A program made the translations under genes and the position numbers. A stretch of 64,000 nt of DNA from Limnochorda sp. LNt. GTDB taxonomy: Bacteria; Bacillota; Limnochordia; Limnochordales; Geochordaceae. The stretch lies in assembly GCF_035593265.1 (NCBI RefSeq), contig NZ_CP141614.1, positions 248,001 through 312,000 on the forward strand. The letters run 5' to 3'. The notes under the pieces are model-generated. The model searched no databases. It had not been told where the DNA came from and saw only the letters and a list, made by a program, of their open reading frames with translations. Every line of letters begins with the position of its first letter. The first letter of the stretch is position 1. This document shows, piece after piece, positions 1 to 64,000 of the stretch.

Positions 1-642
1 GATGACCGGCTCGGCGGCGGTTCGCTGACGGCCCTACCCATCATCGAGACGCAGGCGGGCGACATCTCGGCGTACATCCCCACCAACGTCATCTCCATTA
101 CCGACGGGCAGATCTACCTGGAGAGCGACCTCTTCTACGCCGGCATCCGGCCTGCCATCAACGTCGGGCGCTCGGTCAGCCGGGTCGGCGGCGACGCCCA
201 GGTCAAGGCCATGCGCCAGGTGGCAGGCCGGCTGCGCCTGGACCTCTCCCAGTACCGTGAGCTGGCCGCCTTCGCGCAGTTCGGCTCCGACCTGGATCGG
301 GCCACCCAGGCCCGCCTCATCCGGGGCGAGCGGGTGACCGAGGTGCTCAAGCAGGGCCAGTACCAGCCCATGCCGGTGGAGGAGCAGGTCGCCATCATCT
401 TCGCGGGGGTCAACGGCCTGCTGGACGACATGCCGGTCGAGCAGGTGCAGCCGTTCGAGCAGCAGTTTTTGCAGTATCTGCGCACGCAGCGGCCCCAAGT
501 CTTGGAGGCCATCCGGGAGCGCAAGGAGCTGACCGACGAGACCGCGGCTGCCCTCAAGGAATCCATCCTCGAGGTGAAGGAGCGCATGCGGGCGGCGGCT
601 GCCTCGAGCCCCCAGGCGGCCTCGGGGACGTCCGCTCGCTAG
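1..642 (+). CDS. atpA: ATP synthase F1 subunit alpha, 3' part
   Basis: Last 213 codons of the nucleotide-binding F1 alpha subunit; the N-terminal half lies before the window. The frame is open from base 1. The visible part starts in the conserved run after the P-loop domain ([20 protein letters not shown]) and contains the family signature [25 protein letters not shown], quoted here in part only: ITDGQIYL, then RPAINVG and SRVGGDAQ. The helical C-terminal domain follows. It ends in an Ala/Ser-rich tail (about residues 198-213). atpG starts 33 bases downstream in the usual F1 order alpha-gamma-beta-epsilon, so this is the 3' part of an atp operon. Identification is secure. Confidence 0.97.
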
Positions 643-675
643 CGTCCACCATCACGGGAAGAGGGAGCGCCAGCG

Positions 676-1677
676 GTGGCCGGGCAGTCGGTACGAGACA
701 TCCGGCGGCGCATCCAGAGCGTCCGCAACACCCAACAGGTGACCAAGGCCATGGAGATGGTCTCCGCGGCCAAGCTGCGACGCGCCCAGAGTCGCACGCT
801 GGCCGCCCGACCCTTCGCCAACCGGATCGCCGAGGTGCTGGCGCGGGTCGTGGGCACCACGCTGGCCGAGCAGCCGGAGCTGGCGCGTGCCCACCCGCTG
901 CTGGCCCGGCGCGAAAACGGCCGTACCCTGCTGTGCGTCATCGCGGCCGACCGGGGGCTGGCCGGCGGCTACAACGCCAACATGGGCCGGGCACTGGAGG
1001 CCGCCCTCCGGGCCGAGGAGCGCCAGGGGCGCCAGGTTGAGATCGTGGCCGTCGGGCGCAAGATGCGCGACTGGCTGCGGCGCACCGGGCGGCCGGCCCG
1101 TCAGGTCTTCGTCCATCTGGGCGACCACGTGGAGTACGGCACGGCCCAGGAGGTGGCGCGGGCCTTGACGGAGCCCTACGTGGCGGGCGAATGCGACCGC
1201 GTATTGCTGCTGTTCACCCAGTTCGTTAGCGCCGTCGTCGGTCGGCCCGTGCTCTTCCAGTTGCTGCCCATCCCCGAGGGCGGGCCCAAGCCGTGGCCCG
1301 TGCGGGAGCGGGAGGGTGCGATCTGGCCGCGGGGCGGCACGGCCACGGAGGCGGACGGGGCTGGATCGAGCGATCCGGCCATCCCGGCGCGCCGGGCCGG
1401 CCGGTGGGAACCGCCCTACATCTACGAGCCGTCGCCCGAGGCGGTCATCGGCGTCTTGCTGGAGCGCTACGTGGACGCGGAGGTCTTCCGGGCCCTCCTG
1501 GAGGCCAAGGCGAGCGAGCACGGCGCACGGATGACGGCGATGCGCAACGCCAGCGACAACGCCGAGGAGATGATCGAGGCGCTGACGCTCTCCTTCAACC
1601 GGGCACGGCAGGCCGGCATCACGCAGGAGATCACGGAGATCGTGGGCGGCGCCGAGGCCCTGGCGCACCAGATCTGA
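676..1677 (+). CDS. atpG: ATP synthase F1 subunit gamma with an internal insertion
   Basis: Rotary shaft of F1. The GTG start gives the typical N-terminus (VRDIRRRIQSVRNTQQVTKA) and the C-terminal helix carries RQAGITQEITEIVGGAEAL, both forming the coiled-coil stalk. At 333 residues it is longer than the usual 285-290. The surplus is a Gly/Pro/Arg-rich stretch at about residues 201-246, between LLPI and YIYEPSPEAV, where other gamma subunits have a short loop. Cyanobacterial and chloroplast gamma subunits also carry regulatory insertions, but this one lies elsewhere and has no cysteines. It sits between atpA and atpD, 18 bases before atpD. Confidence 0.96.
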   Translation: MAGQSVRDIRRRIQSVRNTQQVTKAMEMVSAAKLRRAQSRTLAARPFANRIAEVLARVVGTTLAEQPELARAHPLLARRENGRTLLCVIAADRGLAGGYNANMGRALEAALRAEERQGRQVEIVAVGRKMRDWLRRTGRPARQVFVHLGDHVEYGTAQEVARALTEPYVAGECDRVLLLFTQFVSAVVGRPVLFQLLPIPEGGPKPWPVREREGAIWPRGGTATEADGAGSSDPAIPARRAGRWEPPYIYEPSPEAVIGVLLERYVDAEVFRALLEAKASEHGARMTAMRNASDNAEEMIEALTLSFNRARQAGITQEITEIVGGAEALAHQI

Positions 1678-3135
<1,458 letters not shown>

Positions 3136-3141
3136 GGCGCC

Positions 3142-3558
3142 ATGGCGGACTTCCTCCAGATCGAGGTGGTCACGCCCCAGCGCGTGGTGCTGCGGGAGCG
3201 AGCCGAGGCAGTGGTGGTGCCGTCGGCGGAGGGCTACCTCGGCGTGCTGGCCGGGCACGCACCCATGGTGGCCGTGGTCGGGCTGGGCATCGTGCGGTTC
3301 GGCCAGTTTCACGGGCCCAAGCGCAAGATGGCCGTCACCGGCGGCTTCATGGAGGTCTCCGGCAATCGGGTCACCATTCTGGCCGATGCCGCCGAGCTGG
3401 CCGAGGAGATCGACGTGATGCGCGCGCGGGCGGCTCGCGACCGGGCGCTCGAGCGCCTGCGCAGCCGGGCCGCCGACGTCGACCACGCGCGGGCCCAGCG
3501 GGCCCTGGCCCGAGCTCTCAACCGCCTGCGGGCGGCGGGCCAGGAGTCCGACGCCTGA
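3142..3558 (+). CDS. atpC: ATP synthase F1 subunit epsilon
   Basis: Regulatory epsilon subunit at the foot of the gamma shaft, 138 residues. The N-terminal beta-sandwich is recognisable (FLQIEVVTPQRVVLRERAEAVVVPSAEGYLG cut to its parts: VVTPQRVV, VPSAEGYLGVLAGHAPM). The C-terminal helical pair is Arg/Ala-rich (about residues 90-135). It is the last gene of the atp operon. A GC-rich inverted repeat begins 8 bases after the stop. Confidence 0.96.
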   Translation: MADFLQIEVVTPQRVVLRERAEAVVVPSAEGYLGVLAGHAPMVAVVGLGIVRFGQFHGPKRKMAVTGGFMEVSGNRVTILADAAELAEEIDVMRARAARDRALERLRSRAADVDHARAQRALARALNRLRAAGQESDA

Positions 3559-3565
3559 AGCCTTG

Positions 3566-3603
3566 GCGGGCCGTTCGATACCACCGGACGGCCCGCTCCT
3601 CTC
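3566..3603 (+). terminator. Candidate terminator of the atp operon
   Basis: Perfect 9-bp inverted repeat GCGGGCCGT (3566-3574) and ACGGCCCGC (3588-3596) with a 13-base loop, directly after atpC. It is followed by a pyrimidine-rich but U-poor stretch (TCCTCTCTCCCC), so intrinsic termination may be weak. Position between an operon end and the sporulation block fits a boundary. Confidence 0.55.
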
Positions 3604-3667
3604 TCCCCTGCCTTGGATCTCTCCCTCCCTGCCTTCGACCCGCGTCGAGAGCGCGCACGTCGGCGTT

Positions 3668-3696
3668 GCATAGCCGCCGTCTCCGTGGGGCAGACT
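3668..3696 (+). promoter_or_regulatory. Putative sigma-F (forespore) promoter of spoIIQ
   Basis: GCATA at 3668-3672, a 15-base spacer, then GGGCAGACT at 3688-3696. This fits the Bacillus sigma-F/G consensus GYATA-N15-GGNNANAHTR except for the last purine. The -10 lies 27 bases before the ATG at 3724, with a GGGAGGGG ribosome site between them. In B. subtilis spoIIQ is a sigma-F gene, so gene identity and motif support each other. Found by eye; not tested experimentally. Confidence 0.5.
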
Positions 3697-3723
3697 CCCA
3701 TCACAGGGAGGGGATGGTCAGCC

Positions 3724-4647
3724 ATGGAGATGGCGTCATCCAGGGGAAGAACGACCGGGCCGCTGCGCAGGGGCGCAGCGCGGGCCCTGGCCTGGTCACG
3801 GCGCCGATGGGGCCGCCTGGTGTCGCGTCTCGAGTCCCGCGACGCCCGTGCGGCGCTGCGGCTGCCGCTGTTGCTGCTGCTCTTCGCCCTCGGGCTGGGG
3901 GCCGGCTGGCTCGTCGCCAGGTGGAACGGCTCTGCCGGGAGCGGGGCGGAGCTCGACCTGACGATGCAGCCGACGGCTGCGGCGGAGGCGGACACCCTGC
4001 CAGCCGCCAGCAGCCGCGCCACGCCCGTCGAGTCCGGCGCGCAGGCGACCGCCTTGGCCCCCACCGCGGGGACGGCCATGACCGGTGGGCGAGCCGGGCT
4101 CGAGGGGCGCCTGGTCTGGCCCGCGGATGGCATGGTCGTGGCCATGGCGGGCTGGCGTCGCCACCCGGAGCACGGAGACTGGCGCTACCTGCCCGGCCTC
4201 GAGCTGGCGGTGCCCTCGGGCGCGCCCGTGCGCGCTGCGGGGGACGGGCGGGTGCGCGCGGTGGAGGCGGGGTCCGACGGCTTTACCGTCGTCATTGAAC
4301 ACGGCGGGGACTGGCAGACGGTGTACGGCCGACTGGCCAGGGTGCGGGTGCAGCAGGGCCAGGACGTCGCCGCGGGCGTCGTCATCGGGTACGGTCCCAG
4401 CTTCCCCGAGGCGGTCCCGGCCCTGACCGGCCTGTACGGGGTCGGCGACGTGGCAGGGGGGGCGGGGGCGGCGGCGACCGTGCGGGGTGTGGTGAGCTTC
4501 GCGATCTACCACGGCACCGAGAGCGTGGACCCGCTGGGCGTGATGCCGGCAGGCTTCTTCAGGGTGGCCGACGGCTCCGAGCCCCTGCCAGCCCTCTCAG
4601 CGCCGGACGACCGGGGTCTCCCGTCGGTCTCGCCCGTGGGGCCCTGA
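3724..4647 (+). CDS. spoIIQ: SpoIIQ-like forespore protein with degenerate M23/LytM domain
   Basis: Membrane-anchored LytM-fold protein, 307 residues. It has a basic cytoplasmic N-terminus, one membrane segment (about residues 47-66) and a low-complexity linker. The LytM domain covers about residues 128-270, with WPADGMVVAM, VPSGAPVRAAGDGRVRA and VYGRLARV. The metal-binding motifs of active M23 peptidases are missing: the HxxxD site reads LPGLELAV and the HxH site reads VSFAIYHG. Bacillus SpoIIQ is likewise inactive and acts as a scaffold with SpoIIIAH across the intermembrane space of the engulfed forespore. The order spoIIQ-spoIIID-mbl supports the assignment. ATG 3724 was chosen over an upstream in-frame TTG (3613) because of the ribosome site and the promoter position. 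Confidence 0.8.
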   Translation: MEMASSRGRTTGPLRRGAARALAWSRRRWGRLVSRLESRDARAALRLPLLLLLFALGLGAGWLVARWNGSAGSGAELDLTMQPTAAAEADTLPAASSRATPVESGAQATALAPTAGTAMTGGRAGLEGRLVWPADGMVVAMAGWRRHPEHGDWRYLPGLELAVPSGAPVRAAGDGRVRAVEAGSDGFTVVIEHGGDWQTVYGRLARVRVQQGQDVAAGVVIGYGPSFPEAVPALTGLYGVGDVAGGAGAAATVRGVVSFAIYHGTESVDPLGVMPAGFFRVADGSEPLPALSAPDDRGLPSVSPVGP

Positions 4648-4747
4648 CGCCGTCAACGCCGGTGAGGCCCGGCCTCGCCCGTTTGCCTGACGGCAGTGCC
4701 GGCGGGCCTGTCCACGGCTCGCCGGCGTCCCCTTGGAAAGGTTCGAA

Positions 4748-4777
4748 ACATATCGTCCCTTCTCGGCCCATAAGCAT
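4748..4777 (+). promoter_or_regulatory. Putative sigma-E (mother-cell) promoter of spoIIID
   Basis: ACATATC at 4748-4754, a 14-base spacer, then CATAAGCAT at 4769-4777. This resembles the sigma-E consensus (KMATATT, 14-15 bases, CATACAHT). It is one of few AT-rich pockets in this GC-rich stretch. The expected start of transcription is about 25 bases before the spoIIID ATG (4811). B. subtilis spoIIID is transcribed by sigma-E. Confidence 0.5.
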
Positions 4778-4810
4778 GAGCCCGAAACCACGGGGCCGGA
4801 GGGGCGCTCC

Positions 4811-5071
4811 ATGCGGGACTACATCCGCAAGCGGGTGGTCGACATCAGCCACTACATCATCACCACCCGGGCCACTGTCCGCCAGGCCGCCACCGTCTTC
4901 GGCGTCAGCAAGAGCACCGTCCACAAAGACATGACCGAACGTCTCCCCCGACTCAACAAGGACCTGGCTCGCCAGGTCAAGAAGGTACTCGACCGCAACA
5001 AGGCCGAACGTCACATCCGCGGCGGCGAGGCGACCCGGGCCAAGTACCAGCGTCAGCGCAAGGTCTCTTAG
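4811..5071 (+). CDS. spoIIID: SpoIIID, mother-cell sporulation transcription factor
   Basis: Small DNA-binding regulator, 86 residues (Bacillus about 93). It starts MRDYIRKRVV and has the helix-turn-helix ATVFGVSKSTVHKDMTERLP, followed by the family C-terminal core RNKAERHIRGGEATRAKYQ. In Bacillus it acts in the mother cell after sigma-E, repressing some sigma-E genes and helping to activate others, including the gene for pro-sigma-K. The ATG start is preceded by GGAGGGGCGCTCC. It lies 163 bases after spoIIQ and 152 before mbl. Strong evidence that the organism forms, or descends from formers of, endospores. Confidence 0.95.
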   Translation: MRDYIRKRVVDISHYIITTRATVRQAATVFGVSKSTVHKDMTERLPRLNKDLARQVKKVLDRNKAERHIRGGEATRAKYQRQRKVS

Positions 5072-5223
5072 CCGTCGGGCGGGGCGTGCCGCTGACAGCC
5101 AGGCTTGCCAGGAGATGGGCGTCGCCCGTCGAATGGCCCGTAGCGATCGGATATCCACCGTGCACGGCGGCCCGCCCCGCAACGGGCGGCCGGGCGGCAG
5201 CAGGACGGGGTTCGCACTGGGGC

Positions 5224-6249
5224 ATGTTGAGCGCCGACGTCGGCCTCGATCTGGGCACCGCGAGCGTCATCATCTACGTCCGGGGGCGGGGCATCGTCCT
5301 GCAGGAGCCTTCGGTCGTCGCCATCGACGAGGAGCGCCAGCAGGTCCTGGCCATCGGCCAGGCCGCCCGTGACATGCTGGGCCGCACACCGGGCCCCATC
5401 GCCGCCATCCGGCCCCTGCGCAACGGCGTGGTGGCCCACTACCAGGTGACCGAGCTGATGCTACGCTACTTCCTGCGCAAGGCCCTGGGCGGCTGGCACC
5501 TGAGCCGTCCGCGGCTGGTCGCCTGCGTCCCCTCCGCCGTCACCGACGTCGAGCGGCGCGCCGTCGCCGAGGCCTGCCGCCAGGCGGGTGCTCGGGAGGT
5601 GCACCTGATCTCGGAGCCCATGGCCGCGGCCATCGGAGCGGGCCTGGACGTCGAGGAGCCGGTGGGCAACATGGTGGTGGACGTGGGCGGCGGCACCACC
5701 GATGTCGCGGTCATCTCCCTGGGCAGCGAGGTGGTGGCCGACTCCGTGCGTGTCGCGGGCGACAGCATGGACGAGGCCGTGGTGCGCCACCTCAAGCGCC
5801 AGCACAACCTGGTCATCGGTGAGCGATCGGCGGAGGATCTCAAGATCGAGCTGGGCACCGTCGACCCCGAGGGCGCCGTCGACGTCCCGCCTCGCGAGGT
5901 GCGCGGCCGCGACGCGGTGACCGGCCTGCCCCGCACCCAGCAGGTCGAGGCCGAGGAGATCCGGGCCGCCCTGATGGAGCCTGCCATGTCCATCGTCGAC
6001 GCCGTGCGCCGCGTCCTGGAGCGGACGCCCCCCGAGCTCGCGGCGGACATCTACGAGCGGGGGGTCGTCATGACCGGCGGCGGTGCCCTGCTGCGGGGGC
6101 TGGACCGCCTGCTGAGTCAGCAGACGGGGTTGCCCGTCCAGCTCGCCGACGACCCCATCACCTGCGTCGCCCGCGGCACCGGCAAGGTGCTGGACCTGCT
6201 GCAACGAAACCGCCGTGTCGCGACGACGCCGGCTCAGCGAGTCGTCTGA
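5224..6249 (+). CDS. mbl: MreB/Mbl cell-shape actin homologue
   Basis: Actin-like filament protein that guides cell-wall elongation, 341 residues. It has the phosphate-binding loops DVGLDLGTASVIIYV (phosphate 1) and VVDVGGGTTDVAVISLG (phosphate 2), and the adenosine-site segment VVMTGGGALLRGL. Position directly after spoIIID and before flagellar rod genes matches Mbl rather than the MreBCD locus of Bacillus, so mbl is used; sequence alone does not separate the paralogues. ATG 5224 was chosen because a longer GTG version (5086) adds 46 residues unlike MreB. The 152-base gap upstream holds no obvious promoter. Confidence 0.92.
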   Translation: MLSADVGLDLGTASVIIYVRGRGIVLQEPSVVAIDEERQQVLAIGQAARDMLGRTPGPIAAIRPLRNGVVAHYQVTELMLRYFLRKALGGWHLSRPRLVACVPSAVTDVERRAVAEACRQAGAREVHLISEPMAAAIGAGLDVEEPVGNMVVDVGGGTTDVAVISLGSEVVADSVRVAGDSMDEAVVRHLKRQHNLVIGERSAEDLKIELGTVDPEGAVDVPPREVRGRDAVTGLPRTQQVEAEEIRAALMEPAMSIVDAVRRVLERTPPELAADIYERGVVMTGGGALLRGLDRLLSQQTGLPVQLADDPITCVARGTGKVLDLLQRNRRVATTPAQRVV

Positions 6250-6345
6250 GCGGCAGTTGCCCCTCGCCTCAAGCGCGCCCGTCCTGGCGCCGACCCCAGT
6301 AGTGCAGGGTCCATTGCGCCAGCGGCCTGCCTCGCTGGAGCCAGG

Positions 6346-7125
6346 ATGGGGGTGAGCGTCAAGAGCATGGTGCGAGGGCTCTTCTCCGCGGCATCGGCCA
6401 TGCTGGTCTTCGCCCGCCGCCAGGACCTGCTGGCCAACGATTTGGCCAACGCGACCACGCCGGCGTATCGCACCGAGGTGGCCCCGGTCGAGGCCTTCCC
6501 GGAGATGGCCATCTTCCGGGAGTACCGTGCGTCCAGGGCCTACCGGGGTCAGGTCGGCACCGGCGCCTTCATCGGGCGGTCCTACACCCTCTGGGAGGCC
6601 CCCCCGGTGCGTTACACCGGGCGTTCCCTGGATGTGGCCATCGAGGGCGAGGGGTTCTTCGTGGTCCAGACCCCGGCCGGCCAGCGGCTGACCCGGGCCG
6701 GCAACTTCGTCCTCACCGCCGAGGGGGTGCTGGCCACGCCCGACGGCCACCCCGTGCTGGGAGAGGGAGGGCCGATCCAGGCGGTGGGGGTCTCCGAGGC
6801 CGAGCTGCGCATCGCGGAGGACGGCTGGGTTCTCGACGGTCAGGGCCAGGTCTTGGGGCGCCTGCTGGTCGTGGATGTGGCCGACCGGACCGGTCTCGCG
6901 CGGGAGGGGGCCAATCGCTTCCAGTGGACGGCCGATGCCGGACCCGTGGAGCCCGTGCCGGCGCGGCTTCGCCAGGGCATGCTGGAGGGATCGGCCACCG
7001 ACGTGGCCGCGACCATGGTGGAGATGATCGCCGGCGTTCGCGCCTACGACGCAGCCAGCCGTGCCGTGCAGGCCCACGATCGCATGACCGAGGCGCTCAT
7101 CACACAGATGGGCCGGACGAGCTGA
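6346..7125 (+). CDS. flhO: Flagellar rod/hook-type protein (FlhO/FlgF-like)
   Basis: Axial flagellar protein of the FlgF/FlgG family, 259 residues. The N-terminal D0 helix reads [31 protein letters not shown], of which [14 protein letters not shown] is diagnostic. FlgE/F/G core motifs follow ([29 protein letters not shown]). The C-terminal coil reads [23 protein letters not shown]. It is probably a proximal rod part. The paralogue at 7319 follows. Bacillus has the same mbl-flhO-flhP order. A second ATG at 6367 is possible, but 6346 has the better upstream purine run. Confidence 0.88.
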
Positions 7126-7318
7126 GGCGCCGGTAGGGGCCGACGGCGGCTCCACCGGCGGGCATGGGCAGAGGGAGACGACGCCGAGAGGGCCGGACTG
7201 CATCGCAGGGGCCCGGCGCTGCCGAACGACGGACGCAGCGCACGTCGCACGGCCGTCACCCCGACGCCCGCCGCCGGCTCGTCGCACGCATCGTCAGGAG
7301 AGGCGGGGGATCGTCGTC

Positions 7319-8107
7319 ATGATGCGGTCGCTTTGGACCGCCGCGTCGGGGATGGCGGGGCAGCAATTCACCGTCGACACCATCGCCAACAACCTGGCCA
7401 ACGTCAACACTGCCGGCTTCAAGAAGTCGCGCGTGGACTTCCAGGACCTGCTCTACCAGACCATTCGCTTCGCCGGCACCGCGGTCACGGCGGGCGCCGA
7501 GATCCCGACCGGCATCCAGGTGGGGCACGGCGTGCGGCCGGTGGCCACCGTCAAGATCTTCTCGCAGGGCACCTTCCGGGAGACCAACAACCCGCTGGAC
7601 CTGGTCATCGAGGGCGACGGCTTCTTCCAGGTGCTGCTGCCCGACGGCACCATCGCCTACACCCGTGACGGCTCGTTCAAGAAGGATAGCGACGGCCGCA
7701 TCGTCACCTCCGACGGCTTCGTGCTGGAGCCCGAGATCATCATCCCGTCCGATGCCATCGAGCTGTCGGTAGGGGCCGATGGCACGGTCTCCGTCGTCAT
7801 GGTCAACGACAGCGAGCCGCAGGAGATCGGACGCATCGAGCTGGCACGCTTCGTCAACCCGGCCGGCCTGCGCAACTACGGCCGCAACCTCTTCCTGGCC
7901 ACGGGCGCCTCCGGCCCGCCCATCGTCGGCCAGCCGGGCCTCGACGGCTTCGGGGCCATCGCGCAGGGCCACCTCGAGATGTCCAACGTCGAGGTGGTCG
8001 AGGAGATGGTCAACCTCATCATGGCGCAGCGGGCCTACGACGCCAACTCCAAGGCCATCCAGGCCTCGGACGACATGCTTCAGAGCGCCAACAACCTCCG
8101 CCGCTAG
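7319..8107 (+). CDS. flgG: Flagellar distal rod protein (FlgG/FlhP-like)
   Basis: Distal rod component, 262 residues, normal for FlgG. The N-terminus [17 protein letters not shown] and [17 protein letters not shown] are classic FlgG signatures. [25 protein letters not shown] and the C-terminal [26 protein letters not shown] complete the family pattern (only short parts quoted). Two ATGs stand in tandem (7319, 7322) after AGGAGAGGCGGGGG. The 193-base gap before it shows no clear gene. It equates to Bacillus FlhP by position and to proteobacterial FlgG by the flgA-flgH-flgI that follow. Confidence 0.93.
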
Positions 8108-8116
8108 CAGGAGGCG

Positions 8117-9148
8117 GTGAGGGTGCGAGCGATGGCTGACCCCCGCGAACGGGGCGCTCCACCGGGCCGGGTAGCCCGGGCGGTCGGAGCGAACCCATGG
8201 CGGCTCGGTGTGGCGGGCCTGGCTCTGCTGGTCTGGCTGGGGGCCGCCGGCCTCACCGGAGCGGCCGAGGGCGAGGGCGGCGCGCCCCCCTCGGTGGCCG
8301 CCACGGGGCGGATCACCCTGGAGCTCCGGGCGCAGGCCGAGACGGCGGGTCCCTCGATCCGCCTGGGCGACGTGGCCGTGTACGCGGGCGGCGACGAGGG
8401 GCTGTGGCAACGAGTGCAGGGCGTAGAGCTGGGGGCGGCCCCCCTTCCGGGGCAGTCGCGGACGCTCCCCCTGGCCGCTATCGAGCAGCGGCTGCGGCAG
8501 GCCCGGGTCGATCCCGCCACGGTGGAGTGGATCGGTGGGGTCGAGGCGACCGTGGTCACCGCCCGGGGTCTGCCTGTCGAGGCGGCACCCATCGAAGCGG
8601 CCATCCGGACCTACCTGGCGGGCGCCACGGGACGCGCGGGCAGCGCCGTCACGTTGCGGGCCGTGGAGGTGCCGGCGGGCGTGCTGGTGCCACCGGGGAG
8701 ACTGACGGCCATGGTCGTGTCGGGGCCGCCGGTCCTGCGGGAGGGGCCCGCGGTCTTCGCCGTGGACCTCCTGGTGGATGGCACGCCCCAGCGGCGCGTC
8801 TGGGTGCGCGCCGCCCTGGAGGCGGCCGCCGTGACGCGCGGCATGCCGGTGATCCGGCGAGCGGAGACGGCCGCGCCACCCTGGGGCGAGGGCCCGCGGG
8901 CGACCGGTTCGAGCGGCGACGAGGCACTCGCGGGCGCGGAGAGGGGTACGGCCCAGGTACCGAGGGGCTCGCCCGTCACCGTGGTGGTGCGGCGGGGCGC
9001 GGTCACCGTTACGTGGCAGGGCGTGTCGCTCGAGCCAGCCGGGATCGGGGAGCCGATCGAGGTGCGCAACCCCGTGTCAGGAGCGGTCGTGCGGGCGGTG
9101 CTGATGGCAACGGGGCTGGCGGTGGTCGAGGGGACGGCAGGGCCGTGA
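8117..9148 (+). CDS. flgA: FlgA, P-ring assembly chaperone
   Basis: Periplasmic chaperone for FlgI, 343 residues, longer than the usual 220-240. A signal peptide lies at about residues 35-55. The SAF-type C-terminal domain is seen in VWVRAALEAAAVTRGMPVIRR and the end RNPVSGAVVRAVLMATGLAVV, typical of FlgA. A Gly/Ser-rich insert lies at about residues 250-275. The start is uncertain: GTG 8117 is only two bases from AGGAGG (8109-8114), while in-frame GTG 8123 has ideal spacing. The stop overlaps an ATG of the flgH frame. Its presence implies a P-ring and hence a diderm envelope. Confidence 0.88.
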   Translation: MRVRAMADPRERGAPPGRVARAVGANPWRLGVAGLALLVWLGAAGLTGAAEGEGGAPPSVAATGRITLELRAQAETAGPSIRLGDVAVYAGGDEGLWQRVQGVELGAAPLPGQSRTLPLAAIEQRLRQARVDPATVEWIGGVEATVVTARGLPVEAAPIEAAIRTYLAGATGRAGSAVTLRAVEVPAGVLVPPGRLTAMVVSGPPVLREGPAVFAVDLLVDGTPQRRVWVRAALEAAAVTRGMPVIRRAETAAPPWGEGPRATGSSGDEALAGAERGTAQVPRGSPVTVVVRRGAVTVTWQGVSLEPAGIGEPIEVRNPVSGAVVRAVLMATGLAVVEGTAGP

Positions 9149-9165
9149 TGCGAGGAGGCGTGGAG

Positions 9166-9780
9166 ATGGGCCGAGTCCCTGGGCGTTTGGTAGCGGGTCT
9201 GGTCCTGGCGGCCGCGCTGGTCTGGGGGAGCGCGACGGAGGTGGCGGCCGAGTCCCTGTGGGCCAAGGCACAGGAGACCCAGGCGGGCTTCGCTGGAGGT
9301 CTGTACGCCGACGCCAGGGCCCGTCGGGTCGGGGACCTGGTGACCATCATCATCGTGGAGCGCGCCGAGGCGACCTCGGCCGCGTCGACAGGGAGCGAGC
9401 GCGAGGGTTCCCTCAAGATCGGCCCCGGCCAAGGGTTGCTGGACTTCATCCCCCTACTGGGGGCAGCGGGGGGCAGCTCGTTCGACGGGAGCGGGCGCAC
9501 GGTACGAAGCGGCAGCGTCAAGGCGCAGATGACTGCCCGGGTGGTCGAGGTGCTCCCCGGGGGTGCCCTGCGGCTGGAGGGGCGGCAGACCATCGTCATC
9601 AACGCGGAGCAGCAGGAGATCGTGCTGACCGGCATCGTGCGACCCGAGGATATTTCCCGGGAAAACACGGTCCTGTCGACCTACGTGGCGGACGCCCAGA
9701 TCGTGGTGCGGGGCACGGGGGCCTTAGGGGCGCAGCAGAAGCCGGGCATCCTGACCCGCATCTTCGACTGGCTCTTCTGA
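9166..9780 (+). CDS. flgH: FlgH, flagellar L-ring protein without a lipobox
   Basis: Outer-membrane L-ring subunit, 204 residues. Motifs are SLWAKAQ, GLYADARARRVGDLVTIIIVERAEAT, then GSVKAQMTARVVEVLPGGALRLEG and the C-terminal IVRPEDIS and NTVLSTYVADAQI (each quoted in short parts). Proteobacterial FlgH is a lipoprotein, but the signal peptide here (ending TEVAAES) has no cysteine and the whole protein has none. ATG 9166 sits 7 bases after AGGAGG; ATG 9148, overlapping the flgA stop, is the alternative. Confidence 0.93.
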   Translation: MGRVPGRLVAGLVLAAALVWGSATEVAAESLWAKAQETQAGFAGGLYADARARRVGDLVTIIIVERAEATSAASTGSEREGSLKIGPGQGLLDFIPLLGAAGGSSFDGSGRTVRSGSVKAQMTARVVEVLPGGALRLEGRQTIVINAEQQEIVLTGIVRPEDISRENTVLSTYVADAQIVVRGTGALGAQQKPGILTRIFDWLF

Positions 9781-9793
9781 GGTGGGAGCGGTC

Positions 9794-10918
9794 ATGGCGA
9801 TCGAGATGATGGCACGACGAGGCGGAGGGATTGGCGCCCTGGTGCTCTCGGTGCTGGCGGGGTGGGCGGCCGGCGCCCTGGCCCAGCCCGCAGGCACGGT
9901 TGCCCCGCTTGCGACGCCGACGGTGCGGATCGCGGACCTCGCCCGATTGGAGGGGCTTCGCCCCAACCAGCTGGTGGGCCTGGGGCTCGTCGTGGGTCTG
10001 GAGGGGACCGGCGACAGCCGGGGCGTCTCCGTCCAGATGGTCGCCAACATGCTGCGCAACTTCGGTCTGGCCGTGGATCCCGGCCAGCTGCGGGCGCGTA
10101 ACGTGGCCGCCGTCATGGTGACAGCACTGTTGCCGTCGCTGGCCCGCCCCGGTGACCGGGTCGACGTGACGGTCTCTTCCATGGGGGACGCCCGCAGCCT
10201 GGCAGGGGGCGTCCTGCTCCAGACGCCTCTCCAGGGTGCGGATGGCGAGGTCTACGCGGTGGCCCAGGGGCCGCTGGTGGTCGGCGGTAGTACGGCCCGC
10301 ACCGTGACGGCACAGCGAGTGCATCCCACCGTCGCGAGCATTCCTCGGGGGGCCATCGTCGAACGGGCGGTGCCGGCGGCGGTGGCCGAGGAGGGGATGG
10401 TGCGCCTCGTCCTCTACCAGCCCGATTTCACCACCGCGGCCCGCATGGTGGATGCCATCAACCAGGAGCTGGGAGCACCGCTGGCCTTCACCCTGGATGG
10501 TGCCGTCGTGACGGTGCGGCTGCCACGCGAGTATCAGCAGGATCCAGCCCTCCTGGTGGCGCGGCTCGAGCAGCTGTCGGTGACGCCGTCGGCGCCGGCG
10601 AAGGTGGTCATCAACGAGCGTAGCGGTACGGTGGTGCTGGGGCATCAGGTGCGGATCGCCCCCGTGGCCGTCGCCCACGCGGGCATACGCGTGGAGGTGG
10701 GAACCACGGCCCCCGACGGACTCGACACAACCCTGGGCGCGCTGCCGGGCATCGGGGAGCCCCCAGCGGGTCACGCTGCGCTGGTGCAGGCCGGGGCCAG
10801 CGTCGCCGAGCTGGTCGATGCGCTCAACGCGTCGGGGCTGTCGCCGAGGGATGTCATCGCCATCCTGGAGGCCATCCGGGCGGCGGGTGCGCTGTACGCC
10901 GAGCTGGAGGTGCTGTGA
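9794..10918 (+). CDS. flgI: FlgI, flagellar P-ring protein
   Basis: Periplasmic ring around the flagellar rod, 374 residues, normal length. The signal peptide ends near LAQPAG. Diagnostic stretches are RIADLARLEGLRPNQLVGLGLV, GLEGTGDS, SVQMVANMLRNFG and VMVTALLPSLARPGDRVDVTVSSMGDA, all given only in short parts here. The C-terminal half has VVINERSGTVVLG and LNASGLSPRDVIAILEAI. It starts 14 bases after flgH with GAGGTGGG upstream. It depends on FlgA for assembly. Confidence 0.95.
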   Translation: MAIEMMARRGGGIGALVLSVLAGWAAGALAQPAGTVAPLATPTVRIADLARLEGLRPNQLVGLGLVVGLEGTGDSRGVSVQMVANMLRNFGLAVDPGQLRARNVAAVMVTALLPSLARPGDRVDVTVSSMGDARSLAGGVLLQTPLQGADGEVYAVAQGPLVVGGSTARTVTAQRVHPTVASIPRGAIVERAVPAAVAEEGMVRLVLYQPDFTTAARMVDAINQELGAPLAFTLDGAVVTVRLPREYQQDPALLVARLEQLSVTPSAPAKVVINERSGTVVLGHQVRIAPVAVAHAGIRVEVGTTAPDGLDTTLGALPGIGEPPAGHAALVQAGASVAELVDALNASGLSPRDVIAILEAIRAAGALYAELEVL

Positions 10919-11397
10919 CGGTGGCGGAGATGACGGCCTCCCCGGCGGCGCTCCCCGCGACGGCCGGTCCAGCGCTGACCGGACGGTCCGCCCCGTCAGG
11001 GTCGACCGGGAGCTTTCGAACGATCCTCCAGGAGGCCCGGGCCGCCGTCCCGGCTGCACCCGTGCCGGCACCCTGGGCGGTGCCGCCGGAGAGCCGGGCG
11101 CTGGAGGGCGACGCCGGGCTGCGCTGGGCGGCCGGGCAGATGGAGGCGTGGCTCTGGTCCCACCTGCTGCAGCAAGCCCTCAAGCCCGGGGAGGGCGGCC
11201 TCTTCGGCGCGGGCACGGCTGGGCAGGTGTACGGCGAGTGGTTTTGTCAGGCCACGGCGACACTGCTGGTGGACGCAGGACCGGGTCGCCTGGCGCGACT
11301 GCTGGTCGAAGAGTTTTCGAGCGCGTTGACAGGAGACCACGATCCAGAGGGGAATAGAGGGGAAGCCAGGGGGGTGGGCGATCCCGTCCGCGTCTAG
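10915..11397 (+). CDS. flgJ: Rod-binding protein, FlgJ N-terminal type
   Basis: Small protein of 160 residues with a Pro/Ala-rich N-terminus and a FlgJ-type rod-binding domain at about residues 60-140. That domain shows the pattern QMEAWLWSHLLQQALKPGEGGLFGAG and a later LARLLVEEF. FlgJ caps the growing rod; in Proteobacteria a C-terminal muramidase opens the wall. That muramidase domain is absent here, so wall opening would need another enzyme. The GTG start overlaps the flgI stop by four bases, which suggests translational coupling. Confidence 0.72.
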   Translation: MTVAEMTASPAALPATAGPALTGRSAPSGSTGSFRTILQEARAAVPAAPVPAPWAVPPESRALEGDAGLRWAAGQMEAWLWSHLLQQALKPGEGGLFGAGTAGQVYGEWFCQATATLLVDAGPGRLARLLVEEFSSALTGDHDPEGNRGEARGVGDPVRV

Positions 11398-11428
11398 GTC
11401 ACCCCCCGGCGCCGAAGGGACTGCTGCC

Positions 11429-13447
11429 TTGGTGAGAGGGGCCCGCCGCCTCGACCGCATCCTCCCACGCGCCCTCGCGGTGGCGCTGGCCGCCACCGGC
11501 CTCTGCCTCGCGGCGGCCGGTGCTCTGGCCGCGCCCGAGGTGTTGCCCGTCGAGCAGGTGAGGCCCGGGCTGGTCGGCTACGGGCTGACGGTGGTGCAGG
11601 GCACCCGCATCGATCGATTCGACGTGGAGGTCCTGGGCGTCGTCGAGCAGGCAGGACCGGCGGGTGATCTGATCCTGGTCCGGGTGAGCGGCCCTGCGGT
11701 GGAGCCCTTCGGCGGGATCGCGGCCGGGATGAGCGGCAGCCCCGTCTACGTCGATGGCCGCCTGCTCGGGGCCATTGGATACGCCTTCGAGTTCAGCGAC
11801 CACTCGGTGGGCATGGTGACGCCCATCGCCGACATGCTCGAAGTGTTGCGGCGCGTGCCAGGCGAGCCCTCGCCGGCGTCGAGCGGGCCGGACGCCCAGG
11901 CTCGGGAGCGCGGCCCCTACCGGCACGTCGCGCTGGCCCCCGACCCGGCCACCGCTCGGCGGATGCGGGAGGCGCTACCGGCCGACACGGCCGTCATGCT
12001 GCCCGTCGCCACCCCCGTGATGGTGGGGGGCTTCGGGCCCCGGGCGCGGCGGGCCGTGGAGCGGCTCTTCGCCCCCTTCGGTCTGATGCTGGTGCCGGGA
12101 GGCGGGGCAGCGCCCGTGGGTGTGGGCGCCGCGGCGGGGGCCGACCCGGTCGAGCTCCGGCCGGGCAGCGCCTTCGGAGTCGGCTTGGTACAGGGCGACG
12201 TCAGCCTGACGGCCATCGGGACGGTCACCTACGTCGACGGCTCCCGGTTCGTGGGCTTCGGCCATCCCTTCCTCCAGAAGGGCAGCGTCGACTTCTTCGC
12301 CGGGCCGGCTTACATCCACCGCACCGTCGGCAGTCTCAGCGTCCCGTTCAAGGTGGGCAGCCTCGTCGGCGAGCCGAGCGCGGTGCTGACCGAGGACCGG
12401 CGCGCCGCCGTAGCGGGGAGGACCGACGCGCAGCCCGACGCCATCCGGCTGAGGGTGACGGTCGGGGATGTCTCGGGCGGCCGCAGCAGGACCCTCGAGG
12501 CCCGGGTCGTGCGCGACGACCTGCTGACGGTGCCCCTGGTGGCCGTGGCGGCGCTGGAGGCGCTGGACCGGGGGCTGGACCGCATCGGGCCGGGGACGGC
12601 CCGGACCATCTACCGGATCGAGGGCCGGGCGTTGCCCGGGGGCGGGGTCTTCGCCCGGGACGCCATGGACTACAGCGCGTCGGACATCGCGGCGCGGCTC
12701 TTGGGCGACTTCCTGGGGACGTTGCAGACCCTGTTGACCAACCGGCTCGAGGATATCGGCCTGACCTCCATCGACCTGACGGTGCAGGTGAGCCAGCAGC
12801 GCCAGACAGCCGCCATCGTCAGGGCCAGGCCGCTCAGCGATGCGGTGCGTCCAGGGGAGCGGCTGGGCGTGGCGGTAGATCTCCTGCCGTATCGCGGAGA
12901 GCTCGAGACCCGGATCCTGACGCTGCAGATCCCCGAGGACGCGGCCCCGGGTACCGTCAGCGTGACGGTGCGGGGAGGGAGCCCCGGCAGCTTCTCGTTG
13001 GGCCTGGACCTGGAGAGCCTGCTCTCCGGCGAGGGGGGCCCGACCAAGTCCGAGGAGTCCGACCAGGCGCCCCTGGACGAGGGCGAGATCCCCACCAACC
13101 TCGAGAAGCTCCTCGAAACCCTGGAGGGACGCGAGAAGAGCAACGAACTGGTGGCCGAGTTCTATCCGGGGGTGTTGCCGGGGCGAGCGGACCAGGGCGC
13201 CGATGCCACCGACGCACCCGAGGGCGGGAGAGCGACCCGCCTGCCGGGTGACGGCTCGTCGGTGGAGTCGGCTCCGGAGCCCGAGGGTGAGGGGCGGACC
13301 GAGACGGGCGCCGTCAAGCGCACGCTCATCACGCCCTGGGTCATCGAGGGCAGCGCGTCGTTCGACGTGCACATCCTGGGCCGGTCGACCGAGCCGGCTC
13401 GAGCTCCCGGCACCGTGCAGGCGGACGGCGGCCCCGTCACCCCCTGA
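11429..13447 (+). CDS. SpoIVB-family (S55) serine peptidase-like exported protein
   Basis: Exported protein of 672 residues with a signal peptide (about 1-35). The peptidase S55 domain shows VRPGLVGYGLTVVQG, then the serine motif GMSGSP near residue 100-105 and FVGFGHPFLQKG near residue 270-280. SpoIVB itself has a PDZ domain and cleaves SpoIVFA to trigger pro-sigma-K processing. Here no PDZ is seen and the C-terminal half is an extra acidic region, so it is a relative rather than SpoIVB. It lies between flagellar ring genes and tamB, which suggests an envelope role. The TTG start (11429) can be replaced by GTG 11432. Confidence 0.7.
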   Translation: MVRGARRLDRILPRALAVALAATGLCLAAAGALAAPEVLPVEQVRPGLVGYGLTVVQGTRIDRFDVEVLGVVEQAGPAGDLILVRVSGPAVEPFGGIAAGMSGSPVYVDGRLLGAIGYAFEFSDHSVGMVTPIADMLEVLRRVPGEPSPASSGPDAQARERGPYRHVALAPDPATARRMREALPADTAVMLPVATPVMVGGFGPRARRAVERLFAPFGLMLVPGGGAAPVGVGAAAGADPVELRPGSAFGVGLVQGDVSLTAIGTVTYVDGSRFVGFGHPFLQKGSVDFFAGPAYIHRTVGSLSVPFKVGSLVGEPSAVLTEDRRAAVAGRTDAQPDAIRLRVTVGDVSGGRSRTLEARVVRDDLLTVPLVAVAALEALDRGLDRIGPGTARTIYRIEGRALPGGGVFARDAMDYSASDIAARLLGDFLGTLQTLLTNRLEDIGLTSIDLTVQVSQQRQTAAIVRARPLSDAVRPGERLGVAVDLLPYRGELETRILTLQIPEDAAPGTVSVTVRGGSPGSFSLGLDLESLLSGEGGPTKSEESDQAPLDEGEIPTNLEKLLETLEGREKSNELVAEFYPGVLPGRADQGADATDAPEGGRATRLPGDGSSVESAPEPEGEGRTETGAVKRTLITPWVIEGSASFDVHILGRSTEPARAPGTVQADGGPVTP

Positions 13448-13540
13448 GGAGCTGCGCCCTCCGGAGCCACCAGCCATTGGCACGGGTCCGCTGACGGGAA
13501 TCGTGCCCTTCTCATCGAAGGACCCGACGAAAATCGCGCC

Positions 13541-16500
13541 ATGAGTCACCAAGAGCCAATCCGACATCCGCCCCGGCCTCGGGCACGGTGGCTGCTGCCT
13601 GCTGCACTGGTCCTGGCAGGGGCGCTGGGCGTCGCCGCGTGGAGCTCGCTGGCCGATCTCGACGCGACGCTGAGCGCGGCAGTGCGCCAGGCCCTCAGCG
13701 GCGTGGGCCGAGACGCCGGCCTCACCATCCAGGTGGGGGAGGCGGCTCTGGCGTTGCCGTCGGCCGTCCGCATCGCTCCGGTGCAGCTGGAGCTCCGAGA
13801 CGGCGGTCAGGTCTACGCTCCCGGCGTCACGGTCGGGGTCGACGTGCCCGCCGCCATCGCCCATCCGCGCCGGCCGGCGAGGAGCGTGCGGCGGGTCGAG
13901 GCGAGCGGCGTTGTGGTCCGCCCGGCCCAGGTGGGCCCGGACCAGGAGCCCTCGCCGGGGGAGCCGCCGAGCGACGAGACGCCTCCCGGGCTGGCCGCAC
14001 GCGTCGCTCGCATCCGGCAGCTGCTCGTCGACGGCCTGCACCAGCTGCCGATGGCAGTGGCGTGGCTGGAGGTGGGCGACTCCCTTTCGTGGGGGCTCGA
14101 TGGCGTATGGGAGGAGCCGGGCCCGGCACCCGGCGAGTGGGTCCGCACACCCTGGCGCAGTGCCGGTGAACTGCAGGCGCTGGGCCCGGGACGGGTCCAG
14201 GCCGAGGGCACGGTGGAGCTGGGCTCCGTCCGGGCGGACTTCCTGGCCGTCGTCTCCGGTGCCGGGGTGGAGTTGCGCCGCCTCACGATCGCACAGGAGG
14301 GCCTCGTCGCCACTGCCAGCGGATCGACGCGACTGGCGGATGACGAGACGCTCCAGGTGGCCCTCTCCGGCCGGCTGGAGTGGACGAGCCTGGCCGGCGG
14401 GTCGGGTCGCTTGCAGGTCGACTGGCGGACGGACGGCGCCTGGGATGCAGAGGGACTGCCTCCCGTCGAGGTGGACGCCCGGGTGGGCCCGGCATCCGTG
14501 GATGGCGGCCCATGGGGAGCCATGCTGGCCGGCCTCCGTCTGGAGGGCCAGGTCCGCCAGGACGCCGACGGGTTGCGCTTGATCGGCGGGAGCTTGCGCA
14601 AGCGAGAGGCGCGCGGCGCCGTCATCGGCCACGTGGCCGACGCCTGGCCGCACGCGGTGGTCCTCGACTTCGAGGTGGCGGGCCTGCAGCCCGGCGAAGA
14701 TCTGCCCTGGTGGTCGGGCTACGCCGTCAGCTCCGTGGCCGCTCGCGGCCGCCTCACCGGATCGCTGACCGGGCCATGGCGGGTCGACGGGGATCTCCAG
14801 ACGCCCGCCGGGCGCCTGCTGGGCCTGGCCGTCGGGGGCGCGACGGCACACGTCGTCGCCGACGTGACGGCAGGTCAGGCCACCGTCGACGAGATCGTCG
14901 CCGCCGCGGGCAGCGGGATCCTGACCCTGGGGGGCCAGCTGCGCTGGGGCGCGTCGGCGCCTGCCGTGGCCGGCGAGCCCTCGCGCGTATGGCTGGCCCT
15001 GACGGGCAAGCTCGAGGGCGTGGCCTCCACCGAGGTGCTGACGGCCTTGCAGAGCCTGCGGGGCTCCGAGGGCGCCCCGAGCGGGCGGATGGTGGGGCCT
15101 GCCGGGCCTCGCGGCGAGGTGGCCGGCGACCTGGCCATGGAGCTGGCCTGGGTCGCCCCGGGGCGCCGCGCCGGCTCCGGGAGCCGGGCGCCGGTGCTAG
15201 CCAGGGTCAGCTTCGATGGGCCTGACGGCAGCATCGAGGTCGTCAGGGAGCAGGGCGGTGGCTACCGGATCGCGGGTGACCTCATCAACCTGGGCGGTCG
15301 GGCGTTGCGTCCGTGGCTGCGGACGTGGCGTGGCTACGCTGCCTTCACCGGCTCGCTCGTCGACGGGACCCTGGCGGGTCAGGTGCGGGCGGACCGGCTG
15401 GGGCTCGCCGGTTACGAACTGGGCACCCTGCAGGCGACCGTCCGCTTCGAGGATGGGTCATGGCACGTGGAGGAGGCCTCGTTGCAGGGCGGCGACGTGG
15501 AGGGCACCATGGCCCTGCGCCTGGCGGCGGACCTGCAGACGGGCCAGGCGAGCTTGCGGCTGCGCCAGCGCCCCGAGAGCGGGGTCTCCGCAGCCGTCGA
15601 GGGCAGCCTGCGCCTGGCATCGCCGTCGTTGGTGCTGGAGGACATCCTCGTCTCGGTGCAGGACCGCGAGGTGGCGCGCATCGGCGGGAGCGTACCGCTG
15701 ACGGTGCTGGGTGCCGACGAGGCGGCGACCATGGACGTGCGTGCCCGCATGGAGCGCTTCCCGCTGGAGCTGGTCCGCCAGCTCCTGCCCGCCTGGCAGG
15801 TGGAGGGCGGGCGCCTCACCGGCGACCTGTTGGTCTCCGGCACCCTGCAAGCCCCCGACGTCAGCGGCGGGCTCACGGTGCAGGCCGACCGGGTGGTGGC
15901 GCCGCAGGAGCGCCTCAACCCGCTCACGGACATCGTGGTCGACCTGCGCGTCGAGGGCCGCACCATCCGTCTCGCTCAGGGTCAGGCTCGCTCCGCCCGA
16001 GGCGGCGACGTGCAGCTGACCGGCGAGGCGCAGCTCCAGGCCATCTGGCCCCTGCGACTGGATCCGGTCGACGTGCGGGTGGAGGTGCGCCAGGCCTCCG
16101 TCGACGTGCGTCCCAGCGGTAGCCTGCAGCTCGCCGGCACCTTCACCGGGCAGTTGCGCTGGGCCGGCGCTTGGACCTCGGACAGCCGCCCTGTCCTCTC
16201 GGGCCGGCTGGGCGTGAGGGACGGGCGGGTGACCGTCTGGGGCTTCGGGCTGGGCAGCGGGACGTCGGGCCCGCCCCTCGACGGGCCGGGAGCCGTGCGG
16301 CTCCCGGAGACGCTGGAAAGGGCCGAGGGCCGCCCGGCTGCGGCGGGGGGCATCCCCCTCGACGTGACGGTGGAGGCCGAGCAGCCCCTTCGGCTGGAGG
16401 TGCCGGCCATCGGGGGGACGGCGCTGGCCGAGGGCGCGGTGCGCCTGACCGGCACCACCGACTCACCGGCGCTGGCCGGTGAGGTGCTGCTGGCGCAGGC

Positions 16501-17080
16501 CCGGATCCGCTACTTCGGCCGGGAGTTCGCCATCGAGCGGGGGCGCCTCACCTTCAGCCCCTCGCGTGGGCTCGTGCCCGAGGTGGATCTCGACGCCACC
16601 ACCAGCACGCCCGAGGGCCCGGTACGGGTGCACGTCGAGGGGACGACGACGGATCCCACCCAGCTTCGCCTCTCCTCTCAACCCGAGATGAGCCGCGAGG
16701 AGATCCTGGCACTGCTGCTGCCAGGGGCCGGTCCGGCGGAGGCGGACGCACGCCAGCGCTGGATCGCCGGCGTCAACGAGCAGCTCGCCGCTTGGGCCAT
16801 GGGCCCCCTGGAGGAGGCGGTGCGGACCGCCCTGGGCCTCGACGAGGTGGCCCTGGTGCCGGGCACGGAGAGTGGCAGCCTGCGGCTGCTGGCGGGCAAG
16901 TACCTGGATCCCGGCCGGCTCTACGTGCGCTACCGGCGCGAGCTCCTGGACCCGGAAGGCTCGCAGTCCTTCGAATTGTCTTACAGGTTGAAGCCCGACC
17001 TGACGTGGCGCCTGAGCTGGGGCGACGAGGACGGCGAGGGAGCCTTCCGGGTGGGGTTGGACTGGCAGCACAGTTTCTGA
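13541..17080 (+). CDS. tamB: TamB-like inner-membrane to outer-membrane bridge protein
   Basis: AsmA/TamB-family protein of 1179 residues. An N-terminal membrane segment (about 15-36) is followed by a very long beta-rich region predicted to form a lipid-carrying beta-taco bridge. The C-terminal TamB/DUF490 domain is clear from VLLAQARIRYFGREFAIERG, LTFSPSRGLVPEVDL and SQPEMSREEILALLLPG. The extreme C-terminus ends in aromatic Phe (GLDWQHSF), as expected for docking to an Omp85 protein. bamA follows 87 bases later; no separate TamA is present, so TamB probably works with this BamA. Known roles are barrel assembly and phospholipid transport. Confidence 0.88.
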   Translation: MSHQEPIRHPPRPRARWLLPAALVLAGALGVAAWSSLADLDATLSAAVRQALSGVGRDAGLTIQVGEAALALPSAVRIAPVQLELRDGGQVYAPGVTVGVDVPAAIAHPRRPARSVRRVEASGVVVRPAQVGPDQEPSPGEPPSDETPPGLAARVARIRQLLVDGLHQLPMAVAWLEVGDSLSWGLDGVWEEPGPAPGEWVRTPWRSAGELQALGPGRVQAEGTVELGSVRADFLAVVSGAGVELRRLTIAQEGLVATASGSTRLADDETLQVALSGRLEWTSLAGGSGRLQVDWRTDGAWDAEGLPPVEVDARVGPASVDGGPWGAMLAGLRLEGQVRQDADGLRLIGGSLRKREARGAVIGHVADAWPHAVVLDFEVAGLQPGEDLPWWSGYAVSSVAARGRLTGSLTGPWRVDGDLQTPAGRLLGLAVGGATAHVVADVTAGQATVDEIVAAAGSGILTLGGQLRWGASAPAVAGEPSRVWLALTGKLEGVASTEVLTALQSLRGSEGAPSGRMVGPAGPRGEVAGDLAMELAWVAPGRRAGSGSRAPVLARVSFDGPDGSIEVVREQGGGYRIAGDLINLGGRALRPWLRTWRGYAAFTGSLVDGTLAGQVRADRLGLAGYELGTLQATVRFEDGSWHVEEASLQGGDVEGTMALRLAADLQTGQASLRLRQRPESGVSAAVEGSLRLASPSLVLEDILVSVQDREVARIGGSVPLTVLGADEAATMDVRARMERFPLELVRQLLPAWQVEGGRLTGDLLVSGTLQAPDVSGGLTVQADRVVAPQERLNPLTDIVVDLRVEGRTIRLAQGQARSARGGDVQLTGEAQLQAIWPLRLDPVDVRVEVRQASVDVRPSGSLQLAGTFTGQLRWAGAWTSDSRPVLSGRLGVRDGRVTVWGFGLGSGTSGPPLDGPGAVRLPETLERAEGRPAAAGGIPLDVTVEAEQPLRLEVPAIGGTALAEGAVRLTGTTDSPALAGEVLLAQARIRYFGREFAIERGRLTFSPSRGLVPEVDLDATTSTPEGPVRVHVEGTTTDPTQLRLSSQPEMSREEILALLLPGAGPAEADARQRWIAGVNEQLAAWAMGPLEEAVRTALGLDEVALVPGTESGSLRLLAGKYLDPGRLYVRYRRELLDPEGSQSFELSYRLKPDLTWRLSWGDEDGEGAFRVGLDWQHSF

Positions 17081-17166
17081 GTGACATCCCAAGGCTCAAC
17101 TGACAAGAGGAGCGCCACGGCAGGCCCCGAAAGACGCATGGCGAGAGGCGGAGGTGACCGGCCCCA

Positions 17167-18948
17167 TTGCGTGCAAGCCGGGCGACATCGCGATCCCGAC
17201 TGATCTTCGCTTCCCTGTTGTTGCTGGCGCTGACCTCCCTCGAGGGGGTGCAGGCCGCCACCGAGCCCGAGATCCCCGATGCCGAGGTGCGGGCGGTGGT
17301 GGTGAGCGGCAACGAACGGGTCGAGGCGGTGACCATCCTCGACGCCATCACCCGGACCCAACCCGGCAAACCGCTGCGCCGGGAGGACGTCCAGGCCGAC
17401 ATGCAGGCCATCCTGGACCTGGGCTACTTCAAGAGCGTCTCGGTGGACATCCAGAGCCTCTCCACCGGACGTGACGGCGGCGGCCCGCAGCTGGTACGCG
17501 TCGTCTTCTCGGTGGTCGAAAACCCGGTCCTGCGCCGAGTGGTGCTGGAGCCTTCGGATGACCTGGCGCCGGTGCTCGAGCGCCGCAAGGTGCAGGCCGA
17601 CGACGTCGCCGCACTCCTGCAGCTGCCCACGGGCCAGGTGGCACACGGCCCCACCATCACCCGCCAGGTGCAGGAGCTGCCCGCCCTGGTCTGGCAGCGC
17701 TTCGGCGTGCTGGTGATGCCGTCGGGGCTGCAGCTGCAAGACGACGGCACGTTGCAGGTGGCCCTGGTGCCGGTCAAGGTGGGGGCCGTCGACCTCGAGG
17801 GCAACGAGAAGACCAAGGACTACGTCATCACCCGGGAGCTGCGCATGGAGCCCGGCGAGGTGCTGGTCCGCAGCGACCTCGAGCTGGGCCTGCGGCGGGT
17901 GCTGATGCTGGGCCTCTTCGAGGAGGTCAACGCCGACCTGCGCGAGGTGCCGGAGCGGCCCGACGAGGTGGCCGTGGTGGTGCGGGTCAAGGAGCGCCGC
18001 ACGGGCAACGTGCAGCTGGGTGTGACCTGGACCGTCGGGGAGGGGCCGGCGGGCTTCGTCGAGATCTCGGACGGCAACTTCCTGGGCCGGGCCCAACAGG
18101 TGGGGCTCACCCTCAGCTACGGCGGCTATGGAGCGCAACGCTACCACCTCAGTTTCACCGAACCCTATCTCGACGCGCGGGGCACCTCGCTGGGTGTCAA
18201 GGTCGGGTGGGAGCAAAACGGCCAGCCGACGGCCCGGGACCCGGTCTACGTCGATCGCCGCTATGGCGGCGAGCTCACCCTTGGGCGTCCCCTGTCCGAG
18301 TACACGCGGGGATTCCTGACTTTCGCCAACTGGGAGACCCAGGCGATACCGGCTGGCGGCTCGCCGCCGGAGGATGCTGTAACGGGCACGCTTCGCAGCG
18401 TGGGGCTCAGCACCGTGACCGACACCAGCGACCACCCCTACAATCCGACGACGGGGCATCGACTGCGGCTCTCCACCGAGGTGGCGGGGCTGGGGGGCGA
18501 CTTCCACTTCGTCAAGGCGGAGAGCAGCTACTCGCACTACGTCCCCGTCACCCTCCGCGACAGCCGGCACGTCCTGGCCGGGCGGCTGAGCGTAGGTCGC
18601 CTCATCCCGACGGGCGGCTCCCAGCAGACGCCGGACCAGGAGCGCTTTCGCCTGGGAGGCGCGGACGGGTTGCGCGGCTACCGCCCGGGCACGGTTGTCG
18701 GCGACACCATGCTGCTGGCCAACCTGGAGTACCGGTTCCCCATCTACAAGCCCGTCTCGGGAGTTCTCTTCCTCGATGCCGGGCAGGCATGGGCGGAGGG
18801 CGATCCGGTGGATCTGGGCGAGCTGAGGTGGGACGCGGGCTTCGGCCTTCGCATCGACATCGGGGCCCTCGGCATGATCCGGCTGGACTACGGCATGAGC
18901 CCCCAGGAGCAGGGCCAGTTCCACTTCAGCATCGGTCAGCAATTCTAG
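17167..18948 (+). CDS. bamA: BamA/Omp85 outer-membrane assembly factor, three POTRAs
   Basis: Central insertase for outer-membrane barrels, 593 residues, shorter than the 800-residue proteobacterial form. After a signal peptide (to about residue 30) three POTRA domains can be traced (about 36-105, 106-195, 198-275; the last contains VDLEGNEKTKDYVITREL and GLFEEVNADL). The Omp85 barrel fills the rest, with the loop-6 motif GADGLRGYRPG and a final beta-strand ending in Phe (FHFSIGQQF). The TTG start is supported by GGAGGTGA ten bases upstream; the only alternative starts lose the signal peptide. It lies between tamB and skp. Confidence 0.93.
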   Translation: MRASRATSRSRLIFASLLLLALTSLEGVQAATEPEIPDAEVRAVVVSGNERVEAVTILDAITRTQPGKPLRREDVQADMQAILDLGYFKSVSVDIQSLSTGRDGGGPQLVRVVFSVVENPVLRRVVLEPSDDLAPVLERRKVQADDVAALLQLPTGQVAHGPTITRQVQELPALVWQRFGVLVMPSGLQLQDDGTLQVALVPVKVGAVDLEGNEKTKDYVITRELRMEPGEVLVRSDLELGLRRVLMLGLFEEVNADLREVPERPDEVAVVVRVKERRTGNVQLGVTWTVGEGPAGFVEISDGNFLGRAQQVGLTLSYGGYGAQRYHLSFTEPYLDARGTSLGVKVGWEQNGQPTARDPVYVDRRYGGELTLGRPLSEYTRGFLTFANWETQAIPAGGSPPEDAVTGTLRSVGLSTVTDTSDHPYNPTTGHRLRLSTEVAGLGGDFHFVKAESSYSHYVPVTLRDSRHVLAGRLSVGRLIPTGGSQQTPDQERFRLGGADGLRGYRPGTVVGDTMLLANLEYRFPIYKPVSGVLFLDAGQAWAEGDPVDLGELRWDAGFGLRIDIGALGMIRLDYGMSPQEQGQFHFSIGQQF

Positions 18949-18991
18949 CCAGCGCACGCATCATGGAGGGACTTGGGAAGGCGGGACGGCG

Positions 18992-19549
18992 ATGCAACGG
19001 GTAAGCGGGCTGAGGACGCTGCCGCAGCGGGTGCGGGTGATCATCGGGGCAGCGCTGCTGGTGCTGGCGGCTGGCCTGGCCGTCTGGAGCGCCACCTCGG
19101 CCAAGCCCGAGAGCGTCATCGGCTACGTGGACGTCAACCGGGTGGCGCGCGAGTACCTGGAGCCCACCCTGAGCGAGCCCCTCCGTCAGGAGACGGAGCG
19201 GCTCCAGGCCGAGCTGGACCAGGAGCTGGCCAGGCTCGACAAGCAGCTGGAGGATCGGGCCAAGGGCCTGGGCGAGCAGGAGCGCCAGCGTCTGGCCAGC
19301 CAGATCCAGGACGAGAAGCAGCAGCTGTTCATGCAGTACCAGCAGCGACTCGACCAGCGCAAGCAGGAGATGCTGGACGCCCGCCTGCCGAGGGTGCGCG
19401 ACGCCATCGGCAAGGTGGCCCAGCGCCTGGGCCTCGAGGTCGTCCTCGACAAGAACCTGGTCATCTGGGGCGGCTACGACGCCACCGACGAGGTGCTGCG
19501 GGAGCTGGGCGTCAAGGTGGCCGGCGACGCCTCCTCGTCGGGCCGTTGA
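18992..19549 (+). CDS. skp: OmpH/Skp-family periplasmic chaperone
   Basis: Periplasmic holdase for unfolded outer-membrane proteins, 185 residues. A signal anchor (about 14-32) precedes IGYVDVNRVAREYLEPTL, then a long charged coiled coil at about residues 65-135 rich in Gln, Glu and Arg, as in the Skp tentacles. The C-terminal strand region has RLGLEVVLDKNLVIWGG and a YDATDEVLREL end, common in the OmpH family. It directly follows bamA and precedes lpxD by 4 bases; bamA-skp-lpxD is the classical order in Gram-negative bacteria. Confidence 0.88.
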   Translation: MQRVSGLRTLPQRVRVIIGAALLVLAAGLAVWSATSAKPESVIGYVDVNRVAREYLEPTLSEPLRQETERLQAELDQELARLDKQLEDRAKGLGEQERQRLASQIQDEKQQLFMQYQQRLDQRKQEMLDARLPRVRDAIGKVAQRLGLEVVLDKNLVIWGGYDATDEVLRELGVKVAGDASSSGR

Positions 19550-19553
19550 CGCC

Positions 19554-20591
19554 ATGCGAGGCCTCTCCCTGGCCGAGATCGCCCGACACGTGCAGGGTCG
19601 CCTGGTCGGGGGCGACCCTGCCGCCGTCGTCACGGGGGTAGCGCCCGCCGATCAGGCGGGCCCATCGGACGTGACGCTGGCGACGTCGGCGCGCTACTGG
19701 GAGGAGATCGGCGAGCGGCCGGTAGGAGCCGTGGTGGTGCCGGTCGGGGGTGCCGTGCCCGGGCGCCCCTGCATCGAGGCGGCTGACCCCCGGGTCGCCT
19801 TCGACGCCTTGATGGAGCTCTTCGCGCCCCCGCCCTGGCTCCCGGAGCCCGGCGTGCACCCCACGGCCACGGTGGCGGCCACGGCGTCGCTGGGCCCCGA
19901 CGTCCGAGTCGGCGCTCGAGCCTACATCGGGGAGCGGGTCCGGCTGGGGAGGGGCTCGGTGGTCTTCCCGGGCGCGGTCATCGCCGACGACGTCACCGTG
20001 GGCGAGGGGTGCGTCATCCACGCCAACGCCGTCATCCGGGAGCGGGTGCGCATCGGCGACCGGGTCGTGATCGGAGCGGGCACCGTCATCGGCTCCGAGG
20101 GGTTCGGCTTCACCATGCACGAGGGCCGTCACCGCCGTCGCCCGCAGATCGGCACCGTCGTCATCGAAGACGATGTAGAGGTAGGCGCCAACGTCTGCAT
20201 CGATCGGGCCAGCTGCGGAGCGACCGTGGTCGGGCGCGGCGCCAAGATCGACAATCTGGTGCAGATCGCCCACAACGTGCGCATCGGGGCTCACGCCGTC
20301 GTGGTGGGGCAGGTGGGGATCGCCGGGTCGGCCCGCATCGGGGCGAGGGCGATCCTGGCCGGGCAGGCGGGCATCCGGGACCACGTACGCGTCGGGGAGC
20401 GGGCCGTCGTCGCCGCCCGGGCCATGGTCGTCGACGACGTGCCGGCCGGTGCGCGGGTGGCCGGCGAGCCGGCCATGCCGCATGCCCAGGCCCTGCGGGT
20501 CTGGGCGGCCTCCCGCAAGCTGCCGGAGCTGGTGCAGCAACTGCGCGAGCTGGAGCGACGCGTCGCGCGCCTGGAGGAGGGTGGCGGGTGA
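19554..20591 (+). CDS. lpxD: LpxD, UDP-3-O-acyl-glucosamine N-acyltransferase
   Basis: Adds the N-linked hydroxyacyl chain in lipid A synthesis, third step. It has 345 residues. The N-terminal uridine-binding domain covers about 1-100. A left-handed beta-helix of hexapeptide repeats runs from about 100 to 310, with the catalytic-histidine segment IDNLVQIAHNVRIG and IGSEGFGF. A C-terminal helix bundle ends in LPELVQQLRELERRVARLEEG. ATG lies 4 bases after skp; the stop is 4 bases before the next gene. Confidence 0.95.
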   Translation: MRGLSLAEIARHVQGRLVGGDPAAVVTGVAPADQAGPSDVTLATSARYWEEIGERPVGAVVVPVGGAVPGRPCIEAADPRVAFDALMELFAPPPWLPEPGVHPTATVAATASLGPDVRVGARAYIGERVRLGRGSVVFPGAVIADDVTVGEGCVIHANAVIRERVRIGDRVVIGAGTVIGSEGFGFTMHEGRHRRRPQIGTVVIEDDVEVGANVCIDRASCGATVVGRGAKIDNLVQIAHNVRIGAHAVVVGQVGIAGSARIGARAILAGQAGIRDHVRVGERAVVAARAMVVDDVPAGARVAGEPAMPHAQALRVWAASRKLPELVQQLRELERRVARLEEGGG

Positions 20592-20595
20592 CGGC

Positions 20596-21267
20596 ATGGT
20601 AATCCGGAAGAGCGCTGTCTGGGCGATGGGGATGCTGGCCCTGCTGGTGGCGCCGTGGCCGTGGGGGCCGCAGGCCGCCCGGGCCGAGACCCTGGCCGGC
20701 AGCCGTACCACGGCCATGGTCAACGTCCCCACGGCCGACACCGGCCCGGCAGGCCAGTTCACGGCCGGCCTCAACGTCGTGACCGGCCAACAGCTCTTCA
20801 GCTTCCTCCGCTATCAGCTGACCGACGCCCTGGAGCTGGGCCTGACGCTGGCGTCGGATGCCTCTACCGGCGAGACGCCCTTGGGGCTGTTGGCGCGATG
20901 GCGGCTGCTGGAGGAAGACGGGCCGGTGCCGGCGGTCGCCGTCGGCATCGAGGGGGAGCGGGGCTATCTGGTGGCGAGTCACCGGCTGCCGGGCCCCCTG
21001 CTGCGCGTGCATGCCGGCGTCCGGTCCGGGGGGCGGGAGCGATTGTCGGCCTTCGCGGGGCTCGACGCCGTGCTCAACCCCGTGACGGTGACTCGCCCCC
21101 GGGGCCTGCCGCGGCCGGTGATGGCCGTCGGCATCGACTACGACGGCACGTCGCTGGGGGGCGGCGTCAACTTCCAGTTCGGCCCCAACCTCGCCTTGGG
21201 GATCGGCGTGCGAGACAGGGGGTCACTCGACGTTGTGGCGGGCATCAGCATCCGTTCGTTGCCGTGA
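20596..21267 (+). CDS. Unknown exported, beta-rich envelope protein
   Basis: Not recognised. It encodes 223 residues with a signal peptide (cleavage probably after AARA, about residue 30). The rest is alternating hydrophobic/Gly strands with motifs such as TTAMVNVPTADTGPAGQFTAG, quoted in part as MVNVPTADTG, plus GGGVNFQFGPNLALGIGV, which look like amphipathic barrel strands. There are no cysteines after the signal. It lies between lpxD and an unknown protein inside the outer-membrane cluster, so a small outer-membrane barrel is the best guess. The spacing to lpxD is only 4 bases. Confidence 0.62.
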   Translation: MVIRKSAVWAMGMLALLVAPWPWGPQAARAETLAGSRTTAMVNVPTADTGPAGQFTAGLNVVTGQQLFSFLRYQLTDALELGLTLASDASTGETPLGLLARWRLLEEDGPVPAVAVGIEGERGYLVASHRLPGPLLRVHAGVRSGGRERLSAFAGLDAVLNPVTVTRPRGLPRPVMAVGIDYDGTSLGGGVNFQFGPNLALGIGVRDRGSLDVVAGISIRSLP

Positions 21268-22198
21268 CGCGGCTCGTCGCCGGATGGGCATCGGTCTCGC
21301 TCTGTTGACGCTGGCGGCGTGCCTGCGCGTCGGCGGCGTCCCGGCGCGCGCCAGCCAGGCGGTGCCCCTCGTGCCGCCTCAGGCCGCGCTCTTCGAGGGG
21401 CTGGCCGCCCAGGCGGCGCCCGACGATCCCTTTCGAGCTCTGGCCAATCCGGCCGGGCCTGCCCTGCTGGAGGGCGGGCGGTGGGGCTCGGCCTTCACCG
21501 TCAGGGACGGCACGGTCGACGACGCGGCGTCCTTCGTCCACACCATCGGGTGGGCCGAGGGATCGCGCGGCGAGGGCTGGGCACTGTGGGCCTCCCACGG
21601 CGGGCGAGACGCCCTGCCGGGCTCGCCATCGCCGTCGGTGACCGAGCTGGGCATCGGCTACGGGTACGCCATGAGCATGGGGCCCGACTGGGCCCTGGGC
21701 GTGGCGGGGCACTACCGGCGGGTCCGTGGGGAGAGGAGCGGCTCCGGCGAACCTCGCGAGGACCACTACCTGGGCGTCGACATCGGCCTCGTCTCGGCCT
21801 TGGCCGATCGGGTGGCCGCCTCGGCGCGGCTCGACTCGCTGCTGGAGGTGCGCCAGAGTGGCGCCGGAGGCCCTGCCGAGCAGGGGGCGCAGGCGCGTCC
21901 CCCGGCCCTGGGCGTGGGCATCGCCTACCAAGCCAACGCGTACCTCGTGCTGGAGGCCAACGCCCTGGACCTGCTGGACGTCAGCACGGGCCGCACGGTA
22001 CGCCTGGAGACGCGGCTCTACCCGGCGGCTCCCGTGGCCCTTCGCCTGGGCTACGAGAGCTCGTCCCGGGGTGACGGCTTCCTGCTGGGAGCCGGCGTCG
22101 AGGAGCCGGGCAAGCGGTGGGCCGTCAGCTACGCCTTTCTCGGCGGCCCGGCGTACGGAGGCATCCACCAGGTCGGGCTCATCGCGGCCCTGCCATGA
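21233..22198 (+). CDS. Unknown exported envelope protein, possible lipoprotein barrel
   Basis: Not recognised. The TTG start (21233) overlaps the previous gene by 35 bases and gives an Arg-rich n-region followed by GIGLALLTLAAC, a possible lipobox (LAAC) near residue 27-30. An internal ATG (21284) would drop the arginines. The mature part looks like a beta-barrel or conjugal-transfer-TraF-like fold: FRALANPAGPALLEGG, LGIGYGYAMSMGPDWALGVAGHYRRV and VALRLGYESSSRGDGFLLGAGV, given in short parts. Length is 321 residues. It is part of the lpxD-lptF operon run; 18 bases separate it from lptF. Confidence 0.58.
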   Translation: MWRASASVRCRDAARRRMGIGLALLTLAACLRVGGVPARASQAVPLVPPQAALFEGLAAQAAPDDPFRALANPAGPALLEGGRWGSAFTVRDGTVDDAASFVHTIGWAEGSRGEGWALWASHGGRDALPGSPSPSVTELGIGYGYAMSMGPDWALGVAGHYRRVRGERSGSGEPREDHYLGVDIGLVSALADRVAASARLDSLLEVRQSGAGGPAEQGAQARPPALGVGIAYQANAYLVLEANALDLLDVSTGRTVRLETRLYPAAPVALRLGYESSSRGDGFLLGAGVEEPGKRWAVSYAFLGGPAYGGIHQVGLIAALP

Positions 22199-22216
22199 GG
22201 AGGGCGTAGGGAGCCG

Positions 22217-23314
22217 GTGCCGCCATCGCTGCGGGTCCGTCGACTGGACCGCTACGTGGCCGCCGAGTTCATCGGGCCCTTCGCGGCGACGGCCGCGGGC
22301 TTCCTGGTCCTGCTGCTGACGGGTCCCATCTTTCAGCTGACCGACATGCTGGTGGTGCGGCGGGCGTCGGTGGCCACCACACTGTGGCTGCTGGCGCTCA
22401 AGCTGCCGGAGACGCTCTCCATCGCCCTGCCCATCGCCTCGCTCTTCGGCACCCTGCTGTCGGCGGGCCGGCTCGTGCGGGACGGCGAGATGACGGCGAT
22501 GCGCACCTCGGGCCTGAGCGTGCTCCGCATCGGCACGCCCATCGTGGCGCTGGGTGCGGCCATCAGCGTGGGAGCGTACCTGCTCAACGAGTACGTGGTC
22601 CCCGTCGCCAACCATCGCTACGAGACGGAGCTGCGCCGGGCCATGCAGGCTGACCCGGTGCCGGCCATCTCGGACAACGTCTTCTTCCGCGGCTCGCCCG
22701 AGCAGTGGTTCTACGTGCGGCGCGTCGACCGCGCCAGTCGCCGCCTCTTCGACGTCATCGTCTACGAGCTGCGCCCCGGCACCTTCCCGGTCATCTATAC
22801 CGCCCGGGAGGGCTGGTACGAGGGGCGCACGTGGCATCTCTCGGGCGTCACGATGAAGCAACTGGACCGGGACGGGTTCGTTCAGCTCGAATCGGCCATG
22901 GCGCGCTACGAGTTGACGCTGCCCGAGCCGGCCGAGGACTACCTGGGCTCCCAGAAGCGCACCGAGGAGATGAGCCGGCGGGAGCTGGGCGAGCAGATCC
23001 GTCGTCTGCGCCAGGCCGGAGTCGTGGCACGGGCCATGATGGTCGACTACCATTTCAAGCTGGCGCTGCCGGTCTCCAACCTCGTCCTGGCCGTGCTGGG
23101 GCTGCCTTTGAGCCTCTACGGCCGACGTGGCGGGCGGGCCTTCGGGATGGCGGCCAGCCTGGGGCTGGCGCTGCTCTACTACGTGGTCTTCGCCCTCTCC
23201 CGCTCGCTGGGCAACTCGGGTGTGGTGGACCCGCTGCTGGCGGCGTGGTTGCCCAACGTGATGTGCCTGGCGGCCGCCGCATGGCTCTACGTCAGGGCGG
23301 AATGGGCGGCATGA
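22217..23314 (+). CDS. lptF: LptF/LptG-family lipopolysaccharide export permease
   Basis: YjgP/YjgQ-family permease of the Lpt ABC exporter, 365 residues. Three membrane segments lie in the N-terminal part (about 20-40, 55-75, 100-120), then a periplasmic beta-jellyroll, then three C-terminal segments. Diagnostic motifs are LDRYVAAEFIGPF at the start and ALPIASLFGTLLSAGRLVRDGEMTAMRTSG, of which GRLVRDGEMTAMR is typical. Proteobacteria use an LptF-LptG pair. Only one permease gene is present in this window, so it may act as a homodimer or its partner is elsewhere. GTG start; GGAGGGCG lies upstream. Confidence 0.88.
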   Translation: MPPSLRVRRLDRYVAAEFIGPFAATAAGFLVLLLTGPIFQLTDMLVVRRASVATTLWLLALKLPETLSIALPIASLFGTLLSAGRLVRDGEMTAMRTSGLSVLRIGTPIVALGAAISVGAYLLNEYVVPVANHRYETELRRAMQADPVPAISDNVFFRGSPEQWFYVRRVDRASRRLFDVIVYELRPGTFPVIYTAREGWYEGRTWHLSGVTMKQLDRDGFVQLESAMARYELTLPEPAEDYLGSQKRTEEMSRRELGEQIRRLRQAGVVARAMMVDYHFKLALPVSNLVLAVLGLPLSLYGRRGGRAFGMAASLGLALLYYVVFALSRSLGNSGVVDPLLAAWLPNVMCLAAAAWLYVRAEWAA

Positions 23315-23318
23315 ACCG

Positions 23319-25697
23319 GTGACGCAGGGGGTGTGGCTTGCTGCTCAGCGGTGGCCCCTCCCCGGCGCAGCCCGGCTCGGCGTCGCGGCCGCCGTCGTCC
23401 TGGCCGTGGCCCTGGCGACCGGCGCAGCGTCGGGGGCGGTGGCGGCCGACGAGGCCTGGCGCCTGGAGCTGGCCGACGGCGCGGTCGCCGCCATCGAGCC
23501 TCCCCAGGTGCGGGCCGAGGGAGGGGTGCGCTTCGTCCAGGGCGAGCTGGAGGTGGAGGCGTACCGAGCCGTCTACGACGACGCCGAGCGGGTCATCGAC
23601 TTCTACGGGCAGGTCCGCGCCCGACGGCCGGGGCAGGTGCTGGAGGGCGAGACGGCACGGGTGGAGCTGCGCACCGGCCAGGTGAGCGTGCAGGAGGCCC
23701 GGGCGCGCTTCGAGGCCGAGGGCGTCGAGGGGCCGATCTTCATGGAGGCGGCCAGCATGGAGGGTGACCCGGCCGAGGTCCGGGCGTCGGGCGCCGTGCT
23801 GACGACTTGCCCGTTGCCCATGAAGCTGGCTCACTACCGGGTGACCGTGCGGAGCCTGGAGGTACGCCCCGGCAAGGACGTGGCAGCCCGTGACGCCGTC
23901 TTCTGGGAGAGCGGCATCCCCCTCTTCTACTGGCCGTATCTCCACTTCTCCCTCGAAAACCCACGGGCGGGGCGGTTCGTGCCGCCCGAGCTGGGCTACG
24001 GGGCGCGGGAGGGATGGTACGTCCGATCTCGCTTTCCCTACATGGGACCGGGCTCGACCTACGGCTACGTCGGGATCGACTACTTCCAGCGGCTCGGCCC
24101 CGGGTTGGAGCTGTACCAGGCGCTCTACGACGACGGCGACACATGGGCTGCCGTCTGGCTGGGCGGCACGCTACGCGGGCCCGACGGCTCCCCGCCGGAC
24201 CTGCGGACGGGGATCGAGGGGGAGCTGGTGGCAGGCGACGGGCGGCTCTCGTGGCGCGCCGAGGGCGGTCGGCGGGCCTCGGAGCAGGGCCTGCTCTACC
24301 AGGGCGAGGCCACGCTGGCCGGCTCCGTCCCCGAGTGGGGGCTCGCCATCGCCTCCAGGGGTCAGGGCACCCTGCCGGCGGACGGCCCGGGCGGGCCGTT
24401 GCAGGGGGCGACGACGGGGGAGCTCGAGCTGCAGACGCCCGGAGAGGGCCCGTGGGGTCTCTCGGTGGCGGGCCGTTGGGATCTCCGCTCCGCCCCACCT
24501 GGCGAGCTGCCCAGCGACGCCTGGGACCTGACGGCGATGCTGGCTCGCCGCCTGGGCGACGCGCAGGTGGCGCTTTCGGCCTCCCACACGACGCACCCCG
24601 ACCGGTTCGACGACCCGGCTGCAGCCACCGACTGGCGGAGCGTCACGGTCCTCCCCGAGGTGTCGGCCCGGCTGCCCCTCGGCGCGTGGGGAGCTGAGGG
24701 GGGCGTCCGCCTGGAGGCCGAGGCCTCGGCGGGGCGCTACGAGGAGGTGCGGCCGGCCGAGGCCGACGCGAGCCTCGACGAGGTGGTGGCCGACGGGCGG
24801 GCCCTGGGCGCGCTTCGCCTGCAGGCGGGGCCCGTGCGTCTGGGGGCGTGGCAGCTCGAGGCCCGGGGGGCGCTCAGCGGGGCGGTGTACGGGAGCGGCG
24901 ACCGTCAGGTGTCGGTGACGGCGTCGGCGTCGGCCCGGTGGCCGGCCGGACGCTCGGCCTACCTCCAGGGGGCCTATCGCCTGGAGGCCCCCGTGGGCGA
25001 GGGCCGCTCGCCCTTCGTCTTCGACCGGGCCGACGACGAGGAGACGTTGACGTTGACAGGGGTGGCGGGAGAGGGCCGGCCGGTGCGAGCGTCGCTGTCC
25101 GCCACCTACGATCTCGTCCTGCAGCGTTGGGATCTGGCCACCGGCTCCCTGCGGGCAAGGGGACACGGACTGGAGGGCAGCGTCTCGGCGGGATACCGCA
25201 TCGCCGCGTCGCGCTGGGAGGCGGTCGTCGGGCGCCTGGCCTGGACCAGCCGTCTCGGGCGGGCGGAGGTCATCGGCCGCTACCGGCCGGAGCTGGATGC
25301 CTTCGACGAGGTGGCGGCGGCGGTGGCGTGGGAGGCCGCGGGCCGGGCGGGCTTGAAGCTGGGCGCCCGCTACGACCCCCTGGAGGACCGGCTGGAGCGG
25401 GCGGACGTGAGCGCCCACCTGCGGGTGTTGCCCCGGTGGGTGCTGGTGGCCGAGGGCGCGTGGGACCTGGGCCTGGGCGGCCTGGTCTCCGCCCAGGTGG
25501 GCGTCGCCCTCGACGACGAGTGCCGGGCCATCCTCCTGCGCTACGACGCCGTCGCCCGGCAGGTCGCCCTGGCCTACCAGATCAAGGCCTTTCCCGGTAC
25601 CATGGTGGCGCTGGGAGGGGACCGGCCCGGCAGCCTGGCCGACGAGGCGCAGTGGCAGGCCCTGGTCGACCGTCTCCAGCGGCCCGTGACGCCATGA
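23319..25697 (+). CDS. lptD: LptD-like outer-membrane LPS assembly protein
   Basis: Outer-membrane translocon that puts LPS on the surface, 792 residues. A signal peptide (to about 43) is followed by an OstA/LptA-like jellyroll (about 50-170; VIDFYGQVRARRPGQVLEG) and the linker typical of LptD, with TTCPLPMKLAHYRV, then FWESGIPLFYWPYLHFSLENP. The rest is a large barrel. The protein has exactly two cysteines, C164 at the end of the jellyroll and C735 near the C-terminus. This is the arrangement needed for a single inter-domain disulphide like that of E. coli LptD. No LptE-like gene was noticed. Confidence 0.85.
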   Translation: MTQGVWLAAQRWPLPGAARLGVAAAVVLAVALATGAASGAVAADEAWRLELADGAVAAIEPPQVRAEGGVRFVQGELEVEAYRAVYDDAERVIDFYGQVRARRPGQVLEGETARVELRTGQVSVQEARARFEAEGVEGPIFMEAASMEGDPAEVRASGAVLTTCPLPMKLAHYRVTVRSLEVRPGKDVAARDAVFWESGIPLFYWPYLHFSLENPRAGRFVPPELGYGAREGWYVRSRFPYMGPGSTYGYVGIDYFQRLGPGLELYQALYDDGDTWAAVWLGGTLRGPDGSPPDLRTGIEGELVAGDGRLSWRAEGGRRASEQGLLYQGEATLAGSVPEWGLAIASRGQGTLPADGPGGPLQGATTGELELQTPGEGPWGLSVAGRWDLRSAPPGELPSDAWDLTAMLARRLGDAQVALSASHTTHPDRFDDPAAATDWRSVTVLPEVSARLPLGAWGAEGGVRLEAEASAGRYEEVRPAEADASLDEVVADGRALGALRLQAGPVRLGAWQLEARGALSGAVYGSGDRQVSVTASASARWPAGRSAYLQGAYRLEAPVGEGRSPFVFDRADDEETLTLTGVAGEGRPVRASLSATYDLVLQRWDLATGSLRARGHGLEGSVSAGYRIAASRWEAVVGRLAWTSRLGRAEVIGRYRPELDAFDEVAAAVAWEAAGRAGLKLGARYDPLEDRLERADVSAHLRVLPRWVLVAEGAWDLGLGGLVSAQVGVALDDECRAILLRYDAVARQVALAYQIKAFPGTMVALGGDRPGSLADEAQWQALVDRLQRPVTP

Positions 25698-25736
25698 CGG
25701 CCTGCCGGCGTCGAGCCCGGCGACGGGAGCGCTTGC

Positions 25737-26390
25737 GTGCGTAGGTCACCATGGGTCGCCGCGCTGGTGGTGGCGGCGGCGCTCGTCGCGACGGGCGCCG
25801 GGTGGTGGCTGATGGACCAGCGTGCCGCCCCCTCCCCCGCCAGCGAGGGGCAGGGGCGGGTCCCCGGCATCCGTACGCGAGAGGTGCAGCTGGTGGGCCG
25901 GCACCGGGGCCAGCTCCAATGGCAGCTCCACGCCCGCTCCATCGAGATGCCCGCCGCCTCCGAGGAGGTGGCCTTCAGCACGGTGCAGGACGGCGCATTC
26001 TACCGGGCCGGCCAGATCTTCTTGCGCTTCGAGGGCGACGGCGGGCGGTGGGAGCCCGACGCCGGGCGGCTCCTGTTGCAAGGACGCTACACGCTGACGC
26101 ACCCCGGCGGGGCGGTGCTGGAGAGCCAGGACCTGGTCTGGGAAGCCGAACGCCAGCGGCTCACCTCTCCCGGCCCCAATGCGTTGCGCTACGACTCTAC
26201 CACCGTCGAGGCACCGCTGCTGGAGGTCGACGTGGCGGCGGGTGTCATCCGCCTCTCGGGCGGGGTGCGACTCGACGACTCGACCGGCCGGGGGCTGCAG
26301 GCCTGGGCCGAGGCCGCGGAGTACCTGCCCGACAGCGGGGAGATCCGGCTGTTGGGCCCGGTGCGCTTGGAAGGGGAGGCGACCCGTTGA
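25737..26390 (+). CDS. lptC: LptC-like LPS transport bridge protein
   Basis: Single-pass protein of 217 residues: short basic N-terminus, membrane anchor (about 7-26) and a periplasmic jellyroll. GIRTREVQLVGRHRGQLQWQLHARSIEM (in part VQLVGRHRGQLQWQLHA) matches the LptC strand pattern of relatives such as YrbK, as do GAVLESQDLVWEAERQRL and GLQAWAEAAEYLPDSGEIRL. It would take LPS from LptF/G and pass it to LptA. GTG start. Its stop overlaps the TTG start of the next gene. Position between lptD and an LptA-like gene supports it. Confidence 0.75.
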   Translation: MRRSPWVAALVVAAALVATGAGWWLMDQRAAPSPASEGQGRVPGIRTREVQLVGRHRGQLQWQLHARSIEMPAASEEVAFSTVQDGAFYRAGQIFLRFEGDGGRWEPDAGRLLLQGRYTLTHPGGAVLESQDLVWEAERQRLTSPGPNALRYDSTTVEAPLLEVDVAAGVIRLSGGVRLDDSTGRGLQAWAEAAEYLPDSGEIRLLGPVRLEGEATR

Positions 26391-27136
26391 GTTGGTCCGG
26401 ACGTGCCCGATGGCGGTGCCTGCTGGGTGCAGCCGTGCTGGCGACAGGCGTCGTCGTGACGGCCGCGCAGCCGGACGCGGCCGCCACGTCGGTGCCGGTG
26501 CGCGTCAGCATCGTGGGCATCCCGGCCGACGCGCCCAGCGGCCGGTGGGATCCCGAGCTTGGCCGGTGGATCTTCAGCCCGCACGGCGGCCGTGTCCTGG
26601 TCGAGTGGGAGGCGTGGCGGGCCGAGGCCGACCGGCTGGAGTGGGATCCCCGCGAGGAGACGGTGCAGCTGGCGGGCGGCGTGCGGATGACCGGGCCCGA
26701 GCTGCGCGCCAGCGCCGGGCAGGCCCGGATCTGGTACGCCCAGCGCCGGCTGGTGTTGACGGGTGCCGCGCGCCTGGAGCAGTTGCCCGAGCAGGCGGCC
26801 GCCGACGCCGTCCCCTTGCGGGTGGTGACGGCGCCCACCATCCAAATCGACGACGCCGCCGGTCTCCTGACGGCCGAGGCCGGTGTCGAGCTCACCCAGT
26901 CGGAGCCGAGCCTCTGGGCCGTGGCCGAGACCCTTCGCTACGATCGCCAGGCCGGGCGCATCGTGATGGCCTCGCCGGAGTCGACGGTGCAGGCGCGGCT
27001 CGACGACTTGCGGCTGGCGCGGGCCTCCCGGGTCGAGTATCGCCTCGACAGCGACGAGCTGGCGCTGTACGGGCCGGCGGAGATCGTGCAGGTCCAGGAA
27101 GCCGCGCCGGCACCCACCGAAACCGGCACGCCGTAG
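26387..27136 (+). CDS. lptA: LptA-like periplasmic OstA-domain protein
   Basis: Exported protein of 249 residues with a signal peptide (to about 30) and OstA-like jellyroll repeats. Typical segments are EAWRAEADRLEWDPREETVQLAGGVRM (in part ADRLEWDPREETVQLAGG) and SRVEYRLDSDELALYGPAEI. LptA proteins are usually about 185 residues; this one has an extra N-terminal part and a low-complexity tail. The TTG start overlaps the lptC stop (TTGA) with GGGAGG six bases upstream. The call rests on domain pattern and on place next to lptC and lptD. Confidence 0.62.
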   Translation: MSWSGRARWRCLLGAAVLATGVVVTAAQPDAAATSVPVRVSIVGIPADAPSGRWDPELGRWIFSPHGGRVLVEWEAWRAEADRLEWDPREETVQLAGGVRMTGPELRASAGQARIWYAQRRLVLTGAARLEQLPEQAAADAVPLRVVTAPTIQIDDAAGLLTAEAGVELTQSEPSLWAVAETLRYDRQAGRIVMASPESTVQARLDDLRLARASRVEYRLDSDELALYGPAEIVQVQEAAPAPTETGTP

Positions 27137-27178
27137 CGGAGGGCCCAGCAACTCCTGGCCCGGCCGGCCGCGGCCCGA

Positions 27179-27187
27179 TGGTATAGT
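27179..27187 (+). promoter_or_regulatory. Candidate extended -10 promoter
   Basis: TGGTATAGT (TG at 27179-27180, TATAGT at 27182-27187) is a good extended -10 element in otherwise GC-rich DNA. No convincing -35 is visible. It lies 34 bases before the TTG start at 27222, with AAAGGAGAGG (27203-27212) between. It could drive the permease-ABC-lpxC-fabZ-lpxA run. Confidence 0.4.
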
Positions 27188-27221
27188 GCGGTCCGGATCG
27201 GGAAAGGAGAGGCCACGCCGC

Positions 27222-29388
27222 TTGCACTTCGAGCCGCGGGGCGCCGCTCGCACCGGGGCGGGTCGCCTCCTCCACAGGTTGACGGTGTGGTTGCTGGTGG
27301 CCGTCGTCGCCTGCGCCGCCAGCGGACGTGCCGTCGGATGGGCCATGGAGCGGCTCCTCTCCTCCACGGTGGAGGCCACCGTGGGCGAGCCGGGCCGCTT
27401 CGATCTCCTGGTGCAGGTGCATCACGATCGCCGGCGCGAGGCGCTGGCAGCCGTCGACGACCTGCTTCGACGAGCCTTTCCCGGGGCATCGGCGCAGGAG
27501 GGCCCGTCGGCCGCCGGCAGCACCGTGCTCCTGGTCTCCCTCTCCCCCCGCTGGCGTGGAGCGGCAGGCTTCGAGCGACTGGAGCAGGAGCTGCCTTCGT
27601 TGCCGGGGTTCGTCTCGTGGGTGCCCTTGGTCGAGCCTTCCGTCGTCATCAGCCGCCTCCACCCGGCTCTGGAGGACGACCTGGAGGGGTGGCTGAGCAG
27701 CCGGCCCGAGGTGGCCTTCTCCTTCGTCCACGGGTCGGACCGGGTCGTCGTGTTGTCGGATGCGGCTGGCCTCGACGGCTTCGAGGAGGCGTTGGAGGCG
27801 TACCTGGACCGTTACCGGGTCGTGCGGATCACCAGCCCGGGGCAGGTGGTGGACCAGGAGTCGGCACGCCGCGCCGCCCAGGCCGTCGCCGAGTCGCCCT
27901 GGCCCGTCACCGTCGTCGAGGCGGCCCCCGCCTCCGACGGAGACGGGGCCGAGGCCGCCCGGTGGGTCGGGCGCATGCGCGACTTCTTCTTGGCCTACGC
28001 CACCGTGGCGCGGGTCGAGCCCTCCGCGGGACTCGATCCGCCGCTGCACGAGGGCGAGCAGGTGCTGGTGGGCGCCTGGCCGGCGCGCATCGTGGCCCAA
28101 GCGGGGGAGCACTGGCTGGCCGTCCTCTCCGACGAGGCGCTGACCAGCGACGCACTGGGGCCGACGCTGGGGCAGGAGCTGCCGGTCCGCCGACCCTCGG
28201 GCCAGCAGGTCGGCCAGGGGTTCGTCGACGGCGGACAGGCCCGCATCGACGCGGCTCTGCGCCAGAGCGAGGAGCTCTTGGCTCGCCTGCAGGCCCTGGG
28301 CAGCGCCGGACAGGAGGCCCTGGATGCGGCCCGGGTGGCGGTGGACGGTCTGCAGCAGGCAGCCGGGCGGCTCGAGCGGATGCTGGCCGACCTGCAGCAG
28401 CTCGCGTCCACCGCATCGGACCCGTTGCGCGACACGCTGCTGGCCCTGGGGTTGAGCATGCTGCTGGGCCGGGAGCCGGGCGACGCGCCTCAGGAGGCCG
28501 CGGAGTACGTGGCCGCCCTGCGCCAGCAGCTGGACCGCTTGCAGGAGCAGCTCAACCAGTACCGGCAGGCCGACCTGCCCGAGGTGCGGGCCAGCGTCCG
28601 CTCCCTGCGGGAGAGCCTGCCGCGCCTGGGCGGCGCCGAGATCGCCTCGGCCCTGCAGGTGCTCCAGTGGGCGGGAGCCGACCCCCTGGCCGCCACCGCC
28701 GGGGTCGAGCTGGTGTTGCGAGGGGAGCGCTTCCCGTCGCCCTCCGCCATCGGCGGCGTCGTGGGCAGGGCACTGCAGCTGGACCAGAGCCGCGTCTACG
28801 TCTCCCCCGCGGCCGTGGCTTCTCCCAGCGCCCGGGCGGCCGTGATGCGGGTGGCCCAGCGCGCCGGCGTGGTGGGGGCTGCCCTGGCGATGGGGGCCGT
28901 GGTGCTATGGACGCTCCTCAACGACGGGGCGGCCGTGGCGGCGCTGGTGCAGACGGCGCGCCGAGGACGCTCCGGGCGGCTGTCCTACGATGCCTGGCGA
29001 GTCGCGGCGATGGGCGCCCTGGTCGGCGGTCTGCTGGCCCTCGGCGCCGGTGTCCTGGCCCTGGGGGTGCAGGAGGGGCCCATCTTGCTGGTCCTGGCCG
29101 GCGTCAGCGCCGCAGCCGGGCTCGTCGCCGGCCGATGGGGCGCCCGTTTGGCTCCCGTGGATGCCGACGCGGTCGAGGCGGCGCTTGCCATGGGGATGGG
29201 GGCGGGCGCCATCCTGGAGGGCGTGGTGGCACCCTCGGTGCGGCCGTGGCTGCTGGCGTTGACGGCGAGCCGCAGGCCTCCCGCGCCCGGCGTCGGCCGC
29301 GCGCGAGGCCGCGGGTGGCGAGGGCCGGACCGCCGCCCTTGCCGTCGGCATCGGGGAGAGGCGCCGGGCGAGCGCCCACGACCCGGCG
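27222..29388 (+). CDS. FtsX-like ABC permease with no in-frame stop before the ATPase
   Basis: Unrecognised membrane protein with FtsX/MacB-like topology: one membrane segment near the N-terminus, a large extracytoplasmic part with a Gln/Leu-rich coiled coil in its second half, then about three C-terminal membrane segments (VGAALAMGAVVLWTLL, then GALVGGLLALGAGVLAL). The start TTG 27222 follows AAAGGAGAGG by 9 bases. The frame stays open to 31187, running across the ATPase, lpxC and most of fabZ. Codon third-position G/C drops sharply after about 29300 in this frame while the ATPase frame becomes coding-like from about 29265. The 3' end given is therefore a working boundary. A one-base frameshift or a permease-ATPase fusion is likely; an automated annotation could miss this gene. 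Confidence 0.55.
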
Positions 29389-30141
29389 GTGGCTGCTGCC
29401 CGCGGCCCCTTCGTGCTGGAGGCCGAGGGACTCGTGCGGCACTTCGGTGGCCGGCCCGTGCTGGACGGCGTCTCGTTGTCGGTGGCACGCGGCGAGACGG
29501 TGATCCTGATGGGCCCCAGCGGCTGCGGCAAGTCGACGCTGCTGCGCTGCCTCAAGGGCCTGATCCAGCCGGATGCCGGCACGGTGAGGATCGAGGGAGA
29601 GGACCTCTGGGCGCTGCCGGAGGCGCGCCGCCGCGACCTGGCCGCGCACGTCGCGATGGTCTTCCAGCGGCCCCAGCTCGTCGGGCACCTCTCGGTGCTC
29701 GAGAACACCGCCCTGGGGGCGGCTGCGGCGGGCATCCCCTGGCCGGAGGCCTACGAACGGGCGGCCATGTGGCTGTCAGCCCTGGAGCTGGGCCGGCACC
29801 TGGACCGGCGGCCTGCCGAGCTGTCGGGCGGGGAGGGCCAGCGGGTGGCCATCGCCCGTGCCCTGGCGGCCGATCCGTCGGTGGTGCTGTGGGACGAGCC
29901 CACCTCTCATCTGGACCCCATGCTGGCGGCCGATCTCCTCCAACTGATGGAGGAACTGATCGGGCGCCTCCGAACCACCATGCTGGTCGTCACCCATCAA
30001 CCCGGCTTCACGGCGCGGGTCGGGGACCGGCTCATCCTGATGGACCGGGGCCAGGTGGTGGAGTCCGGCCCGCCGGCGCGCGTGCTGGCCCGGCCGACCT
30101 CCGAGGTGGGCCGCCGCCTCGCCCGCCTGGCCGCGGCGTGA
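29389..30141 (+). CDS. ABC transporter ATP-binding protein
   Basis: Complete nucleotide-binding domain, 250 residues: Walker A GPSGCGKSTLLRC, Q-loop FQRPQLVGHLSV, signature LSGGEGQRVAIARAL, Walker B VVLWDEPTSHLD and H-loop VVTHQPG. It resembles GlnQ/LolD/FtsE-type ATPases. With the preceding FtsX-like permease it would form a mechanotransmission-type exporter or lipoprotein-release-type pump; the substrate is unknown. The GTG start has no ribosome site. Its frame is open upstream to a TGA at 29260-29262 and looks coding there, so the true N-terminus may be longer or fused to the permease. Confidence 0.85.
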   Translation: MAAARGPFVLEAEGLVRHFGGRPVLDGVSLSVARGETVILMGPSGCGKSTLLRCLKGLIQPDAGTVRIEGEDLWALPEARRRDLAAHVAMVFQRPQLVGHLSVLENTALGAAAAGIPWPEAYERAAMWLSALELGRHLDRRPAELSGGEGQRVAIARALAADPSVVLWDEPTSHLDPMLAADLLQLMEELIGRLRTTMLVVTHQPGFTARVGDRLILMDRGQVVESGPPARVLARPTSEVGRRLARLAAA

Positions 30142-30153
30142 GAGGCGACGCTC

Positions 30154-31041
30154 ATGGCTTCGACAGCGTCCGACGGCCGTCCGCGTCAGCGGACCCTGGC
30201 CTCGGCGGTGACCGTACAGGGCATCGGGCTTCACACCGGCATCCCGGCGGAGGTGCGGCTCTCGCCGGCTCCGGAGGACCACGGCTGGACGCTGGTGCGT
30301 ACCGACGTCGAGCCCCCGGCGGTCATCCCCGTCTCGGTGCGCCACCGGGTCGAGACCCCCCGCTGCACGGCCCTCGGGCTCCGCGGGGTGACGGTGATGA
30401 CGGTGGAGCATCTGCTGGCGACGCTGATGGCGCTGGGCGTCGACAACGTCCGCGTCGAGGTACGGGGGCCGGAGCTGCCCATCCTCGACGGCAGCGCGGC
30501 CGGATGGGTCGAGGCGCTGGATCGGGCCGGCCTCGTCGAGCAGGCGGCACCCCGGCGGCTACGGCGGCTCTCCCGGTCGATATGGGTCGGCGACGCCGAC
30601 CGCTTCGCGGCCGCGATGCCGTGGCGAGATCTCCGGGTCAGCTTCGCCTTCATCAGCGACCACCCCGGGTTGGGGGACCAGTTCGCGGAGCTGACCGTCA
30701 CGCCCGAGACCTTTCGCCGCGAGATCGCCCCGGCCCGCACCGTCGCCTTCGCGGCAGAGGTGGGGCGCCTCAGGGCCCAAGGAGTGGGGCTGGGAGGGAG
30801 CCTCGACAACGTCCTGCTCGTCGCCGACGATGGCCCCGTGGGCGGCTTTCGCCTGGCCGACGAGGTGGCACGGCACAAGCTCCTGGACCTGATCGGCGAC
30901 CTGGCGCTGGCCGGCCCCCTGGCCGCGCGGGTCGTGGCGGTGCGGGGCAACCACGCGCTGACGGCGCGGCTGGTGGAGGCCATGGAGCAGGTGCTCGAGG
31001 GCACGGAGGGGAAGGAAGGCACCGATGCTGGACATCGTTGA
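30154..31041 (+). CDS. lpxC: LpxC, UDP-3-O-acyl-GlcNAc deacetylase
   Basis: Zinc deacetylase that catalyses the committed step of lipid A synthesis, 295 residues. Two LpxC domains are visible. Probable zinc ligands are H86 (in TVEHLLATLMALG), H241 and D245 (in ARHKLLDLIGDL). The N-terminus shows TVQGIGLHTGIPAEV. ATG start 13 bases after the ATPase stop. Its 3' end overlaps fabZ by 17 bases. Confidence 0.96.
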   Translation: MASTASDGRPRQRTLASAVTVQGIGLHTGIPAEVRLSPAPEDHGWTLVRTDVEPPAVIPVSVRHRVETPRCTALGLRGVTVMTVEHLLATLMALGVDNVRVEVRGPELPILDGSAAGWVEALDRAGLVEQAAPRRLRRLSRSIWVGDADRFAAAMPWRDLRVSFAFISDHPGLGDQFAELTVTPETFRREIAPARTVAFAAEVGRLRAQGVGLGGSLDNVLLVADDGPVGGFRLADEVARHKLLDLIGDLALAGPLAARVVAVRGNHALTARLVEAMEQVLEGTEGKEGTDAGHR

Positions 31042-31474
31042 GATCTGGCGACGCATCCCCCATCGCTATCCCTTTCTGCTGGTGGACCGGGTGCTGGAGC
31101 TGGAGGAGGGGCACCGGGTGGTGGCTATCAAGAACGTCACCATCAACGAACCCTTCTTCGCGGGCCACTACCCTGAGCGCCCGCTGATGCCCGGTGTGCT
31201 GATGCTGGAGGCCATGGCCCAGGCCGCGGCCGTGATGCTCTACCCGTACGTGGCGCGCCTGGGCAAGGTGCCGCTGCTGGCGGGGATCGACGGAGCCCGC
31301 TTCCGCCGCACGGTGGTCCCGGGCGACACGCTGCGGCTGGAGGCCGGCGCCAAGCGCATCCGCTCCACCACCGGCGTGGTCGAGGCACGGGCTTTGGTGG
31401 GCGACGAGGTGGCGTGCGAGGCTACGTTCCTCTTCGCCGCGGCGCCCGCACAGGGAGGCGCGACGACCCCTTGA
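31025..31474 (+). CDS. fabZ: FabZ, 3-hydroxyacyl-ACP dehydratase
   Basis: Hot-dog-fold dehydratase of fatty acid elongation, 149 residues. It has the catalytic pair H48 and E62 in FAGHYPERPLMPGVLMLEAMAQ (quoted in part: HYPERPLMPG, LEAMAQ). IPHRYPFLLVDRVLE is the family N-terminal signature. Clustering with lpxC and lpxA is common, as both pathways compete for 3-hydroxyacyl-ACP. The start overlaps lpxC and the stop overlaps the lpxA start, so translation is probably coupled. Confidence 0.96.
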   Translation: MLDIVEIWRRIPHRYPFLLVDRVLELEEGHRVVAIKNVTINEPFFAGHYPERPLMPGVLMLEAMAQAAAVMLYPYVARLGKVPLLAGIDGARFRRTVVPGDTLRLEAGAKRIRSTTGVVEARALVGDEVACEATFLFAAAPAQGGATTP

Positions 31475-32250
31475 GGACGGGCCTTCACCCATCGGCCGTC
31501 GTGGAGCCGGGCGCACGCGTGGGGCCGGACGTAGTGGTCGGCCCCTTCGCCTTCATCGGAGCCGGTGCGGAGATAGGAGCCGGATGCGTCATCGAGGCCT
31601 TCGCCGTCATCCATGGCGGCACCTGCCTGGGGCCCGCCAACCACGTGGGCGTCGGTGCGGTGCTGGGCGGCCAGCCTCAAGACGTGCGCTACGCGGGGGA
31701 GCCGACCCGGCTGGTGCTGGGCGCGGGCAACCGCATCGGCAGCCACGCGGTGCTCCACCGCGGCACCCCGGGCGGGGGCGGCGTCACCTCGGTGGGCGAC
31801 GGGTGCGTCATCGAGGACGGGGCCCACATCGGCCACGACTGCCAGGTGGGGGACCGGGTGAGGCTGGGGGCGGGCAGCGCCCTGGGCGGCCACAGCGTCG
31901 TCGGCGACGGGGTCGTCATCGGGGCCATGACGGGCGTGCACCAGTTCACCCACGTCGGCCGGCTGGCGTACATCGAAAGCCATGCCGCCGTGACCCGTGA
32001 CGTGCCGCCCTTCGCTCGAGCCGGCGGAAGTCCGGCGGAGATCCTGGGTTTCCACCGGGAGGGGCTCGAAGGGTGGGGCGCATCGGCCGAGGCCATCCAG
32101 GCGGTCTCGCAGGCCTTCACGTGGATCTACGCCAGCGGCCTTCGCCTGCAAGAGGCCCTGGAGCGCATCGCTGGTGAGATGGGCCGATTCGACGAGGTGC
32201 AGGAGCTGTTGCGGTTCATGGAGGAGCGACGGCGAGGGTTGATGCGGTGA
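31471..32250 (+). CDS. lpxA: LpxA, UDP-GlcNAc acyltransferase
   Basis: First step of lipid A synthesis, 259 residues. A left-handed beta-helix begins with LHPSAVVEPGARVGPDVVVG; NHVGVGAVLGGQPQDVRYAGEPT and the catalytic-histidine segment AHIGHDCQVGDRV follow. The C-terminal helical domain starts about residue 190 with EILGFHREGLEGWG. The TTG start at 31471 overlaps the fabZ stop (TTGA) and gives the usual LpxA N-terminus; an upstream start (31414) would add 19 unrelated residues. Confidence 0.95.
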   Translation: MRTGLHPSAVVEPGARVGPDVVVGPFAFIGAGAEIGAGCVIEAFAVIHGGTCLGPANHVGVGAVLGGQPQDVRYAGEPTRLVLGAGNRIGSHAVLHRGTPGGGGVTSVGDGCVIEDGAHIGHDCQVGDRVRLGAGSALGGHSVVGDGVVIGAMTGVHQFTHVGRLAYIESHAAVTRDVPPFARAGGSPAEILGFHREGLEGWGASAEAIQAVSQAFTWIYASGLRLQEALERIAGEMGRFDEVQELLRFMEERRRGLMR

Positions 32251-33119
32251 GCGTCCAGGGCGGGTCGGCGCACGAGTCGGACTCCACCGGCTGGGTCGGC
32301 GTGGTGGCGGGCGAGGGCGAGCTCCCCAGGGCCATGGTCGAGGCCGCCCTGGCACGAGGGCTGGGCGTCGTGGTGGTGGAGCTGGACCTGGGCCAGCCCC
32401 GTCGCTCCCGGGAGGGAGGCGTCGCGCCCGGCCTCGAGGGGCGGGTGCACGCGCACCGCCTCAGTCCCGCCGACTGGGAGCGCGTGGTGGAGACCTTCAG
32501 TCGGTACGCCGTCCGCGCGGTGTACGCCGCCGGCAAGGTCAACCGCGTGGCGGCCTCGGCCCTCTTCGAACAGGCAGCCGCCGGGGAGGGCCGGGCGCTG
32601 TTCGAGCGGGGCCGCTTCCTGGAGGACCAGGACCTGTCGCGGCTATTTGCCGAGGCCCTGGAGCAGCGGGGGATCCGCCTGGGCAGCCAGCACGAGTTGC
32701 TGGGTCATCTCCTGGCCCAGCCCGGCGTCTTGACCCGTCGCCCCCCGGACGCCCGCGAGGCCGCCGACATCGAGGTAGGCCGCCGGCTGGCCCGGGAGGT
32801 GGCGGCGCTCGACATCGGGCAGACCGTGGTGGTGCGACACGGCACGGTGCTGGCGGTGGAGGCGGCGGCGGAGGGGACCGACGCGACCATCCGCCGGGCC
32901 GGTCGGCTGGCGGGGCCGGGCTCGGTGGTGGTCAAGGTGAGCCGGCCGGATCAGGACCCGCGCTTCGACACGCCGGTGATCGGGCCGGAGACGCTGCGCG
33001 CCATGCGGGCGGCGCGGGCCTCGTGCCTCGCCGTCGAGGCCCACCGGTGCCTGCTCCTTCACCGGGAGCGCGTGGTGCGGGCGGCGGACAGGGCCGGGAT
33101 CGCCCTTGTCGCCTTTTGA
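32247..33119 (+). CDS. lpxI: LpxI, UDP-2,3-diacylglucosamine pyrophosphatase
   Basis: Fourth step of lipid A synthesis, the alternative to LpxH. It has 290 residues. The LpxI (DUF1009) pattern is clear: GVVAGEGELPRAMVEAA at the start, VYAAGKVNR, and the C-terminal VVVKVSRPDQDPRFDTPVIG (in part KVSRPDQDPRFDTP). The GTG start overlaps the lpxA stop and the stop overlaps the lpxB start by 14 bases. The order lpxA-lpxI-lpxB matches other bacteria that use LpxI. Confidence 0.94.
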   Translation: MSVQGGSAHESDSTGWVGVVAGEGELPRAMVEAALARGLGVVVVELDLGQPRRSREGGVAPGLEGRVHAHRLSPADWERVVETFSRYAVRAVYAAGKVNRVAASALFEQAAAGEGRALFERGRFLEDQDLSRLFAEALEQRGIRLGSQHELLGHLLAQPGVLTRRPPDAREAADIEVGRRLAREVAALDIGQTVVVRHGTVLAVEAAAEGTDATIRRAGRLAGPGSVVVKVSRPDQDPRFDTPVIGPETLRAMRAARASCLAVEAHRCLLLHRERVVRAADRAGIALVAF

Positions 33120-34284
33120 CGGGGGCGCGGCCCCGAGTCCGCGGCGCCTGCGGGTGATGGTGGCGGCCGGCGAGGCCTCCGGGGACGGCTACGGGGCCGG
33201 CCTCGCCAGGGCGCTCAAGGCCCAGGCGCCAGGGGTGCAGCTCTTCGGCATGGGCGGCCGCGCCATGCGCGAAAGTGGCGTCCACCTGCTCTACGACACC
33301 ACCGGGCGGGGCGCCGTGGGCTTCACCGAGTCGCTGCGCCAGCTGCCGGTGTTGCGGCGCGTGATGGGGCGGCTGGTCGAGGCGGCCCGGCGGTTTCGGC
33401 CTGCCGTCGCGGTGCTCATCGACTTCCCCGGCTTCAACCTGCGGCTCGGGCCGGCTCTGGCCGAGCTCGGGATCCCCGTCGTCTACTACATCGCCCCCGC
33501 GGTCTGGGCCTGGGGGGCCGGGCGCGCCCGGGTGGTGGCGGGGTTCGCCCGGCAGGTCATCTGCGCCTTCGACTTCGAGGTGCCGCTCTACCGCGAGGCG
33601 GGAGCCCGTGCGGAGTGGCTGGGGCACCCCATCCTGGACGAGATCCCGGACCGGCCCCCCTGCGACGAGGCCCGACGGCGACTGGGCGTCGGCCAGGATG
33701 AGCGCGTGGTGGCCCTGCTGCCCGGCAGCCGGATACAGGAGATCCAGCAGCTCTACCCCATGATGGCCGAGGCCGCCCGGATGGTGCGGTCGGCACACCC
33801 GGGGGTGCGCTTCGTCACCTCGGTCGCGCCCGGCCTCGACCCCCGCCTGCTGGAGGCCAGGGGTGGCGGCGCCCATCGGGAGGCGGGCATCCGACTGGTG
33901 GGCGGGGGCATCTGGCACGCGCTGGCGGCCGCGGACATGGCGGTGGTCTGCTCGGGCACGGCCACGCTCCAGACAGCATTGTGGCAGGTGCCCATGGTCG
34001 TGGTCTACCGGGTGTCGGAGCCCAGCTACCTGCTGGCGCGGCGCCTCGTCAAGGTGCCTCACATCGCGCTGCCCAACATCGTCGCCCAGCGCCGCCTGGT
34101 GGAGGAGCTCGTGCAGCACGACGCCCGGGCCGAGCGCGTCGCGCAGGCCGTGCTGGAGCGGCTACGGTCACCGGGGCGGCTGGATCGGGAGCGTCGGGAC
34201 CTCGAGACGGTCCGGGCCCACCTCGGCGCGCCCGGCGCGACGGCCCGCGCTGCCCGGCTGGTGTTGGAGGTGGCCGGGGGATGA
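33106..34284 (+). CDS. lpxB: LpxB, lipid A disaccharide synthase
   Basis: GT19 glycosyltransferase that joins lipid X and UDP-diacylglucosamine, 392 residues. Signatures are VAAGEASGDGYGAGLARAL, FGMGGRAMRESGV, IDFPGFNLRLG, YYIAPAVWAWG and the C-terminal CSGTATLQTALWQVPMVVVYRV (each in short parts). The TTG start overlaps lpxI; ATG 33157 is possible but would cut into the first strand. The stop overlaps the start of its paralogue. Confidence 0.95.
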   Translation: MSPFDGGAAPSPRRLRVMVAAGEASGDGYGAGLARALKAQAPGVQLFGMGGRAMRESGVHLLYDTTGRGAVGFTESLRQLPVLRRVMGRLVEAARRFRPAVAVLIDFPGFNLRLGPALAELGIPVVYYIAPAVWAWGAGRARVVAGFARQVICAFDFEVPLYREAGARAEWLGHPILDEIPDRPPCDEARRRLGVGQDERVVALLPGSRIQEIQQLYPMMAEAARMVRSAHPGVRFVTSVAPGLDPRLLEARGGGAHREAGIRLVGGGIWHALAAADMAVVCSGTATLQTALWQVPMVVVYRVSEPSYLLARRLVKVPHIALPNIVAQRRLVEELVQHDARAERVAQAVLERLRSPGRLDRERRDLETVRAHLGAPGATARAARLVLEVAGG

Positions 34285-35510
34285 GCGGCGAGCCCGTCGA
34301 CCTCATCGTGACGGCCAACGGGCCGGGCGAGATCGCGGGCTGGCTCTTCCCGGTGGTGACCGAGCTCCGTCGGCGCCTGCGAGAGCAGCCGGTGCCTGGC
34401 CTCAGGCTGATCGCCTGGGCCCCTCCCTGCAACTTCGCCTCGGGCCGGGAGCTACCCGCGCTGGCGGCCCTGGGCCCCTGGGACGGCCTGTACGGGCCCG
34501 ATGACATGTGGGCCCTCATGCTGCGGGGCCGGTGGCCCGCCGGGTACCGGCCGGCTCGTCGCGGCCTGGTGCTCTTCCTGGGCGGCGACCTCTTCTACGC
34601 GGCGTGGATGGCGCGACGGCTGCGCTTCGCCGCCATGGCCTACACCGAGGGCCGGGCACGGTGGCTGTGGGCCTACGAGCGCTTCTTCGTGCCCAACGAG
34701 GTGGCTGCCCGCAAGGCAGTGCGGATGGGCGCACCGCCTGCGCGCGTCGAGGTGGTCGGCGATCTGGTCGTGGACGCGGTGGCTGCCAGATCGTCCCGGG
34801 CCTCGGAGCCCGTCGCGGATGGGCTCGCCACGGTAGGCCTGTTTGCGGGCAGCCGGGACTTTGAGATACGCTGGGTCCTGCCCATGTTGTTCGAAGCGGC
34901 GGCCATCGTCCGCAGGCGCCTGGGCCGACCCGTCCGCGTGATGGCGGTGGTCTCGCCCTTCGCCTCGCAGGCGGCGCTCGAGCAGGCTCTCGGCGCCTCG
35001 CCCGAGGAAGAGGCGCGGGCCGTCGAGTGGGTCCGCGAGGACGGGTGGGACGGCGCGGTCCGGCAAGCCGCCATGTCACGGTGTGACGTCGCCATCACGG
35101 TGCCCGGCACGGTGACGGCCGAGCTGGGAGCGCTGGGGGTACCCACCATCACGGTTTTGCCGCTGCATCGCCCCGATCTGATCCCGCTGGAGGGGCTCAT
35201 CGGCCGCCTGGGCGACCTGCCGGGCGTGGGGCCGCGTCTCAAGGCGGCCTTCGTGCGGCGCGTGGCCGGCCGGGTGGGGCCGCTCTCCATCCCGTCACGT
35301 CGGGCGGGTCGTGCCATCGGGCCGGAGCTGGTGGGGGAGTTCGGCCCCGAGGCCATCGCGGACCAGGCCGTCGCGCTGCTCCGCGACGACGCCCGGAGGC
35401 GTGCCATGGGAGCGGCGTTGCGCCAGGCCATGGGGCCATCCGGCGCGGCGGCCCGCATCGTGGACCGCATCTGGGCCCGGCTGGGGCTCTCGGGGGCGAC
35501 GGCCTCGTGA
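34281..35510 (+). CDS. LpxB-related glycosyltransferase paralogue
   Basis: Second GT-B-fold protein of the lipid-A-disaccharide-synthase-related type, 409 residues. It begins VDLIVTANGPGEIAGWLFPVV, then FLGGDLFYAAWMARRL, VGDLVVDAV, GLFAGSRDFEIRW and a C-terminal donor site with ITVPGTVTAELGALGVPTITVLP. It lacks the LpxB motifs GEASGD and SGTATLQTAL, so it is a paralogue and not a duplicate. Relatives occur beside lpxB in other diderm Firmicutes and in cyanobacteria, with function unproven. ATG overlaps the lpxB stop; its own stop overlaps the msbA start. Confidence 0.75.
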   Translation: MSGEPVDLIVTANGPGEIAGWLFPVVTELRRRLREQPVPGLRLIAWAPPCNFASGRELPALAALGPWDGLYGPDDMWALMLRGRWPAGYRPARRGLVLFLGGDLFYAAWMARRLRFAAMAYTEGRARWLWAYERFFVPNEVAARKAVRMGAPPARVEVVGDLVVDAVAARSSRASEPVADGLATVGLFAGSRDFEIRWVLPMLFEAAAIVRRRLGRPVRVMAVVSPFASQAALEQALGASPEEEARAVEWVREDGWDGAVRQAAMSRCDVAITVPGTVTAELGALGVPTITVLPLHRPDLIPLEGLIGRLGDLPGVGPRLKAAFVRRVAGRVGPLSIPSRRAGRAIGPELVGEFGPEAIADQAVALLRDDARRRAMGAALRQAMGPSGAAARIVDRIWARLGLSGATAS

Positions 35511-37252
35511 GGGCGCTGACCGGCGGAAGTCTCTTGTGGCGGGAGATCCGCCGCCAGGGCATGCCCCTGGCGGGCGGGACCATCTGCCTGCTGCTGACGG
35601 TGGCGGGCACCCTGCTCCTGCCCCTGGTGGTGGGGCGGGGCCTCTTCGACCAGGTGCTCGGCGCCAAGGATCTGCGAGGGCTCGGCACCGTCCTGCTGCT
35701 GACCGCGGTCATCTACGTGGTCAAGGGGGTGGCCCAGTTCGGCGCCACCTACCTGATGGCCTACGCCGGACAGCGGGCGGTGGCCGACCTGCGGGCACGC
35801 CTGCACGACCACCTGCAGCGCCTGTCGGTGGGCTACCTGCAGCGCCGCCGAGTGGGCGAGCAGGTCTCGCGCATCACCTCGGACCTGACCCTGATCCAGA
35901 CCGCCCTGACGCCGGGCCTGTCGGACCTGGTGCAGAATCTGGCGCTGCTGGTCGGCACCACCGCGGTGGTCTTCTACGTGCGGTGGCGCCTCGCGCTGGT
36001 CGCGTTCCTCGTGCTGCCCCTGGCGGGGCTGGCGGTCGAGGGGTACGGGCGGCTCATCCGCCGCTACACCCGCGAGGCGCAGGAGCGAGTGGCCGATGTG
36101 GCCGGCATCCTCCACGAGAGTCTCAGCGCCATCCGGGTGGTCAAGGCCTTCACCCTGGAGGAGCAGCAGCGCCAGCGGTTCCGGCTCTCCAACGAGCAGC
36201 ACTTCAACGCCGCCATGAAGTCCGTGCAGATGATGGCGACGGCCTTCCCCGTGGTGGAGTTGCTGATGCTGGCCTCGATGGCGACGGTGGTCTACGTCGG
36301 GGTGCTCGACGTGGTGAGCGGCCATCTGACCACGGGCGAGCTGGTCGCCTTCCTCTCGTATCTCGGGCTGGTGAGCGGCCCGGTGGCCAGCATCGGCCGT
36401 GTCTACACCCAGATGCAGCAGGGCGTGGCCGCAGCCGACCGGGCCGCCGAGATCCTGCGGCAGTCGCCCGAGGCGCCGGATCTGCCAGGTGCCGTCGAGC
36501 TGAGCCCGCAGCAGGTGCGAGGAGCGGTCGGCTTCCACGGGGTGAGCTTCCGCTACGAGGATGCCGAGGTCGAGGCGCTGCACGACATCGAGCTGGAGGT
36601 GGAGCCGGGGCAGGTGGTGGCCATCGTCGGGCCCAGCGGGGCGGGCAAGACCACGCTGGTGAGCCTGCTGCCGCGCTTCTTCGACCCGACCGAGGGCCGC
36701 GTGACCCTGGACGGGCGCGACCTGCGCACCATCCGCCTCAGCTCCCTTCGGCGGCTGGTGGCGGTGGTGCCGCAGGAGACGGTTCTGTTTCGCCTGACCA
36801 TCGCCGAAAACATCGCGGTCGGATGCCCGGGGGCGAGCCGGCGGAAGATCGAGGAGGCGGCCCGGATGGCCAATGCCGCCGCCTTCATCGAGCGGCTGCC
36901 CAAGGGGTACGACACGCTACTGGGCGACCTGGGCGTGGGGCTCTCGGGCGGCGAGCGCCAGAGGCTGGCCATCGCGCGGGCCATGCTGCGGGATCCCCGG
37001 GTGTTGATCCTGGACGAGGCCACCAGCGCCCTGGATGCGGAGTCGGAGGCCCTGGTGCAGGAGGCGCTGGTGCGCCTGATGCAGGGGCGCACGACCTTCA
37101 TCGTGGCACACCGCCTCTCGACCATCGCCCGCGCCGACCTCATCGTGGTGATGGACGGGGGCCGGATCGTCGAGGCCGGCACCCACGAGGAGCTGATGCG
37201 GCTCGGCGGTCGGTACGCCAGGCTGTACCGGCTGCAGGCGGTCCCGGCGTAG
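35507..37252 (+). CDS. msbA: MsbA-like lipid A/lipid flippase
   Basis: ABC half-transporter of 581 residues: six membrane segments (about 20-310) and an ATPase with Walker A GPSGAGKTTL, signature LSGGERQRLAIARAM, Walker B VLILDEATSALD and H-loop VAHRLSTIARAD. Many exporters look alike; place inside the lpx run supports MsbA, which flips lipid A across the inner membrane. GTG overlaps the previous stop. lpxK and waaA, which often follow msbA, are not here. Confidence 0.85.
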   Translation: MRALTGGSLLWREIRRQGMPLAGGTICLLLTVAGTLLLPLVVGRGLFDQVLGAKDLRGLGTVLLLTAVIYVVKGVAQFGATYLMAYAGQRAVADLRARLHDHLQRLSVGYLQRRRVGEQVSRITSDLTLIQTALTPGLSDLVQNLALLVGTTAVVFYVRWRLALVAFLVLPLAGLAVEGYGRLIRRYTREAQERVADVAGILHESLSAIRVVKAFTLEEQQRQRFRLSNEQHFNAAMKSVQMMATAFPVVELLMLASMATVVYVGVLDVVSGHLTTGELVAFLSYLGLVSGPVASIGRVYTQMQQGVAAADRAAEILRQSPEAPDLPGAVELSPQQVRGAVGFHGVSFRYEDAEVEALHDIELEVEPGQVVAIVGPSGAGKTTLVSLLPRFFDPTEGRVTLDGRDLRTIRLSSLRRLVAVVPQETVLFRLTIAENIAVGCPGASRRKIEEAARMANAAAFIERLPKGYDTLLGDLGVGLSGGERQRLAIARAMLRDPRVLILDEATSALDAESEALVQEALVRLMQGRTTFIVAHRLSTIARADLIVVMDGGRIVEAGTHEELMRLGGRYARLYRLQAVPA

Positions 37253-37253
37253 G

Positions 37254-38243
37254 GTGGGGGTGGGGGTGACGCCCGACTGGTCGCAGATGGCAGGAGGGGG
37301 CCGGCCACGTGCGGTGGTGACCGGCGGCGCCGGCTTCATCGGCTCGCACCTGGTGGAGGCGCTGCTGGCGGAGGGGTGGCGGGTCGGGGTCGTCGACGAC
37401 CTCTCGTCGGGGAGGGTGAGCCGCGTCCCGCCCGAGGTAGAGCTCGCCGCCGTGGACGTGCGTTCGCCGCAGGCGCGCGACTTCATCCGCAGCTTTCGGC
37501 CCCGCGCCGTGGCGCACCTGGCCGCGCAGGTGAGCGTGGCGCGCAGCGTCGGGGACCCCCTGCTGGATGCCGACGTCAACGTGGGCGGCACCATCGCCAT
37601 CCTGCTGGCCAGTCGGGAGGCCGGGGTGCGGCGCGTGGTCTTCGCCTCGTCGGCAGCCGTGTACGGGGCACCGGCCTACCTGCCGCTCGACGAGGGACAC
37701 CCGTCGCGTCCCCTCTCGCCCTACGGCATCTCCAAGCTGGCCGGCGAGCACTACGTGCGGGTGCTGGCGGAGGCGTCGGGGGTGGGCTGGGTCGTGCTGC
37801 GCTACGCCAACGTGTACGGCCCCTGCCAGGACGCCCACGGCGAGGCCGGGGTGGTGGCGGTCTTCGCCGACCGGGTGGTGCGGGGCGATCGGGTGTTACC
37901 CGTTCACGGCGACGGGTTGCAGACCCGTGACTTCGTCTACGCCGGGGACGTGGCGGAGGCCACCCTGCGCGCCATGACGCTGGAGTCGGCGAGCGGCCGC
38001 ATCCTCAACGTCGGCACGGGGCGGGGGACCAGCGTGCTGGAGCTGGCCCAAGCCATCTGGCGAGCGGCGGGCCGGGAGGGGCCTGTCCCGGTGGAGCACC
38101 AGGCGGCACGCCCGGGTGACATCCGCCACAGCCGTCTCGACGTGAGCCAGGCCGCGCAGGCCCTGGGATGGCAGGCGACCGTCGAGCTGGAGGAGGGGCT
38201 GCGGCGGACCCTGCGCGCCACGAGCCGCCGCGCGACATCGTGA
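37254..38243 (+). CDS. NAD-dependent nucleotide-sugar epimerase (GalE-like)
   Basis: Extended SDR protein of 329 residues. The Rossmann glycine motif GGAGFIGSHLVEALLAEG, the active-site YGISK (catalytic Tyr and Lys), the serine segment VVFASSAAVYGAPAYLP and the C-terminal DVSQAAQALGWQATVELEEGLRRTL place it with UDP-glucose/UDP-GlcNAc 4-epimerases. It probably supplies sugars for LPS or exopolysaccharide. Three in-frame GTGs (37254, 37260, 37266) and ATG 37287 could each start it. The stop overlaps the lptB start. Confidence 0.82.
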   Translation: MGVGVTPDWSQMAGGGRPRAVVTGGAGFIGSHLVEALLAEGWRVGVVDDLSSGRVSRVPPEVELAAVDVRSPQARDFIRSFRPRAVAHLAAQVSVARSVGDPLLDADVNVGGTIAILLASREAGVRRVVFASSAAVYGAPAYLPLDEGHPSRPLSPYGISKLAGEHYVRVLAEASGVGWVVLRYANVYGPCQDAHGEAGVVAVFADRVVRGDRVLPVHGDGLQTRDFVYAGDVAEATLRAMTLESASGRILNVGTGRGTSVLELAQAIWRAAGREGPVPVEHQAARPGDIRHSRLDVSQAAQALGWQATVELEEGLRRTLRATSRRATS

Positions 38244-38998
38244 GCGTGCCGATGAACCGGTCCCCCACCGGAGGGCATGCGCTGCTGGAGGCCCGCCAGC
38301 TGGTCAAGCGCTACGGAGGGCGAGCCGTGGTCGACGGCGTCACCCTCGAGGTGCGGCCGGGCGAGGTCGTGGGGTTGCTGGGGCCCAACGGCGCGGGCAA
38401 GACCACGACCTTCTACCTGATGGTGGGGCTGGTGCGGCCCGACGGCGGTCAGATCCTGCTGGACGGCCGTGACATCACCGCCTTGCCCGTCTATCGCCGG
38501 TGTCGCCTCGGGCTGGCCTACCTGGCCCAGGAGCCGTCCATCTTCCGGCGCATGACCGTGCTGCACAACGTGGAGGCGGTCCTGGAGCTCAGGGGGTGGG
38601 CGCCGGCCGAGCGTCGGCGCAGGGCGCTGGCATCGCTGGAGCGGTTCGGACTGGCGGAGCTGCGGGCGGCCCGGGCCGACACCCTGTCGGGCGGGGAGCG
38701 CCGCCGGGCCGAGATCGCCAGGGCCATGGCCCTGGAGCCTCGCCTGCTGCTGCTGGACGAGCCCTTCACCGGGGTGGACCCCATCTCCGTGGCGGAGCTG
38801 CAGCGAATCGTGCGGGCCCTGGTCGAGCAGGGCATGGCCGTGCTCATCACGGATCACAACGTGCGGGAGACGCTGGCCATCACGGACCGGGCCTACATCA
38901 TCCACCAGGGGCGGATCCTGGTGGAGGGCCCGTCGCAGGAGGTGGCCCGCGACGAGGTGGCGCGCCGCTACTACCTGGGTGAAACCTTTTCGCTGTAA
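38240..38998 (+). CDS. lptB: LptB, LPS export ATPase
   Basis: ATPase of the LptB-F/G exporter, about 252 residues. Walker A is GPNGAGKTTTFYLMVGL, signature LSGGERRRAEIARAMALEP, Walker B LLLLDEPFTGVDPISV and H-loop ITDHNVRETLAITDRAYII, all very close to known LptB. The Tyr/Phe-rich coupling region GLAYLAQEPSIFRRMTV is also typical. GTG 38240 overlaps the epimerase stop (GTGA); ATG 38252 is an equally good start. It ends the LPS cluster, 85 bases before the next gene. Confidence 0.92.
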   Translation: MSVPMNRSPTGGHALLEARQLVKRYGGRAVVDGVTLEVRPGEVVGLLGPNGAGKTTTFYLMVGLVRPDGGQILLDGRDITALPVYRRCRLGLAYLAQEPSIFRRMTVLHNVEAVLELRGWAPAERRRRALASLERFGLAELRAARADTLSGGERRRAEIARAMALEPRLLLLDEPFTGVDPISVAELQRIVRALVEQGMAVLITDHNVRETLAITDRAYIIHQGRILVEGPSQEVARDEVARRYYLGETFSL

Positions 38999-39082
38999 TC
39001 CGGACGAATACGTGTAGGGGCGACCGGCGAGGCGGGCGCGCCGGGGCACCGTGCGGGCGAGGGGGGCCGGGCCATCTACAGC

Positions 39083-40399
39083 GTGGCGTTCATCGGGGCC
39101 CTGCTGGTGATGGCGGGGCTCATCGCCTTCATCGGAGATCGGGTCGGCATGCGGGTGGGCCGGAGGCGGCTGACCCTGCTGGGGCTGCGGCCTCGCCACA
39201 CCTCGGTGGTCATCACGGTCCTCACCGGGGTCGTCATCGCCGGTCTCTCCCTCGGGATGCTGGTGGCCGCCTCCAACGAGGTGCGCCTCGCCCTCTTTCG
39301 CATCGACGAGATCCACGCGGTGCTGGCCGACAACCGCCGGCAGCTGGAGGCGCTCCAGCAGGAGCTGGATCGTCGCCAGCGGGCTCTGGCGGAGGCGACC
39401 GCCGCCCGGGACGAGGCCGAGGCCCAGCGAGACGCGGCGATGCAGGAGCGGGCCCGGGCGGAGTCCGAGCTAAAGCAGGCGCAGAGTCTGCTCGACCAGG
39501 TGCAGGGTGAGCTGGCCTCCGCCCGCCAGGAGCTGGCCCGGACCCAGCAACGGCTGGAGAAGACCCGGCAGGACCTCACCTTTCAGGTGGCGCGGGTGCA
39601 GCAGCTGCAGGAGCTGGGCGAGACCCTGGCCGCAAGGGTGCAGGACCTCGAGCAACAGGTGGCGTCGTTGCGTCGCACCGAGCAGGAGCTGAGCGACGCC
39701 ATCATCGCCCTGTGGGGGACGGCTCAACGGCTGCATTACGGCAGCCTCGTCTACCGGCACGGCGAGATCGTCCTCTCCGAGGTGATCACGTCGGACGGGA
39801 CGGCCGAGGGGGCGCGCGAGAGCCTGCTGGCATTCCTGCGGCGGGTCGAGTCGGTGGCGTCGGCCCGCATGGGGCAGGCCCAGGGAGGGGAGGGAGCGCA
39901 GGGGAGCGTCGTACGGCTTCGGCCCGACGAGTTCGACGAGAGCCTGGCCACGCTTGCCGGCGGCAAGGGCACGTGGGTCGTGCGGGCCCGCGTCGACGGC
40001 AATACCCTGGCCGGTGAGGCCGTGGTGGTGCAGATCGAGCTGATTCCCCGAGGCCTCGCCTACCAGGCCGGTCAGGTGGTGGCGGAGGTCGTCGTCGATC
40101 CGTCCCGGGAGCGCGTCGAGGATCAGGTGCTGGCCCTCTTGGGGCGGACCAACGAGCTGGCCATCGCGTACGGTGGCATGGTGACCGGGCCCGATGGCAC
40201 CGTGGGCAAGTTGGTGAGCGCGGAGGAGTTCGTGCGGGTGGTGGAGGAGCTCCGGCAGATGGGGCGCCCGGCCCGTGTCGTCGCCCGGGCGGAGCGCGAC
40301 ACGTACAACACGGAGGGCCCGCTCTCCATCCGCCTCGACGTCGAGGCGCTCTCCGACGCATCGCAGGCTGGCAAAAGAGGGAGTCCAGGCTCGGGGTAG
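39083..40399 (+). CDS. DUF3084-type membrane protein with long coiled coil
   Basis: Protein of 438 residues. Two N-terminal membrane segments (about 1-18 and 38-62) flank the motif GDRVGMRVGRRRLTLLGLRPRHTS, typical of DUF3084. A coiled coil of about 130 residues (rich in Gln, Glu, Arg, Leu) follows at about 78-210, then a globular C-terminal domain. Relatives are common in cyanobacteria and diderm Firmicutes; function unknown. GTG start without a strong ribosome site. It lies between lptB and an SLH protein, suggesting an envelope role. Confidence 0.72.
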   Translation: MAFIGALLVMAGLIAFIGDRVGMRVGRRRLTLLGLRPRHTSVVITVLTGVVIAGLSLGMLVAASNEVRLALFRIDEIHAVLADNRRQLEALQQELDRRQRALAEATAARDEAEAQRDAAMQERARAESELKQAQSLLDQVQGELASARQELARTQQRLEKTRQDLTFQVARVQQLQELGETLAARVQDLEQQVASLRRTEQELSDAIIALWGTAQRLHYGSLVYRHGEIVLSEVITSDGTAEGARESLLAFLRRVESVASARMGQAQGGEGAQGSVVRLRPDEFDESLATLAGGKGTWVVRARVDGNTLAGEAVVVQIELIPRGLAYQAGQVVAEVVVDPSRERVEDQVLALLGRTNELAIAYGGMVTGPDGTVGKLVSAEEFVRVVEELRQMGRPARVVARAERDTYNTEGPLSIRLDVEALSDASQAGKRGSPGSG

Positions 40400-40573
40400 C
40401 AGGACCTGGTGGCCAACCGGAAGAATGAGTCCATCACCGTAGGTCCCGGCGAGTACGTCAACACAGCCCCGCAGGTGACCGGCCCCGAGCCAGGGCACGG
40501 CGGCCGCGGTCCCGGGCCGTGTCCGGTCTTGGCGGTGGGTGTCGATGACGTTGTGGAGGGGGTTCGCTCTACG

Positions 40574-41635
40574 ATGTGGCGCAAGGGCCTGGCGGTCGTG
40601 CTCACGATGGTGGCGCTAGCGCTCGCGGTGCCCCCGGCGCTGGCCGAGGAGAGTCCGTTCGTCGACGTCCCGGAGGGGCACTGGGCCTATGAGGCCATCG
40701 CCAACCTGGCGGCTGCGGGATTGGTGCAGGGGTATCCCGACGGCACGTTCGGCGGCTCGCGGATGCTGACCCGCTACGAGGCCGCCATGATCTTCTCCCG
40801 CATGCTGACCCGTCTCGAAAACGTCATCCGCCAGGACGTGGCCGGTGAGGTGCAGGGCCTGTCGGCGCAGGTCGCAGGTGACGTGACCCAGCGCGTGATG
40901 GCCCGCGCCACCTCCGAGATCCAGCAGGCCATCATGGCCGCTCGGGAGGCGCTGGCCCGGGATCTGACCCAGATGGTGGAGGAGAAGCTGGCGCAGGCCC
41001 CGCCCACGACGGTGGAGCGGGTCGTGGTGGAGCGGCAACCGCAGGTGACGGAGCGCGTCGTCGTCGAGCAGGCGTTCGAGGTCAACGACGAGGTGCGGGC
41101 CGCCATCGCGGCCGTGGTGGCCGACGAGGTGCAGCAGCGCCTGAGCGGCGAGCGCCTCGAGCGGCTGGCTCGGGAGCTGGCGGGCACGCAGGCCTTCGCG
41201 GACGGAGTGGACGCCATCCTGCAGCGCGAGCTCGGGCCGGTGCTGGGCCTGCAGGGGCTCGACGTCGAGGTGGCCGCCCTGCGCGGTGACGTCGATGCCA
41301 TCCGCTCCGTGCTCAACCGGCGGGTGGATCAGCTCGCGGCCGACATCGAGGCCCTGCGCAGCGCCCAGGAGGGGCTGGGGCAGTCGCTGAGCGCCGTCAA
41401 CGACCTGGCGGTTCAGAGCGTCCAGCGTGTCGGCGCCCTCGAGTCGCAGGTGATCGGGATGAGCGGCCGCATCGACAGCCTGGAGCAGTCCGCCGCGCAG
41501 AAGGCGGCGCAGGGTGACGTCGATGCGCTGAGCGGGCGGGTCCAGCAGCTGGAGCAGACCAACCGGCGGCTCACGTGGGCCGTGGTGCTGCTGGGGCTCG
41601 CGGCCGTCGCCGGTATCTTCATGCCCATGCCCTGA
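40574..41635 (+). CDS. Omp-alpha-like SLH/coiled-coil outer-membrane tether
   Basis: Protein of 353 residues in four parts: signal peptide (1-24, ending PALA), one SLH domain (about 27-78; FVDVPEGHWAYEAIANLAAAG, YPDGTFGG and LTRYEAAMIFSRML), a long coiled coil (about 80-325), and a C-terminal hydrophobic segment (about 331-353). Thermotoga Omp-alpha has exactly this order: SLH binds the wall, the rod crosses the periplasm and the last segment sits in the outer membrane. The start ATG 40574 follows GGAGGGGG; an upstream in-frame extension (40409) lacks a signal peptide. Probably followed by the terminator at 41653. Confidence 0.8.
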   Translation: MWRKGLAVVLTMVALALAVPPALAEESPFVDVPEGHWAYEAIANLAAAGLVQGYPDGTFGGSRMLTRYEAAMIFSRMLTRLENVIRQDVAGEVQGLSAQVAGDVTQRVMARATSEIQQAIMAAREALARDLTQMVEEKLAQAPPTTVERVVVERQPQVTERVVVEQAFEVNDEVRAAIAAVVADEVQQRLSGERLERLARELAGTQAFADGVDAILQRELGPVLGLQGLDVEVAALRGDVDAIRSVLNRRVDQLAADIEALRSAQEGLGQSLSAVNDLAVQSVQRVGALESQVIGMSGRIDSLEQSAAQKAAQGDVDALSGRVQQLEQTNRRLTWAVVLLGLAAVAGIFMPMP

Positions 41636-41652
41636 CGAGATCGGGTGCCCAC

Positions 41653-41688
41653 CGGGCCCGGCGCGCGCCGCCGGGCCCGCTTCGTTTT
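41653..41688 (+). terminator. Rho-independent-type terminator
   Basis: Perfect 10-bp inverted repeat CGGGCCCGGC (41653-41662) and GCCGGGCCCG (41670-41679), 7-base loop, followed by CTTCGTTTT. It lies 18 bases after the stop of the SLH/coiled-coil gene. It is the best T-tract terminator in the window. Confidence 0.65.
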
Positions 41689-41757
41689 GGGGGCAGCTCC
41701 GGTAGCAGGCCGTTGGGCGCGGGCGGGCCGGCCGGCAAGGGTGGGGACGCCGTCGGC

Positions 41758-42273
41758 GTGGCGGGGCGCGTGCGTCGGGTGATGGCCATCGACCCCGGGC
41801 GTGCCAAGTGCGGGGTCGCGGTCGTGGAACCGGGAGGCGGCGTGCTGCACCGGGAGGTGGTGGCCACCGCCGACCTGGAGCGACGCGTCGTCGTGCTCCT
41901 CGCCCGGTACGCCCCCGACGTGCTCGTGGTGGGCGACCGGACGGGCTCCGGGCCTATCGCCCGTCGCCTCGGGGCCCTGTCCGAGGTGCGGGCCCTGGGA
42001 GGCGTCGTTGCCGTCGACGAGCGCGACAGCTCGCTCGAGGCCCGTCGTCGGTACTTCCAAGCGATGCCCCCGAGGGGGCTCTGGAGGCTGGTGCCCGCCG
42101 GCCTGCGGGTGCCCCCCGTCCCTGTCGACGACTGGGCAGCCGTCGTTCTGGCGGAGCGCTTCTTGTCGAGTCATGGCGGCGGGGGGGGCCGGATAGGATC
42201 TTTTGCCGCAGGGCCGCGCGCCCGTTGGAGCGAATCGCACGCCGTGGAGCCCTCCGCAAGATGCGAAGCGTAG
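41758..42273 (+). CDS. YqgF/RuvC-like RNase H-fold protein
   Basis: Protein of about 171 residues. The first strand carries the catalytic Asp in MAIDPGRAKCGVAVV, the middle has LVVGDRTGSGP and VAVDERDSSLEARRRY (compare DERLTT of YqgF), and the last helix has VDDWAAVVLAERFL with a possible metal ligand. YqgF family members process the 16S rRNA 5' end or act as resolvases; this one is divergent, so no symbol is given. The GTG start (41758) is supported by GGGTGGGG. A Gly-rich, poorly conserved tail overlaps the next gene by 13 bases. Confidence 0.65.
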   Translation: MAGRVRRVMAIDPGRAKCGVAVVEPGGGVLHREVVATADLERRVVVLLARYAPDVLVVGDRTGSGPIARRLGALSEVRALGGVVAVDERDSSLEARRRYFQAMPPRGLWRLVPAGLRVPPVPVDDWAAVVLAERFLSSHGGGGGRIGSFAAGPRARWSESHAVEPSARCEA

Positions 42274-44147
42274 GCGTCGCTTTTAGGAGAGCATCCTCGA
42301 GGCGGACGTGGTGCCAGGCGGCACTGGTCGGCCTGATGGCCCTGGCCCTGGGGGCCGCGGGGGCCGCGAGCGCTGCCGAGCCAGGCGACAGCGGCTATGC
42401 CGTGCGCCTATACGGTCCGCTGGCGCAGCTACCCGCTGGCCACTGGGCGTATCAGGCCCTCGAGGACCTGATGCGGGTGGGGCTGGTGGTCGAGTACACG
42501 CCCGGCCTCTTCGACGCGGACCGCGTCATCACGCGGTACGAGGCGGCGCTGCTGCTGGTCGACGCCTTTCGCCGGGCCGACGCCGTCACGGCCGAGGCGC
42601 AGGGCCCCACGCGCCTTCGGATGCTCTCGCCCGACAGGCTGGTGGGTGCGGCCGTCTCCGGTGCGGATGCCGGTGCCCGGCTGAGGGAGACGGTGCGCGC
42701 CCTGGGGGAAGAGTTTACCGAGGAGCTCAAGGTGTTGGGCTTCGCGATGGAAGGGGTCGCCCCGCCCTCGACGCCGGAGCTGGCCGCCACGGGCACGTTG
42801 CGGATGCGCTCCAGTGCCTCCTCGTCCATCCTGCCGTCCGCGGGGGCGCCTCGCCTTCCCGTCGCTCCCGAGGCACCGGAGCAGATGCCGAACGCGGAGG
42901 CGGACGTGCCTGAGACGACGGAGCAGGCCCCGGTGGCGGAGACGGGGCCGCCCCAGCCGCAGGCGTCGGTGGGGGTCGGCGGGACGCCTGACGTATCGGC
43001 CGGGCTGGCGCCTCCACGGGTCGGGCTGGACGGGCCGGTTGCCTCGATGGCCTCGGCGTACGAGCTGGGGATACGTCTGGCCCTCCCCTCTCGCTGGGAC
43101 GTCGACGGGCAGGTGGACCTGACGACGCTCACCCCCACCCAGCTGGGCTTGCTGGTCGCGGGGCCCGACCCCAACCGGTGGCTGTGGGCACGGGTGGGCA
43201 ACGTGGCCTCCCCGTCGGGGGCGAGCCTGGGCCTGGGGGCGACCGACGAGCCGCTGACCCTGCAGGGCATCGAGGCCCGGCTCCTGGGAGGAGACGCCCG
43301 GACGGGGATCGTGGTGGGCGAGTCGGTGCCTGCCATCCCCCTCGCGGGGGAGCAGGGGCGAGAGAAGAAGACCGTCGCGGTCCTGGACGGCTCGCTGGTG
43401 CTGTCGCATCAGGTGGTGGTGGGGGGCGCGGTCATCCGCGCCAGCGACGACCTGACCCGGCTGTGGGAGCTCGGGGAGGGAGCCACCGTCACGTCGCTGT
43501 CGGGGCGAGTGGCGCCCCTGCCGTGGTTGTCCATCACGGGGGAGTACGCCCAAAACCTCTGGGCCCTGCCCCTGGTGGCGTCGGCCATGCGCCTGGGCGC
43601 CACGCTGCGCCTGGGCGATGTGACGCTGGGTGCGCGGGTGGGGCGCGTCTCGCCCGAGTTCCAGCCGGCCCTGGGGACCGCGCGACCCGGCGACGAGGTG
43701 GGCGTGGATGCGACGGTGGATCTTGGCGACGTTCGCCTGCGGGCCGGCACCGGACGCCGCAACCTGGTGAGCGCGACCGGCGCGCCCCGCCCGGAGCTGA
43801 CGACCTCCTTCGGGGTGCGCATCGGCTGGCTGGCGGGCGCAACCGTGGCGGCCGACTACGAATTGATATCCGTGGAAGATCTGGAAGCCGGCCGCGACCG
43901 GGCCAGGACCCGGCTGGGCGTGGGCTGGGAGACGCCCGCTGCCCGGATCCAGATGGGCCTCGAGTGGGGACCGCGTGAGCCGTACGATGCCGAAGGGACA
44001 CAAGACGGCCAGCTGGAGGCGAGCGCCTCGGTCTCCTACCGGCTCAACCCGTACTCGGCGGTCATGCTGGGGTACCGGCTCATCGACTTCGGCCGGGATG
44101 CCGGGCGGGAGGCCGGAGCGACCGCCCAGATCACCGTGCGGTTTTGA
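42261..44147 (+). CDS. OmpM-like SLH-domain outer-membrane porin
   Basis: Protein of 628 residues: signal peptide (to about 39), one divergent SLH domain (about 55-105; LPAGHWAYQALEDLMRVGLV and ITRYEAALLLVDAF), a Pro/Glu/Ala-rich linker (about 110-255), and a C-terminal region of amphipathic strands ending in Phe (AQITVRF), as in outer-membrane barrels. SLH plus barrel is the plan of OmpM of Negativicutes and Halanaerobiales, the main porin and wall anchor in diderm Firmicutes. ATG 42261. With the gene at 40574 it gives two different SLH tethers side by side. Confidence 0.78.
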   Translation: MRSVGVAFRRASSRRTWCQAALVGLMALALGAAGAASAAEPGDSGYAVRLYGPLAQLPAGHWAYQALEDLMRVGLVVEYTPGLFDADRVITRYEAALLLVDAFRRADAVTAEAQGPTRLRMLSPDRLVGAAVSGADAGARLRETVRALGEEFTEELKVLGFAMEGVAPPSTPELAATGTLRMRSSASSSILPSAGAPRLPVAPEAPEQMPNAEADVPETTEQAPVAETGPPQPQASVGVGGTPDVSAGLAPPRVGLDGPVASMASAYELGIRLALPSRWDVDGQVDLTTLTPTQLGLLVAGPDPNRWLWARVGNVASPSGASLGLGATDEPLTLQGIEARLLGGDARTGIVVGESVPAIPLAGEQGREKKTVAVLDGSLVLSHQVVVGGAVIRASDDLTRLWELGEGATVTSLSGRVAPLPWLSITGEYAQNLWALPLVASAMRLGATLRLGDVTLGARVGRVSPEFQPALGTARPGDEVGVDATVDLGDVRLRAGTGRRNLVSATGAPRPELTTSFGVRIGWLAGATVAADYELISVEDLEAGRDRARTRLGVGWETPAARIQMGLEWGPREPYDAEGTQDGQLEASASVSYRLNPYSAVMLGYRLIDFGRDAGREAGATAQITVRF

Positions 44148-44179
44148 GGGTGCCGCTCGCTGCGGGAGGAGGCAGGCCG

Positions 44180-45220
44180 ATGCGGGGAGGCATGGGTCGA
44201 GCGTGGGCCGTCACGGCCACCGTCGCGCTGACGGGGATGGTGGTCGCGAGGGTCGCGCTGGGCGCCGTGGCGCAGGGGATCGAGGGCGTCCCCATCAGCC
44301 AGAAGGTGGCCAGGGTCTATCAGGCGGTCTCGGGCTCGCCCCCGCCCGAGGGCAGCGGGTTGCGTGACCAGATCGACGCCGCGACGCAGCTGCTCTACGG
44401 CGCCAACTGGCAGAGCAAGGTGAGCCCCAGCCTGGTCGATCGGGTCAACCAGCTGGTGCAGGTGGTGAGCCTGGGCGACCCCAACGTCTCGCTGGTCAGC
44501 CGCATGCTGGCCATCGAATGGAGCATCAACCAGAGCCTCTACGAGTGGGAAGTGGCCAACCAGCCCGACGGGTTGCGGCTACCGCCGGCCACCTCCATCA
44601 CGGAGCCGCCGCTGCGCCCGCTGCGGGAGCGGGTCGCCTGGGTCGAGCGCCTGCTGTACGGGCGCGAGCAGTCCGGTGGCCTCGTGGAGCGGATCGACCG
44701 GCTGGCCCGTGAGGTGTGGGGCAGCGCAGCGGCCTCGCGGCTGGCGACCAAAGTGGTGCGGGTCTCCGCCAACGCCGGGCAGGTCCGCATACGGCTACTG
44801 GGCACCATCAGCAACGAGCGCGACAAGGCGAGCGTGCCGGGGCAGAAGGTGCCGTTCATCGTCGTCGACTCGCTGGTGCTCGACGGCGCGCTGGTGTTGC
44901 CGCGGGGTGCCATCGGCATCGCGACCGTCGAAGATGTCCAGACGCCCAGCCTGGGCCGGCCCGGCCGCCTGAGCGCCTCGGGCATCGTCTGGGCCGTCGA
45001 CGGCATGCCGCTGGGGGCGACCCTCGGACTGAGCGAGCAAGCCGAGGGGAGCGGGGTCAACCCGCTGGGAGCGGCCCTGAGCGGTCCCATCGCGGCGCCG
45101 ACGGGGTTGCTGGTGCAGGGCAACGCCCGCACCCTGGAGCCCGGCACCGTGCTGGTGGCGTCCATCGGCCCCGCGCCGGGCTGGCGCGAGGCGCCGGTCA
45201 TCAACGCCATGGTCCAGTGA
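44180..45220 (+). CDS. Unknown exported protein next to OmpM-like gene
   Basis: Not recognised. It has 346 residues with a signal peptide or anchor (about residues 6-32). The N-terminal half is helical, with two similar segments (LRDQIDAATQLLYGANWQSKVSPSLVDRVNQL and LRERVAWVERLLYGREQSGGLVERIDRL, here given as LLYGANW and LLYGREQ) that form an internal repeat. The C-terminal half is beta-rich, with SLVLDGALVLPRGAIGIATVEDVQ. The ATG start follows GGGAGGAGG. It lies 32 bases after the OmpM-like gene and is probably cotranscribed; a hairpin follows its stop. Confidence 0.6.
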   Translation: MRGGMGRAWAVTATVALTGMVVARVALGAVAQGIEGVPISQKVARVYQAVSGSPPPEGSGLRDQIDAATQLLYGANWQSKVSPSLVDRVNQLVQVVSLGDPNVSLVSRMLAIEWSINQSLYEWEVANQPDGLRLPPATSITEPPLRPLRERVAWVERLLYGREQSGGLVERIDRLAREVWGSAAASRLATKVVRVSANAGQVRIRLLGTISNERDKASVPGQKVPFIVVDSLVLDGALVLPRGAIGIATVEDVQTPSLGRPGRLSASGIVWAVDGMPLGATLGLSEQAEGSGVNPLGAALSGPIAAPTGLLVQGNARTLEPGTVLVASIGPAPGWREAPVINAMVQ

Positions 45221-45574
45221 GGCGGCTGCATCCGCTTCGCCTCGGCCGGCATCCGTGGACACGGATGCCGGGTGCCTTCGGATTGTCGTCACGGCGGTGG
45301 GCTCGCCCCGCGTCCCGGGGCGGGGCCGCCGCCCGATGACCTGTCGCATGGCCGTCGTGGCCGCAGGCCAGGCGGCTCCCTCCTGTCTCCCCCGCGTGCG
45401 AGGCTGGTCTCTCCCAGACAAAAGCCGACGGATATCGGCAGGAGCCCCCGGTCGGGGATGCAATAGAAGAAATCTATGGGCACGGGGACGTCCTTTTCCA
45501 CCCATCCGGCAGATTTCGAATCCAGTTAAAAGCATTCGAGGCTCATCGAGTTGGCGGAGATGGCGAGGGTCGTC
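45221..45574 (+). other. Gene-free leader upstream of the exopolysaccharide operon
   Basis: The only gap over 300 bases. No convincing protein gene was seen. At its left end is an inverted repeat (45246-45271). From about 45410 the base composition changes: an A-rich patch (GACAAAAGCC), several short inverted repeats (GCCGA/TCGGC around 45424-45439, CCCC/GGGG around 45448-45460, ATAGA/TCTAT around 45464-45478), and an AT-rich stretch (45495-45540). This could hold a promoter and a structured 5' leader for the export gene. No known riboswitch class could be matched by eye. Confidence 0.45.
45246..45271 (+). terminator. Inverted repeat after the unknown exported gene, possible terminator
   Basis: Perfect 10-bp inverted repeat CCGGCATCCG (45246-45255) and CGGATGCCGG (45262-45271) with a 6-base loop, 25 bases after the stop at 45220. 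It is followed by GTGCCTTCGGATTGT, not a clean T-run. It may separate the SLH block from the exopolysaccharide operon. Confidence 0.45.
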
Positions 45575-48370
45575 ATGCATCGAGCCGCTTGCGCCTCGGG
45601 TGAGACGGCCGTGAACCCGTCGAGAGCAGCTGTGTGGGCGGTGTTGCTCTGCCTGCTGCTGGGGGCATGGGGCGCAGCGGGTTGGGCACAGTCGGCCCAG
45701 CCGTACCGGCTTGGTCCAGGCGACGTGCTGGAGATCAGCGTGTGGGGCCAGCCCGACCTCCGCGCGGTGGTGGAGGTCCGACCGGACGGATACGTCAGCT
45801 TCCCTCTGGCCGGCGACGTGCTGGCGGAGGGAGTGAGCCCCGCAGAGCTCGCGCAGTCCATCACCGAGCGTCTCGAGGGCTACATCCGGTCGCCTCAGGT
45901 CACCGTCATCGTCCAGCGGTTTCGGACCATCCGCGTGCAGGCGCTGGGCGCCGTGCGCCAGCCGGGCACCTACGCCCTGCCACCCGGGGCCACCGTCACC
46001 CAACTCCTGGGGGCAGCCGCCGGGCTCACCGAGGAGGCGGATCCGTCGGGAGCGGTCCTCTCTCGCCGCACCGCCTCCGGAGCGATCCAGCAACACCCGG
46101 TGGACGTGGAGGGGCTCCTGGACGGTCGCGTCGGCGAGGTCTGGGCGCTGCAGGACGGCGACGTGCTCTTCGTCCCTCGGGGCCGGCCCGCGCTGGTCAT
46201 CGGGGAGGTGCGCCAGCCCGGCGCCTACATGGTGAGGCCCGGCATGCGGGTGCTGGACCTGCTCGCGGCTGCCGGGGGCCTGACGCCGCAGGCGGCAGGG
46301 GAGGCCGCGACCCTGACCCGGGCCACTCCGGACGGCCGGCAAGAGGTGCTCCCGCTCGACCTGCCGGAGCTGCTGCGACGGCCCGATTCGGCGCACAACG
46401 TGGCGGTGCGGGCGGGGGACCTGCTGGTGGTGCCGACGGCCGGCCATCTGGCCGTCCTCGGGGAGGTCCGACGCCCGGGGACCGTGCGCCACCGCTCGGG
46501 CATGACGGTGAGCGAGGCCTTGGCGGAGGCCGGTGGCCCCACCGACGAGGCCGACTTGCACCGGGTGTGGCTCGTGCGGGGTGGCGCCGACGGTTTGGTG
46601 GGCGAGGGCGGCCGTGCCGAGCTGGATCTGGCCGGCCTGCACGGAGCCGGCGAGGGGCGACAGGCTCCCAGCGATCCCGCCGCGGTCGCGGCGCCCCGCC
46701 TGGCGGTGCAGCCGGGGGACATCCTGGTGGTGCCGCGGGCGCAACGCGACGTGGTGGTGCTGGGGGCGGTGGCGCGCCCGGGCACCTATCCACTGCGCAG
46801 CGGCGCCCGCCTGCTCGACGCGCTGGCCGCAGCCGGCGGCGTGGTGCACGAGCGGGCCGGCGAGGAGCTGACGGTGCGGCGGCAGGGCCGCTCCGAGCCG
46901 CTGCGGGTGTCGGTGCGGCAGCTGGTGGAGCAGGGCGACCCGGCCGCCGTCAACGTGGCGCTCGAGCCCGGCGACGTCATCTTCGTGCCCGAGGTGGAGC
47001 GCCAGGTGGCGGTCGTGGGTGAGGTGCTGCGTCCGGGCAGCGTGCCGTACCGGGCCGGGATGACGGTGGCCGACGTGCTGGCGCAGGTGGGGGGCCTGAC
47101 CGAGCGGGCGGACCCGGCCCGCGCCTCCATCCACCGGCTGTCGGGGACCGGGGAGAGCCAGCCGCTACCGGTGGACCTGCGGGCCATGGCGGGGGCGGAG
47201 GGCTGGTCCCAGGCCGCGGTCAGCGTGGCGGTGCAGCCGGGGGACATCCTGGTGGTGCCACGGGCGCAACGCGACGTGGTGGTGCTGGGGGCGGTGGTGC
47301 GCCCGGGCACCTATCCGCTGCGCAGCGGCGCCCGCCTGCTCGACGCGCTGGCCGCAGCCGGCGGCGTGGTGCACGAGCGGGCCGGCGAGGAGCTGACGGT
47401 GAGGCGGCAGGACCGCTCCGAGCCGCTGCGGGTGTCGGTGCGGCAGCTGGTGGAGCAGGGCGACCCGGCTGTCAACGTGACGCTCGAGCCCGGCGACGTC
47501 ATCTTCGTGCCCGAGGTGGAGCGCCAGGTGCTGGCCCTGGGCGCCCTCCTGTCGCCGGGAGCCTTCCCCTATCGTGAGGGGCTGCGCGTGCTGGACCTCC
47601 TGGCGCGGGCGGGAGGGCCCCGCCCCGATGCCGACGAGCGTGCGGCCGTCCTCAACCGGGCGGGCGGCGAGAGCGTCGCCATCGATCTGGCTCTGCTCCA
47701 GCGACAGCCCCGGTCGGAGCTCAACGTGGCCCTGGCGCCCGGTGACGTGCTGTTCGTGCCGCCGTCGCGCCAGGTGTTGGTGCTGGGCGAGGTGGGACGC
47801 CCCGGCGCCTACTCCGTGCCGGCAGGCGCCCGCGTCACGGACGTCCTCGCCCTGGCCGGCGGGGTGCGGCCCGATGCGGGCGTCACCACCCTGATCCTCA
47901 CCCGCCGCTCGGGGGCGGATGGTGCTGACGGCGCCGTGTTGCGGCTCGACTACGCCCGGTTGGTGGAGGGCGCCGATGCGGCCCTCAACGTCGAGGTGGA
48001 GGGGGGAGACGTCCTCTACGTCCCCGAGGGACGCCGCCACGTCTTGGTGCTGGGGCAGGTGCAGCGGCCCGGCCTGTACGCCATCCCGACCCCCGGCCCC
48101 GTGCGGCTGCTGGACGTGCTGGCCCTGGCCGGCGGGCCCACCCGGCGGGCGGTGCTGGATGCGGTGGGCATCCTGCGTCCGGACGGCCAGTCCACCACCG
48201 TGACGACGGGGCGGGGGTCGACCCTCTTCCAGGGGCGCGCCGCCGACAACCCCGTCATCGAGCCCGGTGACGTCGTCTACGTGCCGGAGACCCGGTGGCC
48301 CGACTGGAGCCAGATACTGGGCGTGCTCGAGGGGATTTACCTCTTCCAGCAGATCGTGGGAGGCTCGTGA
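45575..48370 (+). CDS. Wza-type polysaccharide export protein with nine SLBB repeats
   Basis: Exopolysaccharide outer-membrane/periplasmic export protein, about 931 residues, against roughly 180-380 for Wza-like proteins. A signal peptide ends near AGWAQ. The polysaccharide-export domain is clear (YRLGPGDVLEISVWGQPDL, VRPDGYVSFPLAGDV). Nine SLBB repeats follow, each with a core like VLGEVRRPGTV and an ALAEAGG-type helix, separated by GDVLFVP-type strands. Repeats four and six are nearly identical at DNA level. No lipobox or C-terminal barrel helix is obvious. Starts at 45551, 45560, 45575 and 45611 are all possible; 45575 has GGCGAGGGT upstream. Confidence 0.85.
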   Translation: MHRAACASGETAVNPSRAAVWAVLLCLLLGAWGAAGWAQSAQPYRLGPGDVLEISVWGQPDLRAVVEVRPDGYVSFPLAGDVLAEGVSPAELAQSITERLEGYIRSPQVTVIVQRFRTIRVQALGAVRQPGTYALPPGATVTQLLGAAAGLTEEADPSGAVLSRRTASGAIQQHPVDVEGLLDGRVGEVWALQDGDVLFVPRGRPALVIGEVRQPGAYMVRPGMRVLDLLAAAGGLTPQAAGEAATLTRATPDGRQEVLPLDLPELLRRPDSAHNVAVRAGDLLVVPTAGHLAVLGEVRRPGTVRHRSGMTVSEALAEAGGPTDEADLHRVWLVRGGADGLVGEGGRAELDLAGLHGAGEGRQAPSDPAAVAAPRLAVQPGDILVVPRAQRDVVVLGAVARPGTYPLRSGARLLDALAAAGGVVHERAGEELTVRRQGRSEPLRVSVRQLVEQGDPAAVNVALEPGDVIFVPEVERQVAVVGEVLRPGSVPYRAGMTVADVLAQVGGLTERADPARASIHRLSGTGESQPLPVDLRAMAGAEGWSQAAVSVAVQPGDILVVPRAQRDVVVLGAVVRPGTYPLRSGARLLDALAAAGGVVHERAGEELTVRRQDRSEPLRVSVRQLVEQGDPAVNVTLEPGDVIFVPEVERQVLALGALLSPGAFPYREGLRVLDLLARAGGPRPDADERAAVLNRAGGESVAIDLALLQRQPRSELNVALAPGDVLFVPPSRQVLVLGEVGRPGAYSVPAGARVTDVLALAGGVRPDAGVTTLILTRRSGADGADGAVLRLDYARLVEGADAALNVEVEGGDVLYVPEGRRHVLVLGQVQRPGLYAIPTPGPVRLLDVLALAGGPTRRAVLDAVGILRPDGQSTTVTTGRGSTLFQGRAADNPVIEPGDVVYVPETRWPDWSQILGVLEGIYLFQQIVGGS
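46701..47008 (+). repeat. Direct repeat, copy 1, inside the SLBB gene
   Basis: About 308 bases coding for the fourth SLBB repeat and flanking GDVIFVP strand. It matches copy 2 at 47226-47530 with fewer than ten differences by eye plus one codon indel (GCCGCC against GCT near its end). The other SLBB repeats in the gene are much more diverged, so this is a recent duplication or gene-conversion product. Confidence 0.85.
47226..47530 (+). repeat. Direct repeat, copy 2, inside the SLBB gene
   Basis: About 305 bases, offset 525 bases from copy 1 at its left end. It codes for the sixth SLBB repeat. Differences from copy 1 are scattered single bases and one missing codon, all preserving the frame. 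Recombination between the copies would delete or add exactly two SLBB units in frame. Confidence 0.85.
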
Positions 48371-48399
48371 AGCCCCGGACGGGGCGGGAGGGATAGGGC

Positions 48400-49845
48400 A
48401 TGGCCGCTCATCCCGAGGTGATGGATGACGAGATCGACCTGCGAGCGTACGCCCGTGCGCTGTGGCGCCGACGGTGGCTCATCGGCGGGGTCACCCTGGT
48501 GGCTGCGGCCGCTGCCGTGCTGGTGACCCGGGCGACCACACCGCTTTACGAGGCGACCACCACGGTGATCGTGCGTCCCAGCGCGACGGGCCTGGCCCTC
48601 CAGGAAAACCCTGCCGCGGCGCTGCTGGGCGGCGGCCGCCCGGCCCTGCAAAACTACGTGGAGCTCCTGCGCAGCCGCACGGTCATCGAGCGGGTGGCCC
48701 GCAGCCTCTACGGTGCCGACGGGGTGACGGCCGAGCAGTTGGAGCGCCTGCGCCGCTCCGTCTCGGTGCAGCCCGTCAGCAATACCGACGCCGTGCGCAT
48801 CTCGGTGCGCCTGCCCGATCCAGCCGAGGCGCAGCGGGTGGCCAACGCGGTGGTCAGCAGCTTCGCCGAGTTCAACCGGGAGATGAACCAGTCGGAGGCC
48901 CGCTCGGCCCTGGCCTTCATCGAGACGCAGCTGCGCCAGGTCCAGGAGAGCCTGCGCTCCGCGGAGAACACGCTGCTCAGCTACCGCGAGGCCAACCGGC
49001 TGGTGGAGCCATCCCAGCAGGCCCGCGCCGCGGTCGACAAGCTGGCCGACCTGGAGAAGATGCGGGCCAGCGCGCAGATCGCGCTGCGGGAGTCGGCCAC
49101 CCGGGCCGCCGAGATCCGCACCCAACTCGAGAAGCAGGGGCCCACGCTCATCTCGTCCACCACCATCGCCTCCAACCCCATGATCCAGAGCTACAAGCTG
49201 CGGCTCAGCGACGTCGAGGCCCGCCTGTCGGCGGCACGCCAGAGCCTCGCGCCCAACCATCCCCAGATCGCCGCCCTGGAGGCCGAGGCGGATCAACTCC
49301 GCCGCCTGATGGGTGAGGAGGTGGAGCGGGTCGTCTCGGCCCAGACCGAGACCCTCAACCCCATCTACCAGGGCCTCGTGCAGCAGCTCATCGGCCTGGA
49401 GGCGGACCAGCTCGCCCAGCAGGCGCGCCACGAGGCCGTCCAGCGTCTCATCGCCCAGGAGGAGGCGGCCCTCCTGGCCCTGCCGGCCCGCGAACTGGAG
49501 CTGGCCCGCCTCGAGCGGGAGCGGCGGGTCAACGAGGAACTCTACGTGATGCTCCGCACCCGCTACGAGGAGCTGCGCATCCAGGAGGCCTCGGTGGTGG
49601 CGGACATCCGCATCATCGACCCGGCGGTACGGCCGGAGAGCCCTGTCTCGCCGAGGCCCTTGCTCAACCTGGCCGTGGCCACGTTCCTCGGGCTCTTCGC
49701 CGGGGTGGGCGCCGCGCTGGTGCTGGAGCTGATGGATACCAGCGTGCGCAGCGAGGAGGAGCTGGAGCGGCTCCTGGGTGCCCCCGTGTTGGGCCGGATC
49801 CCCGAGTGGACCGAGCTGACCGAGGGGAGGGGGCCGGACCGATGA
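48400..49845 (+). CDS. Wzz/GNVR-type polysaccharide chain-length protein
   Basis: Polysaccharide co-polymerase, 481 residues. The N-terminus reads DEIDLRAYARALWRRRWLIG, followed by the first membrane segment (about 28-45). A long periplasmic coiled coil (about 170-400) follows, then the second membrane segment (about 430-455). The GNVR-like segment is ELARLERERRVNEELYVMLRTRYEELRIQEA (in part RRVNEELYVML), followed by DPAVRPESPVSPRPLL. It sets sugar chain length and, in this family, activates the cytoplasmic kinase. Its stop overlaps the kinase start, so the two act as a split Wzc. Confidence 0.88.
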   Translation: MAAHPEVMDDEIDLRAYARALWRRRWLIGGVTLVAAAAAVLVTRATTPLYEATTTVIVRPSATGLALQENPAAALLGGGRPALQNYVELLRSRTVIERVARSLYGADGVTAEQLERLRRSVSVQPVSNTDAVRISVRLPDPAEAQRVANAVVSSFAEFNREMNQSEARSALAFIETQLRQVQESLRSAENTLLSYREANRLVEPSQQARAAVDKLADLEKMRASAQIALRESATRAAEIRTQLEKQGPTLISSTTIASNPMIQSYKLRLSDVEARLSAARQSLAPNHPQIAALEAEADQLRRLMGEEVERVVSAQTETLNPIYQGLVQQLIGLEADQLAQQARHEAVQRLIAQEEAALLALPARELELARLERERRVNEELYVMLRTRYEELRIQEASVVADIRIIDPAVRPESPVSPRPLLNLAVATFLGLFAGVGAALVLELMDTSVRSEEELERLLGAPVLGRIPEWTELTEGRGPDR

Positions 49846-50678
49846 GAGGGCGGGCGGGCCGCGCGTTGCCGGTCCATCCCAGCGGGCCGCCGCTGGTGAT
49901 GGAGGGCGACCAGTACAGGCTGGTGGCGGAGGCCTTCCGTAGCCTGCGCACCAATCTACAGTACGCGGCCCTGGGGTCGCCGCTGCGCATCCTGACGGTG
50001 ACCGCGGCCGGCCCCGACGAGGGCAAGAGCTCCATCACGGCCAATCTGGCCGTGGCCCTGGCCCAGGGCGGGACCCGGGTGCTGGCGGTCGGGGCCGACC
50101 TGCGGCGGCCGGCGTTGCACCGGGCCTTCGACCTGGATCACAGGGTCGGCCTGACCAGCGTGCTGATGGGGCGGATGTCACTGGAGGAAGCCGTCCGGCA
50201 GACGGAGCCATGGGGCGTCGACGTGCTGCCGTCAGGCCCCCTGCCGCCCAACCCGGCCGAGCTGCTGGGCTCCCGGCAGATGGCGGCCCTATTGGAGGAG
50301 ATGCGGCAGCGCTGGGAGCTGGTGCTGCTCGACACGCCGCCGGTTGTGGCCCTCAGCGATGCCGCGTTGCTCGCCGCCCGTAGCGACGGCGTACTGTTGG
50401 TCGTGACCGCTCACCAGACTCCCCGGGACGTGGTGGTGGCCGCTCGCCGCCAGCTCGAGCAGGTGGGCGCGCGCATCCTGGGGGTGGTCCTCAACCGGGT
50501 GCGGCCGTCGGAGTCGGGCCGCTACCACTATTACTACGATTACTACTCCCGCGACGGCTCATCGGACGAGGCGCCCCGCGACGGGCGGCCCTCCCGGGCC
50601 CCCAGAGCCCCGGCCAGCCTCGACGAGCGAGGGGGCCGGGTGCTGGCCGACCGCACCGCCGGAGACGGGGACGCCTGA
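49842..50678 (+). CDS. BY-kinase, tyrosine-protein kinase (CpsD/Wzc C-terminal type)
   Basis: Cytoplasmic bacterial tyrosine kinase, 278 residues. EAFRSLRTNLQYAA is the family entry motif. The Walker A reads TAAGPDEGKSSITANLA, Walker A' GADLRRPAL and Walker B LVLLDTPPV. The C-terminus has a tyrosine cluster (RYHYYYDYYS), the usual autophosphorylation site. The ATGA overlap with the Wzz-like gene and TGATG junction with the phosphatase gene mark a tight operon. Phosphorylation state would control polymer export. Confidence 0.9.
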   Translation: MRGRAGRALPVHPSGPPLVMEGDQYRLVAEAFRSLRTNLQYAALGSPLRILTVTAAGPDEGKSSITANLAVALAQGGTRVLAVGADLRRPALHRAFDLDHRVGLTSVLMGRMSLEEAVRQTEPWGVDVLPSGPLPPNPAELLGSRQMAALLEEMRQRWELVLLDTPPVVALSDAALLAARSDGVLLVVTAHQTPRDVVVAARRQLEQVGARILGVVLNRVRPSESGRYHYYYDYYSRDGSSDEAPRDGRPSRAPRAPASLDERGGRVLADRTAGDGDA

Positions 50679-51550
50679 TGGCCATCGGTGGCGGCCAAGG
50701 ATTCGTGGATGTCCACCACCACCTGTTGCCGGGGCTCGACGACGGGCCCCGGGACTGGGGCCAGGCTCTGGAGCTGGCGCGGGAGGCGGCCCGCGCCGGC
50801 ATCCGCACCGTGGTCGCGACGCCGCACGTCCGTCCCGGCCGGCCCGGCCAGCCTACCCGGGCCGCCGTGGTGGAGATGGTGGACGAGCTGCGCTCCCGGC
50901 TGGCCTCGGAAGGCGTCGAGCTCGAGGTGCTGCCGGGGGCGGAGGTCTACCCGGTGCCGGACCTGCCCCGGTGGCTGGCCGGAGAAGGCGGGGCGTCGTG
51001 GGAACTGGGGCAGGGCAGCCAGGTCCGGTATCTGTTGCTGGACCTGCCCTTCGACCGGTTGCCGCCCAACTTCGACCGGCTCATCTTCGAGGTGGCCCTG
51101 GCCGGCGTCACCCCCGTCATCGCCCACCCCGAACGCAACCGCCAGCTGGCCGAGCGCCCGCAGCTGCTGGCCCCGCTGGTGGAACAGGGGGCCGTGGTGC
51201 AGGTGACCGCCGGCAGCCTGGTCGGCGGATTCGGGCGAGAGGCCCAGCAGGCAGGCCTGTGGCTCGTGCGCCGAGGTCTGGCCCGGGTGGTGGCCACCGA
51301 CGCCCACGACGTCGTGCGACGCTCGCCCCTGGCTATGCGGGAGGCGTGGCGTCACCTCTCCCGACACGTGGGCGTGGCCATGGCCGAGCACCTGTGCAGC
51401 CGATGGCCTCTCCAGGTGGCGCGGGGCGAGCCCCTCGACGCGGCGTCGCCCTTGTCCGGCGCAGCGCCCGAGCGCCGCGCACCGGCCGGCGTCCGGAGCC
51501 TGGCCCGCGGTCTGCGGGCGTGGTGGGAGCGCATGGTGAGCTCCGTCTAG
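50678..51550 (+). CDS. CpsB/YwqE-type protein tyrosine phosphatase (PHP fold)
   Basis: Metal-dependent phosphatase of the PHP family, 290 residues. It begins FVDVHHHLLPGLDDGPRDWG, the metal-binding signature of CpsB/YwqE; other ligands are TPHVRPG, EVYPVPDLP and IAHPERN, and VVATDAHDV near the C-terminus. It should dephosphorylate the neighbouring BY-kinase. The start overlaps the kinase stop (TGATG). It ends the exopolysaccharide block; a ParB-like gene follows 27 bases later. Confidence 0.9.
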   Translation: MAIGGGQGFVDVHHHLLPGLDDGPRDWGQALELAREAARAGIRTVVATPHVRPGRPGQPTRAAVVEMVDELRSRLASEGVELEVLPGAEVYPVPDLPRWLAGEGGASWELGQGSQVRYLLLDLPFDRLPPNFDRLIFEVALAGVTPVIAHPERNRQLAERPQLLAPLVEQGAVVQVTAGSLVGGFGREAQQAGLWLVRRGLARVVATDAHDVVRRSPLAMREAWRHLSRHVGVAMAEHLCSRWPLQVARGEPLDAASPLSGAAPERRAPAGVRSLARGLRAWWERMVSSV

Positions 51551-51577
51551 CATCTCGATGAGACGGGGGCGAGTACG

Positions 51578-52729
51578 ATGCCGGAGTACCTGCAGATTCC
51601 CGTCGAACGGATCCGCTGCGAGCAGCAGGTGCGCCGGACCTTCAGCGAGGCATCCATCGACGGGCTGGCCCAGTCGCTCAAGGAGGTGGGGATGCTCCAC
51701 CCGGTCCTGGTCATCCCCGACGACGACGGCTCGTACCGGCTCGTCTCGGGTGAGCGGCGGCTGCGGGCGGCGATGCAGGCCGGCGAGCGACTGGTGCCCG
51801 CCCTGGTGGTGCGGCAGCCCCGGGGCAGCATCACGCAGATCCAGCTCATCGAAAACCTGCAACGCGAGGATCTCAACCCGGTGGAGCGAGCGCTGGCCAT
51901 CCAGGCCTTCATGCAGCAGGAGAGCCTCTCCAAGGCCGCGGCGGCGGCGCGCCTGGGCATCCCGCGCACGACCCTGACGGACTGGCTGGACGTGCTGGAG
52001 CTCGACGAACGCTACCAGGCCGCGCTGGTGGACAACTTCACCGGGGGCGACTCGCCCCTCACCCTCTCCCACGTCTCGGAGGCCCGGGCGCTCGCCGCCC
52101 GGCTCGGCAGCCCCGGCATCGCCAGCGTGCTGCTCGATGCCGTGCTGGAGCACCGGCTCAGCAAGGCCGAGACCCGCCAGGTGGCGCAGCTGGTGCGGGA
52201 GCACACCAACCTCAGCATCCAGCAGGCCGTCCGCATGGTACGGTGGAGCCGCGACGGTGCGGCCAGGGCCCAGCGTGGACGTCCCGACGCGGACGGCGCC
52301 CGTGAGGTCGCCGCCGCCAGCGATGGTGCCTCGACGCCGGGGGCGGCCCACGAGGGCCGACGGCGGGCCGAAGGCTTCGCTCCCATCATCCGGAGCCTGG
52401 ATCGGGTGCGACGCGCGCTGGCCGCGCTGGTGGGGGGCGCCCTGCGCCACACGACGCCCGAGGAGCGGGTGCAACTCGTCGAATACCTGCAGAGCCTGCG
52501 GCGATGGATCGATGACGCCATCGCCTTCACCCGGGAGATGGACGACCCCGCCCTGGCGGCGCAGCGGCGCAAAGCCATGGCCGTCGCCCTCAAGAAGGCG
52601 GCCCGGCGCCGCCGCCGTGAGGAGCGGCGACAGGCCCTCAGGGCCGAGGGGACGACGTCGTCAGTCGCTCCGGATGGTGTCGCGTCCAGTACCGGCGGTA
52701 GCCCTGCAACACTTGACCCAATGGCGTGA
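51578..52729 (+). CDS. ParB/Spo0J-family nucleoid protein
   Basis: DNA-binding CTPase-fold protein, 383 residues. The N-terminal ParB domain has IPVERIRCEQQVRRTF, VSGERRLRAAMQAG (box II) and IQLIENLQREDLNPVERALAI. The helix-turn-helix is AAAARLGIPRTTLTDWLDVLELD. The C-terminal half is long and very basic (KKAARRRRREERRQ). No parA lies beside it, and no parS-like site was noticed, so it may not be the chromosome-partition ParB; Noc or another paralogue is possible. Its 3' end overlaps the convergent gene by 92 bases. Confidence 0.78.
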   Translation: MPEYLQIPVERIRCEQQVRRTFSEASIDGLAQSLKEVGMLHPVLVIPDDDGSYRLVSGERRLRAAMQAGERLVPALVVRQPRGSITQIQLIENLQREDLNPVERALAIQAFMQQESLSKAAAAARLGIPRTTLTDWLDVLELDERYQAALVDNFTGGDSPLTLSHVSEARALAARLGSPGIASVLLDAVLEHRLSKAETRQVAQLVREHTNLSIQQAVRMVRWSRDGAARAQRGRPDADGAREVAAASDGASTPGAAHEGRRRAEGFAPIIRSLDRVRRALAALVGGALRHTTPEERVQLVEYLQSLRRWIDDAIAFTREMDDPALAAQRRKAMAVALKKAARRRRREERRQALRAEGTTSSVAPDGVASSTGGSPATLDPMA

Positions 52730-53609
52730 CGAGCTCCAGGGTCGCCCGAGCCTCGTCGGCCGCCGGTCCGCCGCCCATCTCCCTGGCCTCCAGGGCCTGG
52801 AGTCGCCGCAAGAGCCCCGCGTCGTCGAGGCCGTCGCGCATCCCGTCGAGCACGGTCTCGCTCCACCGGCGCAGTTGCCGCTCCACGGCCGCAAGGTGCT
52901 CCTCGACGCCCTCCGTCACGGAGCCGAAGTGCGTCAGCACCAGCTGCCGGGGGCGGAGCTCGCGGGCACGCCGCAGGCTCGCGATCCAGGTCTCGACCTC
53001 CAGCTCGGGCGGCATCGCGGGGACGCGCACGTAGGGCAGCTGCGGGAGGCGTACCCCTGCCAGGTCGCCGGCGAAGAGGAGGCTCCCGTCGACCCGGAAG
53101 ACGACATGATGGGAGGCGTGACCGGGGGTGTGGTAGGCCTCCACGTCGCGCCCGACGAAGGCGAGGCGCACGCCGTCCTCCAGCGGCCGGAGGCGGTCCT
53201 GGGGGACGGGCGTGATGGCCTTCCAGAGACGCTCCATGGCGTCGCCGAAGACCCGGCTGGCGCTGGCCCACAGCCGCGAGGGGTCGGCCAGGTGAGGCAG
53301 GCCCACCGGGTGCACGTAGACCGCGCACCCCGTCTGTCGAGCCAGGCGACCCGCCGCGCCGGCGTGATCGAGGTGGATGTGGGTCAGCAGGACGGCCTCC
53401 AGGCGGGCCGGCTCCAGCCCTGCCTCGCTCAGGGCGGCCAGCAGCCCCTCGTAGGTGCTCTCCGGGCCTGACTCGACCAGGACGAAACGGCCGCCCGGCC
53501 CCACCAGGGCGAAGGCGCCGATGCCCCCCGGCTTCCCCTGAAACATCAGGTCGAGCCCCACGATCCCGTCGGCGACGGGAAAGGCCCGTCGCGACGCCAC
53601 TCCGGCCAT
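52638..53609 (-). CDS. Metallo-beta-lactamase-fold hydrolase
   Basis: MBL-fold enzyme, 323 residues. The zinc motif THIHLDHAGAAG is intact; YHTPGHASHH, LLFAGDLAG and VLTHFGS supply the remaining expected ligands. A helical C-terminal part (about 225-300) resembles MBL proteins of the glyoxalase-II/YflN-like group; substrate unknown. The ATG start at 53609 is preceded by GGGGAGGAGG on the minus strand. It converges on the ParB-like gene with a 92-base coding overlap and diverges from the dehydrogenase gene. Confidence 0.85.
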   Translation of the reverse strand: MAGVASRRAFPVADGIVGLDLMFQGKPGGIGAFALVGPGGRFVLVESGPESTYEGLLAALSEAGLEPARLEAVLLTHIHLDHAGAAGRLARQTGCAVYVHPVGLPHLADPSRLWASASRVFGDAMERLWKAITPVPQDRLRPLEDGVRLAFVGRDVEAYHTPGHASHHVVFRVDGSLLFAGDLAGVRLPQLPYVRVPAMPPELEVETWIASLRRARELRPRQLVLTHFGSVTEGVEEHLAAVERQLRRWSETVLDGMRDGLDDAGLLRRLQALEAREMGGGPAADEARATLELVTPLGQVLQGYRRYWTRHHPERLTTSSPRP

Positions 53610-53762
53610 GCCATCCCGGCCTCCTCCCCGCGAGTGGTTCGCATCCGACGCGGTCCCTCCTGCGTCGCCCGACCCGGAGCGCCGTCGTGAGCCCGGCAGG
53701 GGTGGCCGCCGACGGTGCCGAAGCACTCCCGCTACCACCATCGCGACGGGAGGCGCCGAGCC

Positions 53763-54701
53763 GTGCAAGCAGGGTCCGTCGCCATCCAGGAGTTGCGCCC
53801 GGGCCGCACCACCATCGGCTTCATCGGCCTCGGCATCATGGGACGGCCCATGGCCCGCAACCTGCTCAAGGCGGGCTACCGCCTGCGCGTGCACAACCGT
53901 AGCCGCGGCCCGGTGGAGCAGCTGGCGTCGCTGGGGGCCATCCCCGCCTCGTCGCCGGCGGAGGCGGCCTCGGAGGCCGACGTGGTCATCACCATGCTGC
54001 CCGACTCGCCGGACGTCCAGCGTGTGGTGATGGGCCCGTCGGGCGTGCACGAGGGGTTGCGCGCCGGTGGCGTCCTCATCGACATGAGCACCATCTCGCC
54101 CATCGTCACCCGCGAGCTGGCCGCCCAGCTGGCCGAGCGGGGCATCGCGATGCTGGACGCGCCGGTCAGCGGGGGCGAGCGCGGGGCGCAGGAGGCTGCC
54201 CTCTCCATCATGGTGGGGGGCGACGAGGCGGTCTACCGGGCCTGCCTGCCCATCCTGGAGGCCCTGGGGCGCAACATCGTCTACATGGGGCCCTCCGGCG
54301 CAGGCCAGGTGACCAAGGCCTGCAACCAGATCGTCGTGGGCGTCACCATCCAGGCGGTCAGCGAGGCGCTGGTGCTGGCCGAGCGGGCCGGGGTGGACCC
54401 GGCGCGCGTGCGTCAGGCCCTGCTGGGCGGCTTCGCTCAGAGCCGCATCCTCGACATCCACGGCGCCCGCATCCTGCAGGGCGACTTCCAGCCCGGCTTC
54501 AAGGTGCGGCTGCATCGCAAGGATCTGGGGATCGCCCTGGCGACCGGCCGATCCTTGGGCGTGCCGCTGCTGGCTACGGCGCTGGTCAGCGAGCTGTTGG
54601 GCGCGCTGGAGGCCAGGGGCCGGGGCGAGTGGGACCACGCCTCTCTGGCGACACTGGCCCGTGAGCTGGCGGGCACACCGCCGGGAGGGCCGGCGGCGTG
54701 A
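53763..54701 (+). CDS. 3-hydroxyisobutyrate dehydrogenase-family NAD(P) oxidoreductase
   Basis: Beta-hydroxyacid dehydrogenase, 312 residues. The Rossmann motif GFIGLGIMGRPMARNLLKAG, the substrate motif MLDAPVSGGERGAQEA and the catalytic lysine segment GPSGAGQVTKACNQI are intact. Substrates in the family include 3-hydroxyisobutyrate, tartronate semialdehyde and glyoxylate, which sequence by eye does not separate. GTG 53763 follows GGGAGG by 9 bases and is preferred to GTG 53715. The stop overlaps the start of the FtsH-like gene. Confidence 0.88.
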   Translation: MQAGSVAIQELRPGRTTIGFIGLGIMGRPMARNLLKAGYRLRVHNRSRGPVEQLASLGAIPASSPAEAASEADVVITMLPDSPDVQRVVMGPSGVHEGLRAGGVLIDMSTISPIVTRELAAQLAERGIAMLDAPVSGGERGAQEAALSIMVGGDEAVYRACLPILEALGRNIVYMGPSGAGQVTKACNQIVVGVTIQAVSEALVLAERAGVDPARVRQALLGGFAQSRILDIHGARILQGDFQPGFKVRLHRKDLGIALATGRSLGVPLLATALVSELLGALEARGRGEWDHASLATLARELAGTPPGGPAA

Positions 54702-56587
54702 CGGTAGAGGCTCCGCCCCGTCTCCGGGACCCTGCCCGGCCCTCAGCCACCGGGTCCGGTGCGCTGGCCTGGGGCCGGCTCTGGGTGCGGTGGCGCACCC
54801 TCATCGTGCTGGCCCTGGCCGCAGCGATCTACGCCCGGCTCTACTACGTCAACCCGGGCGGCACCGTGGCGTGGACGCTGCTGGTGGGGCGCTGGACCCT
54901 CACCATCCTCCTGACCATCACCTTCGCGATCGTGCAGTTCATCGCGATCTTCTGGTTCTTGGGGCGCGCCCAGATCTACTGGGTGCAGCCGGGTGAGACC
55001 GGCGTCACCTTCGACGACTACCGCGGCAATCCCGAGGTGCTGGAGCAGGCGCGCCGCGTGGTGACGCTGCTCAAGGGCGTCAAGGGATTCAAGGAGATGG
55101 GCGGCGAGGTCTCGCGCGGGATGTTGCTGGTAGGTCCGCCCGGCACCGGCAAGTCCTATCTCGCGCAGGCCATCGCGACCGAGGCCGGGATCCCCTTCGG
55201 CTACCTCTCGGCGGCCTCCATCCAAAACATGTTCTTCGGGGTCTCCAACCTCAAGATCATGAACATGTACCGCAAGGCCCGCCGGCTGGCCATGGAGCAC
55301 GGGGCCTGCATCGTCTTCCTGGACGAGTTCGACGCCATCGGCACCTCACGCACCCGCCAGCAGGCCGGTGCGGCCGTCCCCATCTTCGGGGGCATGGGGC
55401 TGCTCAATGAGCTGCTGCTCCAGATGGACCCGCCCCGGCTCGAGCCGCGCTGGTGGGCCCGGCTCCTCAGGAGCCTGGGCTTCCGGCCACGGCCGGGCCC
55501 TCAACCCATCGTCTTCACCATGGCGGCCACCAACATCGCCGACGTGCTCGATCCGGCCCTGCTGCGGCCGGGGCGCTTCGACCGGCAGATCGTGGTGGGC
55601 CCCCCTGATTTCGAGGGCCGCAAGGAGATCGTGGCCTACTACCTCGGCAAGGTGGCCCACGACCCCTCGCTGGAGAGCCGCCTCGACGAGCTGGCCGCCG
55701 ACATGACGGGCTATACGCCGGCCAAGATCAAGCACGTCATCAACGAGGCGGTCATCAAGGCCCACTTCGACGGGCGAGGCGCCATCACGTACGAGGACAT
55801 CGTCTACGCGCGGGAGGTCCACGAGCTGGGCCTCAAGCAGCCGCTGCGCTCCATGCTGCCCGAGGAGCGCCGTCGCCTGGCCTATCACGAGGCGGGTCAC
55901 GCCGTAGCGCAGCTGCGGCTGTTGCCCCACGAGCGAGTGGTCAAGACCACCATCGTGCGGCATGGCCAGGCGCTGGGCTTCTCGGCCACCCGACCGGTCG
56001 TGGAGCGCCTCACCCAGAGCCAGGAGGAGATCCTGGCCCGCATCCAGGTGAGCCTCGCGTCGCGGGCAGCGGAGGAGATCTTCCTGGGGACCCGGCTGTC
56101 GGGCGCCGTGGCCGATCTCGAGACCGCCACCCGGCTGGCCGCTGCCTACATCGGGGCCTACGGCATGGACGGCACGCTCTACTCCTATCCCGCCCTCAGC
56201 CCCGGTCCACCCGACGAGCAATTGCGCCATCGCATCAACCGCCTGCTGGACCGCGAGAAGGCCCGGGTGGCCGATCTCTTGCGAGCCCAGGCCCCCCTGG
56301 TACACGCCATCGCCCGTCACCTCATCGAGCGCGACGAGCTGGTCGGCGCCCAGATCGTGGCGCTGGCGCGCCTCTTCGACGAGGGCCGGCTGGCTCCGGA
56401 CGGGACGGTCCTCGAGGAGCCGTCCTCGCCCGCTGCGGCCCCGTCGGCCGATGATGACGCCGAGGCGTCGGAGGCCGAGACGGGCGCATCTCGCGGGCCC
56501 CGCACCGTCGGCGAGGTGGCGGTCGGCGGGCGGGCGGCCGCGATGCGGGCCGCCACCTCGTCAGAGCGCGCCGCGTCGGCGCAGTAG
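54698..56587 (+). CDS. FtsH-like membrane AAA+ metalloprotease, divergent
   Basis: Protein of 629 residues with two N-terminal membrane segments (about 34-50 and 67-88). AAA motifs are Walker A GPPGTGKS (146-153), Walker B ACIVFLDEFDAIG and the arginine-finger region DPALLRPGRFDRQIVV. The protease zinc site is YHEAGHAVAQL with a downstream Asp in GAVADLETATRLAA. It differs from standard FtsH: the periplasmic domain is only about 16 residues, the pore loop reads MFFGVSN and an insert of about 25 residues precedes MAATNIADVLDP. Probably a second, specialised FtsH. GTG start overlaps the previous stop. Confidence 0.82.
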   Translation: MTVEAPPRLRDPARPSATGSGALAWGRLWVRWRTLIVLALAAAIYARLYYVNPGGTVAWTLLVGRWTLTILLTITFAIVQFIAIFWFLGRAQIYWVQPGETGVTFDDYRGNPEVLEQARRVVTLLKGVKGFKEMGGEVSRGMLLVGPPGTGKSYLAQAIATEAGIPFGYLSAASIQNMFFGVSNLKIMNMYRKARRLAMEHGACIVFLDEFDAIGTSRTRQQAGAAVPIFGGMGLLNELLLQMDPPRLEPRWWARLLRSLGFRPRPGPQPIVFTMAATNIADVLDPALLRPGRFDRQIVVGPPDFEGRKEIVAYYLGKVAHDPSLESRLDELAADMTGYTPAKIKHVINEAVIKAHFDGRGAITYEDIVYAREVHELGLKQPLRSMLPEERRRLAYHEAGHAVAQLRLLPHERVVKTTIVRHGQALGFSATRPVVERLTQSQEEILARIQVSLASRAAEEIFLGTRLSGAVADLETATRLAAAYIGAYGMDGTLYSYPALSPGPPDEQLRHRINRLLDREKARVADLLRAQAPLVHAIARHLIERDELVGAQIVALARLFDEGRLAPDGTVLEEPSSPAAAPSADDDAEASEAETGASRGPRTVGEVAVGGRAAAMRAATSSERAASAQ

Positions 56588-57802
56588 AGCGATGGCCTGT
56601 GCGACGTCGGGGTCCTGGCCCGCCTCCCACGCGCGCAGGTAATGGCGGTCGAGCGGCACCGTCACGTCGGGCACCACGGGGCCTACCAGGGGGTCTCCCC
56701 GGGCCGAGTAGAAGCGCCCGGTCGTCACCTGCACCAGACCCCCGCCCGGCAACTCCAGGGTGGCAGCCAGCTCGCCCGCACCCGGGCGCGTCGGGCGCCC
56801 CACCAGGACGGCCCGGCCGCTCTGCCGGAGCCCGAAGGCCATCAGCCCGAAGGCACTCACCTCGTCGATGAGGATGGCCACCGGCTGCTCGTACCGGTCC
56901 GCCGACGTCGGCGCGGGCACCAGAGGGTTGGCCGACGCCGTTGCCCTCTGGGATGGCAGGCCCACCAACCCCTGTCGGGTCACCCAGAGGCCCAGGGGCT
57001 GGTCGGTGAGCAGGCCGGCGATGTGGGAGAGGGTGGCGTACGCCCCCGCGCCCGAGCTGTCCCGGAGGTCGAGGATCAGGGCCCGGGTGCGGTAGAGCTT
57101 GCGCAGCTCGGCCAGGGCCGCCGTCTCCATGCCGGGGTGGAAGTGCGGGAGGTGGAGGTATCCCACGTTGCCGTCCAGGACCCGTGACACCGCCCGGGGC
57201 TCCCACGCGACCGCCTGGCGCGTCAGCTCCACCGACACGCGCGAGCCGTCGGCGCGTTCCAGCTGGAGGCGCACCCGCGTGCCGGCGGCACCCCGGATCT
57301 CGGCCGCCACCTCATCGAGGGGTCGCCCCTGGGTGGGTCGCCCGTCGACGGCCACCACCAACGCCCCGGCCCAGACCCCACCCCGGGAGGCCGGCCCTCC
57401 GGGCAGCACCTGCCGCACCAGGGGATACTCCTCGGGGCCGGTGGAGAGGCGCACCCCGATGCCCACCACCTGGACGCGAGGCGAGGACGGCACCTGGGTA
57501 GCCCGGGCGGAAGGTTCGACCACGACGGTGAGGGGATCGCCCAGGGACGCCACCATCTCGGCCGCCAGGCGATACCCGTCGGCGTCGGGTGCGGCGGCCC
57601 TGGCCAGGTACCGCTCCAGCAGCGCCTCGTCCCAGGCGGCGCCGCCGAACCCGGGGTCGAAGTAGTGGTCCCGCACCGCCTGCCAGGCGGCCCGCACCAC
57701 GTCGGCCGGTGGCGGAGGGGGTGGCGGCGCCGGTGCGGCGAGGACCCTCCCATTCAACGCGAGCATGGCGACAGCCAGGGCGACCCCCGCGACGGCTCTC
57801 AC
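56561..57802 (-). CDS. S41-family tail-specific protease homologue lacking catalytic residues
   Basis: Exported protein of 413 residues. Signal peptide (to about 24), a Pro-rich run, a PDZ domain (about 115-200; VRQVLPGGPASRGGVWAGALVVAVDG) and an S41 core (VGYLHLPHFHPG, LILDLRDSSGAGAYATL). In active enzymes the next strand reads NEGSASASE and a Lys follows in GxTxGKG. Here these are IDEVSAFGLMAF and GRPTRPGAG, so both members of the Ser-Lys pair appear lost. It may be a non-catalytic binding protein. The GTG start follows AGGGGAG on the minus strand; tail overlaps the FtsH-like gene by 27 bases. Confidence 0.72.
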   Translation of the reverse strand: MRAVAGVALAVAMLALNGRVLAAPAPPPPPPPADVVRAAWQAVRDHYFDPGFGGAAWDEALLERYLARAAAPDADGYRLAAEMVASLGDPLTVVVEPSARATQVPSSPRVQVVGIGVRLSTGPEEYPLVRQVLPGGPASRGGVWAGALVVAVDGRPTQGRPLDEVAAEIRGAAGTRVRLQLERADGSRVSVELTRQAVAWEPRAVSRVLDGNVGYLHLPHFHPGMETAALAELRKLYRTRALILDLRDSSGAGAYATLSHIAGLLTDQPLGLWVTRQGLVGLPSQRATASANPLVPAPTSADRYEQPVAILIDEVSAFGLMAFGLRQSGRAVLVGRPTRPGAGELAATLELPGGGLVQVTTGRFYSARGDPLVGPVVPDVTVPLDRHYLRAWEAGQDPDVAQAIALLRRRGAL

Positions 57803-57898
57803 CGGTGGCTCTCCCCTCTCCACGGGGCTCCCCTCTCGACTCTGCGTCGGCCCCGTGTCCACCCGCCACGAGCAATCTTTTTGCAAGCCGGCTGCAAT

Positions 57899-57917
57899 CC
57901 CCTGGCAACTGCAGGGG
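57899..57917. promoter_or_regulatory. Inverted repeat between divergent genes
   Basis: Perfect 6-bp inverted repeat CCCCTG (57899-57904) and CAGGGG (57912-57917) with a 7-base centre, in the 147-base gap between the S41-like gene (minus) and a small ORF (plus). Next to it is a partly palindromic AT-rich patch, TTTTTGCAAGCCGGCTGCAA. It may be an operator or a leader hairpin; no firm promoter was assigned. Confidence 0.3.
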
Positions 57918-57949
57918 GCTATGCTGGCCTCGACGGGGGGCGGTGGACG

Positions 57950-58096
57950 ATGCTGAGCGAGCGGGCCGGACGACGCCTTTGTGGCGTGCTCTGTGCCGGG
58001 ATCGCAGCCGCCATCTCGGTCGCCTTCGTCAGCTTTGCCCTCGCAGCCATCGGGGTCTGTGTTGGCTGCGTGGCCGGACTCTTGGGGGCGCTGTAG
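57950..58096 (+). CDS. Small hydrophobic protein, 48 residues
   Basis: Short gene starting ATG after GGTGGACG. The product has a basic start (MLSERAGRRLC) and one long hydrophobic segment (about 12-46), with four cysteines (residues 11, 15, 37 and 40). It is followed by the strong hairpin at 58146. Not recognised. The base composition is similar to its neighbours, and no homologue can be named. It could be a real single-pass membrane peptide or a chance ORF; the downstream terminator argues that the region is transcribed. Confidence 0.4.
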   Translation: MLSERAGRRLCGVLCAGIAAAISVAFVSFALAAIGVCVGCVAGLLGAL

Positions 58097-58145
58097 CCCT
58101 CCAAGCTTGCGTTGCGCGTGCGGCAAGCCCCCCGTGCGCAAGGCA

Positions 58146-58182
58146 GGACGGCAGGCTCCTTCGGGAGCCTGCCGTCCGTTTA
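58146..58182 (+). terminator. Strong hairpin with UUCG tetraloop
   Basis: Perfect 14-bp stem: GGACGGCAGGCTCC (58146-58159), loop TTCG, GGAGCCTGCCGTCC (58164-58177), then GTTTAG. It lies after the small ORF (plus) and just beyond the stop of the convergent acylase gene (minus, stop at 58235). It probably ends transcription of one or both. Confidence 0.65.
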
Positions 58183-58234
58183 GGGACGTCACTCGTCACG
58201 CCCGGTGCGCCCGGCGCCGTGCCCTGCCGCCGCA

Positions 58235-61153
58235 TCAGGGGATGGGCTCCGGCAACGCCGTGATCCAGCGCACCGCTGCCGCCTGGACCTCCTCCTGCCA
58301 GGGCACCTCCACGTACTCGTTGGCCAGCCAGGCCCCCATCACGCCGGGCACGGCGGGCGAAGCCGCCGGCGCCGACGGGTCCGGCGGCACGGCCGGCGGG
58401 ACGGGACCATCGGGCCAGGCCAGATACGTGGTGACGGCGCCGGGGCGCATCTGCACGATCAGGCGCACCGACGGCCCGGTCGTGAAGCGGAAGCCCGCCG
58501 CCGATGACGCGCGGGGGTCGTAGCCGGAGGCGTCCACCACCTCGAAGCCGCCGTCGACCGGCGTGCCCGGGGGCCGGACGCCGGTGGTGGCCTCCGCCGA
58601 CGCCTGCTCCGCCACGGGACGGCCGATGAGGTCCAGGCGCACCAGGCGGTGCAGCATGCCCCAGCGCAGATCCCGCAGTGTCCGCACCCCGCCGAACGCG
58701 CTCGCCAGCGGCCCTCGCAGGAGCCGCAACGCGTCCTCGAGGCTGACGAGCAGGATCAGGTCCCGTTCGTCAGCGGGCGACAGCTCCAAGCCCGGCGCAT
58801 CGAAGAGGGCGAGTCCCGCCGCCCCCACACCGCCGGTCCGGTCGAAGTGCTCCAGGTGGTGGAGGACGACCCGCAGTGCCGTGGAGCCGTCGGGCCGCGG
58901 GAGGTCGGGGCCGAGCCGTGCGATGGCCGCATCGACCGTGTGCTGGATGAGGCGTCCCACCATGACGTTGAAGAGGGTGGCGGCGACGCTGGCCTGCACC
59001 TCCGCCTGGTCGGGCTCCCGGGCGACCAGGTGCTCGCCGGGCGCCACGGTGTCGGAGGCATCCCACCCGTCCGGCAGGCCCGTCGGGGTCGAGAAGTCCC
59101 AGCTCGCCAGGTAGCCCATCGCCTCCCGCATCTCGGGGGTGACCAGCCGTGCCAGCGGCTCGGGCGCGTCGGCTCGTTGGGCTCGCTCCCACGCCGCCAG
59201 TATCCACGGGACGAGCCGCCTGGCCGACAGCTGCACGACGTCGCTCTGGATGGCCATCGCATCGGTCACCGACAGCCGCCCGGCGCGCCGCGCCCGGTCC
59301 CGGATCAGCTCGGTGATGCGGCCCGCCCGAAAGCCGATGCCGTACGACGGGGCGAGGTAGTAGATCCCGCCGTTGCTGCGCCGGTCGTCGAAGGGGTCCC
59401 CGTCCAGCGTCACACCGATGGGATCGTTGTTGGCCGAGACGATGAAGCCACTGACCGGGTTGACGACGTGCGGCATCTCCGAGGGCGGCAGCACCTCGAA
59501 GGGAAGCCCCTGCCCCTCGGGAAGCGGCTCGTCGGACGGCCACGGGATCCAGTCGTGCTGCAAGGTCCCCGTGCCGTCTCGGAGCAGGAAGGGGGCCCAC
59601 GCGAGCCCGCCGTCGACGAAGCCCCGGTCCAGATCCCGGCGGAGGGGCAGCTCGGCACCGGCGAAGTAGGCGATGTTGCCCTCGACGTCGGCGTAGGCCC
59701 AGTTCTGCGAGGCGGCGTCCATGTAACGCAGCCCGTCGACGAAGTCGTGCAGGCCGCGGGCCCGGTTCCACCGGTGGAAGCTCTCGCCGTCGTGGGTGGC
59801 GTAGGCGCCCGTCCACTGGACGGTCAGGGCCTGGCCGGTAGACTCGTCCATCCGCACGATGGGGCCGTGCCGGGGCACCACCAGCACGGCCTGTGGCACA
59901 CGGTCGGCGGGCGCCGCCACCAGGTCGTCCATCCGCCCGTTGTCGGGCCGGTTGACCAGGAAGCGCTGGGGCAGCACCTCGACGGCCTCGAGACGCCCCT
60001 CGTACTGGGTGTAGAGGCGGCCGTCCCGCTCGACGAGCTGCTCGACGAACGTGTCCGTCTGATCGGCGGGATGGGTGGTGGCGCCCCAGGCCACGAAGCG
60101 GGTGTGCCCGAGGATGACCCATGGGACCCCGGGCAGCGCCACGCCCAGCACGTCGATGGATGGTTCGCTCTCCTGGGGGCCCCTCGCCACCAGGTGCTGC
60201 GGGTACCAGACGGGCGGGTCGGTGATGGGCAGGTGGGGGTCGTTGGCCAGGATGGGATAGCCTCCCTCGGCCAGCGAGGGGCCGATGACGAACCAGTTGC
60301 TGCCGAGCGCCCCCAGCGGGAGCTGGCGGGCCCCCTCGGCCGCTGGCAACTCGGCCAGGCTGCGCCACCACTCCACCAGGAGGTGGCCGGCGGCGGCCGC
60401 CTCGCCCGATGGTCCCGCAGCCGGCAGCCCCGCGTCAGCGACCCGGGGCGCGTAGCCCACGGCGTCGGGCACGGTGGCGGCCGGGTCCGAAGGCGCCGAC
60501 CGCCACAGCTCCAGGAAGGCGGCCAGGCCCTCCTCGGCCCCGAGCCTCTCCATGTAGGCCTGGGCGATGGCCCCGTACTGAGCGTCGAGGCCGAAGGAGA
60601 GGCTGAACCCGACCAGCTTGAGGACCGAGATGGAGTCGACCGGGCGCCAGGGCCGCACCCGGCTCAGCTCGAGCGCTCCGTACGCCTCCGGCAGGTTGCC
60701 GCTGCGGACGGCCTCGTCGATGAAGGCGTTGACGCCGGCGGCGTACGCCTCCAGATCGGCCCGAGCCCCCTCCGAGAGGCGAGCCAGCGACGCGGCCGCG
60801 GCCCTCGAGAGCCCCAGGGTCCGCATCTGCACATCCTCCCCCAGGGCGGCCTCGCCCACCAGCTCGGCCAGGGTCCCCTCCGCCCGGCGGCGGCTGACGT
60901 CCATCTGGAAGAGGCGGTCCCGGGCGTGCAGGTAGCCGACGGTGAAGAAGAGATCCCACTCGTCGGTGGCGTAGACGTGGGGGATGCCGAAGCGATCCTC
61001 GACGACCCGCACGGGCGCTCGCAGGCCCGACCAGACCTGGACGGCCTCGGTCGGCTCCACCGGGTCGACCACGTCCGCCACCGTCGCTGCCGTGGCCGCC
61101 GCCGGACCCACCCATGCAGCGACCCCGGCCAGCAGCCAGATCAACGCCCGCAT
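58235..61153 (-). CDS. Penicillin acylase-family N-terminal nucleophile hydrolase
   Basis: Exported Ntn hydrolase, 972 residues, in the long end of the family range. Signal peptide to about 23, then the alpha chain (VEDRFGIPHVYATDEWDLFFTVGYLHARDRLFQMD cut to FGIPHVYA and GYLHARDRLFQMD). The autocleavage site is G284/S285 in GALGSNW, so Ser285 becomes the nucleophile of the beta chain. ANDPHLPI and WGATTHPADQTD are further family motifs. Substrates may be beta-lactams, acyl-homoserine lactones or other amides. ATG start with GGAGGG upstream on the minus strand. Confidence 0.92.
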   Translation of the reverse strand: MRALIWLLAGVAAWVGPAAATAATVADVVDPVEPTEAVQVWSGLRAPVRVVEDRFGIPHVYATDEWDLFFTVGYLHARDRLFQMDVSRRRAEGTLAELVGEAALGEDVQMRTLGLSRAAAASLARLSEGARADLEAYAAGVNAFIDEAVRSGNLPEAYGALELSRVRPWRPVDSISVLKLVGFSLSFGLDAQYGAIAQAYMERLGAEEGLAAFLELWRSAPSDPAATVPDAVGYAPRVADAGLPAAGPSGEAAAAGHLLVEWWRSLAELPAAEGARQLPLGALGSNWFVIGPSLAEGGYPILANDPHLPITDPPVWYPQHLVARGPQESEPSIDVLGVALPGVPWVILGHTRFVAWGATTHPADQTDTFVEQLVERDGRLYTQYEGRLEAVEVLPQRFLVNRPDNGRMDDLVAAPADRVPQAVLVVPRHGPIVRMDESTGQALTVQWTGAYATHDGESFHRWNRARGLHDFVDGLRYMDAASQNWAYADVEGNIAYFAGAELPLRRDLDRGFVDGGLAWAPFLLRDGTGTLQHDWIPWPSDEPLPEGQGLPFEVLPPSEMPHVVNPVSGFIVSANNDPIGVTLDGDPFDDRRSNGGIYYLAPSYGIGFRAGRITELIRDRARRAGRLSVTDAMAIQSDVVQLSARRLVPWILAAWERAQRADAPEPLARLVTPEMREAMGYLASWDFSTPTGLPDGWDASDTVAPGEHLVAREPDQAEVQASVAATLFNVMVGRLIQHTVDAAIARLGPDLPRPDGSTALRVVLHHLEHFDRTGGVGAAGLALFDAPGLELSPADERDLILLVSLEDALRLLRGPLASAFGGVRTLRDLRWGMLHRLVRLDLIGRPVAEQASAEATTGVRPPGTPVDGGFEVVDASGYDPRASSAAGFRFTTGPSVRLIVQMRPGAVTTYLAWPDGPVPPAVPPDPSAPAASPAVPGVMGAWLANEYVEVPWQEEVQAAAVRWITALPEPIP

Positions 61154-61247
61154 TCTCGGCCCTCCTGCCGGCTCGCTGCCAGGGTTGAGTTGGCATTCGC
61201 CGACGCGGCGCGAAGATCCTGGAAGCCGCCGGGCCGCCGGCGGCGGG

Positions 61248-62135
61248 TCAGCCGGCCGGCTCGGGCCCTGTGGGTCGGGTCAGGGGTACGAACCAGTAGA
61301 AGCGCTGCAGGGGGATGATCTGGCGGGACAGCACGTTGAGCGGCTTGCTGGCCAGAACGAAGTGGTCGCCCAGGACGGCCAGCACCTCCGACAGCCCCAT
61401 CCGCTGCGCGGGCTGCTCGTCGGCGGCCCGCCGGTAGGAGGCCTCCCCCAGTCGCACGTACTCCTCGGGCTCACGGGGCCGTCGCTGGCGAGCTCCCCAC
61501 GCCGCCGTCACCCCTCTCGGCCGGCCCTGCGGCCTCGAGACGTGCTCGGGAAAGAGCCCGACCAGGAATAGGCTCACGTCACCCAGGCGCTTGTAGACGG
61601 CGAAGCGCCGCTCGGGCTCCACCATCTCGGCCATCTCCATCAGGTCGTCCACGTCCATGTCGGAGAAGACCCGTCGCTGGTAGGCCAGCCCGCGTCGCAC
61701 CAGCACCGCCCGCGAATCGGTGCGCACGAAGCTGGCCATCATGTGCGCCAGGTACGGCAGCACTCCCGGTCGCTCCAGCAGCCGGACGGTGCGGCTCGCG
61801 TCGAAGACGGGCAGGTGCCCCTCGGGTGCCCTCTCCACCGTAAACGCCGCATCGCGCAGCAACTTGCGCACCCGTCGCAACAGCACGGTGAAGAGGAGCT
61901 GCGGCGAGACCTTGAGCAGGATCTCGTCGTCTGCGACCATCCGCGCGAAGAGCCGCTCGTCCTCCAGCAACACCTCCAGGAAGTCGGGCTTGTCTCGGAT
62001 GATGTCACGGATGCGGTCATGGTCGGTGCGCCGGGTCGCCGTCGCCCTGACGATGAACTCCAGGTCCCGGTCCGTCAGCCACCGGGTAGGATCCGACAGG
62101 CTGATGCCCTGGTCGACCAGCCACTCCCACGCCAC
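61248..62135 (-). CDS. Unknown helical protein
   Basis: Not recognised. About 295 residues, predicted mostly alpha-helical and charged, with no signal peptide or clear membrane segment. Features are DLEFIVRATATRR, DKPDFLEVLLEDERLFARMVADDEILLKVSP (in part FLEVLLEDERLFARM), SDMDVDDLMEMAEM and VYKRLGDVSLFLVGLFPEH. The GTG at 62135 was chosen because GAGGGGGT lies about ten bases upstream; GTG 62180 is the next in-frame start. It is divergent from the thioesterase gene and 94 bases after the acylase start. Confidence 0.65.
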   Translation of the reverse strand: MAWEWLVDQGISLSDPTRWLTDRDLEFIVRATATRRTDHDRIRDIIRDKPDFLEVLLEDERLFARMVADDEILLKVSPQLLFTVLLRRVRKLLRDAAFTVERAPEGHLPVFDASRTVRLLERPGVLPYLAHMMASFVRTDSRAVLVRRGLAYQRRVFSDMDVDDLMEMAEMVEPERRFAVYKRLGDVSLFLVGLFPEHVSRPQGRPRGVTAAWGARQRRPREPEEYVRLGEASYRRAADEQPAQRMGLSEVLAVLGDHFVLASKPLNVLSRQIIPLQRFYWFVPLTRPTGPEPAG

Positions 62136-62137
62136 GG

Positions 62138-62167
62138 TTGCCGTGACCCCCTCGGTCCCCCTAATAT
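62138..62167 (+). promoter_or_regulatory. Candidate housekeeping promoter of the thioesterase gene
   Basis: TTGCCG (62138-62143), 18-base spacer, TAATAT (62162-62167), 52 bases before the ATG at 62220. It is the only AT-rich pocket between the two divergent genes. The opposite strand reads TACAAT in the same place, so it could serve the minus-strand gene if that starts further inside. Confidence 0.4.
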
Positions 62168-62219
62168 TGTAGGCTGTCACCGTGCAAGGGTCGCGACATG
62201 CGGGAGCGGGGGAGAGACG

Positions 62220-62636
62220 ATGGCCGACCGGCAGCCGGGCTTCTCCAGACGACTGGGTATCGAGCGGATCCGGGCAGAGGACGGGCACTCCGAGCTGCGG
62301 CTCGCCATCGGCCCCGACCATCTCAACGACCTCGGCATCGTCCATGGCGGCGTGCTGATGGCCCTGGCCGACGAGGCCATCGGCATGGCGGCCTTCACGG
62401 CGGTGCCGCCCGGCACGGTCGTGGTCACCGCCGAGCTGCACGTGCACTTCCTGATGCCGGCTCGCCAGGGGGCCCTGGTGGCGCGCGGGCGGATCTGGAG
62501 GGCAGGGCGCCGCCTCGTGACGGGCGAGGCGGTTATCGAGCTACACGACGCTCACCGGCCTCCCGAGGTGGTCGCACGCGCCACCGGCACGTGGGCCACC
62601 GTCACGCCGGCCGTCCCGTTGCCGTCGAGCGAGTAG
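62220..62636 (+). CDS. PaaI-type hot-dog thioesterase
   Basis: Acyl-CoA thioesterase-like protein, 138 residues. The active-site helix LGIVHGGVLMALADEAIGMAA has the family pattern HGG followed by an acidic residue, and TAELHVHFLMPARQG is the typical central strand. Substrate unknown; phenylacetyl-CoA or other aryl/acyl-CoA thioesters are hydrolysed by relatives. ATG follows GGGAGAGACG. The last 35 bases overlap the 3' end of the acyl-CoA ligase gene on the other strand. Confidence 0.88.
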   Translation: MADRQPGFSRRLGIERIRAEDGHSELRLAIGPDHLNDLGIVHGGVLMALADEAIGMAAFTAVPPGTVVVTAELHVHFLMPARQGALVARGRIWRAGRRLVTGEAVIELHDAHRPPEVVARATGTWATVTPAVPLPSSE

Positions 62637-64000
62637 CGCCGGAGGCCTGGGCCTCGGAGCCGGCCGACTCCCGCAAGGCCCGGCGCAGCACCTTGCCGAC
62701 CAGGGTCTTGGGCAGTTCGTCGATGAAGACATACTGCCGCGGCACCTTGTAGGCGGCCAGGCGCTCGCGGCAAAACGCCTCGAGCTGGTCGGGGGTGGCC
62801 GTCTGCCCCTCCTTGAGCACCACGTAGGCCCGCACCGTCTCGCCCCGGTACGGGTCCTCCACGCCCACCACGGCCGCCTCCTTGACGGCCGGGTGCTCGT
62901 AGAGGACGTCCTCCACCTCGCGTGGGTAGATGTTGAAGCCGCCGGCGATGATCAGATCCTTCTTGCGGTCGACGATGTAGAAGTAGCCGTCCTCGTCCAT
63001 CCGCGCCAGGTCACCCGTCAACAGCCACCCGTCCTTGAGCACGGCCGCCGTCTCCTCGGGGCGGCGCCAGTAACCCTTCATCACCTGGGGACCCCGCACG
63101 GCCAGCTCCCCGACCTCGCCGGGGGGCAGCGGCTCGCCGGACGCCGGGTCCACGACCCGGGCCTCGGTGTCGGGCCAGGGCAGGCCGATGCTCCCGGCTT
63201 TGCGACGCCCCCAGATGGGGTTGGAGTGGGTGACGGGCGAGGCCTCGGTCAGGCCGTAGCCCTCGATGAGGCGGCCGCCGGTCAACCGTTCGAAGGTCTC
63301 CTGGACGGTCACCGGCAACGGGGCCGCGCCGCTGATGCAGGCCTCCAGCGAGTCGAGGCGGTAGCGCTCCACGTCCGGCAGGGCGTTGATGGCCACGTAC
63401 ATGGTGGGCACGCCCGGGAAGAGCTGGGGCCGGTAGCGCTGCAGCAGCTTGACGGCCTCGCGCGCCTCGAAGCGGGGCATCAAGACCATGGTCGCGCCGC
63501 TCATCACCGCGAAGTTGAGCACCGTCGTCAGGCCGTAGACGTGGAAGAACGGCAACGCCGCCAGCACCGTGGTGGGCTGGCCCCTGAGCTTGTAGAGCCA
63601 CGCCTCGATCTGGGTGCAATTGGCGGCCAGGTTGAAGTGGGTCAGCACGACGCCCTTGCTGGTGCCGGTGGTGCCTCCCGTGTACTGGAGCAGCGCCACG
63701 TCCTCTCGGGCCCGCACCGGGGCAGGGCCGTCGGCGGGCGGGTGATGCAGCAAGGAGCGGAAGTCGTGCCGGGTCACCCCCTCGGGCAGCCGGACGGCGG
63801 GGGGTGGGCCGCTGGAGTGGGCCCCCCCGCGTCGACGCCTCTCCCGTCGGGCCTGCGCCGCCTGCCGCAGCGGGTAGAGCAGCCGGAGCGGGGCGGGCAG
63901 GAAGTCGGCCACCGAGGTGACGATGACGTGGCGGATGCCCGCGTCGCTCGCCACCTGGGCCAGGCGCGGCAGGAGCAGGTCGAGGGCGACGACCACGCGC
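62602..64000 (-). CDS. fadD: Long-chain fatty-acid-CoA ligase, 5' end outside the window
   Basis: ANL-superfamily acyl-CoA synthetase; at least 466 residues are visible and the N-terminus lies beyond base 64000. The AMP-binding P-loop is LQYTGGTTGTSKGVVLTH. Other motifs are LPFFHVYGL, EGYGLTEASPV, WLLTGDLARMDEDGYFYIVDRKKDLI and the catalytic lysine region PKTLVGKVLRR. It activates fatty acids for degradation or lipid synthesis. Next to a thioesterase (convergent). A linker rich in Arg and Gly (about 50 residues from the visible start) is unusual. Confidence 0.93.
   Translation of the reverse strand, partial: RVVVALDLLLPRLAQVASDAGIRHVIVTSVADFLPAPLRLLYPLRQAAQARRERRRRGGAHSSGPPPAVRLPEGVTRHDFRSLLHHPPADGPAPVRAREDVALLQYTGGTTGTSKGVVLTHFNLAANCTQIEAWLYKLRGQPTTVLAALPFFHVYGLTTVLNFAVMSGATMVLMPRFEAREAVKLLQRYRPQLFPGVPTMYVAINALPDVERYRLDSLEACISGAAPLPVTVQETFERLTGGRLIEGYGLTEASPVTHSNPIWGRRKAGSIGLPWPDTEARVVDPASGEPLPPGEVGELAVRGPQVMKGYWRRPEETAAVLKDGWLLTGDLARMDEDGYFYIVDRKKDLIIAGGFNIYPREVEDVLYEHPAVKEAAVVGVEDPYRGETVRAYVVLKEGQTATPDQLEAFCRERLAAYKVPRQYVFIDELPKTLVGKVLRRALRESAGSEAQASGATRSTATGRPA

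Follow-up and report, generated by a model that had tools for sequence, protein, structure and literature searches.

A barrel-less OmpM descendant as a probable helix-anchored tether between cell wall and outer membrane in one family of Limnochordia

Introduction

What is a protein with the layout of a Thermotoga Omp-alpha spacer doing in a genome of the Bacillota? The gene that raises this question lies within a 64,000-nucleotide stretch of the genome of Limnochorda sp. LNt (contig NZ_CP141614.1, positions 248,001 to 312,000), referred to here as the window, and its product, P0001, joins a signal peptide and an SLH domain to a long stalk and a C-terminal hydrophobic helix. In the OmpM protein of Veillonella parvula, tethering and porin function are combined in one chain, a link proposed to matter for the loss of the outer membrane in Firmicutes, and loss of OmpM in Veillonella causes the outer membrane to detach (PMC10628300). 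The same OmpM/SlpA layout, in which an SLH domain and a stalk are followed by a barrel, has been reported for Limnochordia (PMC9388160). Here, we ask from which of these lineages P0001 descends, in which membrane its helix would sit and what it would do there.

Results and discussion

The gene and its parts

P0001 is encoded by a real open reading frame, the features of which are collected in Table 1. Residues 1-24 resemble a signal peptide and align with those of OmpM orthologues. The SLH domain scores 48.4 bits against PF00395 (E 9e-13) and is the single domain that Pfam recognised in the protein, while NCBIfam returned sub-threshold matches alone, the best of them a porin model covering the SLH region. 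The protein ends in the 21-residue helix LTWAVVLLGLAAVAGIFMPMP, with MPMP as its last residues, and of the window's 43 called genes it is the sole one with a hydrophobic C-terminus of this kind. A sequence-only reading had named these three parts, signal peptide, SLH domain and hydrophobic end, and all three are borne out.

Table 1. Features of P0001 and its conserved neighbours, in window coordinates
Feature	Position	Strand	Basis or remark
DUF3084 protein, conserved upstream neighbour	39083..40399	+	PF11283 93.7 bits; synteny
Ribosome-binding-site-like GGAGGGGG	40555..40562	+	11 nt 5' of ATG start codon; direct sequence reading
SLH-stalk-helix protein gene P0001	40574..41635	+	353 aa; stop codon included in coordinates
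Signal peptide, residues 1-24 (end ALA/EES)	40574..40645	+	hydrophobic N-terminus, AxA-type end
SLH domain, residues 28-71, OmpM-type HWAY and TRYE motifs	40655..40786	+	PF00395
Stalk segment 1, residues 79-141	40808..40996	+	helical; aligned with OmpM stalk
Non-helical break, residues 142-171, contains PPTTVERVVVERQPQVTERVVVEQAFEV	40997..41086	+	common to OmpM orthologues
Stalk segment 2, residues 172-223, short helices	41087..41242	+	low-confidence model
Stalk segment 3, residues 232-331, heptad coiled coil	41267..41566	+	
C-terminal hydrophobic helix, residues 333-353	41570..41632	+	replaces OmpM beta-barrel
Intrinsic-terminator-like hairpin	41653..41679	+	11 G-C pairs then T-rich tail, directly 3' of P0001 stop
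RuvX/YqgF-like protein, conserved downstream neighbour	41740..42273 (start approximate)	+	PF03652 24.4 bits, under Pfam cut-off; synteny
Outer-membrane barrel with own divergent SLH	42270..44147 (start approximate)	+	weak Porin_4 match; C-terminal Phe

A barrel-less product in the OmpM slot

Relatives of P0001 were sought in 73 Limnochordia genomes, after which the loci were retrieved and their genes called. Nearly all genomes of the class have such relatives, and the locus usually runs from LptB, often through a protein of ~362 aa, to DUF3084, the SLH gene, a RuvX/YqgF-like gene and a barrel with its own SLH domain, followed by a conserved protein of 310-360 aa and, in some loci, by SLBB export and chain-length genes. 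P0001 occupies the OmpM slot of this order, with DUF3084 before it and the RuvX-like gene and the SLH barrel behind it, in surroundings where Pfam recognises the LPS and outer-membrane genes LpxB, MsbA and LptB; Omp85 is present in the genome.

Thirteen other families, represented by 25 complete loci, all have in this slot a gene for a protein of 542-1863 aa with SLH domain, stalk and barrel that ends in Phe. The form in which a helix stands in place of the barrel was found only in the window's own family, where it is carried by 4 of 4 genomes from two genera; the three genomes besides the window's encode an equally short protein that ends in a helix and is 71-75% identical to P0001. Judged from these sequences, the putative barrel-less OmpM with a helical anchor is confined to one family of Limnochordia.

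The neighbours of the slot are conserved as well. DUF3084 is found in 23 of 24 Omp85-positive Bacillota genomes, the exception being a genome 72% complete, and all 56 Omp85-negative ones lack it; its tie to the outer-membrane cluster has been noted before (PMC5007114). Its steady place just upstream of OmpM suggests that it takes part in tethering or in OmpM assembly. Almost every Limnochordia locus has the RuvX/YqgF-like gene placed between those for the SLH protein and the barrel, and a COG0816 protein with no known function has been described in the outer-membrane cluster (PMC5007114). The barrel at 42270-44147 shares 32% identity with residues 27-148 of P0001 (E 2e-10), although its SLH domain falls below the Pfam threshold; as it adjoins OmpM throughout the class and has its own SLH, it may be a second tether or a porin. 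Directly 3' of it, at 44144-45220, is the ~310-360 aa protein found there in most of the class, which has no match in Pfam or NCBIfam. In another family (f2; L128 14083-16062 and L130 5535-7730), the slot protein has a coil and a barrel, its SLH domain has degenerated and the stalk motif RVIERQVVVEAGP is kept.

Descent from OmpM

A profile made from Limnochordia OmpM orthologues, with the window's family left out, matches P0001 with 209 bits over residues 1-205 and with 18.7 bits over residues 233-326. Limnochordia also carry a second set of proteins, here family II, of 346-631 aa, with an SLH domain of a different type (VDRYTLA), a coil and a C-terminal helix, an arrangement like that of Omp-alpha. 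The SLH domain of P0001 scores 78-87 bits against OmpM orthologues, compared with 35-40 bits against family II. In an SLH tree, which is short (78 columns) and has many forks without resolution, the window's family falls among OmpM, beside the SLH domains of the neighbouring barrels, and family II forms one clade (100/100) that does not include P0001. Among solved structures, those nearest in sequence are SlpA of Deinococcus radiodurans (E 3e-17) and OmpM of V. parvula (E 5e-13), and the SLH domain of P0001 aligns with the chains of both.

P0001 shares with OmpM/SlpA-like proteins a single OmpM-type SLH domain after the signal peptide, a homologous stalk and a position in the cluster, but lacks their C-terminal barrel with an aromatic end. 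It also has the Omp-alpha order of SLH domain, long coiled coil and C-terminal transmembrane helix, with an interrupted coil. The sequence-only reading had matched the protein to Omp-alpha; this is supported for the layout and not for the homology, since bit scores, SLH tree and nearest structures (SlpA and OmpM) all mark the SLH domain and stalk as OmpM-type. P0001 probably reached the Omp-alpha layout by a separate route, and the likeness to Omp-alpha, which we know by description, is one of form without shown descent. Overall, we consider P0001 to be a barrel-less descendant of OmpM that tethers the wall to the outer membrane through a helical anchor, a reading to which we give a probability of roughly 0.7.

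A stalk broken twice

The structure of P0001 was predicted as a monomer from its single sequence with AlphaFold2, which gave a weak model (mean pLDDT 52). With this low confidence, residues 67-141, 172-189, 192-201, 206-223, 234-313 and 316-349 are helical, residues 142-171 are beta or loop and residues 224-233 are a loop; a fold search with the same low-confidence model found no match below E 0.18. Strong heptad periodicity is limited to about residues 215-325, within the segment that opens with the OmpM-like motif VAALRGDVDAI, while in residues 74-142 heptads are weak and an 11-residue repeat fits better. The heptad score of the whole stalk (0.357) exceeds that of 200 of 200 shuffles (0.256 +/- 0.024), and the coiled coil is therefore beyond chance.

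The first break is a beta-like motif of ~30 residues, PPTTVERVVVERQPQVTERVVVEQAFEV, which recurs in Limnochordia OmpM orthologues, for example as APEIVERVVVEQPIEKVMPFELTDE. As modelled, the coil is broken twice, by this conserved motif at 142-171 and by the second loop at 224-233. The coil of about 245 residues proposed from the sequence is in this way upheld as a coiled coil but not as a single unbroken one, and the rod of 36 nm derived from it fails because it assumes that the coil is continuous: the helical parts, ~205-220 residues, sum to ~30-32 nm if all are collinear, which is their upper limit.

From TRYE to the anchor, the stalk measures 267 residues in P0001 and 227 in the sister genus, a difference accounted for by a gap in the last coil segment, the length of which varies between genera. 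According to a rough caller, OmpM orthologue stalks measured from TRYE to the barrel have a median of 311 residues (quartiles 272-404), which puts both genera of the window's family at or below the lower quartile. By the same rough caller, the orthologues at L081 and L093 (1834 and 1863 aa) have stalks of more than 1000 residues before the barrel, which, if extended, would far exceed the tethers described in the literature cited here.

The C-terminal anchor and its membrane

The C-terminal helix is conserved throughout the window's family (four of four genomes). In these proteins and in family II, the helices are short, stand at the very C-terminus and have lysines or arginines before them and at most one after. 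Counted before versus after the helix, these residues number 13 versus 2 in the four proteins of the window's family (f1) and 107 versus 15 in 38 members of family II. Under the positive-inside rule, a cytoplasmic-membrane helix with its N-terminus outside is expected to have the opposite charge placement, and the observed one argues against a stop-anchor in the inner membrane.

This bears on the strongest rival explanation, in which P0001 links the wall to the inner membrane: its helix would lie in the cytoplasmic membrane, its SLH domain would grip the wall from within, and it would not set the spacing of the outer membrane. A signal peptide with a C-terminal stop-anchor is an ordinary inner-membrane topology, and the best 19-residue hydrophobicity sum of the P0001 helix (+0.8) lies within the range of inner-membrane helix controls from the window (-1.5 to +2.6); owing to this overlap, hydrophobicity was dropped as a discriminator between membranes. 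The sequence-only reading had held that a helix of cytoplasmic type would overturn the spacer model, and on this point hydrophobicity leaves both membranes in play, while the positive charges, which an inner-membrane placement would put on the periplasmic side, speak against it. So do the orthologues, whose stalk carries an outer-membrane barrel at the corresponding end; Thermotoga Omp-alpha homologues with hydrophobic C-termini, which have been recovered in the toga fraction (PMC3387000); and the distribution of the SLH-coil-helix layout, which is absent from 56 of 56 Omp85-negative genomes. We regard an inner-membrane location as unlikely.

The distribution was obtained from a profile search for family II in 101 Bacillota genomes, in which matches of 130 bits or more were counted as strong; 20 genomes have one. 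Omp85 was tested in 80 of the 101 genomes and found in 24, and strong matches occur in 20 of these 24 and in none of the 56 without it (Fisher P value = 3e-15, uncorrected for relatedness). The SLH-coil-helix layout is a diderm trait in Bacillota, as measured on family II with P0001 itself set aside. No published name for family II was found in the literature searched, where Omp-alpha is described for Thermotogae alone. The genomes compared here contradict the view that this layout belongs chiefly to Thermotogae, as family II is widespread in diderm Bacillota and has one member in this very genome, a 460-aa protein ending in LRTQNRWLMAASLAGVVLALAGLLMQ that lies outside the window and was missed by the Pfam SLH model (G000:C1:1574434-1575018; L137 2820-4202; matched by profile A1). 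We had considered that the window's family might lack family II, the genome having a single PF00395 match, an idea ruled out by this profile match.

The anchor of P0001 resembles those of family II. When anchors of the two families were compared, over ~30 residues of low-complexity sequence, the best scores were 53-78, against a shuffle mean of 26-29, and none of 200 composition-keeping shuffles scored as high; the closest pair is LRTTNQRLTVALVIVGLLAVAGIVVK and LRQTNSMLTVALVLVGLLGLAGK. This likeness fits the exchange of an OmpM barrel for an anchor of family II type and suggests that P0001 is a chimera of an OmpM part and a family II-like anchor, the helix having probably been either taken from a family II anchor or converged on it. 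That OmpM in one Limnochordia family exchanged its porin barrel for a family II anchor, independently repeating the division of labour between Omp-alpha and Omp-beta in Thermotogae, is a tentative proposal that we hold at somewhat below even odds. A search of the genome for the displaced barrel with a single orthologue barrel as query gave no match; such barrels diverge, and the search had no positive control.

Other explanations

P0001 might also be a truncated remnant of OmpM, its barrel lost and its present role gone. Besides the missing barrel, this is favoured by the sister genus, where an additional SLH gene in tandem (L063 9004-10365) encodes 453 aa with a short stalk and a small, odd barrel without C-terminal Phe; the SLH domain of this product groups in the SLH tree with that of its helix-bearing neighbour. 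The locus there has evidently been duplicated and rearranged, and the tandem gene is either an intermediate or a decaying form. P0001 itself, however, has an open frame, its identity of 71-75% spans two genera, the new helix is conserved, a proper ribosome site precedes the gene and a strong terminator lies directly behind its stop, and decay is improbable.

Slightly less probable still is descent from Omp-alpha itself, with P0001 a true orthologue of the Thermotoga protein that came to occupy the OmpM slot. In favour are a layout matching that published for Omp-alpha (PMC9388160, PMC3387000), a neighbouring barrel gene, comparable to ompB beside ompA1, and an anchor like those of family II; nevertheless, SLH domain and stalk are of OmpM type and far from family II of the same organisms. 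Least probable of all is that P0001 is the building block of the surface lattice that TEM shows on cultured relatives: strain LN has an S-layer and an SLH-domain protein that its describing paper links (PMC11456536), and the single PF00395 match in the genome may be that protein, yet no lattice-forming domain was found by Pfam, NCBIfam or the model, only stalk and helix follow the SLH domain, and this domain is single and OmpM-type, whereas monoderm wall-anchored SLH proteins carry three in tandem (PMC10628300).

A probable tether freed from porin function

P0001 is most likely a trimeric tether between wall and outer membrane that has been freed from porin function, its place in the outer membrane being inferred. 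Both the layout and the probable role as spacer or tether that had been read from the sequence are supported. OmpM and SlpA are trimers (PMC10628300, PMC9388160), and by analogy three P0001 chains would pair through their stalks and bring three SLH domains together in one predicted wall-binding head. In the outer membrane, the C-terminal helices would take the place of the orthologues' barrels, so that the protein would tie wall and outer membrane together and limit their spacing to a contour of up to ~30 nm, or less if a break folds or bends. Separate barrels, the neighbour at 42270-44147 among them, would serve as pores. As a candidate for an alternative tether, the genome has one match to PF00691 (OmpA/Pal), a model that also matches in B. 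subtilis, and the match may be MotB.

Geochorda and Carboxydochorda, which form round bodies and have a diderm envelope by TEM (PMC11456536), are probably cultured members of the window's family. We speculate that a weaker or longer tether could favour these round bodies.

A living lineage in which tethering is split from porin function would make the proposal on outer-membrane loss testable. If the exchange of barrel for anchor is true, tethering has been uncoupled from nutrient uptake, the anchor is an interchangeable module and single hydrophobic outer-membrane helices are a regular feature of diderm Bacillota. Anchors of this type pose the question of how a hydrophobic segment could cross the inner membrane, by way of the Sec channel, to reach the outer one. 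Family II, being restricted to diderms, offers many further proteins for such tests, some of them probably in culturable groups.

Comparison with known systems

The nearest known system is OmpM (SlpA-like) of diderm Firmicutes, such as V. parvula OmpM1 (PDB 8bym, 8bys, 8bz2), with which P0001 shares the single HWAY/TRYE SLH domain, the coiled-coil stalk and the setting in an LPS/outer-membrane cluster; its homology with Limnochordia OmpM extends over SLH domain and stalk. P0001 differs in having one hydrophobic end helix and no beta-barrel, and is no porin by itself. The best solved relative, D. radiodurans SlpA (PDB 7zgx), likewise has a single SLH domain and a long stalk, but also a large outer-membrane barrel that has no counterpart in P0001. 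Family II has the same layout and a similar anchor, while its SLH clade, stalk and genome location are different. Omp-alpha of Thermotoga maritima (OmpA1, TM0477), compared by description, shares the order of SLH domain, coiled coil and C-terminal transmembrane helix, the proposed spacer role and a nearby barrel gene (PMC9388160, PMC3387000); P0001 is set apart from it by an OmpM-derived SLH domain and stalk, and by a broken stalk of 267 residues where Omp-alpha has a coil of 316.
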